From Candidatus Segetimicrobium genomatis (GTDB lineage Bacteria; Sysuimicrobiota; Sysuimicrobiia; Sysuimicrobiales; Kaftiobacteriaceae), in NCBI GenBank assembly GCA_005882295.1, contig VBAI01000008.1, positions 1-39,304 of the forward strand: a stretch of 39,304 bases of DNA, given 5' to 3'. Position 1 is the stretch's first letter; each line of letters opens with the position of its first letter. The position numbers were made by a program, and so were the translations under genes. Below are positions 1 through 39,304 of the stretch, piece after piece. The notes under the pieces were generated by a model, which was given only the letters and a program-made list of their open reading frames with translations, searched no databases and was not told the origin of the DNA.

Positions 1-935
1 GGCCGATGTTGTCACATCTTCGTGAATGCGTGGCGGCAGACACGGTCGTCTGGGATGCCGATACTGGGCGTCGATGGACTGTAGGCCAGCTTGCAAAGAG
101 GAATGCCTGGCCGCGCCTGCTCTCATTGAATACTCACGGGAGACTTGTCCCCGTCCGACCCGCGAATGTGTTCGAGAAGGGTGAAAATGTGGTTTTCGAA
201 GTTAGAACCTGCACAGGCCGGCGGCTTCGGGCAACTGCGAATCATCCTGTCCTTACGGCGCAGGGGTGGATGAAGCTCGCCGATCTGACTCCGGGTGCGC
301 AGGTCGCTGCTGCACGTCTCCAAGATCCCGCAAGCGTGGGGCTTGCTCGGGCCTGGCCTCGCTCCGCGGACTCGGCCGGGCGACACAACCAGCGGCTCGC
401 GTTCGGGGGACCGCCCCGAACTCGCCCGGAGGTTGCGCTCGCGTTGGTCTGGCGGGGAGCGGAGGCCGATTGGCGCGCATCGTCCGGGCTCAGACACCGG
501 GGCGGACCACTCCCCCTCCGCTCGCCGGGTGGGTACCCCGCTCGGCCTTCGACGCTGCGCTCGGCTCAGGCCCTTCGCCAGCCCCCGCACGACTTGGACA
601 CGAGCGCACTGGAGCAGGCTACCGGGGACATTCTATGGGACCTGGTCGTTGAAATTGTCCCGTGTGGACGCGACACGGTTTACGATCTCGTTATGCCTGG
701 CACGCACAACTTTGTCGCAAATGGGCTTGTTGTCCATAATTCGGGGGAGCTGGAGCAAGTAGCCGATCTCGTCCTCTTCATCTACCGGGAGGACTACTAT
801 AACCCGGAGACCGAAAAAAAGAACATCGCCGAGATCATGATTGCCAAGCACCGTAACGGGCCGATCGGCACCGTCGAGCTGTTCTTCCACAGGGAACACA
901 GCAGGTTCGCCAACCTCGAGCGCCGCCGGGCCTAG
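1..935 (+). CDS. dnaB: Replicative DNA helicase DnaB, C-terminal part, intein-containing (5' end outside window)
   Basis: DnaB is the hexameric 5'-3' helicase that unwinds DNA at the replication fork. Only its C-terminal RecA-like end is present; the reading frame is open to the left edge, so the true start lies upstream. The helicase parts are PMLSHLRE at positions 3-26 and the stretch from 741 to the stop at 933-935 (SGELEQVADLVLFIYR, then NPETEKKNIAEIMIAKHRNG). Joined, they restore the conserved DnaB motif LSxLRE-SGxxEQxAD. Between E and S lies a 238-residue intein (27-740), listed separately. The joined C-terminal region has normal family length after the motif, ending with the typical FANLE tail. 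I am confident of the family; the Walker A part lies outside the window, so whether the whole protein is intact cannot be judged. Confidence 0.93.
   Translation, partial: PMLSHLRECVAADTVVWDADTGRRWTVGQLAKRNAWPRLLSLNTHGRLVPVRPANVFEKGENVVFEVRTCTGRRLRATANHPVLTAQGWMKLADLTPGAQVAAARLQDPASVGLARAWPRSADSAGRHNQRLAFGGPPRTRPEVALALVWRGAEADWRASSGLRHRGGPLPLRSPGGYPARPSTLRSAQALRQPPHDLDTSALEQATGDILWDLVVEIVPCGRDTVYDLVMPGTHNFVANGLVVHNSGELEQVADLVLFIYREDYYNPETEKKNIAEIMIAKHRNGPIGTVELFFHREHSRFANLERRRA
27..740 (+). mobile_element. Mini-intein inside dnaB (238 residues, no LAGLIDADG endonuclease seen)
   Basis: A protein-splicing element inserted between the E and S of the DnaB motif LRE-SG. Splicing residues are complete: Cys1 at the N terminus (block A, CVAADTVVWD), a block B TxxH motif (RATANHPVL), block F (DTVYDLVMPGTHNFVANG), the penultimate His, terminal Asn, and Ser as the +1 extein residue. 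No LAGLIDADG helices are visible. About 90 residues in the middle (roughly nt 330-610) are rich in Arg, Pro, Gly and Ala and look like a linker or the remains of a lost homing endonuclease. The splicing domain halves on both sides read normally. Splicing is inferred from the conserved residues, not shown. Confidence 0.92.
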
Positions 936-979
936 CCAGCGCAGATGCCCGATTGTGGGGCGAAGAAGGATAGCGCCGT

Positions 980-1852
980 GTGAGTAGTTTCTTTGCGCTC
1001 CTCTCTGCCGTCTTCTTCGCTGGCGAAGCGGTGTGCGTTCGTCTCAGTCTGCGCGGTTCGACCGCGGCGACGGCGACCGTGCTGTCGATTGGCACGAACA
1101 TCACCGCGCTGTGGGTCGTCGCGGCTGCGCGGGGATCTCTGCAGCATCTGCTCACGTCCGCCTCGCTGGTGTTTCTGATGGCGGGAGCGTTCGCGCCGGC
1201 GCTGGCACGGCTGACCTATTATCAGAGCATTAACCTCATCGGCGTGGCCCGGGCCACGGTATTCAGCAGCACCACCCCGCTCTTTGCGGCGATCCTGGCA
1301 GTCCCCGTACTGGGCGAGCGCCTGAGTTGGCCGGTTGGCGCGGGCACCGTGCTCGTCGTCGCCGGCGTGGCGCTGGCGATCCGGCCGGAGGCGGAACCGC
1401 CGTCCACTCGCAGCACCGGAGGCCGCCTCACCACCGGCGCACTGCTGGCTCTGAACACGGCCGTGATGGCCAGCGTGTCGTTCATGCTGCGAAAGATCGG
1501 GCTGCGGCTGCTTCCGGATCCCGTGCTCGGCGCCGCCCTGACGGTGACGGGCTCCCTGGTCGTGCTTGTGCCGTACATCGCGGCGCGCTGGAAACACGAG
1601 CCGTTGCGCGCGAGCCGCGGCAGCCTGGTGTGGCTGATTGCCAGTGGGTTGTTGACGACGGGTGGGTTCCTCGCCTACTACCTGGCGCTCAGCCTGGGCG
1701 ACGTGGTGGTGGTCACCCCGCTCAGCAACACGACGCCGCTGTTTGCGGTGGCGCTGCTCTCCGCCTTCCGGCAGGTGGAGCGAGTGACCGCGCCGATTGT
1801 CATCGGTTCGGTCCTTGCGGTCGCCGGCGTGCTCCTCGTCGTGGGCGGCTAG
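980..1852 (+). CDS. EamA/DMT-family inner-membrane exporter
   Basis: A 290-residue, very hydrophobic protein with about ten membrane segments made of two EamA-like halves (about residues 5-135 and 148-288). Each half has the family pattern of a late helix with P-L-F-A (TTPLFAAILAVPVLGERLSW in the first, NTTPLFAVALLSAF in the second). This family exports small metabolites such as amino acids or nucleobases; the substrate cannot be read from sequence. The GTG start at 980 has an AGAAGGA ribosome-binding site at 964-970. It lies 44 bases after dnaB and converges with the M3 peptidase gene, 18 bases from its stop. Confidence 0.85.
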   Translation: MSSFFALLSAVFFAGEAVCVRLSLRGSTAATATVLSIGTNITALWVVAAARGSLQHLLTSASLVFLMAGAFAPALARLTYYQSINLIGVARATVFSSTTPLFAAILAVPVLGERLSWPVGAGTVLVVAGVALAIRPEAEPPSTRSTGGRLTTGALLALNTAVMASVSFMLRKIGLRLLPDPVLGAALTVTGSLVVLVPYIAARWKHEPLRASRGSLVWLIASGLLTTGGFLAYYLALSLGDVVVVTPLSNTTPLFAVALLSAFRQVERVTAPIVIGSVLAVAGVLLVVGG

Positions 1853-1870
1853 TACCCGACCGCGCGTCGT

Positions 1871-3601
1871 TCAGTCCCCGATGCGCGCCAGCTCCTCTGC
1901 CACGGCATCCATCAGCGGGGCGAGCGTGTCGTAGTCGAAGCGGAATCTTGCGCCGGCTGCTTCGAAGAGTTGGGGAAGCGGTTTGGAACCTCCCAGCCAG
2001 AGCGCCTGCCAGTACCGTTCCACGGCTTCGCGGTGGTTGACGCGGCTGCGCGTCCAGATCTGTAGGGCGCCGGTCTCGGCGATGCCGTACTCAATGTAGT
2101 AGAAGGGACTGAGGAACAGATGGAGCTGGCGGTGCCACGCGCATGCCAGCGCTTCCTCATAGCCGCGCCAGTCTACCACGGTGGCAAAGCGCCTGAACAC
2201 TTGCCCCCAGGCCTCCCGGCGCTGGGCCCGCGTGTGCGTCGGGTGCGTATACACCCAGTGTTGGAACGCGTCGATCGTGGCCACCCACGGCAGGATGGTC
2301 ACGGCATCTTCCAGCGTGGCGCGGAACGAGCGTTTGTAGTCATCCGGGTTTTTGTAGAACACGTCCAGGTGCGGCGCGGCGAGCAGCTCCATGCCCATCG
2401 AGGCCACCTCCGCAAATTCGATGGGCGCGTTGCGGTAGTGGATGAGCTGTTGCTCGCGCGAGGCCAGCTGGTGGAAGGCGTGGCCGCCTTCGTGGAGCAT
2501 GGTGCGCACGTCGTCGTCGCGGCCGACGGCGTTGGCGAAGATGAATGGCCAGCGCCGCTCGTGCAGGGTGCTCTGGTAGCCTCCCGGGGCCTTGCCCTTG
2601 CGGCTGTCCAGATCCAGGAGTCGCTCCTCCCACATGAAGCGGAACTGATCACCCAGGGCGGGATCGACCCGGCGGAAGACCTCTTCGATGCCCGTAACCA
2701 GGTCGTCGATGCTGGCAAAGGGCCGTAGCGGGGGGCGGCGCCTGGGGTCGACCAGGGTATCCCACGGCCGGAGCGTGTCCACGCCCAGCTTCCGGCGGCG
2801 TTCTTCGAGAATGGTCCGGACCAGGGGAACGGCGGCGCGCTCCACGCCCGCATGGAACTGCAGGCAGTCCTCGGTCGTGTAGTCAAACCGCCGGCGCCGC
2901 TTGAAGGCGTAGTCGCGGTAGTTCCCGAAACCGGCATTGCGGGCGATCTGGGTGCGCAATGCCACCATCCTGTCGAAGAGATCTTCCAGTGCGTCCTTGT
3001 CCCGCAGCCGCCGGGCGGTGAGGAGTTCCCAGACTTGCTGGCGCAGGCTGCGGTCGGGCTCTTCCAGAAACTTGGCGGCCTGCTGCAGGGTCATCTCCTC
3101 GCCACGATAGACGATCGTCATCGCGCCGGTGAGCTTTTGGTAGTCCTTCATCAACAGCGCGTCCTGTGTCTCCAGGGGAATGTTCTCCTCACGGAACAGC
3201 GATACGTTGTTCTCCACGATGCGGTCCAGGACGCCGTACCGGTCCGCGGGCAGGCCTCGCCGGTGCGGGTTTTCCAGATAGGCGAGTTCCAGCGCGTGCC
3301 AGTACGACTTGGTCTTGGGGTCGATCTGCTCGATGAACTCCTGATAGGCCGCCTCCCGCACTGGATCGTCTGTCTGCACGGTCATCGCAATGTATCGCCG
3401 CGTGCGCTCTTCGGCGATGGCGGCGGACAGTTCGGAGCAGTCCACCAGCCACCGTTCCAGCTCGTCCGCGGAGTTGATGGACCGGTCCCGCAACCGTGTG
3501 AACAACGGTTCGATCTGCGCCCACTCGCCCATGGTCGCGCCTGTGGGGACGAACCGGCGCGGAAACGGACGGCGCGGGTCAACCTGCATCAGTTTGTGCA
3601 C
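1871..3601 (-). CDS. M3-family oligoendopeptidase (PepF-like)
   Basis: A cytoplasmic zinc metallopeptidase that trims oligopeptides. The zinc site HEGGHAFH is at residues 370-377 and the third ligand is probably Glu398 (IEFAEVAS), the spacing expected for family M3; 576 residues is the usual size. The GTG start at 3601 is preceded by GAGGAG seven bases upstream. It is the last gene of a minus-strand operon after the MBL hydrolase and fabI, 13 bases from fabI. A peptide-type ABC importer lies divergently on the other side of the operon, so import of peptides and their breakdown may be linked; this is inference. The exact substrate preference, and whether pepF is the right symbol, cannot be decided. 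Confidence 0.92.
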   Translation of the reverse strand: MHKLMQVDPRRPFPRRFVPTGATMGEWAQIEPLFTRLRDRSINSADELERWLVDCSELSAAIAEERTRRYIAMTVQTDDPVREAAYQEFIEQIDPKTKSYWHALELAYLENPHRRGLPADRYGVLDRIVENNVSLFREENIPLETQDALLMKDYQKLTGAMTIVYRGEEMTLQQAAKFLEEPDRSLRQQVWELLTARRLRDKDALEDLFDRMVALRTQIARNAGFGNYRDYAFKRRRRFDYTTEDCLQFHAGVERAAVPLVRTILEERRRKLGVDTLRPWDTLVDPRRRPPLRPFASIDDLVTGIEEVFRRVDPALGDQFRFMWEERLLDLDSRKGKAPGGYQSTLHERRWPFIFANAVGRDDDVRTMLHEGGHAFHQLASREQQLIHYRNAPIEFAEVASMGMELLAAPHLDVFYKNPDDYKRSFRATLEDAVTILPWVATIDAFQHWVYTHPTHTRAQRREAWGQVFRRFATVVDWRGYEEALACAWHRQLHLFLSPFYYIEYGIAETGALQIWTRSRVNHREAVERYWQALWLGGSKPLPQLFEAAGARFRFDYDTLAPLMDAVAEELARIGD

Positions 3602-3614
3602 GGGATAACTCCTC

Positions 3615-4406
3615 TCACGACTGCTCCTGCGCGATGCCCATCAGGTGAAAGCCGCTGTCCACCAAGATGACGTTTCCGGTCACGGCGCGCGACAGGTCGC
3701 TGGCCAGGAACACCGCCACGTCCCCCACATCCTCCTGCGTGACGTTCCGGCGCAGCGGGGCGACCTGTTCGGTGAGGTCCCGGAGTTTGGTCAGCCCTTT
3801 CACCGCGCTGCCGGCCAGGGTCTTGATGGGTCCGGCCGAGATGGCATTCACCCGCACCTGACCGGGCCCCAGTTCGCTGGCCAGGTAGCGGACCTCGGTT
3901 TCCAGCGCCGCTTTGGCCACCGCCATGACGTTGTAGCCGGGGACCACCCGGGCCACGGCGTTGTAGGTCAGGGTGACAATGCTTCCCCCACCGTCACCCA
4001 TCACCCCCGCCGCGGCGTGTGCGACGGCGATGAGCGAGTACGCGCTGATGTCCAGGGCCAGGGCGTAGCCGCTGCGCGAGATTTCGTGGAACGGCCGGGA
4101 GAGGTCGTCGCGGTTGGCGAACGCGATGCAGTGCGCGACGGCATCCAGCCGGCCCCAGCGGTCCCGCAGCCCTTCGAACACGCCGCGGAGATGCTCGTCG
4201 TTCTGCACGTCGCACCGGAACGTCGGAAAGGCACTCGGTCCGCCGATCGTCTCCAGCAGTTCGTCCAGATTTTCTTTCAAGCGATCGTTCTGGTACGTGA
4301 ACGCCAGCTCGGCGCCCTCGCGGTGGAAGGCGCTGGCGATTCCCCAGGCGATGCTGCGCTGGTTGGCCACTCCCATGATCAGCGCCCGCTTGCCCTTAAG
4401 GAGCAC
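3615..4406 (-). CDS. fabI: Enoyl-[acyl-carrier-protein] reductase (NADH), FabI
   Basis: FabI catalyses the last step of each fatty-acid elongation cycle, reducing enoyl-ACP with NAD(P)H in the cytoplasm. The 263-residue SDR-fold protein has the FabI-type nucleotide site (GVANQRSIAWGIA, residues 12-24) and the catalytic arrangement Tyr148, Tyr158 and Lys165 (TYN...GYNVMAVAK), which matches Tyr146/Tyr156/Lys163 of E. coli FabI with a two-residue shift. The start is GTG at 4406 with AGGAGG six bases upstream. It overlaps the MBL gene by 11 bases and precedes the M3 peptidase gene, so it is probably co-transcribed with both. Its place between two catabolic-looking genes is unusual. Confidence 0.95.
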   Translation of the reverse strand: MLLKGKRALIMGVANQRSIAWGIASAFHREGAELAFTYQNDRLKENLDELLETIGGPSAFPTFRCDVQNDEHLRGVFEGLRDRWGRLDAVAHCIAFANRDDLSRPFHEISRSGYALALDISAYSLIAVAHAAAGVMGDGGGSIVTLTYNAVARVVPGYNVMAVAKAALETEVRYLASELGPGQVRVNAISAGPIKTLAGSAVKGLTKLRDLTEQVAPLRRNVTQEDVGDVAVFLASDLSRAVTGNVILVDSGFHLMGIAQEQS

Positions 4407-5334
4407 GGGATTCCTCCTGCTCAGACGTGTGCACGTACCGAATGAGGCCGGTCACGCTCTGCCAGACCGGCATGATCAGTTCATACCGGGCGCTTGCGCC
4501 CGGACCATCCCGGAGTTCGATCTCCCGCAGGGTCTCCGCGCGCAGCCGCCCGGTGATGGCGTCTTCGGACTCGCCGGCGGCCAGCCCTTCTCGCACCAGC
4601 TGGAGGTTTCTCTGCAGGCGGGCTTCCAGTTGCGCCAGGAGGTCGGCCACCCAGGTGTGCGGGCCGAAGTGGGTGAGCAGCAACCGCCTGGGGCGCAGGG
4701 CGCGCAGCCGCGCCAGCGATCGGTCCCATGCCCGCAGGTCCAGCTGCGGAGGCGGCGTCGGCGCCCGGACGTATCGCGAGCCCGGCAGGGCGACCCCGGC
4801 AACGTCGCCGGTGAACAAGTCGGCGGATGCCGGATCCCAGAAGGCATGATGGTGGTTGGCATGACCGGGCGTGTCCAGCGCGACGAGCTGCCGCGATCCC
4901 AGCAGCACGCTCTCGCCGTCCTGGAGCACCTTCACCTGTCCTTCGGGGACCGGCGCAACGTCCCCGAACAACCGCTGCAGGGCGTCGCCGTATAATCGCC
5001 CGGCGCTGGCCACGAGGCGCGCCGGATCGATCAAGTGCGGCGCGCCGGCCGGATGCACGTACACCTCCAGCTGGGGAAACCGCCGCGCCAACGTCCCGGC
5101 GCCGCCGGCGTGATCGAGATGGATGTGGGTCACCGCCACCGCCCGCAGGTCGCGGGGATCCACCCCCGCCTCGCGCACGCCCGCAAGCAGCGTGTCCACC
5201 GTCGACGTGGGGCCGGATTCGATCAGGGCCGGCCGCTCGCCGAGCAGAAGGTACGCGCTGATCACCTGCGGCGTGTGATTGTAGTGCACGTCGATGACCA
5301 CGAGGTCATCGGCGATCCGTTCGATCTGTGCCAC
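4396..5334 (-). CDS. MBL-fold metallo-hydrolase
   Basis: A 312-residue metallo-beta-lactamase-fold hydrolase. The metal motif HIHLDH is at residues 70-75 (His70, His72, Asp74, His75), followed by further ligands in TPGHANHHHAF and LFTGDVAG. It resembles glyoxalase II/ribonuclease Z-type general hydrolases, with a longer C-terminal helical region (about residues 200-312). The substrate is not predictable; thioesters and lactones are common in the family. The start is GTG at 5334 with a weak AGGA five bases upstream. First gene of the minus-strand operon with fabI and the M3 peptidase, overlapping fabI by 11 bases. Confidence 0.88.
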   Translation of the reverse strand: MAQIERIADDLVVIDVHYNHTPQVISAYLLLGERPALIESGPTSTVDTLLAGVREAGVDPRDLRAVAVTHIHLDHAGGAGTLARRFPQLEVYVHPAGAPHLIDPARLVASAGRLYGDALQRLFGDVAPVPEGQVKVLQDGESVLLGSRQLVALDTPGHANHHHAFWDPASADLFTGDVAGVALPGSRYVRAPTPPPQLDLRAWDRSLARLRALRPRRLLLTHFGPHTWVADLLAQLEARLQRNLQLVREGLAAGESEDAITGRLRAETLREIELRDGPGASARYELIMPVWQSVTGLIRYVHTSEQEESRAP

Positions 5335-5447
5335 GTGTCCTATGGTAGCAGCCCCAGCCGCGCGCAGGAATCCTGAGGCGGCATCCGAAGACTAGCCCCA
5401 GGCCGTCGGTTTTCCGCGGACGGTTTCTCTTGAAAGGAGGCATGTCT

Positions 5448-7025
5448 GTGCGCATCAGGATTGCAGCCGTGGTGATGCTGGTGGGAGTGCTGCTGGCCCC
5501 CCAGGCGCCGTCTCGCGCCGCGACGGCGTCAGATACCCTGGTCTATGTCAACGACATCAGCGACATGATTTCCCTGGATCCCGCCGTGGCCTACGAGTTT
5601 AGCGGGGTCCTGGTGGCGCAAAACCTCTACGACACCCTGGTGGCGTTCGAGGGCGAAGATCTCACGACGCTCAAGCCCCGCCTGGCCCAATCGTGGAGGA
5701 TCCGCGACGGAGGTGACGTCTGGCAGATCGTCTTTCAGCTCCGGCCGGGGGTCAAGTTCAGTACCGGCCGGCCGGTGACGGCGAAGGCCGTGGCCTTTTC
5801 CTTCGACCGGGTGATCGCGCTCAATAAGTCGCCCGCGTTCTTGTTCAAGGACATCGGCGGCATGAAAGAAGGCGACACCATCGCGGTGGGCAGCGACACC
5901 GTGGTGGTCAGCCTGCCGAAGACCTCCAGCCCGCAGGCCTTCCTCTCCGTGCTGACGTTCACCGTCGGGGCGATTGTCGATCCCGACGAGGCGATGGCGC
6001 ACCAGTCCGGTTCCGACCGCGGCGAGGCGTGGCTGCGCAACCACTCCGCGGGGACCGGCCCATACATGCTGGACCGGTGGGATCCGGAGTCTCGCGCGGT
6101 GCTGGTCGCAAACCCCAATTATTGGGGACCGAAGCCCAGGCTGTCCCGCGTCATCATTCAGCACGTCCCCGAGAGCAGCACGCAGAAATTCATGCTCGAG
6201 TCCGGGGATGCTGACATCGCGGCCGATCTCACCCCAGAGCAGGTGCTCGACCTGGCCAGCAAGCCGGGCGTGATGTCGCAGGACGGCAAGCTGCTGCAGC
6301 TGGTGTACGTGGGGATGAACGTCAAACAGCCTCCGCTGGATAACGTCAAGGTGCGGGAGGCCGTTCGCTGGAGCATCGACTACGATGGAATCATCCGCAG
6401 CCTGTTGCGCGGAGGAGCGCGCAAGGTTCAGACGATTGTGCCGGAGGGGCTCTTTGGCTTCAACTCATCCGCCCCGTTCCAGCAGGATATCTCCAAGGCC
6501 AAGGCGTTGCTGGCGGAAGCCGGGGTCGGCGGGGGGTTCACGGTGGAGATGCTCGTCCCGACCGGACCGGCCCCCGGCGGGCCGAAGTGGGCGGACATCG
6601 CCGCCAAGATCCAGAGTGATCTGGCCAAGGCCGGCATCAAGGTTGAGATCAAGGAAACCGTCCAGGCGCAGCTCTTAGGCGTCTACCGGGCCCAGAAGGG
6701 TCAGATGGTGATGATCTTGTGGGGTCCAGACTTCCCCGATCCGGACGGGAACGCGACACCGTTCTCGGATTATGCGGCGCATTCCATTGCGTGGCGCAAC
6801 CAATACAATGATACGGCGGCGGCGACGCTGGCCAAGCAGGCGGCGCTGGAGCCGGATCTGACCAAACGCCGGACGCTGTACAAACAGCTCACGGACAAGG
6901 TCCTGCATGAAGGGCCGTACATCGTGCTGTATCAACCGACCAAGCGCTTCGGGCTGCGGCAGAACGTGCAGGGGTTTGTCTGGAACCCGATGGCCTACGC
7001 GGAGTTCCGGACCGTCAGCAAATAG
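5448..7025 (+). CDS. ABC transporter substrate-binding protein, family 5 (peptide/nickel type)
   Basis: A secreted or lipid-free periplasmic-type solute-binding protein for oligopeptide-like ligands. An N-terminal signal peptide is clear (basic start, hydrophobic core, cleavage near SRAATA). Family-5 hallmarks follow: LDPAVAYEFSG, GVKFSTGRPVTAKAVAFSF, GTGPYMLDRW and PNYWG. Start choice: AAAGGAGG at 5433-5440 is one base from ATG 5442 but seven bases from GTG 5448, so GTG 5448 is preferred (525 residues); ATG 5442 would add two residues. Two permease genes follow at once. The ligand could be peptides, but this family also binds nickel, sugars and other solutes. Confidence 0.92.
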   Translation: MRIRIAAVVMLVGVLLAPQAPSRAATASDTLVYVNDISDMISLDPAVAYEFSGVLVAQNLYDTLVAFEGEDLTTLKPRLAQSWRIRDGGDVWQIVFQLRPGVKFSTGRPVTAKAVAFSFDRVIALNKSPAFLFKDIGGMKEGDTIAVGSDTVVVSLPKTSSPQAFLSVLTFTVGAIVDPDEAMAHQSGSDRGEAWLRNHSAGTGPYMLDRWDPESRAVLVANPNYWGPKPRLSRVIIQHVPESSTQKFMLESGDADIAADLTPEQVLDLASKPGVMSQDGKLLQLVYVGMNVKQPPLDNVKVREAVRWSIDYDGIIRSLLRGGARKVQTIVPEGLFGFNSSAPFQQDISKAKALLAEAGVGGGFTVEMLVPTGPAPGGPKWADIAAKIQSDLAKAGIKVEIKETVQAQLLGVYRAQKGQMVMILWGPDFPDPDGNATPFSDYAAHSIAWRNQYNDTAAATLAKQAALEPDLTKRRTLYKQLTDKVLHEGPYIVLYQPTKRFGLRQNVQGFVWNPMAYAEFRTVSK

Positions 7026-7028
7026 GAT

Positions 7029-8036
7029 GTGAGCCGATACGTCCTGACGCGGATCGCCTCCATGGGGCTCGTGCTGCTGGGGGTGTCCGTCCTGACGTTT
7101 TTCATCGCCCATGTGGTGCCGGCCGATCCGGTCCTGGCCGCGCTCGGTGAGCACGCGCGTGAAGACCAGATCCGCTCGTACCGACACGCCTATGGACTGG
7201 ACCGGCCGGTCGGCGTCCAGTACCTGATCTACGTCCACCGGCTGCTCGCGGGAGACTTTGGGATTTCGATTCGCACCCGGCGGCCGGTGGCCGAGGACCT
7301 GGGGGAGTTCCTCCCGGCGACAGTCGAACTCGGCGGCACGGCCTGGCTGGTGGCGCTGCTGCTGGGGATCCCGGCGGGTATCCTCTCCGCGATTTACAAA
7401 GATCGCATCTTCGACCACCTCGCCCGCATCGGTTCGCTGATAGGCGCGTCGATGCCGGTCTTCTGGCTCGGACTGCTGCTGCTGGGTTCATTCTACTATC
7501 GCCTGCGCTGGCTGCCCGGTCCGGGCCGCCTGGATATCTCCGCGATTCCCCCTCCGCCACGCACCGGATTGCTGCTCATCGACTCGGCTCTGGCGGGCGA
7601 TGGGGTGGTGTTTTGGAGCGCGCTCCGGCATCTGGTGCTGCCGGGACTGACCCTGGGGCTTTTTTCGACCGCGGTGATCGCCCGGATGACGCGCTCGGCC
7701 ATGCTGGAGGTCCTGTACCAGGACTACATCAGGACGGCTCGAGCCAAAGGACTGGCCGGGGCCCGCGTCGTGCTCCGGCACGCGCTGCGCAACGCGATGA
7801 TCCCCACGCTGACCATCGTGGGCATTTCCTTCGGAAATCTGCTCAGCGGTGCGGTGCTGACGGAAACCGTCTTCGCCTGGCCCGGTCTGGGACGGTACGC
7901 GACCACGTCCGCAATCAGCCTGGATTTCCCGGCCGTGATGGGAGTGACCATCGTCGCCGCGGTCATCTACACCACGATCAATCTCGTCATCGACCTGCTC
8001 TATGCGCGGCTGGATCCACGCGTGCGGTATGAGTAA
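7029..8036 (+). CDS. ABC transporter permease, DppB type
   Basis: Inner-membrane permease of a peptide-type ABC importer, 335 residues with six membrane segments. It has the DppB/OppB features: an N-terminal helix followed by a long outer loop, and the cytoplasmic EAA loop (DYIRTARAKGLAGARVVLRHALRN), which contacts the ATPase. The GTG start at 7029 is three bases after the binding-protein stop, and the gene overlaps the next permease. It forms the channel with the DppC-type protein. No partner ATPase is encoded nearby. Confidence 0.93.
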   Translation: MSRYVLTRIASMGLVLLGVSVLTFFIAHVVPADPVLAALGEHAREDQIRSYRHAYGLDRPVGVQYLIYVHRLLAGDFGISIRTRRPVAEDLGEFLPATVELGGTAWLVALLLGIPAGILSAIYKDRIFDHLARIGSLIGASMPVFWLGLLLLGSFYYRLRWLPGPGRLDISAIPPPPRTGLLLIDSALAGDGVVFWSALRHLVLPGLTLGLFSTAVIARMTRSAMLEVLYQDYIRTARAKGLAGARVVLRHALRNAMIPTLTIVGISFGNLLSGAVLTETVFAWPGLGRYATTSAISLDFPAVMGVTIVAAVIYTTINLVIDLLYARLDPRVRYE

Positions 8037-8898
8037 GCTGGCTCCCCCGCGGCGCCGCCGGTGGCCTTACCGTCTCCGCCTGCTCCGCCGCAACCCGCTG
8101 GTCACGCTCGGTGCGGTGATCGTGCTGCTCTACTCGCTCGCTGCACTCGCTGCTCCGCTGCTGGCCCCGCATCCGCCGCTGACCCAGTACCTGGAGGAGC
8201 GGTTGGAACCACCGAGCGCGCAGTTTCCGCTTGGCCTGGATCAGCTGGGACGGGATATCTTCAGCCGCTTACTCTTCGGGGCGCGTCTCTCGCTCATGAT
8301 CGGTCTGGTGGTGGTCGTCATCGCCGGTGTGTTGGGGACGGTCGTGGGCATGGCCGCCGGGTTCGCCGGCGGCCGCGTTGATCACGCGCTGATGCGTGTG
8401 ACGGATATCTTTTTTGCCTTTCCGTCCCTCATCCTGGCGATGGCGATCGCCGCGGCGCTGGGGCCCAGCCTGACCAACGCCATGATTGCCATCGCCATGG
8501 TCACCTGGCCGGTCTACGCCAGGTTGAGCCGCGCCCAGACGCTCGTGCTGGTCCGGCGGGAGTTCTTGGAGGCAGCCCGGGCGGTGGGCGCCGGCGATCT
8601 TCGCATTCTCACGCGGCACGTCCTACCTAATGCGCTGTCCCCGCTGGTCGTGCAGGCGTCCTTCAATATGGGAGACGCGATCCTGATTGCCGCGGGATTG
8701 AGCTTCATCGGTTTCGGCGCGCACCCTCCCACGCCGGAGTGGGGCGTCATGGTCAGTGAAGGGCGGGACTATATCACCACACAGTGGTGGGTGCCGACCT
8801 TCCCGGGGCTGGCGATTCTGATGGCCGTGACGGGATTCAACTTGCTGGGTGATGGCATCCGGGACATGCTCGATCCCCGTCTCCGCCGAGCTGGGTAG
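8029..8898 (+). CDS. ABC transporter permease, DppC type
   Basis: Second inner-membrane permease of the peptide-type importer, 289 residues. The N-terminal OppC-like part (RLLRRNPLVTLGAVIVLLYS) and the motif FPLGLDQLGRDIFSRLLFGAR are typical, as is the EAA loop (EAARAVGAGDLRILTRHVLPN). ATG 8029 overlaps the end of the dppB-like gene by eight bases; an in-frame ATG at 8002 is possible but would add residues unlike the family start. The operon ends here: the next gene is on the opposite strand, so dppD- and dppF-type ATPases must come from elsewhere in the genome. Confidence 0.93.
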   Translation: MSKLAPPRRRRWPYRLRLLRRNPLVTLGAVIVLLYSLAALAAPLLAPHPPLTQYLEERLEPPSAQFPLGLDQLGRDIFSRLLFGARLSLMIGLVVVVIAGVLGTVVGMAAGFAGGRVDHALMRVTDIFFAFPSLILAMAIAAALGPSLTNAMIAIAMVTWPVYARLSRAQTLVLVRREFLEAARAVGAGDLRILTRHVLPNALSPLVVQASFNMGDAILIAAGLSFIGFGAHPPTPEWGVMVSEGRDYITTQWWVPTFPGLAILMAVTGFNLLGDGIRDMLDPRLRRAG

Positions 8899-8942
8899 AC
8901 GGGACGCTCGTCCTGCGCACCGGACGTCCCTGCTGCCTTCTT

Positions 8943-9590
<648 letters not shown>

Positions 9591-9718
9591 GGCCGCTGCT
9601 AGACCGGCGTTCGCGGCGCGGCGGCTGACTTCCCCCAGACCACAGGCGCGGGCAGGACTGACCGGCGGGCAGGGGCGGGCATGATGTACGATGCCCACTC
9701 TGTACAGGGAGGACGACG

Positions 9719-9943
9719 ATGGTTGTGGCACTGCTTGGCGTGGGATTGGTCTTTGGGGGACTCTACTTCCTGACGCGGAACGCGCCGATCTGGCACCAGG
9801 TCCACATGACTATGGCGCAACTTGTGGCCTCGCTCTCGCCGTCGACGTGGCACCAGGTGCAGTATGTCGCCGCCGTGGGCGCGCTGGTCATCGGGGCCGC
9901 GCTGATCCTGCTCCGTCTCTTCGGCGGACTCAAGCGTATCTAA
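9719..9943 (+). CDS. Small two-helix membrane protein (74 residues), unknown
   Basis: I do not recognise this protein. It has a strong ribosome-binding site (AGGGAGGA, 9706-9713) five bases before ATG 9719. Two hydrophobic segments (about residues 2-19 and 48-67) flank an amphipathic middle in which the tetrapeptide WHQV occurs twice (at about residues 25-28 and 44-47). The C terminus is basic (GGLKRI). It is divergent from the hydrolase gene (128 bases apart) and converges with the ABC-2 permease gene, four bases away. The start signal and the composition make it a likely real gene; the function is open. Confidence 0.65.
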   Translation: MVVALLGVGLVFGGLYFLTRNAPIWHQVHMTMAQLVASLSPSTWHQVQYVAAVGALVIGAALILLRLFGGLKRI

Positions 9944-9947
9944 CCCC

Positions 9948-10901
9948 TTACGCACGCACTTCCTGGCGCTGGAATAGGACGTAGCTTCCCGCGAACAGCA
10001 GCAGCACTCCCGCGAGCAGGCCGGTAAATTGCGGCCAGGCTAGCAGCAGACTTTGGCCCACCGGCAGCGGGCTATTCAGCACGGCGCCCTCCAACTGCGT
10101 GATGAACACGGGCCCCAGGGCGCGCACCTCGGGGTTCAGCAGCGCGATCACCAGCTCTGCAAACAGCGTATTGGGCGAGAGCCGGGAGAGGAACAGTTGC
10201 AGCCGTACCTGCGCCAGCGCGGCGAACGGGTCGCCTCCGTAGGCCGGCCGGAAGGCCTGCGCGACCACCTGCACGGTGATGTCCCAGAACACCGCGAAGA
10301 ACAACCACACGGCCATCGCCGCCAGCGCGGAGGTCGCTGGCTGGCGGAAGATGACCGAGAAGACCAGCGCCAGCGCCAGCCAGATCCCGGCGTACGCCAG
10401 CGTACTCAGCAAGAAGAGCAGCCCCCGGGCGACCTCGGCGCCGCTGGGCGCCACGCCGAGCACGAGCAATCCCATGCCGGTGACCAGTAACCACAGCGCG
10501 AGCAGGCTGATCCCCAGCGTCACGATGCCCGCGAGAAACTTGCCCAGCAGCAGGGCGTCCCGGTAAATGGGTTGCGCCAGGACCCGGCTGAGCGTGCGCC
10601 GGTTGTGCTCGCCGTTCACCGAATCGAATCCCAGCGCGATGGCCGCCAGCGGGAGAAAGAATCCTAAGAAGGCGACGAACGAGGGAAGCGGATCCTGCTG
10701 CGTCGTGAAGAGCTTCAAATACACGAACGGGTCTTCCGCGACCGTGGCCCGCAGCTGGCGCGAGGCCACAAACGTGGCCGCAAACGCGGTCAGGAAGATC
10801 AGCAGTTCCAGCAGTTGCATGCGCACGCTGCTGAGGTGGTCGGCGAGTTCTTTGAGGACGACCGCCCACAACCCGGTCCAGGGCGACCCCTCACGCCTCA
10901 T
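9948..10901 (-). CDS. ABC-2-type transporter permease
   Basis: Inner-membrane permease of an export-type ABC transporter, 317 residues with about six membrane segments. The segment [23 protein letters not shown] after the first outer loop is typical of ABC-2 permeases of the NosY/YhaP kind. Start: ATG 10901 overlaps the ATPase gene end by 11 bases; an open frame to 10985 is inside the ATPase gene and is rejected. Last of three coupled genes with the ATPase and the NEW3-domain protein. Substrate unknown. Confidence 0.9.
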
Positions 10902-11829
10902 GGTCCACCTTCCGGAAGTAGCGGGCGTAGACTTCATCCAGGGACGGGCGTTCCAGTGCCAGACCCAGCAGATCCACTCCCGCACTCACGACCCGCCGGG
11001 CCACCTCGGCGCGGCAGTCCACCTGGGTTTCGAGTTTGAACTGACCGGGCCGCTCCTGCGACAGGCTGGTGACGCCGGGGATAGCGCGCAGCGCCGGCTC
11101 CAGGCCGTCGGGGCGTGACGTCTCGATCGTGATGCGGTACGCGCCGCCCAGGACCTGATCGGCCAGGCTGTCGAACGTGCCCTCCAGCACCATCTTGCCT
11201 TTGTGGAACAACCCCACCCGGTCGCAGACCGCCTGGACCTGATGCAATAGATGCGATGACAGCAGCACCGTGATGTCGTGAGCTTTCAAGTCCCTGATCA
11301 AGTCCAGGAATTCCATCGCCGCCTCGGGATCGAGGCCGGCCGTGGGCTCGTCGAGGATGGCGATTTCGGGGCGCTTCAACAAGACCTCTGCCAGGCCCAG
11401 GCGCTGTCGCATCCCGCGTGAAAATGCGCCCGCCAGCCGGTCGGCCACGGAGGTCAGGCCCGCCCGCCCCAGCACCTCGGTGATCCGCGTCTCCGCCTCC
11501 GGGCGCGGCAGGCCGTTCAGGCGCGCGGTGTACCGCAGGTTCTCCCGCGCCGTGAGTTCATCATAGAATCCTACAGAATCGGGGAGATACCCGACTCGCC
11601 GCTTTACCTCCAGTGGATTGCGCGACGGATCGTGGCCGAGCACCCGCACCGTGCCGGCCGTGGGGTCAGTGAGGCCGAGGAGCATGAGAATCGTGGTCGT
11701 CTTCCCAGATCCGTTGGGACCCAGCAGGCCAAACACCTCGCCCTTCGGGAGCGTCAAGGTCAGCCTATCGACGGCGATCACCGGCCCGTAGTGCTTGCTG
11801 AGGTCCTTGGTTTCGATGACTGCGTTCAT
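10891..11829 (-). CDS. ABC transporter ATP-binding protein (ABC-2 export type)
   Basis: Cytoplasmic ATPase, 312 residues. Walker A GPNGSGKT is at residues 37-44, the signature motif appears as FSRGMRQRL (136-144, the SRGM form common in CcmA/NatA-like exporters), Walker B ILDEP has Asp160 and Glu161, and the switch His lies in [10 protein letters not shown]-terminal extension of about 90 residues follows. ATG 11829 overlaps the stop of the upstream NEW3 gene as ATGA (11826-11829), so translation is probably coupled. Powers the ABC-2 permease encoded just downstream. Confidence 0.94.
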
Positions 11830-12977
11830 CGTCGTCCGTACCGGTTCACGGCGAACGTGACCACACCCAGCGCCACCGCGATGAGAAGGACCCCGGCAAA
11901 TCCCCACAGCGTGGAGCGGCCGACGGTGATGCGGAAGTCCGCCGACCCCGAGGCATCGCCGGCGCTGGCCGTCATCGTGACCATGTAATCGCCACTCAAC
12001 GACTTATCTGACGGCTTCAGGCTCGCCGTGACCTCGGCCTGGCCGTTGGCGGGGATTTCATCCGCGCGTTCGGGCGTGAATTTGACTTCCCATCCCGTCG
12101 GCTCCGACGCCGAGAACGTGACGTTGCGCGCCGGCGCGCTGCCGTTGTTCTTGACGACCAGCTTCAGCGGCGAACTGCTGCCGGCGGTGGCGTTGCCGGA
12201 GAGCCGGTTGTCCGGCGTGGTCACGGACAGCTCAGGCCTGCCGGTGACCTCCAGGCGCAGGGCCAGTTCCGCGGAGGCTCCGGGTCCCACGACCCGTACG
12301 GCGATGGGATAGGTATCGGCCGGGACCTTCGGCGGGAGCCGCACCTCCGCGTCCAGGTCTTTAGACTCGCCGCCCTTGATCGGCAGGCTGGCCACTTCCT
12401 GGCCGAGAGTGGTGAAGGTGACGTTGAATCCGCGCGGGGTGTCGGCGTTGAGGTTCACCAGGAACTCCTGGTCGCTCTCATTTTTCAGCGTGAGGCGGAA
12501 ACGGAAGCTCGAAGTGGGCGACCCGCGGAGCACTGGAAGTTCGGCGACGAGGGACAACCGGCGCGGGAGGACGTTCCCCAGCGTCAGCGTGACGGGTAGT
12601 GTCGCCGAAGCGTTTTGACCGGTGGCCACCACCTGGAAGCGGTAGTCGCCACCGCGCACGCCCTTGGGCGGTTCAAGCCGGAGGGTGACCGTGTTCTCCT
12701 GGTCCGGGTCGACGAACACCGATTCCACCACGCGCCCGCCGCCCAGGAAGGTGGCCTTCCACCCGGGCGGGGCGGAAGCGACCCGCAGCGAGACCGTCTG
12801 GGGTGGCAGCCCGAAGTTCTTCACCGTCAGCGTCAGCGTGATTGGTTCACCCAACTGCGCCGACTGTGACGGAAATGGTGTGGAGATCCGCAGGCCCTGA
12901 AAACCGGCCGCCGCTGGCAGCGGGTTCGCTGCCGCGACGACGACGAACAGCAACAACGCCAGGCGCACGCGTACCAT
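11826..12977 (-). CDS. NEW3-domain surface protein anchored by a C-terminal membrane helix
   Basis: A 383-residue exported protein: signal peptide (residues 1-24, ending PLPAAAG), three beta-rich Ig-like repeats, and a C-terminal membrane helix (about residues 355-377) with a short basic tail. The repeats carry NEW3-type (COG1470) motifs such as [31 protein letters not shown] and [17 protein letters not shown]. The bulk should lie outside the membrane. ATG 12977 has GGAGGG six bases upstream. It leads an operon with an ABC ATPase and an ABC-2 permease, an arrangement I recognise from other bacteria, where the role of the NEW3 protein is not established. A promoter is proposed at 13036-13063. 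Confidence 0.85.
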
Positions 12978-13035
12978 ACGCAACCCTCCGGCTGGATGAT
13001 TTGGACCGATGAGGCCAAAAGAACGCTCCGGACGA

Positions 13036-13063
13036 ATTGTAATCAACAATCGCACCCGTTGAA
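13036..13063 (-). promoter_or_regulatory. Possible sigma-70-type promoter for the NEW3-ABC operon
   Basis: On the minus strand a -10 box TACAAT (13041-13036, five of six to consensus) lies 16 bases after a weak -35 TTCAAC (13063-13058). The start of transcription would be near 13029, leaving about 50 bases of leader before ATG 12977 with its GGAGGG site. The -35 match is only three of six, so confidence is moderate. Confidence 0.4.
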
Positions 13064-13138
13064 AAGGAGGTAGGCGGGAAAATCGTCCCCAAAGGCAAGC
13101 GCCGTACCCCGGCGGGCAGTTCCCCCGCGGACGTCTCT

Positions 13139-14470
13139 TCAGTTGTCACCCTCGATAATGCCCAGGGTGCTCACCAGCCCCGCCGCCATGAAGACCACGC
13201 CGGGGATGAAGAACGCACCGAACCCAAACGCATCGACGACCAGCCCATAGACCGGCGGAGAGATCAGCCCGGCGAGCGCGAGCGCGGCGTTCCAGAGACC
13301 GGTAAACGTGCCGGTCTGCCGCGGCGGGACGCGATCCACCAGGAACGGGTACGCATTCGTGATCACCAGCGCCCAGCCCAGGCCGCCCACGATGAGGAGC
13401 GCGCGGTACAGCATGGGCGCGCGGATGTAGGACACAGACGCGAACACGGCGAGCGTGACGGCCCCGCCCAGGCGAATCGCTTTCAACCGGCCCATCCGGT
13501 CGCCGATGATGCCGGCGGGGACCGAGAATGCGATGAAGGCCACGGCGAAGAATCCGAGCAGGAACGTCGCAGCCGATGGGTCCAATTTCAGGTACTGCAC
13601 GCCGTAGCGTGTGAACATGTTCTGGACGCCGTTCACCGCCGCGACCCAGGCCAGGGCTCCTAGCATGAGCCAGAAGATGGCGCGGTTGGGCTTCTGCACC
13701 AGCATGCGTGCCGCCGGCAGCAAGCGGCCCACCTCAACGTTGTCGGGGGCCGGGGCTGCGCCGCCTGGTCGATAGAGCAGGGACACCCGGCGCTCCCGAA
13801 TGGTCAGCAGGATGACCACCAGCGCCGTGACCAGCAGCCCTGAGGCCACATCGAACGGTAGCGTGCGAGACCGCCGGTAGAGCGATGAGAGGGCGAAGAA
13901 CGCGACGAGCGCTCCCAGCCCGCCCATCAAGTTGAGGATCCCGTTCGCCCGGCCGCGCAGGGGCCGCGGGGTGATGTCGGGCATCAGCGCGTAACCGGGA
14001 CTGTTGAACACCGCTCCGCCTACGTTCACCATGATCGTGGCTCCCAGCAAAGGCCAGAAACTCCGCGCGCGTGGGATCAACAGGAAGAAGAGCGCCGCGA
14101 CTGGGATGCCGGCCAGAAGAAACGGCACGCGCCGGCCCAGGCGGGTGTCCACCCGGTCGCTCAGTCCGGCGAAATACGGTTGGAGCGTCAACGAGGCGAT
14201 GTTGTCGATGATCATCACAACCCCGATCAGCAGGTTACTCGCCACAAAGGCCCCGTAGAAAATCGGGAGATACGCGTTGTACAAGGCGGCCCCCATCTGG
14301 CCGCTAAAATACGCCAGGCCGATGGCGCACGTCCTCGGCACCCACCAGGGGGGCGCGGAGGGCGCATGTGACGTCGCTGCCATTTGGGCCGCCGTCGGCA
14401 TCACGAATCCGTTGATGCACCGTCCAGGCGCTGGGCCTTTCGACGAGCCCTGTTTCTCTCCTGCGCGCAT
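13139..14470 (-). CDS. MFS transporter (SLC45/GPH-like)
   Basis: A 443-residue, twelve-helix major facilitator protein. Motif A appears as GLSDRVDTRLGRRVPF between helices 2 and 3, with the related IIGDRMGRLKAI in the second half. The phrase GYALMPDITPRPLRGRANGI is typical of the SLC45/GPH-like group, which often moves sugars by proton symport. The start is uncertain: ATG 14470 has no good ribosome site, and ATG 14401 or 14383 are possible and would remove a polar N-terminal tail. Divergent from the FAD oxidase gene with only 38 bases between them. Confidence 0.85.
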   Translation of the reverse strand: MRAGEKQGSSKGPAPGRCINGFVMPTAAQMAATSHAPSAPPWWVPRTCAIGLAYFSGQMGAALYNAYLPIFYGAFVASNLLIGVVMIIDNIASLTLQPYFAGLSDRVDTRLGRRVPFLLAGIPVAALFFLLIPRARSFWPLLGATIMVNVGGAVFNSPGYALMPDITPRPLRGRANGILNLMGGLGALVAFFALSSLYRRSRTLPFDVASGLLVTALVVILLTIRERRVSLLYRPGGAAPAPDNVEVGRLLPAARMLVQKPNRAIFWLMLGALAWVAAVNGVQNMFTRYGVQYLKLDPSAATFLLGFFAVAFIAFSVPAGIIGDRMGRLKAIRLGGAVTLAVFASVSYIRAPMLYRALLIVGGLGWALVITNAYPFLVDRVPPRQTGTFTGLWNAALALAGLISPPVYGLVVDAFGFGAFFIPGVVFMAAGLVSTLGIIEGDN

Positions 14471-14508
14471 GGTTACGGCGCAGCCGCGCGGAAGAGGATG
14501 AGCGGCGC

Positions 14509-15672
14509 ATGAGCAGCACTGCGGATGTGGTCATCATCGGCGGTGGGGTGATCGGGGCCAGTGTGGCATATCATCTGGCCGCCCGCGGGCAGAAGCGGAT
14601 CGTGGTCCTGGATCGCACCCAGGGCCCCGGACTGGGCAGCACCGGCCGGGCGACGGGCGGATTTCGGGGGCAGTTCAGCACGCGGGTCAACGTCCAGTTG
14701 TCGCTGCTGGCGCGGGACAAACTGACCGCATTTCGCGACGAGACTGGAACGGATCCGGGGTACAGACCGTGTGGCTACCTCTTCTTAGCCTCGAACGCAG
14801 ACCAGCTGGCGGCGCTGCGGACGGCTGCGGCGTTTCAACAGGCGGCCGGGCTCCGGGATGTCAGGGAAGTTACACCCGATGAGGTTGTTGATCTTAATCC
14901 TGCCGTGCCGCGGGATGCGGTTATCGGCGGCACCTACTGTCCGACGGATGGGTTCATCAGGCCGCTGGAGATCCTCCGCGGGTATCTCGCCGCGGCGCAG
15001 CGCCTCGGCGCCAGAGTTCAGTTCGGCGCGGGGTGGGCGCGGTGTCTGGTTGAGCATGGGCGCGTGACCGCCGTGCGGACGGAGACGGAGACGGTTGCCA
15101 CACGGTGTGTGGTCAACGCGGCGGGCGCCTGGGCCGGTGCCGTCGCGGCCGAGGCCGGGGTCGAGATACCGGTGCGGCCGGTGAGGCGTCAGGTCGCGGT
15201 GACGTATCCGGCGGCGCTGTTGCCTGAAGAGATGCCGCTGACGATCTTTGTCGACGACGGATTCCACCTGCGCGTCCGTGACGGCCGCGTCCTGCTGTTG
15301 TGGCCCGCCGACCTGCCTGCCGACGATCCGTTTGACACGGCGTTCGATGCGCGGTGGCTGACCCCGCTGCTGGATCGCGCTCGAGCGCACGTCCCCGTCC
15401 TGCGGGGGCTGCAGATTGACCGCGACGCCTGTTGGGCGGGATTGTATGAGATGTCTGCGGACCGGCATGCGGTCTTGGGGCAGGCGCCGGGCGTCCAGGG
15501 ATTGTATCTGGCAAACGGATCCTCGGGGCACGGCGTCATGCACGCACCGGCGCTGGGGCACCTCACCGCCGAATTCGTCCTTGATGGGACTGCGACGACG
15601 GTGGACGTCCACGCGCTGCGCCCGGAGCGGTTCGCTGAGGGCGCGCTCAATCCTGAGAGCGGGGTGCTGTGA
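14509..15672 (+). CDS. FAD-dependent oxidoreductase (DAO family, glycine/sarcosine oxidase-like)
   Basis: A 387-residue flavoenzyme expected to oxidise an amine or amino acid in the cytoplasm. The FAD-binding Rossmann motif GGGVIGASVAYHLA lies near residues 11-24, GSTGRATGGFRGQF follows, and the C-terminal part has NGSSGHGVMHAPALG, the second flavin-contact segment of the sarcosine oxidase beta/glycine oxidase group. The substrate cannot be fixed. ATG 14509 follows GAAGAGGA at about ten bases. It converges with the ChrA-type gene (six bases apart). Confidence 0.88.
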   Translation: MSSTADVVIIGGGVIGASVAYHLAARGQKRIVVLDRTQGPGLGSTGRATGGFRGQFSTRVNVQLSLLARDKLTAFRDETGTDPGYRPCGYLFLASNADQLAALRTAAAFQQAAGLRDVREVTPDEVVDLNPAVPRDAVIGGTYCPTDGFIRPLEILRGYLAAAQRLGARVQFGAGWARCLVEHGRVTAVRTETETVATRCVVNAAGAWAGAVAAEAGVEIPVRPVRRQVAVTYPAALLPEEMPLTIFVDDGFHLRVRDGRVLLLWPADLPADDPFDTAFDARWLTPLLDRARAHVPVLRGLQIDRDACWAGLYEMSADRHAVLGQAPGVQGLYLANGSSGHGVMHAPALGHLTAEFVLDGTATTVDVHALRPERFAEGALNPESGVL

Positions 15673-15678
15673 GCCGCG

Positions 15679-16830
15679 TCAGCGCAGCCACAACCGTGCC
15701 AGCCCGATCGCCGCTCCCGTCGCCACGAGCCAGGCCGAGTTCACTGGAGTGCGAACGAGCAAGACGACCGAGGCGAGCGCAAGGGCGGCCGTTGTGACAT
15801 CGGTGACCGCGACGCGCCCCAGCTGCCAGGTCACACCGGCCATCAACGCCAGCGACGCCACGTTGATCCCGTCGAGCAGGGCATTGGCCCACGGTGATCG
15901 GCGCAGGCGTGGGATGAACGGGTGGCTCACGGCCACGAAGACAAATGCCGGGAAGAAGATGGCGACCGTGGCCGCGACGGCGCCCCGCACACCGCCCAGC
16001 AGGTATCCGATGAAGGTGGCGGTGGTGAACACCGGACCGGGGGTGAACTGGCCGACGGCGATCGCGTCGAGCAACTGCCGGTCGCTCAGCCACCCCAGGC
16101 GCAGCACGAAGTCGGCGCGTAGAAACGCCAGCAGCACGTAGCCACTGCCGTAGAGGACAGCTCCGATCTTCAAGAACACCAACGTGAGGGTACTCAACGC
16201 AAAGGGCGCGGGGGCGGCGATCGCGGCGGCTGATGTCCACAGCGCTGTGGGAGCGAACCCGGCCGCGCTGCCACGCAGGTGTCGCGTGTTGACCATCAGC
16301 ATGACGGCCAGTCCTCCGGCCGCCAGGAGGACGAGCTCGTGGACGCCGGCGAGAAACAATGCAAGTATGGCGACCCCGACGGCGGCGGAACGCCATCCAC
16401 GTATGGCCGTGCGTCCCAAGGCCCACAGCGCCTGCGCGACCACCGCGATGATGACCGGTTTAATCCCGTACAGCAGCGACACCGCCTCGGGCACGGTCCC
16501 GTACGTTGCGTAGGCCCAGGCAAAGGCCATGACGATGACCATGGCGGGTATGATGAAACAGGTGCCGGCCACGAGCAACCCGCGCCAGCCGGCGCGCGCG
16601 TACCCGATGTGGATGGCCATCTCTGTGGAGTTCGGACCAGGGATCAGGTTGGTGGCGCCGACGAGGTCCAGGAAGGCCTGGTCCGTCATCCAGCGCCGTC
16701 GCCGCACCACTTCATCGCGCATCATGGCGATGTGTGCGGCCGGACCGCCGAACCCCAAGATGCCGAGCCGGAGGAAGAGCGCCGCGAGTTCGGTCAGGCG
16801 GCCGCCGGCGGTGAGAGGTTCTTCGGTCAT
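15679..16830 (-). CDS. chrA: Chromate transporter ChrA family protein
   Basis: A 383-residue inner-membrane protein with two homologous CHR halves. The first half has FLRLGILGFGGPAAHIAMM and NLIPGPNSTEMAIHIGY; the second repeats this as FLKIGAVLYGSGYVLLAF and VGQFTPGPVFTTATFIGY. The paired GGP/PGP motifs are the family hallmark of long-chain ChrA proteins, which export chromate. Some members may have other roles. ATG 16830 has no strong ribosome site. No chrB-like regulator is next to it. Confidence 0.9.
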   Translation of the reverse strand: MTEEPLTAGGRLTELAALFLRLGILGFGGPAAHIAMMRDEVVRRRRWMTDQAFLDLVGATNLIPGPNSTEMAIHIGYARAGWRGLLVAGTCFIIPAMVIVMAFAWAYATYGTVPEAVSLLYGIKPVIIAVVAQALWALGRTAIRGWRSAAVGVAILALFLAGVHELVLLAAGGLAVMLMVNTRHLRGSAAGFAPTALWTSAAAIAAPAPFALSTLTLVFLKIGAVLYGSGYVLLAFLRADFVLRLGWLSDRQLLDAIAVGQFTPGPVFTTATFIGYLLGGVRGAVAATVAIFFPAFVFVAVSHPFIPRLRRSPWANALLDGINVASLALMAGVTWQLGRVAVTDVTTAALALASVVLLVRTPVNSAWLVATGAAIGLARLWLR

Positions 16831-16885
16831 GGCAGTCGTTGACTTCGTGCTGGATGCGGGCGGTCCTCGGCAGGGATCACCGCGT

Positions 16886-16910
16886 GAAGGAGGGGACTGT
16901 CCCCTCCTTC
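16886..16910. repeat. Perfect palindrome of the GGGGACnGTCCCC kind
   Basis: An 11-base arm (GAAGGAGGGGA, 16886-16896) and its exact complement (16900-16910) around CTG. The core GGGGACTGTCCCC is shared with the palindrome at 23424-23438. It lies 55 bases upstream of chrA between two divergent genes. It could be a REP-like repeat or a protein-binding site; no T-tract follows, so a simple terminator is less likely. Confidence 0.6.
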
Positions 16911-17011
16911 AAGGATTTTCACATCCGACTGGCGATTTGCCCCCGCCGAGTGGAGAGATTCACGCGTGAATGGATCTGGACAAATTCGGAGGGATTCCTT
17001 ACTCTTGCACG

Positions 17012-17040
17012 TTGCAGGTGTGGATGAGGCGTGCGATACT
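17012..17040 (+). promoter_or_regulatory. Possible extended -10 promoter for the SPOR-domain gene
   Basis: TGCGATACT (extended TGn before GATACT, 17035-17040) lies 17 bases after a weak TTGCAG (17012-17017), about 55 bases before GTG 17095. A perfect TTGACA occurs at 17045-17050 but no matching -10 stands at the right distance. Low confidence. The rest of 16831-17094 holds only the palindrome at 16886-16910. Confidence 0.25.
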
Positions 17041-17094
17041 GCACTTGACAGTGATTTCCTGGCGTGGGTCCATTACGCTGAATGAGGAGCGCGT

Positions 17095-17619
17095 GTGGCG
17101 ACCTGGGACGAACGGACATTCCAACGCCGGATCGAACTGAGGCCGGAAGTGCCGGTCGTCCGACAGGTCCCGCAGATTATCGCCGCGGGGTTGACGGCTC
17201 TGTTGCTGGCTTCTGGTCCCTATTGGGCGCTGCGCGCGACCATGCTTCAGGCCTCAGTGTCCAGCACCATTCGGGGCGAGCCGATGGAAATCACGCCAGT
17301 CACCCGTTCCTCTGGGGTGACAGCGGTGCGGCCGGGTCAAGGACGAACCGTGGGGTCGCGGGCCGGGCGGTTCGTGGTGGCCTTCGGCCGGTTTGAGCGG
17401 CTCGAATCCGCAAAAGCACAGGCCCGCCTCGTGCGCAGCAAGGGCTACATCGCCGCAGTGGTGCGGTCCGGCACTGCCTACGTGGTCGTAAGCCGGCAGT
17501 ACCGGAGTCTGGCTGACGCGAAGTTCTGGTCTTCGATCTTCAGCAAGCTCGGGCTGGAAGCAAAGGCTCTGACACGGCTCGAGGCGCGCCGCCACCAGCA
17601 GCTGACTGCCGCGCTATAG
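17095..17619 (+). CDS. Membrane-anchored SPOR-domain-like protein
   Basis: A 174-residue protein with a short basic cytoplasmic N terminus, one membrane helix (about residues 26-44) and an outer C-terminal SPOR-like domain (about residues 88-158: RFVVAFGRFERLESAKAQA, then AAVVRSGTAYVVVSRQYRS). SPOR domains bind denuded peptidoglycan glycan strands, often at division sites. The GTG start at 17095 has GAGGAG five bases upstream. The assignment rests on the F-x-x-x-x-A-x-x-L-x-x-G-Y pattern and is moderately sure. No cell-division genes lie nearby. Confidence 0.65.
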   Translation: MATWDERTFQRRIELRPEVPVVRQVPQIIAAGLTALLLASGPYWALRATMLQASVSSTIRGEPMEITPVTRSSGVTAVRPGQGRTVGSRAGRFVVAFGRFERLESAKAQARLVRSKGYIAAVVRSGTAYVVVSRQYRSLADAKFWSSIFSKLGLEAKALTRLEARRHQQLTAAL

Positions 17620-17788
17620 ATTTCCGCGTTCCATCTCCCCGCGAACCTGCACGGCATCTCCCAGCATCAACTGCCAAGGGGTTGGCTTCCACCCCATAGA
17701 AGTTCCCTCCGCAATCTTTCGGACGATTCCCAGACGACACATCGCTGACGCCGCCTCGTCCCCCACGGCTGAGGCCAGGAGGGTTGTG

Positions 17789-19633
17789 ATGCGACTTACA
17801 ATCGTCTGCATTCTCGCCGGACTCCTCGGGATGGGTGCGACGCCGTCGAACCCTACGTTCGGCTTCTCGGCTGAGGTCTCGCTGGCGATCCACGACATTC
17901 AGGGCGCGGGGCACAGGTCGCCACATGCAGGCCAGCCGGTGACGGCGACCGGCATTGTGATCGCCAAGTCGTCGAACGGCTTCTGGATTCAGGATCCGGA
18001 ACCTGACAGCGACCCCGCGACATCCGAGGGGTTGTTCGTCTTCGGAACTGCCGCCGCCGGGCTCGTCACGGTCGGAGACCGTGTTCACGTCAGCGGGACG
18101 GTCACCGAGTTCCGGCCGGGGGGAAGTACCAGCGCGAACCTGACCACGACCGAACTTGCCTCTCCAGTCTTGGCAGTGGAGTCGCATGGCAACACGCTTC
18201 CGGCCCCAACGATCATCGGGACAGGCGGCAGGATTCCTCCGACTACCGTGATCGAGGACGACGCATCGGGCAGCGTCGAGACGAGCGGCGCCTTCGACCC
18301 GGCGACCGACGGCATCGACTTCTACGAGAGCCTGGAGGGCATGCTGGTCCAGATCAACAATGCGGTTGCCGTCGGGCCGAGAAACAGTTTCGGAGAAATC
18401 CCGGTTCTGGTCGATGACGGCGCGGGTGCGAGCGTGCGCACACCGCGGGGCGGGATCGTGATTCGGCCGGCTGACTTCAACCCGGAGCGGATCATTCTCG
18501 ATGACGCGCTGGCGGTGACGCCGCTGGCAAAGGTCGGCGACCATTTTTCGACGGTCATCGGCGTGATGGATTACAGCTTCGGCAACTTCAAACTCCTGGT
18601 CACCTCCACACCAACGCTGACTGTCGGCGACCTCACGCGGGAAACGACCCGCGTACCTGCTGACTATGAGATCGCGGCGGGGACCTACAATGTCGAGAAC
18701 CTCGCGCCGACATCCGGGGTGGCCTTCGCGCGGCACGCCGATATCATCGTCAATCACCTCCGCTCGCCGGATCTGTTAGCCATCGAGGAGATCCAAGACA
18801 ACAGCGGTCCGACGAATGACGGCGTGACCGACTCCTCGGTCGCCTGGAGCATGCTGATCCAGGCGATCCAGGCCGCGGGCGGGCCGCTCTATCAATATCG
18901 CCAGATCGACCCGCTCAACAACCAGGATGGCGGCGTGCCGGGCGGCAACATCCGCACCGGATTCCTTTTCAGGACCGACCGCGGATTGGAGTTCATCGAC
19001 CGCCCCGGAGGCGACGCGACCACGCCGGCGACGGTGGTCAGCTCTCCGTCAGGACCTCAGCTCTCGGTCAGTCCGGGCCGCATCGATCCAGGTAACACAG
19101 CCTGGTCGAGTCCGGAGGGTGTGCGCAAACCGCTGGTGGGTGAGTTCAGAGCCCGCGGCAAGAAGCTCTTCGTGATCGCCAACCACTGGAAATCCAAGAC
19201 CCAGGACAATCCCCTGTTTGGCCGTTTCCAGCCCCCGGTGCGCGGAACGGAGGCGCAGCGCAATGCCGAGGCGCAGGCGGTGAGGGATTTCGTCAGCGAG
19301 ATTCTCGCCCTCGATCCCAACGCGAACGTGATCGTCCTGGGAGACCTCAACGACTTTCAGTTCTCTGACGCGCTGGCCACCCTGAAGGGCTCTGGTGATC
19401 TCGAGCTCCATGCGTTGATTGAGACCCTTGAGGAGAGCGAGCGCTACACATACGTCTTCGACGGGAACTCGCAGGTGCTTGACCACATCCTCTTCAGCGA
19501 CAACCTCTTTACGCACTTCCAATTCGAGTACGATGTCGTCCATGTCAACTCGGAGTTCCCGGACCAGGCCTCAGATCACGAGCCACAGGTGGTACGCCTG
19601 GATCTCCGAGGGAGGCCGTCGCCGAAGCCATAA
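17789..19633 (+). CDS. Secreted endonuclease/exonuclease/phosphatase-family nuclease
   Basis: A 614-residue exported protein. After a signal peptide comes an OB-like domain (about residues 32-110, with IQGAGHRSPHAGQPVTATG and NGFWIQDP) and a second linker region, then an EEP catalytic domain (about residues 290-605). Catalytic motifs seen are TYNVEN, AIEEIQD, IANHWKSK, VLGDLNDF and the final SDHEPQ. The layout matches extracellular nucleases of the ExeM/YhcR-like type, which degrade DNA or RNA outside the cell for nutrients or biofilm turnover. ATG 17789 has AGGAGGG five bases upstream (GTG 17786 is too close). The gene ends two bases before hom. Confidence 0.85.
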   Translation: MRLTIVCILAGLLGMGATPSNPTFGFSAEVSLAIHDIQGAGHRSPHAGQPVTATGIVIAKSSNGFWIQDPEPDSDPATSEGLFVFGTAAAGLVTVGDRVHVSGTVTEFRPGGSTSANLTTTELASPVLAVESHGNTLPAPTIIGTGGRIPPTTVIEDDASGSVETSGAFDPATDGIDFYESLEGMLVQINNAVAVGPRNSFGEIPVLVDDGAGASVRTPRGGIVIRPADFNPERIILDDALAVTPLAKVGDHFSTVIGVMDYSFGNFKLLVTSTPTLTVGDLTRETTRVPADYEIAAGTYNVENLAPTSGVAFARHADIIVNHLRSPDLLAIEEIQDNSGPTNDGVTDSSVAWSMLIQAIQAAGGPLYQYRQIDPLNNQDGGVPGGNIRTGFLFRTDRGLEFIDRPGGDATTPATVVSSPSGPQLSVSPGRIDPGNTAWSSPEGVRKPLVGEFRARGKKLFVIANHWKSKTQDNPLFGRFQPPVRGTEAQRNAEAQAVRDFVSEILALDPNANVIVLGDLNDFQFSDALATLKGSGDLELHALIETLEESERYTYVFDGNSQVLDHILFSDNLFTHFQFEYDVVHVNSEFPDQASDHEPQVVRLDLRGRPSPKP

Positions 19634-19635
19634 CG

Positions 19636-20928
19636 ATGGGGGATCAGCGGGCGATCGGAGTTGGGTTGCTCGGCCTGGGGACCGTCGGTACCGAGGTCTA
19701 CCGGCTGTTGCAAGACGGCGATGCCATAGCCCGGACCGTCGGGCGTCCGGTGACCATCAGACGCGTGGCGGTGGCGCGTCCGGACCGGCCCCGCGAGGTC
19801 TCCGTGCCCCCAGCTCTGTTGGGGTCCGATGGGTTGGAGATCGTCACGTCCCCGGAGATCGATATCGTCGTCGAGCTCATCGGCGGGATCGAACCCGCCC
19901 GAAGTTATCTACTGCGGGCGCTGGCGTCAGGCAAATCCGTCGTCACGGCCAACAAGGCGCTCCTGGCCGCGCACGGCGTGGAGCTGTTCGCGCAGGCTGA
20001 GTCGTCCGGCGCGCATCTGTATTTTGAAGCCAGCGTGGGCGGGGGCATTCCCCTCATCAAGCCCATCAGCGAATCCCTGGCGGCCGCGCGCCTGCAGGCG
20101 ATCACCGGCATCTTGAACGGGACCACCAACTTCATCCTCACCCGGATGGCGCACGAAGGCTGGTCGTTTGAAGACGCGCTCCAGGAGGCGAGACGCCGCG
20201 GGTTTGCGGAAGCCGATCCGACGGATGACGTGGAGGGGCATGACGCGGCGGCCAAACTCGCCATCCTGGCCACCGTCGCATTTCGCCGCCACGTCAGAGG
20301 CCCGGACGTGTTCCGGGAAGGGATCAGCCGGATTACACCCCGGGATTTTGTCTACGCCAAAGAGCTGGGGTTCGCCATCAAGTTGCTCGCCATCGCCCGC
20401 GTGCATGACGGTGAGGTGGAAGCCCGCGTGCATCCGGCGCTGGTTCCCCTCGACCACCCGCTCGCGCTGGTCCCCGATGAGTTCAACGCGGTGCTGGTCG
20501 AAGGCGCGGATGTTGGGCGGATCGTCTTCAGCGGGCGCGGCGCCGGGGGAGCCCCCACTGCGACGGCCGTGGTCGGCGACGTCCTGGCCGTGGCCAGAGA
20601 TCTGGCCGCGGGGGTGCGGGGACGATCGCTCGCCGGGAATGCGACGGGCACCCGCGTCCGGCCGATTGAGGACGTGGTGGTGCCCTACTTCCTCAGCCTG
20701 CAGGTCATCGACCGGCCGGGCGTGTTTGCGCGGGTGGCCACGGCGTTTGGAGAGGAGCAGGTCAGCATCGCGTCCATTGTGCAGAAGAGCCGGGGCGAGG
20801 TCGCCGACGCCATCCTGGTGACACATGATGCCCCGGAGCGCGCCATCCGGCGGGTGCAAGAACGGCTGCGCACGCTCGGCATCGTCAAGGCCATCAGCAA
20901 TGTGATCCGCGTCGAGGGCAGTGTCTAA
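19636..20928 (+). CDS. hom: Homoserine dehydrogenase with ACT domain
   Basis: Reduces aspartate semialdehyde to homoserine in threonine, methionine and isoleucine synthesis. The 430-residue protein has an NAD(P)-binding domain (GLLGLGTVG, residues 10-18), the TANKALLA segment, the catalytic domain with GILNGTTNFIL and EADPTDDVEGHDAAAKLAIL (conserved Asp and Lys), and a C-terminal ACT domain (about residues 350-428, starting LQVIDRPGVFARV), which usually gives threonine feedback. ATG 19636 lies two bases after the nuclease stop. Its stop overlaps the convergent Rid gene stop in CTAA (20925-20928). Confidence 0.96.
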   Translation: MGDQRAIGVGLLGLGTVGTEVYRLLQDGDAIARTVGRPVTIRRVAVARPDRPREVSVPPALLGSDGLEIVTSPEIDIVVELIGGIEPARSYLLRALASGKSVVTANKALLAAHGVELFAQAESSGAHLYFEASVGGGIPLIKPISESLAAARLQAITGILNGTTNFILTRMAHEGWSFEDALQEARRRGFAEADPTDDVEGHDAAAKLAILATVAFRRHVRGPDVFREGISRITPRDFVYAKELGFAIKLLAIARVHDGEVEARVHPALVPLDHPLALVPDEFNAVLVEGADVGRIVFSGRGAGGAPTATAVVGDVLAVARDLAAGVRGRSLAGNATGTRVRPIEDVVVPYFLSLQVIDRPGVFARVATAFGEEQVSIASIVQKSRGEVADAILVTHDAPERAIRRVQERLRTLGIVKAISNVIRVEGSV

Positions 20929-21317
20929 GCGCCGATCACAGCCTCGGCCTCGATTTCCACCAGCATCTCAGGGTCGATCAGCCGGCGGACCTCCACCATT
21001 GTAGTCGCAGGCCGGATGGTCGCGAACACCTCACCGTGGGCCCGACCGATCTCTTGCCACTGGTCGATGTTTACGGCGAAGATGCGGGTGCGCACGACGT
21101 CGGCCATCGTCGCGCCGGCGGCGGTAAGCGCCCGCTCGATGTTGCGCAGCGCCTGCCGGGTTTGCGCGTAGGGGTCCCCGCGCCCCACGACCGCGCCGCG
21201 ATCATCCGTGGCCGTCGTGCCTGACACGTAGACAGCGTTCCCCAGGCGGACGGCGCGAGCATAGCCCACTATCGGCTCCCACGGCGTGCCGCTGGTGACA
21301 GTCTGCCTGCGCGTCAT
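20925..21317 (-). CDS. Rid (YjgF/YER057c/UK114) family protein lacking the RidA arginine
   Basis: A 130-residue Rid-fold protein (VYVSGTTATDDRG, QTRQALRNIERAL, IEAEAVIG at the end). Aligned with E. coli RidA, the segment PARSCVEVARL reads PATTMVEVRRL, so the catalytic Arg105 is replaced by Thr. Subfamilies without this residue (Rid4-7) do not show the imine deaminase activity of RidA, so the role is open. It sits nine bases after a cupin gene and is probably co-transcribed with it. Stop codons with hom overlap (CTAA). Confidence 0.88.
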   Translation of the reverse strand: MTRRQTVTSGTPWEPIVGYARAVRLGNAVYVSGTTATDDRGAVVGRGDPYAQTRQALRNIERALTAAGATMADVVRTRIFAVNIDQWQEIGRAHGEVFATIRPATTMVEVRRLIDPEMLVEIEAEAVIGA

Positions 21318-21326
21318 TCGGTCCGC

Positions 21327-21683
21327 TCACTTGCGGAGGTACGCATCGGTTTTGGCGATCCAGTCCTGACGCGGCGGGCTGAAGAAGTCCATCTCCACCG
21401 TCTCTTCCGGCATCTCCGCGCCGTGGGACACACCTCCCGGAATGAGCAATACCTCGCCGGGACGCAGGACCAGGGTACGGTCTGGGAGGGTGAACCGCAT
21501 CAGCCCCGACAGGCAGTACGTGAGTTGCTCGTTCTCGTGCTGGTGGACCGGGACGATGGCGCCCTTCTTGAACTCGAGGTATGCGGCCATGAGGTGCTCT
21601 CCCCACAACATGCGGCGGGTCATCTGCGGATTGAGCGGCTCCGCCTCCAGCTCCAACAATCGCCTGTGCACCACGGACTTCAT
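21327..21683 (-). CDS. Small cupin-domain protein
   Basis: A 118-residue single-domain cupin. Motif 1 is HQHENEQLTYCLSG (His-x-His-x-x-x-Glu form) and motif 2 is PGGVSHGAE, giving a likely metal site. The N-terminal EPLNPQMTRRMLWGEHLMAAYL is typical of small cupins linked to oxidative or sugar metabolism. ATG 21683 has AAGGAGG eight bases upstream. First of two genes with the Rid protein. Function unknown. Confidence 0.85.
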   Translation of the reverse strand: MKSVVHRRLLELEAEPLNPQMTRRMLWGEHLMAAYLEFKKGAIVPVHQHENEQLTYCLSGLMRFTLPDRTLVLRPGEVLLIPGGVSHGAEMPEETVEMDFFSPPRQDWIAKTDAYLRK

Positions 21684-21810
21684 GATGGGTTCCTCCTTGG
21701 AATCCTCGGTCTGTGACGTTTCGTTGATAGGCGGAGACTACCCTGCGCAGGCTGGGGCAACTGATGCAGCGAAGTCGACACGCGAGGGCGCGGGAGCGCC
21801 CAACCTCTTC

Positions 21811-21831
21811 CCCTCTCCCGGTGGGAGAGGG
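21811..21831. repeat. CCCTCTCCC/GGGAGAGGG hairpin of a common dispersed-repeat type
   Basis: A perfect nine-base stem (21811-21819 with 21823-21831) and a three-base loop, followed by ACAACGGGTGAGGG. This wording recurs in repeats of many GC-rich bacterial genomes. It lies in the 177-base region between the divergent cupin and B3/B4 genes; nothing else stands out there. Confidence 0.55.
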
Positions 21832-21860
21832 ACAACGGGTGAGGGTCCCCAGAGCGTGAG

Positions 21861-22523
21861 ATGATTGAAGTCGAGGAACGCTTGCGCGAGGTCGTGTGTC
21901 TGGGTGTGGTGCGTGCCGACGGCGTCGCCGTCCGGAAGGACGCACCAGACGTCTGGGTGGAGATCGAGCGCCTGGCTGCGGGTCTCCGCACCCGGTATGC
22001 AGGCAAAACTCCGGGCGAGATTCCCGAGGTGCAGCCGGCGCGCGATCTCTACCGGCGCACCGGGGAAGATCCCACCAAACTCAGGCCGTCTTCAGAGGCG
22101 CTGCTGCGCCGCGTGCTCAGGGGCGAGGCCCTGTACCGGATCAACTCGCTGGTGGACACATGCAATCTCTGCTCGCTGGAGTTCCTGCTGCCGATCGGGT
22201 TGTATGATGCGGACCGCATTCAGGGTACGGTTACGGTCCGGCTCGGCGCCCAGGGCGAGGGCTACGACTCTCTGGGGAAAGGGCTCTACTCGGTGACGGA
22301 CCGGCTCGCGCTGTTCGATGCCGCGGGTCCGTTCGGCAGCCCCACCAACGATTCGCGGCGGACCGCGGTCGTTGATGCGACCCAACGATGCCTGATGGTC
22401 ATCTTCGGCCCGGGGAGTTACTCCAACGCGCACATGAGGGCACACGTCCAGGCCGCGGACGCACGCCTCCGTGCATTCGCTCACACCACCCGCGTTGAGA
22501 CTGCCGTCCTCGGCGGGCTATAG
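21861..22523 (+). CDS. B3/B4 tRNA-binding-domain protein (COG3382-like)
   Basis: A 220-residue free-standing B3/B4 domain, related to the editing region of the phenylalanyl-tRNA synthetase beta subunit. Recognisable parts are the SSEALLRRVLRGEALYRINSL stretch's core (RPSSEALLRRVLRG), LVDTCNLCSLEFLLPIGLYD and the late VDATQRCLMVIFGPG. Stand-alone members are widespread; their job (possibly clearing mischarged tRNA or binding amino acids) is not settled. ATG 21861 has only a weak ribosome site. The gene converges with a membrane-protein gene across a strong hairpin. Confidence 0.85.
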   Translation: MIEVEERLREVVCLGVVRADGVAVRKDAPDVWVEIERLAAGLRTRYAGKTPGEIPEVQPARDLYRRTGEDPTKLRPSSEALLRRVLRGEALYRINSLVDTCNLCSLEFLLPIGLYDADRIQGTVTVRLGAQGEGYDSLGKGLYSVTDRLALFDAAGPFGSPTNDSRRTAVVDATQRCLMVIFGPGSYSNAHMRAHVQAADARLRAFAHTTRVETAVLGGL

Positions 22524-22626
22524 CACGACTCCGGAGCCACCCAGCCGTCAGTCCAGGCTTTTCAACCTGGGTAACTAGGAGCGGTTTTCCGGTGGAGGCA
22601 GCCAGCTACCGCGCGAAGTCATAAGA

Positions 22627-22656
22627 CACGCCGTGGGGAGTTTACCCCACGGCGTG
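22627..22656. terminator. Strong hairpin between convergent genes, likely bidirectional terminator
   Basis: A perfect 12-base stem (CACGCCGTGGGG, 22627-22638, with 22645-22656) and a six-base loop AGTTTA. It lies between the stop of the B3/B4 gene (22523) and the stop of the convergent membrane-protein gene (22666), where a shared terminator is expected. There is no T-run on either side, so it may act as an RNA 3' stabiliser or need a factor. The rest of 22524-22626 shows nothing clear. Confidence 0.6.
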
Positions 22657-22665
22657 CGGCAGCGA

Positions 22666-23301
22666 CTATTTGGCCTTGCGCAGCTCGAGCCCTGACCAGA
22701 TCAGGAAGAGGATGGAGAGGAGAAACGACAGGAGGAAGAGCGGACCCGGGGGGCGGAGCACGGACACGAGTGTGACAATCCCGCCGACCAGGCCTACCCA
22801 CGCCACGCCAGGGCTGAAGGCCTTGCTGGTCATCGCTGCCCATCCGGCCAGCAGCATCACAAGCCCGGTGCCGATGCTCCCGAACGTCTCCAATCCAGCG
22901 TGGACGGCGTTCAGGGCGACCCAGGCGTGTGACGCAGCGACCGCGTCAGATGCCCCGGCGACAAGAGGATCACCTGCCCACTGCAGGGCGGCCCCCAGCC
23001 CATGCCCCCCGATGCCCAGAATGCCGAAGTAGAGCACACCCGTTGCCCGGGATGGTGTGCGGTCCCGGAGCCTGGCGGCCAGGCCGGGGAAATAGAAGAC
23101 CGCGGCAATGGTGGTCAGGATCCCGAGGAAAGCCATGTTTCGCCACCGGCCGGCGTTCTGGCCGGCGTAGGCCATCATCTTCCCCGGATCGGCCATCGCC
23201 TCCGGACGCATCCCGCTCGTCATGAACAAGATGAGAAGCACGGCCAGCAGCACCCCAGCTATGATGCCCGCCGTACCCGCAGTCTGCGGACGTGGATTCA
23301 T
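22666..23301 (-). CDS. Six-helix membrane protein, DUF4386-like
   Basis: A 211-residue integral membrane protein with about six hydrophobic segments and a short basic C terminus (ELRKAK). The order of helices and the loop after helix 2 (GLAARLRDRTPSRATG) resemble DUF4386-type proteins, but I am not sure of the family. ATG 23301 has GGAGG six bases upstream. Single gene; upstream lies a 228-base region full of palindromes. Function unknown. Confidence 0.65.
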   Translation of the reverse strand: MNPRPQTAGTAGIIAGVLLAVLLILFMTSGMRPEAMADPGKMMAYAGQNAGRWRNMAFLGILTTIAAVFYFPGLAARLRDRTPSRATGVLYFGILGIGGHGLGAALQWAGDPLVAGASDAVAASHAWVALNAVHAGLETFGSIGTGLVMLLAGWAAMTSKAFSPGVAWVGLVGGIVTLVSVLRPPGPLFLLSFLLSILFLIWSGLELRKAK

Positions 23302-23401
23302 ACATCACCTCCAGAGCTTCGCCCTGCGTACTCGGTCGGGCGATACCCTCAGCACGCTTCGGCGGTTCGCGATTTTCCCCTGCGGAGAGAGGGAGCGATA
23401 G

Positions 23402-23438
23402 CCCAATCGAGCCATTTTTCGATTGGGGACAGTCCCCA
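23402..23438. repeat. Overlapping hairpins: CCCAATCGA/TCGATTGGG and TGGGGACaGTCCCCA
   Basis: A nine-base perfect stem (23402-23410 with 23419-23427, eight-base loop) shares its right arm with a second palindrome, TGGGGAC-A-GTCCCCA (23424-23438). The two cannot form together. The second core matches the palindrome at 16886-16910. Located in the 23302-23529 region between a minus-strand gene start and the 3' end of the PfkB gene. Confidence 0.55.
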
Positions 23439-23457
23439 TCGGCAGAAGGCGCCCCTG

Positions 23458-23486
23458 TTTTCAAAAGGGTCAGACCCCTTTGAAAA
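23458..23486. repeat. Near-perfect 29-base palindrome with GGGTCaGACCC core
   Basis: Arms of 14 bases (TTTTCAAAAGGGTC, 23458-23471, and 23473-23486) around a single A, with one mismatch. It could end transcription of the PfkB gene (stop at 23530) on the minus strand, where the arm ends in a T-run, or be a REP-type repeat. GGGTCTGACCC palindromes of this kind are common in GC-rich genomes. Confidence 0.55.
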
Positions 23487-23529
23487 GGTCATTGACCGAG
23501 GGGGTGAGTGGAGGTGGAAGGTAGAGGGC

Positions 23530-24477
23530 TCAGCGACGGAGGAACCCTTCGATCTCCTGCAACCGCGGAGGGTCTGCGCCGGCCCGCATGCAGGATAGCC
23601 CCGCGGCGGCGGCGGCAAACCGCAGCGCCGTGTCCAGGCCCTGCGCGTCGAGCCGCCCGAGGGCCGTTCGCGAGGTAATTCCCTCCCGCGCGAAGGCGAA
23701 CAAGAGGCCGGCCGTGAAGACATCCCCCGCGCCGACGGTGTCCACGACCCGAACCGTGGGTGCCGTGACGCGCGTCTGCACGGTCGCTGTCCGCGCGTAG
23801 GCGCCGCGGGCCCCCTGCGTGATGACGACCAGCGCTGGTCCCAGCTCACTCACCCCGGCGGCCACCGCTTCGGCGGTGTGACCCGGCGCAAACCAGCGGG
23901 CGTCGGTTTCGCTCATCTTCACGATATCCGCGGCGCCGGCTACTTGCGTCAGCAGCTGCCGGTACGCCGGTTCGTCACCGACCAGCGATGGCCGGATGTT
24001 GGGATCGAATGAGAGCAGGGTCCGGCCGTGCAGGCGCTGGACGAGCCCGGCGATCGTGGCGGGGGTCGTGCCCCGCAACAGGCTGATCGACCCGAAGTGT
24101 AGCACCGCCGCGGCGGCCATCCCGGCTGGCAGGTCTTCGGGGCGCAGCAGCGTATCCGCCGCCTGATCGCCGTAGAAGGTGAACGCCGGTTCTCTGCCGA
24201 CCAGGGCCACAAACGCTAATGTCGACGGCGCGGAGGAGCGGCTCAGATACCGTGTGCCGACCGATTCCCGCCGCAAATACTCCACCAGGAAGCGACCAAA
24301 AAAGTCCGTGGACGCCTGCCCCACGAACTCCACCTCGGCTCCCATCCTGGCGAGCGCGACCGCGACGTTGCACGGGGATCCGCCGGCGTGCATGCGGAAG
24401 CCCACGGTGCGCCCCTCTTCCACGACCGGTGTGAAGTCGACGAGGATCTCCCCGATGGCGGCGAACAGCGGCGTCAC
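23530..24477 (-). CDS. PfkB-family carbohydrate kinase (fructokinase/ribokinase-like)
   Basis: A 315-residue ribokinase-fold sugar kinase. Motif 1 is GGSPCNVAVALARMG near residues 32-46 and motif 2 is DTVGAGDVFTAGLL, with the catalytic Asp in GAGD. The start FAAIGEILVDFTP is typical of fructokinase-like members. It phosphorylates a sugar or ketose; which one is not readable. GTG 24477 overlaps the transaldolase stop as GTGA, so the two are coupled. Together with the FucI-like isomerase and AraB-like kinase on the other strand it belongs to the sugar locus. Confidence 0.92.
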   Translation of the reverse strand: MTPLFAAIGEILVDFTPVVEEGRTVGFRMHAGGSPCNVAVALARMGAEVEFVGQASTDFFGRFLVEYLRRESVGTRYLSRSSAPSTLAFVALVGREPAFTFYGDQAADTLLRPEDLPAGMAAAAVLHFGSISLLRGTTPATIAGLVQRLHGRTLLSFDPNIRPSLVGDEPAYRQLLTQVAGAADIVKMSETDARWFAPGHTAEAVAAGVSELGPALVVITQGARGAYARTATVQTRVTAPTVRVVDTVGAGDVFTAGLLFAFAREGITSRTALGRLDAQGLDTALRFAAAAAGLSCMRAGADPPRLQEIEGFLRR

Positions 24478-25121
24478 AGGTGGCCGATGTCGTCCTGGAA
24501 TGCCTGCACGGCCTGCGCCGTTCCGGCGGCATCGGGGAGGGCCAGCAGCAGCGCCGGCGGGAGCGTCACGGCGGGGATTCCCAGCTGTGCCAGCATCTCC
24601 ACGTCTGAGGCTTCGCGCACGCTGGCGATCAGCAGGCGCACGTCCATCTGCTGGGCGCGCACCGCGGCCAGCATCCCCGTAAGTGCGGCAGCGGCATCCT
24701 GGCCCGCGTCCCGCAGGCGTCCCAGGTAGACGGCGGCGTAGCGCGCCCCCACGATGCCCGCCAGCAGCGCCTGCCGCGCGGTGAAGACCGCGGTGATCGT
24801 GATCGGCATCTCCTCCCGCAGCTCATGGGCGGCCCGGAATCCCGCTGCGGTGGCCGGGATCTTGACCACGACGTGGCGCGGGTCCAGCGCGTAGAGCATC
24901 CTGGCGTCGACCACCATCGCCGCGGCATCGGCGGAGAACACTTGGAGATGAATCTCGCGCAGCCCCGCGTGCGCCGCGGTCTGCACCAGCGGGGCGAGAT
25001 CGGTGCGGCGCAGCGACGCTCGCCGCAGTAGCGTGGGGTTCGTCGTCACGCCAAAGACGAACCCCGTGGTCGCGGCCTGGGTAATGGCGTGCCCGTCGGC
25101 GGTATCGACGTACAGGCGCAT
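24474..25121 (-). CDS. Transaldolase-family aldolase (fructose-6-phosphate aldolase/TalC-like)
   Basis: A 215-residue class I aldolase of the short transaldolase/FSA type. Diagnostic parts are MRLYVDTAD at the start, TTNPTLLRR, and VVVKIPAT with the Schiff-base Lys. Members cleave or exchange fructose 6-phosphate-like ketoses; related enzymes act on sulfofructose and other substrates. The second half has AVYLGRLRDAG in place of the usual SPFVGRLDD, so specificity may differ. Upstream of and overlapping the PfkB kinase gene; divergent from the FucI-like gene 112 bases away. Confidence 0.9.
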   Translation of the reverse strand: MRLYVDTADGHAITQAATTGFVFGVTTNPTLLRRASLRRTDLAPLVQTAAHAGLREIHLQVFSADAAAMVVDARMLYALDPRHVVVKIPATAAGFRAAHELREEMPITITAVFTARQALLAGIVGARYAAVYLGRLRDAGQDAAAALTGMLAAVRAQQMDVRLLIASVREASDVEMLAQLGIPAVTLPPALLLALPDAAGTAQAVQAFQDDIGHL

Positions 25122-25233
25122 AGGATTCCGCGTCAGCGCAGCGAAAGATGCCCTCGATTCCCGAAATCGTCTTGCTGTTTCTTATCGGGAGAGCAGGCTT
25201 CCTGCCCCCCACGGATGACACCGCGAGGCCAGC
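25122..25233. promoter_or_regulatory. Divergent control region of the sugar locus
   Basis: The 112 bases between the divergent transaldolase and isomerase genes must hold both promoters. Two small inverted repeats are visible: CGATT-cccga-AATCG (25155-25169), a possible operator, and GCAGG-ctt-CCTGC (25193-25205), a possible leader hairpin. No convincing -10/-35 pair is seen. Confidence 0.35.
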
Positions 25234-26649
25234 ATGCGTGCGCCCAAAGTAGGCATCCTCACATTCTCCGACGGCAGGCCCCACGTGCACAATGAGCTGC
25301 TGCCTCTGACGCGGGAGTTTCAGGAACGCCTCGCCCGCCGGCTGCGTGAGGCGGGGTGGGACGTGGTCACGGGACGCGATATCGTCTGGACCACCGATCT
25401 GGCGAAGAGCGAGGCGCGGTATCTGGCCGCTGAAAACGTGGAGGCGACGCTCTTTAACTTCGCCATCTGGAGTTTTCCGCATCTGCCGGCGATTGCCAGC
25501 CAGTTCGCCCCCGGGCCCTTCTTGCTGTTCAGCAACGTCAACCCGCAATATCCCGGGTTGGTGGGCATGCTGGCCAGCGCCGGGGCGCTGGACCAGGTGG
25601 GCGCCTTCTGCGCGCGCGTGTCGGGGGACGTGGCCGACGATGTGGTCTTCTCCCGGGCGCTGCAGTTCCTCCGCGCCGCGGTGGCCACCAACCGGCTCCG
25701 GGGCGAGACCTATGGCCTGATCGGCGGCCGCTCGATGGGCATGTACACGGCGCAGAGCCCGCTGGATCAGTGGCGCCGGCAGTTCGGCATCGACGTGGAG
25801 CATGTCGATCAGCTTGAGATCGTCCGCCGGTCGGACCTCGTGCCGGAGGACCGGGTCGAAGATGGGTTCCAGTGGCTGGAGCAGCAGGTCGGCCAGATCC
25901 GGTACGACGGCAAGAAGTTGACGCCGGAGCTGCTGAAGCGGCAGATCCGCAGCTACCACGCGGTGCGCGACATCATCAGCGACTGGCGGCTGGACTTCTG
26001 CGGGATCAAAGGACAGCCGGAGCTGACGGATCACTTCTGCACCATGGACATCGCGGAGGCATTCTGCAACGACCCGTATGACTGGGAAGGGCCGCACGAC
26101 CCCATCGTCTGCGCCACGGAGGCCGACATGGATGGGGCCCTGACGATGGAGCTGTTCAAGCACGTCGCCGGCACGCCGGTGCTCTTCGCCGACGTCCGAC
26201 ACTACGATGCTGCCGACAACGTCTGGGACCTGTGTAACTCCGGACAGCACGCCACATATTTTGCCGGGCGGTCCTTCGATCCCAAGGTGAACCTGCCGAA
26301 AGTGCGATTCTATCCGGAGATCATCTACTTCCCCGCCGGCGGCGCATCGGTCGCGCACATTGCCGCCCCCGGGCCGGTGACGCTGGCCCGCCTGGCGCGG
26401 CGGCAGGGACGGTACTGGATGGCCATCGTGCCCGCCGAGTTCGTTGAGTTTCGCGACGCCGTAGCCTGGAAGAAGGCTGAGGCGACCACCCTGGAGTGGC
26501 CGCACGCGTTCGCGAGGTTCCGGGTGACCCCTGAGGTGTTCCTGGCCTCATACGACAGCAACCACATTCACGGCGTCTATGGCGACTACGTGCAGGAGCT
26601 TCTCTGGATCTGCCGCATCCTGGGTCTGGACTCACACGTATTTGCCTGA
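25234..26649 (+). CDS. L-fucose/L-arabinose-isomerase-family protein (FucI-like)
   Basis: A 471-residue aldose-ketose isomerase-like protein. Glu296 (CATEADMDGALTM) and Asp320 (LFADVRHYD) have the same 24-residue spacing as the Mn ligands Glu337 and Asp361 of E. coli FucI; His444 (SNHIHGVYGDY) is a candidate third ligand. It is about 120 residues shorter than FucI. Members isomerise L-fucose, L-arabinose or related sugars; some act on sulfoquinovose in transaldolase-type pathways (from memory, not shown here). The AraB-like kinase follows after 15 bases. Substrate open. Confidence 0.87.
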   Translation: MRAPKVGILTFSDGRPHVHNELLPLTREFQERLARRLREAGWDVVTGRDIVWTTDLAKSEARYLAAENVEATLFNFAIWSFPHLPAIASQFAPGPFLLFSNVNPQYPGLVGMLASAGALDQVGAFCARVSGDVADDVVFSRALQFLRAAVATNRLRGETYGLIGGRSMGMYTAQSPLDQWRRQFGIDVEHVDQLEIVRRSDLVPEDRVEDGFQWLEQQVGQIRYDGKKLTPELLKRQIRSYHAVRDIISDWRLDFCGIKGQPELTDHFCTMDIAEAFCNDPYDWEGPHDPIVCATEADMDGALTMELFKHVAGTPVLFADVRHYDAADNVWDLCNSGQHATYFAGRSFDPKVNLPKVRFYPEIIYFPAGGASVAHIAAPGPVTLARLARRQGRYWMAIVPAEFVEFRDAVAWKKAEATTLEWPHAFARFRVTPEVFLASYDSNHIHGVYGDYVQELLWICRILGLDSHVFA

Positions 26650-26664
26650 CGGCTTCCCGCGCCG

Positions 26665-28305
26665 ATGCCCAAGCACACCATCGGGATCGACTTTGGAACG
26701 GATTCGGCCCGCGCCGTGCTGGTCGACGTGGCCAGCGGCCGCGTGGCCGCGACGGCCTCGGTGCCTTTCCCCCACGGCGTGATCGATCGCAGCCTCCCCG
26801 GACAGTCCGACCACCTTCCTCCGGACTGGGCGCTGCAGCATCCCGGGGACTGGGTGGCGGCCGCAGAACAGTTGCTGAGGACGATGGCGCAGCACACAAA
26901 CCCCGATGACATCGTCGGCCTCGGGGTCGACTGCACGTCGTGCACGGTGTTGCCGGTTACCGCCGAGGGCACGCCGCTGTGTCTGCAAGCGGACTTTGCC
27001 CGCGACCCGCACGCCTGGCCGAAGTTGTGGAAACATCACGCCGCGCAGCCCTATGCCGACCGCATCAACGCCGCACGCGCCCGCGCCGGCGGTGCGTTTC
27101 TGGAGTTCTACGGCGGGAAGACCTCGTCGGAATGGTTGTGGGCGAAAGGGTGGCAGGTGCTCGCAGAGGCGCCCGCGGTGGCCCGTGCCACGGCCCGCTG
27201 GATCGAAGGAGGAGACTGGATCGTCTGGCAGCTGACCGGCACTGAGATGCGCAGTGCCTGCCAGGCGGGGTACAAAGCCCACTGGCAGAAAGACTCCGGC
27301 TACCCTGAGACCGCATTCCTGCGCGGCCTCGATCCCGCCCTGCCCGAGTGGCTGGAGCGTCTGGCTCCTCCCCATCCAGTGGCCCGGAAGGCCGGGGGAT
27401 TGGTGGGCGCGTGGGCGGCTCGCACCGGCCTGCATCCCGGCACCCCGGTCGCCGTCGCGGTGATCGATGCACATGCGGGGATGCCGGCCGTCGGCGTGGC
27501 AGAGGCCGGCCAGATGGTGGCCATCATGGGCACGTCGACCTGTCACCTGCTGGTCGATCCCCGCCGGTTCGCGATTCCCGGGATTTCTGGGGTGGTCGAG
27601 GACGGCATTGTGCCCGGGCTGTTTGGCTACGAGGCGGGCCAGGCGTCGGTCGGCGATATCTTCCAGTGGTTCGTGCGCAGTGCCGTTCCCGCGCACGTCG
27701 GCACCGGCGACGCGGCGTACGAGACTCTGGCAGCGCAGGCGGGACGGCTGCGGCCGGGTGAGGCAGGCGTGCTGGCCCTGGACTGGTGGAATGGATGCCG
27801 GACCCCGCTGGTCGATGCCGATCTGTCCGGCCTGCTGGTCGGGCTCACGGTGACGACCGAGCCGCACGAGATCTACCGGGCGTTGCTGGAATCGACGGCG
27901 TTCGGCACACGGCGGGTGATCGAGACCTTCGAGGCCGGGGGGCTGACCATCAATGAGGTGCTGGCCTGCGGAGGGCTGGCTGAGCGGAACGCGCTGCTGC
28001 TCCAGCTCACCGCGGACATCATCGGCCGGGAGGTCCTGGCAGCACCGGTGCCGCATGCCTCCGCCGTGGGAGCCGCCATCTACGCCGCCACGGCCGCGGG
28101 TGTGTCGGTGGGTGGCTATGCGGATCTCCGCGATGCGATCCGGCGGATGGGGAGCCGGGAGCGGATCGCGTACCGTCCGCGGACAAGCGAGCAGCGTCTC
28201 TACGAGTCTCTGTACCGCGACTATCTCGACCTGGCGCGCCATTTCGGCGAGGGCGGCACGGCGCTAATGAAACGCCTCCGCCGCCTGCGCGCCGGCTCCG
28301 GGTAG
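26665..28305 (+). CDS. FGGY carbohydrate kinase, ribulokinase (AraB)-like
   Basis: A 546-residue sugar kinase of the FGGY fold. It follows AraB closely: IGIDFGTDSARAVLVD at the start, LGVDCTSCTVLPV, then ADFARDPHAWPKLWKHHAA, YGGKTSSEWLWAK, GTSTCHLL and EAGQASVGDIFQWF. E. coli AraB phosphorylates L-ribulose and several other ketoses. It would phosphorylate the ketose made by the isomerase encoded just upstream. No araD-type epimerase or classical AraA is in the window, so an ordinary arabinose pathway is not complete here. Confidence 0.9.
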   Translation: MPKHTIGIDFGTDSARAVLVDVASGRVAATASVPFPHGVIDRSLPGQSDHLPPDWALQHPGDWVAAAEQLLRTMAQHTNPDDIVGLGVDCTSCTVLPVTAEGTPLCLQADFARDPHAWPKLWKHHAAQPYADRINAARARAGGAFLEFYGGKTSSEWLWAKGWQVLAEAPAVARATARWIEGGDWIVWQLTGTEMRSACQAGYKAHWQKDSGYPETAFLRGLDPALPEWLERLAPPHPVARKAGGLVGAWAARTGLHPGTPVAVAVIDAHAGMPAVGVAEAGQMVAIMGTSTCHLLVDPRRFAIPGISGVVEDGIVPGLFGYEAGQASVGDIFQWFVRSAVPAHVGTGDAAYETLAAQAGRLRPGEAGVLALDWWNGCRTPLVDADLSGLLVGLTVTTEPHEIYRALLESTAFGTRRVIETFEAGGLTINEVLACGGLAERNALLLQLTADIIGREVLAAPVPHASAVGAAIYAATAAGVSVGGYADLRDAIRRMGSRERIAYRPRTSEQRLYESLYRDYLDLARHFGEGGTALMKRLRRLRAGSG

Positions 28306-28431
28306 GGTCCGTACATGGGAGGAGAGTATCGAAAGAATCAGGCGGGGGGAGGTGACCGTCAGGAACGAGTGGAACGCTCAATGCTCACCGACGGTGTGTA
28401 TGTGTGATCCAATACGCCAGGAGGTGAACGT
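28306..28431 (+). promoter_or_regulatory. Leader region before the sugar-binding protein gene
   Basis: 126 bases between the kinase and the binding-protein gene. It holds a strong AGGAGGTGA ribosome site at 28419-28427 and a short open frame (GTG 28352 to TGA 28433-28435, 27 codons, with three Cys) whose stop overlaps the next start. Its only ribosome-like sequence touches its start, so its translation is doubtful. No clear promoter boxes are seen. Confidence 0.3.
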
Positions 28432-29925
28432 GTGATGAGGCGACGCGTCAGTTGGCTGCTGGTGTCGATCTTGCTCCTGCTCCCGTTGGCGGGAGTGACA
28501 CCGGCAGCGTCGCAAGGGAAACCGTTTGACGGCGTGACGGTGAACGTTCTCACCTTTACGGGTCCGCAGATCGCCGAACCCCTGCAGCGACGGGGTCCAG
28601 ACTTCGGGAAATTGACCGGGGCGAAGATCAACGTCATTACGGTGCCGTTCAGCGATCTCTATCAAAAGGTCCTCACGGACGTGGCCACCGGCACCAACAG
28701 TTACCAGGCGTTTGTCTTCGACCCCCAATGGATGGCCGACTTCGTGACGCCGGGTTACCTGGAGGAGCTCACCAGCCGCGTCAACGCCGACAAAGCACTG
28801 CAGTGGACCGACATCATGCCCTTCTTCCGCAACTTCAGCGCCACCTATGGAGGGAAGATCTACACGGTTCCGCTGGATGGCGACTTCCAGATGGTGTACT
28901 ACCGGACTGATCTGCTGCAGCAGGCCGGGCTGAAGCCGCCCCAGACCTGGGCGGACTATTTCAAGATCGCTCAAACCTTCAACAAGAAGGATCTCAACGG
29001 CGACGGGACGCCAGACTTCGGGTCGTGCATCGCCAAGAAGCGAAACGCGCAGTCCTACTGGATGGTGTGGTCCGTCGCCGCGGGGTACCTGCAGGCCAAG
29101 GGCACGCGCGAAGGGTCATTTTTTGATGCCGACACCATGAAGCCGTTGACAAACAACGAGGCATTCGCCGAGGCGCTGCGCGTGTACGTCCAGACAGGGC
29201 AGTACGGCCCGCCCGATGAGTTGAACTGGGATGTCGGGGACTCGCGCTCTGGTTTCGTTACCGGCCGGTGTGCCCTGAGTATCGACTGGGGCGACATCGG
29301 GCCTCTGGCGGTCGACCCCAAGACGTCGAAGGTTCAGGATAAGGTCGGCGCCGTCATCCTGCCGGGCAGTCCCCGCGTGCTGGACCGCAAGACCGGGAAG
29401 CTGGTCGCCTGCACCGTGCAAAAGTGTCCCTACTCCACGGGCGGCGTGAACCATGCGCCGTTCGCCGCCTACGGGGGATGGTCGGGTGCCATCAACAAGG
29501 CCGCTCCGGCCAAGGTGAAGGACGCGGCCTACGCCTTTCTCTCCTACATGAGCCAGCCGGCGCAATCCAGCACCGATGTCACCATCGGGATTACGGGGTT
29601 CAACCCATACCGGCGAGCGCACTTCACGAATCTTGCACCGTGGCTAAAGTCGGGGATGAGCGCAGCTGCGGCGAAGAACTACCTCGGCGCGATCTCGGCC
29701 AGCCTGAATAGCGCCAATATGGTGCTGGACCTACGCATCCCGCAGAACCAGCGGTACCAGCAGATTGTGCTGGACACTGCTATCGCCAAGATGCTGGCCA
29801 AGGAACTCAACATCGACCAGGCGATGAAGGAGATCACCGACGGCTGGGAGGCCATCACCAACGAACTGGGCCGAGATACGCAGTTGAAGGCCTACCGGGA
29901 GAGCCTGGGGATTCCCACGAAGTGA
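28432..29925 (+). CDS. Sugar ABC transporter substrate-binding protein (family 1)
   Basis: A 497-residue exported binding protein. The signal peptide is clear (MRRRVSWLLV, hydrophobic core, cleavage near PAASQG). Family-1 features are TWADYFKIAQTFNKKDLNGDG, VYYRTDLLQQAGLKPP and the C-terminal TDGWEAITNELG. DLNGDGTPD looks like a calcium-binding loop, as in several binding proteins of this group. Start is GTG 28432 or ATG 28435, both behind AGGAGGTGA. Two permease genes follow, with GTGA overlap to the first. Confidence 0.93.
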   Translation: MMRRRVSWLLVSILLLLPLAGVTPAASQGKPFDGVTVNVLTFTGPQIAEPLQRRGPDFGKLTGAKINVITVPFSDLYQKVLTDVATGTNSYQAFVFDPQWMADFVTPGYLEELTSRVNADKALQWTDIMPFFRNFSATYGGKIYTVPLDGDFQMVYYRTDLLQQAGLKPPQTWADYFKIAQTFNKKDLNGDGTPDFGSCIAKKRNAQSYWMVWSVAAGYLQAKGTREGSFFDADTMKPLTNNEAFAEALRVYVQTGQYGPPDELNWDVGDSRSGFVTGRCALSIDWGDIGPLAVDPKTSKVQDKVGAVILPGSPRVLDRKTGKLVACTVQKCPYSTGGVNHAPFAAYGGWSGAINKAAPAKVKDAAYAFLSYMSQPAQSSTDVTIGITGFNPYRRAHFTNLAPWLKSGMSAAAAKNYLGAISASLNSANMVLDLRIPQNQRYQQIVLDTAIAKMLAKELNIDQAMKEITDGWEAITNELGRDTQLKAYRESLGIPTK

Positions 29926-31139
29926 CCGGAGAGGGCAGCACATCTCGAATGTCTAAGGCGGTCGATCGCCCCGGGGCGGAGGAGATCCCCTCCGCCCCGG
30001 GAGCGCGGCGCATCAAGACTGGGGCAGGCTGGGGGGCGGCGCGCCTCCGGGCGGCGGCAGACTGGCCGGCGCGACAGGTGACCACGTCGTTTGTGCTCCC
30101 GGCCGTCCTGTTGCTCTTCTTCCTATCCATCTTTCCGCTGCTAGTTTCGGCCTACCTCTCACTCACCCGCTTCCAGTTTGTGCCTGGTGGGTTCGCATTG
30201 CGGTGGGTGGGCCTGGCCAACTATGGCAAGCTGCTGGTCGGCATTGAACAGTCTCATTTCCTCGGGGTGCCGAAGCCTCCGACGGTAGTGGGATGGCTGC
30301 TGTTCGGCTTGGCGGCGTCCGTCTTGCTGCTTTTCGCGGTGCGAGGGATCACGTCGGCGTCGGGCCGTCGCGGAGTAGTCGGGCGGGCCGCTTTTGCCGT
30401 GGTGGCGGGAGCAGGCATCTGGCTGGCCGTGCGCACGCTCACTCCGGGGGGGTTTCCCGGCACCCTGCTGACCACACTGATCTATGTGGTTGTCGGTATC
30501 ACCGTCCAATACTGGCTGGGGCTGTGGCTGGCATTTCTCTGCGCTCAGGAGGTGGCCGGCCGGCGCTTCTTTCGGGTGGTCTTCCTGCTGCCGATGATGA
30601 TCACGCCGGTCGGCATCGCCTACACCTTTCGCATTCTGATGGATCTTGGGAAGGGGCCGTTTGCCCCTGTGTGGCGGGCGCTGGGCCTGGCGGAGGTCTC
30701 CTGGGCCAACTACGCGTGGGGCGCGCGGCTCGTCGTGATGCTCGGTGACATCTGGCAGTGGACGCCCTTCATGTTCATTGTCTTGCTGGCCGCTCTGGAG
30801 AGCCTGCCTGCGGAGTTGATCGAAGCAGCGATGGTGGACGGCGCCAGCCGATGGCAGCTCTTTTGGAGGATCTCCTGGCCACAGCTCATCCCGGTGACCT
30901 CCACGCTGATTCTGATCCGCATGATCGAGGCGTTCAAGATCATCGACCTGCCCAACGTGCTGACCAACGGTGGTCCAGGTACCGCGACTGAGTCGCTGAC
31001 GCTGCACGCCTTCATGGCCTGGCGCACGCTGGACATCGGCGGCTCGGCCGCCGTGGCCTACATGTTGCTGTTTGTCGTGACCTTCGCCGCGCTGTCGTAC
31101 GTCAATCTGGCGCACCGCCGGCTGGCCGAGGCGGCCTAG
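29922..31139 (+). CDS. Sugar ABC transporter permease (MalF/UgpA-like) with extra membrane segments
   Basis: First inner-membrane permease of the sugar importer. The EAA loop is EAAMVDGASRWQLFWRISWP. At 405 residues it is about 100 longer than the family norm. The extra part is mainly between the first outer loop and helix 2: WLLFGLAASVLLLFAV and AFAVVAGAGIWLAV, joined by a basic loop. GTG 29922 overlaps the binding-protein stop (GTGA); ATG 29949 is an alternative. A 13-base hairpin lies in the first codons (29970-30001). One base before the second permease. Confidence 0.92.
   Translation: MTGEGSTSRMSKAVDRPGAEEIPSAPGARRIKTGAGWGAARLRAAADWPARQVTTSFVLPAVLLLFFLSIFPLLVSAYLSLTRFQFVPGGFALRWVGLANYGKLLVGIEQSHFLGVPKPPTVVGWLLFGLAASVLLLFAVRGITSASGRRGVVGRAAFAVVAGAGIWLAVRTLTPGGFPGTLLTTLIYVVVGITVQYWLGLWLAFLCAQEVAGRRFFRVVFLLPMMITPVGIAYTFRILMDLGKGPFAPVWRALGLAEVSWANYAWGARLVVMLGDIWQWTPFMFIVLLAALESLPAELIEAAMVDGASRWQLFWRISWPQLIPVTSTLILIRMIEAFKIIDLPNVLTNGGPGTATESLTLHAFMAWRTLDIGGSAAVAYMLLFVVTFAALSYVNLAHRRLAEAA
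29970..30001 (+). promoter_or_regulatory. Very stable hairpin at the binding-protein/permease junction
   Basis: A 13-base perfect stem (29970-29982 CCCGGGGCGGAGG with 29989-30001) and loop AGATCC. It begins 45 bases after the binding-protein stop and sits within the first codons of the permease as annotated. Such structures between binding protein and permease genes often protect the upstream mRNA and lower permease expression. Confidence 0.6.
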
Positions 31140-31140
31140 G

Positions 31141-32166
31141 ATGGCACGGGTGTGGCGCGTCCGGCGAGCCCCGACCGCGCTGCCGGCATGGCTGGCGGTG
31201 GTGTTCTACGCCGCGCTGGTCACCTGGGCGGCGGTGGTGCTCTTCCCACTGTACTGGATCGTGGTCACGTCGTTCAAGCTGCCGATCCACGTGTATGCCG
31301 GTCCGGTGTACCTGCCGTTTGTAGACTTCATGCCGTCGCTGCACGCCTGGCGGTATCTCTTTGTCGACCTCCGGAACGATACCCTCCGGCCGTTTGAGAA
31401 CACTGTCATCGTGGCCCTGGTGAGTTCCACACTGGCCCTTGTCCTCGGCACCGGCGCCGGGTACGGTCTGCTGCGATTTCACTACCGGCCGCGCCTCAGC
31501 GCCATCCTGCTGTTTACCGCCACTGCCGTGCTGGTGATCGCGGCAATGGCCGAACGAGTCCACGGATTGGCGGCGATCGGCGGCGGGGTGTTGCTGTTTC
31601 TGCTGGTGCGGGCCGTGCTGGGGCGCAGCGGGCGCACAGTGGGCAACGACGACATCGCGTTCTGGATGATCTCCCAGCGGATGCTGCCGCCGGTGGCGGT
31701 GGTGATTCCCATCTACGTGATGTTTCAGCGGCTGAGTTTGCTGGACACCCGGGCCGCGCTGATCATCACGTATACTGCCGTGAACCTGCCCATCGTGGTG
31801 TGGTTGATGCGCGACTACTTCCGCAACATTTCGCTGGAGCTGGAAGAGAGCGCCGCCATCGACGGCGCGTCACCGTATCGCATCTTCTGGTCGATCGTAT
31901 TGCCGCTGGCCACGCCCGGTCTTGCCGCAACGTTTTTGCTCGTGCTGGTTTTCTCGTGGAATGAGTATTTGTTCGCGTTGTTTCTCACCAGCGCGAACGC
32001 GCAGACCCTGCCGCTGAGTATCGCGGCACAAAACGCCACGCGCGGTCCGATGTGGTGGTACATGTCGGTGCTGATCCTCATCATGATCACCCCCGTCATC
32101 GCCATGGCCATCGCCCTGGAACGCTATATTGCCAAGGGCCTCCTCGTGGGCGCGCTCAAGGGATGA
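31141..32166 (+). CDS. Sugar ABC transporter permease (MalG/UgpE-like) with extra membrane segments
   Basis: Second inner-membrane permease. The EAA loop is EESAAIDGASPYRIFWSIVLP. At 341 residues it is about 55-60 longer than usual. The extra part separates the normally adjacent motifs GYGLLRFHYRP and DDIAFWMISQRMLPP and contains two hydrophobic stretches (AILLFTATAVLVIAAMA and LAAIGGGVLLFLLVRAVL). ATG 31141 follows the first permease by one base; the stop overlaps the aldo-keto reductase start (ATGA). No ATPase gene is in the operon, so a shared MsmX/UgpC-type ATPase encoded elsewhere is probable. Confidence 0.92.
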   Translation: MARVWRVRRAPTALPAWLAVVFYAALVTWAAVVLFPLYWIVVTSFKLPIHVYAGPVYLPFVDFMPSLHAWRYLFVDLRNDTLRPFENTVIVALVSSTLALVLGTGAGYGLLRFHYRPRLSAILLFTATAVLVIAAMAERVHGLAAIGGGVLLFLLVRAVLGRSGRTVGNDDIAFWMISQRMLPPVAVVIPIYVMFQRLSLLDTRAALIITYTAVNLPIVVWLMRDYFRNISLELEESAAIDGASPYRIFWSIVLPLATPGLAATFLLVLVFSWNEYLFALFLTSANAQTLPLSIAAQNATRGPMWWYMSVLILIMITPVIAMAIALERYIAKGLLVGALKG

Positions 32167-33125
32167 TTCGCAGGCCGTTGGGATCCACCGGCCTGCTGGT
32201 CACCCCCCTGTGCATCGGGTGCGGCGCGCTGGCCAGCATGCCCGAGGATTTCGGCTATGCCGTGCCCGAGGCGCAGGCGCTGGCCACGCTGCGCCTGGCA
32301 TTCCAGAGCCCGATCAATTTTCTCGATACCGCCGCGGCCTACGGAGACGGGGAGAGCGAGCGCCGGATCGGCCTGGTGCTGCGGGAACTCGGCGGCCTGC
32401 CCGCCGGCTACGTTGTGTGCACCAAGGCGGACCGCAATCTGCGGACCGGTGAGTTCAGCGGCGAGCAGATCCGGCGTTCCGTCGACCGCAGCCTGCGGCT
32501 GCTGGGGCTGGACCGTCTGGCGCTGGTGTTCTTGCACGATCCCGAACACACCACGTTTGAACGCGTCATGGCCGGCGGCGGGCCGCTGGAGGTCTTGCAG
32601 CGGTTCAAAGACCAGGGCGTGATCGAGCACCTGGGGATCGCCGGAGGGCCGGTCGACCTGCTGCGCCGCTACGTGGACACCAGGGCGTTTGAGGTCGTGA
32701 TCACCCACAACCGCTACACGCTGCTGCATCGCAGCGCAGAGCCGCTGATCGACCATGCCACCAGGATGGGCGTGGCCGTCCTCAACGCGGCTCCCTACGG
32801 CAGTGGCATTCTGGCCAAAGGGCCCGAGGCGTACCCGCGGTACGCGTACCGGGAGGCGGCCACGTCTGTGGTGGAGCGTGCCCGGCGTATGGCCGGCCTC
32901 TGCCGCGAGGCCGGCGTTCCGCTCGCCGCGGCCGCGTTGCAGTTTTCCGTGCGCGATCCGCGGATCGTTTCCACGATTGTGGGTGTGAGCCGTCCCGAAC
33001 GCATCGCGGACACAGTGGACCTGCTCACCCGGCCCATCCCTGACGAGCTCTGGCCGCGGCTGGATACGCTGGCCGAACGGGAAGGGGATCCGGAGGCCGG
33101 CGGCAAGTCACGGGTGCAGAGATGA
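32163..33125 (+). CDS. Aldo-keto reductase (aldose/L-fucose dehydrogenase-like)
   Basis: A 320-residue AKR with the complete tetrad Asp55 (FLDTA), Tyr60 (AAYGDGESE), Lys88 (VCTKAD) and His125 (FLHDPEH). It resembles aldose 1-dehydrogenases of the L-fucose/D-arabinose/L-galactose group, which oxidise free sugars to lactones with NAD(P). ATG 32163 overlaps the permease stop as ATGA; an open frame back to 32052 lies inside the permease and is rejected. Suggests an oxidative branch, or oxidation or reduction of an aldehyde product made by the aldolase. Confidence 0.9.
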   Translation: MIRRPLGSTGLLVTPLCIGCGALASMPEDFGYAVPEAQALATLRLAFQSPINFLDTAAAYGDGESERRIGLVLRELGGLPAGYVVCTKADRNLRTGEFSGEQIRRSVDRSLRLLGLDRLALVFLHDPEHTTFERVMAGGGPLEVLQRFKDQGVIEHLGIAGGPVDLLRRYVDTRAFEVVITHNRYTLLHRSAEPLIDHATRMGVAVLNAAPYGSGILAKGPEAYPRYAYREAATSVVERARRMAGLCREAGVPLAAAALQFSVRDPRIVSTIVGVSRPERIADTVDLLTRPIPDELWPRLDTLAEREGDPEAGGKSRVQR

Positions 33126-33892
33126 CGACGGTCGCCGTGGTGACCGGCGCTGGCCAGGGCATCGGGCGCGCCATCGCCCGCCGGCTCTGCGGTGACGGAT
33201 TTGCCGTGGCGCTGGTGGACCTCAATGCGGGTGGGTTGGCCGAGACGGCAGAGGAACTCGGGCGTGACGGCGCGCAGACGCTGCAGGTGCAGGCGGACCT
33301 GACAGAGATCGGGAACATCGCGCGCGCGATCGACCAGGTCGGGGAGGCGTGGGGCCGCATCGACGCGCTGGTCAACAACGCGGGACGGGAAGTCACCAGG
33401 CCGTTTCTCGAGACCACGGAAGCCGATTGGGACGCGATGCTCACTCTCAACCTGCGGACCGTGTTCTTCGCCACCCAGCTGGCGGCGCGCGCCATGATCG
33501 CCGGCGGCGTACACGGCCGGATCGTCAATATCGCCTCGATCGCTGGCCGTTCCGGGCGGGCCGACCAGGCGGCCTACGGGGCGGCGAAGGCCGGAGTCAT
33601 CAGCGTCACGCGCTCGGCCGCCCTGGCCCTGGCTGCTCGCGGGATCACCGTGAACGCGGTCTGCCCGGGCGTGGTGGACACGGCCATGACACAGCGCATC
33701 CACGACATCCGGTCCAAGATGGCCGGGATCAGCCCGGAGGAGTCCCTGCGGCGCATGATCGCGCGCATCCCCCTCGGGCGCATCGCCAGCCCGGACGACG
33801 TGGCCAGGGCCGTGGCATTCTTCTGCTCGCCGCAGGCCGAGTATGTGACCGGCCAGGCGCTCAACGTCTGCGGCGGGATTGAGATGGACTAG
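33122..33892 (+). CDS. Short-chain dehydrogenase/reductase
   Basis: A 256-residue classical SDR. The nucleotide motif TGAGQGIG is at residues 8-15, NNAG at 85-88, and the catalytic Ser139, Tyr152 and Lys156 are in place; VCPGVVDTAM follows. Asp33 after the second strand (LVDLN) suggests NAD. Probably oxidises a sugar, sugar alcohol or lactone-derived hydroxyl group in the sugar pathway. ATG 33122 overlaps the aldo-keto reductase stop (ATGA). Last gene of the main sugar operon before the repeat. Confidence 0.92.
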   Translation: MTTVAVVTGAGQGIGRAIARRLCGDGFAVALVDLNAGGLAETAEELGRDGAQTLQVQADLTEIGNIARAIDQVGEAWGRIDALVNNAGREVTRPFLETTEADWDAMLTLNLRTVFFATQLAARAMIAGGVHGRIVNIASIAGRSGRADQAAYGAAKAGVISVTRSAALALAARGITVNAVCPGVVDTAMTQRIHDIRSKMAGISPEESLRRMIARIPLGRIASPDDVARAVAFFCSPQAEYVTGQALNVCGGIEMD

Positions 33893-33899
33893 TTGTGTT

Positions 33900-34049
33900 T
33901 GTCATTGCGAGGCGCGTAGCGCCGTGGCCGCGCAGGGAATTCAATTTTGTCATTGCGAGGCACGAAGTGCCGAAGCAATCTCCGGTCCGGCGCTAGATTG
34001 CTTCGCTCCACCCTGCACCATATGGTGCAGGCCTACGCTCGCAATGACA
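33900..34049. repeat. GTCATTGCGAGG palindromic repeat: one truncated and one full copy
   Basis: The full copy (33948-34049, 102 bases) begins TGTCATTGCGAGG and ends with nearly its complement (12 of 13 bases). Inside are an 11-base inverted repeat (CGAAGCAATCT 33971-33981 with 33995-34005), a small hairpin GGCAC-gaa-GTGCC (33959-33971) and a 20-base perfect palindrome (34012-34031). A truncated copy (33900-33923) repeats the first 13 bases and has GGCGC-gta-GCGCC in the hairpin position. The wording is common to dispersed repeats of many bacteria. No transposase is present. Confidence 0.75.
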
Positions 34050-34104
34050 GATTGAGTGTCTGGAGCGACGGCCCTGCCGGCGCTCGATGACAGAGGGTTG
34101 CGCC

Positions 34105-35268
34105 ATGCGTGAACTGCATGTTGCCCTAATCAGCGGCCCGCAGTATGACCGGCTGGCGCAGCTGCTGCCGGCGTTTGAGCGCCGGCATGGATACCGCGTC
34201 AGCGTCGAGGTCCAGCTGCCCCACGTCGAGTTGAACGCCCGCATGGCCGCCGACCTGGGCACTCCGCACGGGCCGTATGACCTCATCTCCACGCACACCA
34301 AGTATGCGCCGTCGCAGGCCGCGCATCTCCGCCCGCTGGATGAGCTATTAGCCGCGGAGGACCTGGCGGATTTTTTCCCGCGTGTTGTGGAGTTGTGCCG
34401 CATCAACGGGATGTTGCTGCAGCTGCCGCGGAACTTCGACGCCCGTCTGTTGTTCTATCGCGCCGATCTCATCGCCGCCCCGCAGAGCTGGGAGGACGCC
34501 GCCGCGCAGATGGCCCGCCACGCCCGCCCGGGGTTCTTTGGGTTCGCGTTTCCCGGCAGGCATTCCGGGCTGTTTGGCACCTTTTATGAACTGTTGGGGA
34601 TGGCCGGTGGGGACCTGTTCGATGCGCACCTGCGCCCCATCTTCAACGACGCCGCGGGCATCTGGGCGCTGCGGTTCTTGCACCGGCTGCACACCCTCGA
34701 CCGGGTCACCCCTCCGGACCTGCTGCAGCGCTGGTACTACGACGAGGTCTCAGAAGAATTCCGCCGGGGCCACGTGCTGATGGTCGGCGACTGGCCGGGC
34801 TTCTATGGCCTGTACAAAGACCCACAGACGTGCGCGGTGATCGAGCAGTTCGATACGGCTGTCTACCCGGCCGGCCCGGCCGGGGTGCGCAAATCCTACG
34901 CCGGCTGTCACTCATTTGCGATTCCAAAGGCCGCGCCGGATGTCCAGGGGGCGCTCCTGCTGCTTCACTATCTCATCAGTCCCGAGGTGCAGTACGTTGA
35001 GGCGTCTCGGAGCGGGCACACGCCGGTCCGCCGCACAGTGTTTGACCGGGTGAAGGGCGAGCTGCCCGAGGGCAGCCGAGACGCCCGGCGGATGGCGGCG
35101 CTGGAACGGACCATCGAGCATTACGCGATGATTCCACCAAAGTTTGCGCGCTACCCGATGGTGGAAGACATCCTGTGGTCAGGCGTGCAGCAGGCCATCA
35201 CCGGGGCGGTGACGCCCCAGGCGGCACTGCAGGCAATGGAGCGGCAGGTGGAGGAGGCGCTGCGATGA
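34105..35268 (+). CDS. Solute-binding-protein-like protein (family 1) without a signal peptide
   Basis: A 387-residue family-1 binding-protein fold (PAFERRHGYRVSVEV, LPRNFDARLLFYRADL, GHVLMVGDWPGFYGLY, LHYLISPEVQYVEASRSG). ATG 34105 has AGAGGG seven bases upstream. The protein starts MRELHVALISGPQYD, with no hydrophobic leader, and an in-frame stop at 34045-34047 excludes a hidden signal peptide upstream. It may be a cytoplasmic binding protein or have lost its leader next to the repeat. Overlaps the VOC gene (ATGA). Confidence 0.85.
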   Translation: MRELHVALISGPQYDRLAQLLPAFERRHGYRVSVEVQLPHVELNARMAADLGTPHGPYDLISTHTKYAPSQAAHLRPLDELLAAEDLADFFPRVVELCRINGMLLQLPRNFDARLLFYRADLIAAPQSWEDAAAQMARHARPGFFGFAFPGRHSGLFGTFYELLGMAGGDLFDAHLRPIFNDAAGIWALRFLHRLHTLDRVTPPDLLQRWYYDEVSEEFRRGHVLMVGDWPGFYGLYKDPQTCAVIEQFDTAVYPAGPAGVRKSYAGCHSFAIPKAAPDVQGALLLLHYLISPEVQYVEASRSGHTPVRRTVFDRVKGELPEGSRDARRMAALERTIEHYAMIPPKFARYPMVEDILWSGVQQAITGAVTPQAALQAMERQVEEALR

Positions 35269-35726
35269 TCCGGGGCCTGTGGCATGTTTCGTTCACCGTC
35301 AGCCACCTGGAACGCTCCGTGGAGTGGTACACGAAGGTGCTGGGGTTGGAGTATGTCCGCGGACAGGTGCAGGACAACGCCTACACGCGCGCGCTGGTGG
35401 GATTTCCCGACGCCCGGCTCAAGGTGGCGCAGCTGCGGATTCCCAACCTGACCATCCCGGTGTCGCGGCACCACATCGAACTGGTGGAGTACGAGCATCC
35501 CCGCGGTGCGGCGATTCAGCTCGCGACGAACTCGCCGGGGGTCGGGCACTGGGCGTTCGTCGTTGACGACATTCACGCCGAGGTCGCCCGTCTCCGAGGG
35601 CTCGGCGTCCGCTTCAAGTCTGAATCCCCGAATCTCATCACCGAGGGTGTGAACCGGGGCGGGTACACGATTTACTTCCTGGATCCGGATGGGATCACGC
35701 TGGAATTTATGCAGCCTCCCGCCTAA
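35265..35726 (+). CDS. VOC (glyoxalase)-family metalloenzyme
   Basis: A 153-residue vicinal-oxygen-chelate protein with two beta-alpha-beta-beta-beta modules. A 2-His-2-Glu metal site is seen: His7 (GLWHVSF), Glu72 (HHIELVEY), His95 (GVGHWAF) and Glu147 (ITLEFMQ). Members include glyoxalase I, epimerases and ring-cleavage dioxygenases; the reaction here is unknown. ATG 35265 overlaps the upstream stop (ATGA). Its TAA shares CTAA (35723-35726) with the convergent Gfo/Idh gene stop. Confidence 0.88.
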   Translation: MIRGLWHVSFTVSHLERSVEWYTKVLGLEYVRGQVQDNAYTRALVGFPDARLKVAQLRIPNLTIPVSRHHIELVEYEHPRGAAIQLATNSPGVGHWAFVVDDIHAEVARLRGLGVRFKSESPNLITEGVNRGGYTIYFLDPDGITLEFMQPPA

Positions 35727-36718
35727 GCACCGATCGCCCGGATAATGCGGTCGCACAGGGCCATCGTCTTCACATTGTCGGCGGCGGACGGCTGCGGTTC
35801 GGTGCCGCTGCGCAAGCACTCCAGGAAGTGCGCGACTTCCCCGACGTAGCCGTTCAGGTAGAGATCTTTGAAACCTCCCGATGCCGAAGTGTGCACCGAT
35901 GTGAGAACACGATCCTCCTCATCGATCGTCTGCCAGCGCGGATGGTCGGACGGGGCCGGGCGGTCGGTGTGGGCGACGACCCGGGCGAGGTTCTCGACCC
36001 TGGCGAAGCCGTGGGTCCCAGTCACGGTCAACTCCTCGTAGTGGCGCGTCCAGGCCGGCACGCCGGCGAAGAATAAGCCCCCAATCTCCCCGTGGTCGAA
36101 GCGGAGCGAGAAGCACTGGTCGACCTGAATCTCCCGGGTGTTGCGGAACCCGCGGACCTCGGCGACCTCCCCGAAGAGGTACCGGCACAGGTCCACGTAA
36201 TGAATCCCGCCGGTCTTGATGAACCACTCGTCGTCCCACCCCGGGCGCGACCCGATGGCGAACATCCCGTGCAGCGAGAGAGGATCGCCGAATCCCGGTT
36301 CGTGGATGGACTGCTTGATCGAGACATAGGCCGGGGCGAATCGTTTCATAAAGCCGACCATCACCGGTTTCCCGGCTCGCGCGGCAAGGCTGGCGATCTC
36401 GCCCGCTTCACGCTCATGAAGCCCGACCGGTTTCTCGGCGAAGACCGGCAGCCCCGCGCGCAGCGCCTCGCGGACCAGGCCGGCCTGTTCCTTCTCCGGC
36501 GCGATCACAAGGACGGCATCGAGGGACTCCCGGCGCAACATCTCCGCCGGGCTGGCATACGCACGCGCGGCGCCGAATTCCGCTGCGGCCGCCTGGGCGC
36601 GGTCCAGATGGCGCGCACAGACCGCGGCGATCTGAGCGCCTGCCAGTTTTGCCGCCGGGTAGATGTTAGCCCTGGCGTGCCGTCCTGTTCCGATGACGCC
36701 GATCCGCGGCTGATCCAC
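35723..36718 (-). CDS. Gfo/Idh/MocA-family oxidoreductase
   Basis: A 331-residue NAD(P)-dependent sugar or polyol dehydrogenase. The nucleotide fold starts RIGVIGTGRHA (residues 5-15); the catalytic Lys96 is in EKPVG, and His173 with Asp176 are in GGIHYVDLCRYL, the family's GGxxxD/H-type signature. Typical substrates are myo-inositol, glucose derivatives and sugar acids. GTG 36718 has GGAG eight bases upstream. It converges with the VOC gene and diverges from the CoxL-like gene; likely part of the same sugar-use system. Confidence 0.91.
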   Translation of the reverse strand: MDQPRIGVIGTGRHARANIYPAAKLAGAQIAAVCARHLDRAQAAAAEFGAARAYASPAEMLRRESLDAVLVIAPEKEQAGLVREALRAGLPVFAEKPVGLHEREAGEIASLAARAGKPVMVGFMKRFAPAYVSIKQSIHEPGFGDPLSLHGMFAIGSRPGWDDEWFIKTGGIHYVDLCRYLFGEVAEVRGFRNTREIQVDQCFSLRFDHGEIGGLFFAGVPAWTRHYEELTVTGTHGFARVENLARVVAHTDRPAPSDHPRWQTIDEEDRVLTSVHTSASGGFKDLYLNGYVGEVAHFLECLRSGTEPQPSAADNVKTMALCDRIIRAIGA

Positions 36719-36736
36719 CGTCAGCGCTCCGCTTGG

Positions 36737-36768
36737 CCCCGAAAATCCGCCAGAGCAGATTTTCGGGG
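36737..36768 (-). promoter_or_regulatory. Hairpin upstream of the Gfo/Idh gene
   Basis: A perfect 11-base stem (CCCCGAAAATC 36737-36747 with 36758-36768) and a ten-base loop in the 132-base divergent region. It lies 19 bases upstream of the Gfo/Idh start, so it may affect that gene's leader, or be a repeat-type palindrome. Confidence 0.45.
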
Positions 36769-36806
36769 ACCCGAACCAGGGTCGTACGATCCGAGAGAGA
36801 AACTGT

Positions 36807-36850
36807 GGGATAGAGGGATTATCCCTTTATCCCCGTATCCCTTTATCCCC
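36807..36850 (+). repeat. TATCCCTTTATCCCC tandem repeat with inverted arm before the CoxL-like start
   Basis: ATCCCTTTATCCC occurs twice (36821-36833 and 36837-36849), the second copy running into ATG 36851. A complementary arm, GGGATAGAGGGAT (36807-36819), can pair with either copy with one G-U. No ribosome-binding site is seen between this repeat and the start codon. Confidence 0.5.
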
Positions 36851-39112
36851 ATGTCCCGTATGACTATTTCGCGATTTCGTGGCGCCCGCGTCAAACGGAT
36901 TGAAGATCCGAACTTACTGGTGGGCCGCGGCACATTCGTCGACAATATTGCCGTGCCAGGAGTCTGGCACGTCGCGGTGGTGCGCAGTCCCCATGCGCAC
37001 GCCCGCATCCGCAAGGTGCGCGGCCTGACGAAATACGTGGTGGCCGCCCGCACCCTCGGCAGGTCCATCATGCTCCCCGGCGATATCGGCGGCGGTGCGG
37101 TGGCGCCGCATCCTGCGCTGGCAGTCGGACGGGTGCACTATGTTGGGCAGCCCGTGGCCCTGGTGCTGGGGCAGAGCCGCGAGGAGGCCGCCGACCGCGC
37201 GCAGCAGGTAGACGTCGAGTACGAACCGCTGCAGCCGGTTGTGGATCCCGAGGCAGCGCAGGACCGGCGCGCCTCGATCCTGCACCGGCGCCTGGGGACC
37301 AACGTGGCGTACCGGACGTCGTGGACACACGGAAGAGTCGCCCAGGCCTTCTTGTCCGCGGAGGTCACGATTTCGCAGCGGATCCGGCACCAGCGCATCG
37401 CCGCCATTTCCCTAGAGGGCCGGGCGGTGCTGGCGGTTCCCCCGCAGGGCCACGACAGGATCCTGACCGTCTGGTCTTCCACGCAGATGCCCCATGCGCT
37501 GCGCGACGCCCTGGAGGAACGGCTGCCGTTGCGGGGCATGCGGGTGCGCGTGATCGCTCCCGACGTGGGCGGCGGGTTTGGGGCGAAGGGGAGTATCTAT
37601 CCAGAGGAAGTGCTCGTGCCGTGGCTGGCGCTGCGGCTGCGCCGGCCGGTGAAGTGGATCGAATCCCGCCGCGAGCACCTGCAGACGATCTGCCACGGCC
37701 GGAGCCAGTTCGCCGATGTCGCGCTGGCCGCGTCGCGTGACGGCCGCATCCAGGGACTGCGGCTGCGCGTGGTGGCCGATCTCGGCGCCTATCTGATGTC
37801 GACGACCGCCGAGATCCCTCCGCTCACCCTCGAGATGGCCACCGGTCCCTACGCGATTCGACATGTCGAGGCAGAGCTGGTCGAAGTGTATACGACCAAA
37901 GTTCCCACGGGAGCGTACCGCGGGGCAGGCCGCCCTGAAGCGACGTTCTACCTGGAGCGGGCGATCGATCTTCTCGCCCGGACCCTGGGGCTCGATCCGG
38001 CACTGGTCCGGCGGCGGAACTTCATTCCGCCTGAGGCCTTTCCGTATCGCGCGCCATCGGGGGCCGTCTACGACAGCGGTGACTACGCGCGCGCCCTCGA
38101 TCGCGCCCTGGAGGTGAGTGCGTATTCCCAGTGGCGTGAGCGCCAGGCGAAGGCAAGGCAAGCGGGCCAGTACCTGGGCATTGGGCTCTCCAGTTACGTG
38201 GAGACATGCACGTACGGTTCCGATGCGTCCCGCGTCGAGCTGGACGCCCAGGGGCGCGTCACGGTGTTGAGCGGGACCTCTCCTCACGGTCAGGGGGGTG
38301 CCACAGGATTTGCGCAGCTCGTCGCCGATGCGCTGGGGCTTGAGGTGCAGCAGATCAGCGTCGTCACCGGAGACACCGCACGCATCCCGGACGGTGATGG
38401 GACGGCGGGCAGCCGGACGATGGTCGTTGGCGGCTCGGCCGTGTACCGCGCAGCGCAGCGCCTGCGGCAGTTGCTGGCGGAGCGCGCGGCCAGGCGGTTG
38501 GAGGCGTCGGTGAAAGATCTGGTCTTTGCCGGCGGGCGGATTTTTGTCGCCGGGGTACCCAGCCGCGGCGTGGCGCTGCGTGACATGGTGGGCGCCCGGC
38601 AGAAGGTGCTGCGGGCGAGTGGGCAGTACACGGTGCGGGGCTCGACGTTCCCGTTTGGCACGCACGTGGCGGTCGTCGAGGTGGATCCACAGACCGGCGA
38701 CGTCAGGTTGCTGCACCACTTCGCCGTGGACGATTGCGGGGTGGTGATCAATCCGCTACTGGTCGACGGGCAGATTCACGGAGGGGTTGCCCAGTCCATC
38801 GGCCAGGCGTTGTATGAGGCCGCGGAGTACGATGACTCCGGGCAGCTGGTGACGGGATCACTGCTGGACTACGCGATTCCCCATGCCGCGATGATTCCGC
38901 TGATCACCACCACGCGCACAGAAACGCCCTCGCCTCGCAACCCGCTCGGGGCGAAAGGCGTCGGGGAGGCGGGGACCATCGGCTCACTTCCGGCGGTCGT
39001 GAACGCCGTGATCGACGCGCTGGCGCCGTATGGCGTGCGCCATCTCGACATGCCCCTCACCCCTGCCAGGATTTGGGCTGCAACCCGGATTAAGGCCGGG
39101 ACGGGTGACTAA
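36851..39112 (+). CDS. Xanthine dehydrogenase-family molybdopterin-binding large subunit (form II CoxL-like)
   Basis: A 753-residue Mo-cofactor subunit of the xanthine dehydrogenase/aldehyde oxidase family. The start matches CoxL-type proteins (RFRGARVKRIEDPNLLVGRG). The active-site loop is AYRGAGR (residues 355-361), the form II signature, not AYRCSFR of true CO dehydrogenase. The catalytic Glu706 lies in GVGEAGTIGS. It should oxidise an aldehyde or N-heterocycle together with FeS and FAD subunits, which are not encoded here. ATG 36851 or 36860 lacks a ribosome site; an open frame back to 36092 is antisense to the Gfo/Idh gene and is rejected. Confidence 0.9.
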   Translation: MSRMTISRFRGARVKRIEDPNLLVGRGTFVDNIAVPGVWHVAVVRSPHAHARIRKVRGLTKYVVAARTLGRSIMLPGDIGGGAVAPHPALAVGRVHYVGQPVALVLGQSREEAADRAQQVDVEYEPLQPVVDPEAAQDRRASILHRRLGTNVAYRTSWTHGRVAQAFLSAEVTISQRIRHQRIAAISLEGRAVLAVPPQGHDRILTVWSSTQMPHALRDALEERLPLRGMRVRVIAPDVGGGFGAKGSIYPEEVLVPWLALRLRRPVKWIESRREHLQTICHGRSQFADVALAASRDGRIQGLRLRVVADLGAYLMSTTAEIPPLTLEMATGPYAIRHVEAELVEVYTTKVPTGAYRGAGRPEATFYLERAIDLLARTLGLDPALVRRRNFIPPEAFPYRAPSGAVYDSGDYARALDRALEVSAYSQWRERQAKARQAGQYLGIGLSSYVETCTYGSDASRVELDAQGRVTVLSGTSPHGQGGATGFAQLVADALGLEVQQISVVTGDTARIPDGDGTAGSRTMVVGGSAVYRAAQRLRQLLAERAARRLEASVKDLVFAGGRIFVAGVPSRGVALRDMVGARQKVLRASGQYTVRGSTFPFGTHVAVVEVDPQTGDVRLLHHFAVDDCGVVINPLLVDGQIHGGVAQSIGQALYEAAEYDDSGQLVTGSLLDYAIPHAAMIPLITTTRTETPSPRNPLGAKGVGEAGTIGSLPAVVNAVIDALAPYGVRHLDMPLTPARIWAATRIKAGTGD

Positions 39113-39304
39113 CGACCCGCGCGGTAGGCTACCAGCAGACCATCCCGCAGCGGGACGATAGAGCTGATCCATCCGGGATCGGAGGTAATGAGGGTGGTTA
39201 GCCGGCGGACGCCTTCGGTCTCTTCCGTCTGGTCCTTGGCGTCGAAGATCTGCCCGTGCCAGAACATGTTGTCCACGATGAGCACCCCGCCGGGGCGGAG
39301 TTTC
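39109..39304 (-). CDS. O-methyltransferase (COG4122-like), C-terminal part
   Basis: The last 64 or so codons of a class I SAM-dependent O-methyltransferase; the start lies beyond the right edge. Translating the minus strand gives LRPGGVLIVDNMFWHGQI (the strand 4 DN-x-x-W-x-G motif with the metal/SAM-side Asp) and ends IVPLRDGLLVAYRAGR. This is the typical C terminus of caffeoyl-CoA-like bacterial O-methyltransferases. The TAG stop shares CTAA (39109-39112) with the CoxL-like gene stop. Confidence 0.82.
   Translation of the reverse strand, partial: KLRPGGVLIVDNMFWHGQIFDAKDQTEETEGVRRLTTLITSDPGWISSIVPLRDGLLVAYRAGR

Follow-up and report, generated by a model that had tools for sequence, protein, structure and literature searches.

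A conserved leaderless solute-binding protein that probably works inside the cell among sugar-catabolic enzymes

Solute-binding proteins (SBPs) are regarded as the part of an importer that lies outside the cell, and they are annotated accordingly. The same fold is also found in enzymes, e.g., NMT1/Thi5 and thiaminase I. An SBP-type domain inside the cell is described for the cyanobacterial NrtC and CmpC, whose C-terminal SBP-like domain is intracellular and thought to bind solute and regulate (PMC11349869, PMC6603209). SBPs of S. meliloti are the subject of a further paper (PMC3454389). Searches of open-licence PMC text found no paper on point for leaderless or cytosolic SBPs, and none for CaiB/CoA-transferase with SBP and fucose.

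Here we analyze a gene that encodes an SBP fold without an export signal, termed SBPc, in a window of 39,304 nucleotides, the whole stretch of DNA under study, from Candidatus Segetimicrobium genomatis. Our preferred reading, to which we assign a probability of roughly one half, is that SBPc is a cytosolic sugar-binding protein, a formerly exported importer SBP that lost its leader once and whose present role is to serve the co-translated enzymes of sugar catabolism.

The gene and its cluster

The cluster in the window contains PfkB and FSA-type aldolase genes on the minus strand, followed on the plus strand by a FucI-like isomerase, ribulokinase, SBP1, two permeases, AKR, SDR, SBPc and VOC. 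Specifically, the plus-strand genes encode an L-fucose-isomerase-like sugar isomerase of 471 aa, which scores under the NCBIfam cut-off (25234–26649), a ribulokinase exceeding both NCBIfam cut-offs (26665–28305), the normal importer binding protein SBP1 with its Sec-type leader (28432–29925), the CUT1 permeases 1 (29922–31139) and 2 (31141–32166), an aldo/keto reductase (AKR, 32163–33125) that overlaps the start of an SDR oxidoreductase (33122–33892), and, beyond SBPc, a VOC/glyoxalase-family protein (35265–35726) whose start overlaps the SBPc stop by 4 nt. Unrelated to the cluster, an ORF at 3–935 of the window resembles, as judged by eye, the end of an intein-interrupted replicative helicase (DnaB).

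SBPc itself spans 34105–35268 of the plus strand, stop codon included, and encodes 387 aa. The initial annotation placed the start at ATG 34105, with AGAGGG 7 nt ahead, and argued that an in-frame stop at 34045–34047 excludes an upstream signal peptide. Both points hold: the ribosome-binding site AGAGGG is at 34092–34097 and a TGA is read in frame on the plus strand at 34045–34047. A further in-frame ATG at 34087 would add just MTEGCA to the protein, and no leader. The proposed binding-protein fold is likewise borne out by Pfam and PDB matches. SBPc belongs to the SBP_bac_1/SBP_bac_8 fold family, exceeding both Pfam cut-offs (SBP_bac_1, E = 8e-17, 62.6 bits against a cut-off of 26; SBP_bac_8, E = 6e-16, 59.6 bits against 27), and it matches the sugar-binding proteins 6dtq (E = 7.6e-24) and 1eu8 (E = 6.6e-20). 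Because the AlphaFold model, made from a 3-row alignment, has a mean pLDDT of 41, the binding pocket is judged from sequence only.

Absence of the leader among orthologues

Of 43 genomes from the phylum, seven carry an SBPc orthologue (G000, G001, G003, G007, G008, G009 and G040), with scores of 654–741 bits versus at most 148 bits for the next SBPs. The G001 orthologue (86%) lies at L042, the single locus that the related-locus search gave. In G005 we observed a C-terminal SBPc remnant (L084:9960–10205), behind ribulokinase and 13 nt off the contig end, and G002 is uninformative on the absence of SBPc as its contig stops inside permease 1. Outside the phylum, a profile search gave no SBPc at the thresholds used in sets of 3, 40, 195 and 398 genomes; the zeros of the two largest sets are weak because scoring was limited to part of the first-look candidates in each genome, and an empty result obtained without a known positive has little weight in general.

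None of the seven orthologues has a leader, whichever start codon up to 60 codons upstream is tried; leaders were called by a hydrophobicity scan rather than SignalP, and twin-arginine motifs were read by eye. The maximum hydrophobicity over 11 residues is 1.23 in the orthologues, compared with at least 2.64 in 30 Sec-type SBPs of the window's genome. That genome also provides a control. Among its 35 SBP_bac_1 matches, 30 have a Sec-type leader, four have a Tat-type RR motif, and SBPc alone has neither, i.e., the Sec, Tat or lipoprotein leader expected of an ABC-importer SBP is present in 34 of the 35 and missing from SBPc.

The DNA immediately upstream of SBPc is repetitive. Repeats make up most of the 212 nt that separate the SDR stop from the SBPc ATG, and at 33898–34094 a TGTCATTGCGAG-type inverted-repeat element is present in nested copies, with no strand assigned: one copy at 33898–33924, an inner inverted-repeat element at 33948–34049 (arms 33948–33959 and 34038–34049) and a tail copy at 34080–34094. 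The repeat was originally said to end at 34049, which is correct for the inner inverted repeat, but the copy-like tail reaches 34094, inside the ribosome-binding site of SBPc, and a further copy begins at 33898. The repeat is multi-copy, with 46 matches in the genome at E ≤ 1e-3, query copy counted.

Could the repeat have removed the leader on insertion, leaving SBPc to decay? The repeat does lie directly 5' of the gene, as the initial annotation emphasized when it suggested that the leader had been cut off, and the G005 remnant shows that gene loss is possible. However, the two comparisons suggested at the time both came out against this idea. The nearest homologues start without a leader in all seven genomes, and the same gene order, AKR-SDR-SBPc-VOC, is found without the repeat in G003, where SBPc is leaderless too and the SDR stop is followed after 5 nt by the ATG of MREL. 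Given this repeat-free 5-nt spacer, the repeat was inserted in the spacer of an already leaderless gene. In G001, the spacer ahead of SBPc is filled by related yet different repeats, and a TAA stands one codon ahead of the ATG. Nor does the gene decay: by the Nei-Gojobori method dN/dS of SBPc is 0.13 versus G001 and 0.17 versus G003, inside the range of 0.06–0.21 seen for AKR, SDR and VOC in the same comparison. SBPc is thus under purifying selection, its status as a pseudogene is rejected, and loss of the leader through the repeat is refuted by the G003 locus. Many positions are invariant in a six-row SBPc alignment, from which G008 was omitted because its sequence contains unread bases.

Coupling to enzymes and independence from the importer

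At all seven loci the next gene 3' of SBPc is an enzyme gene, located −4 to +3 nt from the SBPc stop. This gene is VOC in G000, G001 and G003, AKR in G007 and an FSA-type aldolase in G040. In G009 and G008 we observed a PDH E1 alpha-beta-like fusion directly 3' of SBPc (L039:1691–3988; L040:467–2164, minus strand). The coupling to VOC that was first proposed therefore stands for three genomes, with the 4-nt overlap, but not for the other four. Because the partner gene varies between VOC, AKR, the PDH-E1-like fusion and FSA aldolase, no single enzyme is an obligate SBPc partner, and VOC in that role is unsupported. AKR is present in 6 of the 7 SBPc genomes versus 1 of the 36 others (Fisher p = 8e-6, inflated by kinship): it is missing in G040, a 69% complete genome, lies on a different contig in G008, and occurs without SBPc in G004.

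The permeases of the cluster belong with SBP1, and SBPc lacks the cognate permeases in its locus that an ABC-importer SBP would have. A duplicate of SBP1 was considered and rejected, as the two proteins are 24% identical and far apart in the tree. In four of the seven genomes (G007, G008, G009 and G040) SBPc and the SBP1-permease genes are arranged divergently, and in three it is co-directional with the importer genes, the cluster of G001 being split across two contigs. In G003 the importer has been exchanged altogether (L037:7091–10836): an RbsACB-type system, consisting of an RbsA-like ATPase, a permease-length ORF and a ribose/allose-type SBP, takes the place of SBP1 and its permeases, while SBPc and the catabolic genes stay. 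No SBP1 orthologue was found anywhere in G003, a 77% complete genome. G037 has SBP1 and both permeases on a 161-kb contig without SBPc, and its importer matches that of the window at about 56–69% (permease 1 at 56%, SBP1 and permease 2 at about 65–68%).

These arrangements bear on whether SBPc could be exported without a leader and feed the importer like any other SBP. Importer genes are found in the same cluster in most SBPc genomes, but the importer exchange in G003 leaves SBPc unaffected, and with Sec-type leaders on 30 and Tat-type leaders on 4 of the 35 SBP_bac_1 matches of the window's genome, such a route is very improbable. From the lack of a leader in seven genomes and the place of the gene among sugar-catabolic enzymes, SBPc probably works inside the cell and is not part of an importer. 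A cytoplasmic binding protein, such as a sensor or an enzyme partner, was also among the original suggestions; conservation, gene coupling and importer-independence support it as a predicted role.

A protein inside the cell could still act on the importer. As a cytosolic sensor, SBPc would bind the imported sugar and report its level, e.g., by braking the importer as the NrtC/CmpC domain is thought to do. Cytosolic SBP-type regulatory domains have a precedent there (PMC11349869, PMC6603209), and the SBPc residues that would bind the ligand look kept. However, SBPc survives the change of importer type in G003, the related importer of G037 is present without it, and it is co-translated with enzymes rather than with an ATPase, to which it is not fused either. 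Because the importer is exchangeable without loss of SBPc, a sensor is the less likely explanation, and we consider it unlikely though worth keeping in mind.

Descent and other leaderless binding proteins

The best SBPc matches among plasmid records (103 records) are exported SBPs of Alphaproteobacteria, with about 28% identity over 97–99% of the length and a best E of 4e-35. Members of this sister clade include U8C43_12105 on pSymB of Sinorhizobium meliloti and proteins of Nitratireductor, Martelella and Roseibium. At all four sister loci read, the protein has a Sec-type leader if the upstream in-frame start is used, and the gene has two permease genes and a UgpC-type ATPase gene as neighbours, together with genes of the deoxysugar type for a mandelate-racemase-family protein, L-rhamnose mutarotase and amidohydrolase; an L-fuconate dehydratase falls inside the stretch read at two of the four. 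For two exported SBP genes of Alphaproteobacteria, the start given in the annotation (L096:5962 and L097:5935) is within or past the signal peptide. The exported relatives P0004 and P0005 have no Pfam match at E ≤ 1e-3, which counts against their being ordinary SBPs; their alignment to SBPc extends over nearly the full length, and their loci contain permeases and an ATPase. In two trees the exported SBPs join SBPc with support of 98/99 and 100/98, the SBPc clade itself having support of 100/99 and 100/98, and a single loss of the leader on the SBPc stem would explain the data.

Comparison of the seven SBPc with five exported sister sequences gives 51 positions that do not vary in either set, among them H40, H64, R109, D112, E162, D213, D229-W230-P231-G232 and H269; at a further 57 positions SBPc is invariant and the sisters differ from it. 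The former, in stretches that we take to be ligand loops from the MBP fold, suggest that the binding pocket has been retained; the latter suggest an altered task. Such a change would also fit an SBP-fold enzyme, in which the former binding cleft is now catalytic on the pathway sugar, in line with the enzymes of this fold named at the outset. However, we recognized no catalytic motif in SBPc, many of the shared invariants lie in the presumed ligand-loop stretches, and no pathway step is known to be missing, so that a catalytic SBPc appears distinctly improbable.

Returning to the preferred reading of a cytosolic sugar-binding protein, the ancestor of SBPc would have been the exported binding protein of an ABC importer, and its leader would have been lost once, ahead of the diversification of the clade. 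The protein would now be located in the cytosol, where its ligand may be an L-fucose/D-arabinose-type aldose or an oxidized form, as the sister clade and the FucI-like isomerase, ribulokinase and AKR of the cluster suggest. It would most likely capture this ligand, or present it to the neighbouring dehydrogenases, and keep its free level low. The scheme builds on what we count as established, namely the fold, the absence of a leader in the members found, purifying selection, coupling to enzymes, decoupling from the importer and the invariants common with the exported sister clade.

Two more leaderless SBP clades, most of whose members adjoin CaiB/MaoC genes, are found in Alphaproteobacteria, Bacteroidota and a haloarchaeon, within clusters of the fucose type. 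In the alphaproteobacterial clusters a second SBP gene overlaps or adjoins CaiB/BaiF and is leaderless, with N-termini such as VSAVRLKGMTWSHPRGYEP. One member of this CaiB-coupled family is matched by 145 plasmid records, and the same scan finds no leader in 10 of 10 cases (nine loci, and Rufibacter via another query). SBP_bac_8-type genes of this kind, each beside a gene for a CaiB/BaiF CoA-transferase or for mannonate dehydratase, were observed at L096:2755–3903, L099:2825–3961, L100:6993–8102 (minus strand), L102:3998–5128, L103:4013–5113, L104:3995–5143, L105:3995–5140, L106:4004–5176, L107:4016–5110 and L109:2452–3612; their annotation is that of extracellular or ABC-transporter binding proteins. 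In Microvirga the genes coupled to the leaderless SBP are mannonate dehydratase and a member of the gluconolactonase family. The third clade (L105:7439–8671, L109:6001–7248, L110:5992–7227 and L111:3992–5179) was observed in clusters of the fucose type from Bacteroidota, an erythrobacter and a haloarchaeon; it occurs in Persicobacter, Rufibacter, Croceibacterium and the haloarchaeon Halostagnicola; the annotated start of the Rufibacter protein is seemingly too late. In Persicobacter and Rufibacter two CoA-transferase genes are flanked by both leaderless types, and the cluster also contains a RhaT symporter, MaoC and Gfo/Idh/MocA and, in Persicobacter, an alpha-L-fucosidase; no ABC permease or ATPase is annotated within the 20.0-kb and 13.2-kb stretches read. 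Against a simple story, ABC importer genes do lie near leaderless SBPs in Croceibacterium, Sinorhizobium K101 and the other alphaproteobacterial clusters.

The three leaderless groups form separate clades in a tree whose deep branches are weak and where some long branches meet: SBPc is not in the CaiB/MaoC-associated clade, and P0003 gives no meaningful alignment with SBPc. The separate clades presumably reflect independent losses of the leader. We tentatively propose, as a plausible generalization, that the importer SBP fold moved to the cytosol several times independently and became a stand-alone subunit in the catabolism of deoxysugars or sugar acids, beside oxidoreductases in the clade of the window or beside CoA-transferases in Alphaproteobacteria, Bacteroidota and haloarchaea, with some clusters lacking an ABC importer. 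A conserved leaderless clade that survives importer exchange would mean that the fold has another job in sugar catabolism. Because annotation pipelines label such proteins 'extracellular', the class is hidden in plain view and, if our proposal is true, many 'extracellular solute-binding protein' labels need re-reading. A role as carrier, sensor or enzyme can be tested on single proteins, including the analogous leaderless proteins of Sinorhizobium meliloti, a species open to culture and manipulation.

Compared with known systems, SBPc is closest to the exported SBP of alphaproteobacterial L-fuconate-type clusters, its sister clade, with about 28% identity and the 51 common invariants. That protein, however, has a Sec-type leader and adjacent permeases with a UgpC ATPase, whereas SBPc is leaderless and co-translated with enzymes. 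By sequence SBPc shares its fold with MalE3 (6dtq), TMBP (1eu8) and SmoF (7nbz), which are importer binding proteins; SBPc has neither a leader nor dependence on an importer. The leaderless SBPs paired with CaiB/BaiF and MaoC resemble it in the SBP_bac_8/1 fold, the lack of a leader, the tight coupling to enzymes and the deoxysugar-type clusters, but they form distinct clades, and CaiB was not seen in the SBPc clusters. The NrtC/CmpC domain has in common with SBPc an SBP-type domain inside the cell, a location predicted for SBPc. However, that domain is related to NrtA/CmpA and fused to an ABC ATPase, whereas SBPc is a free-standing ORF of the SBP_bac_1 type that is coupled to enzymes.
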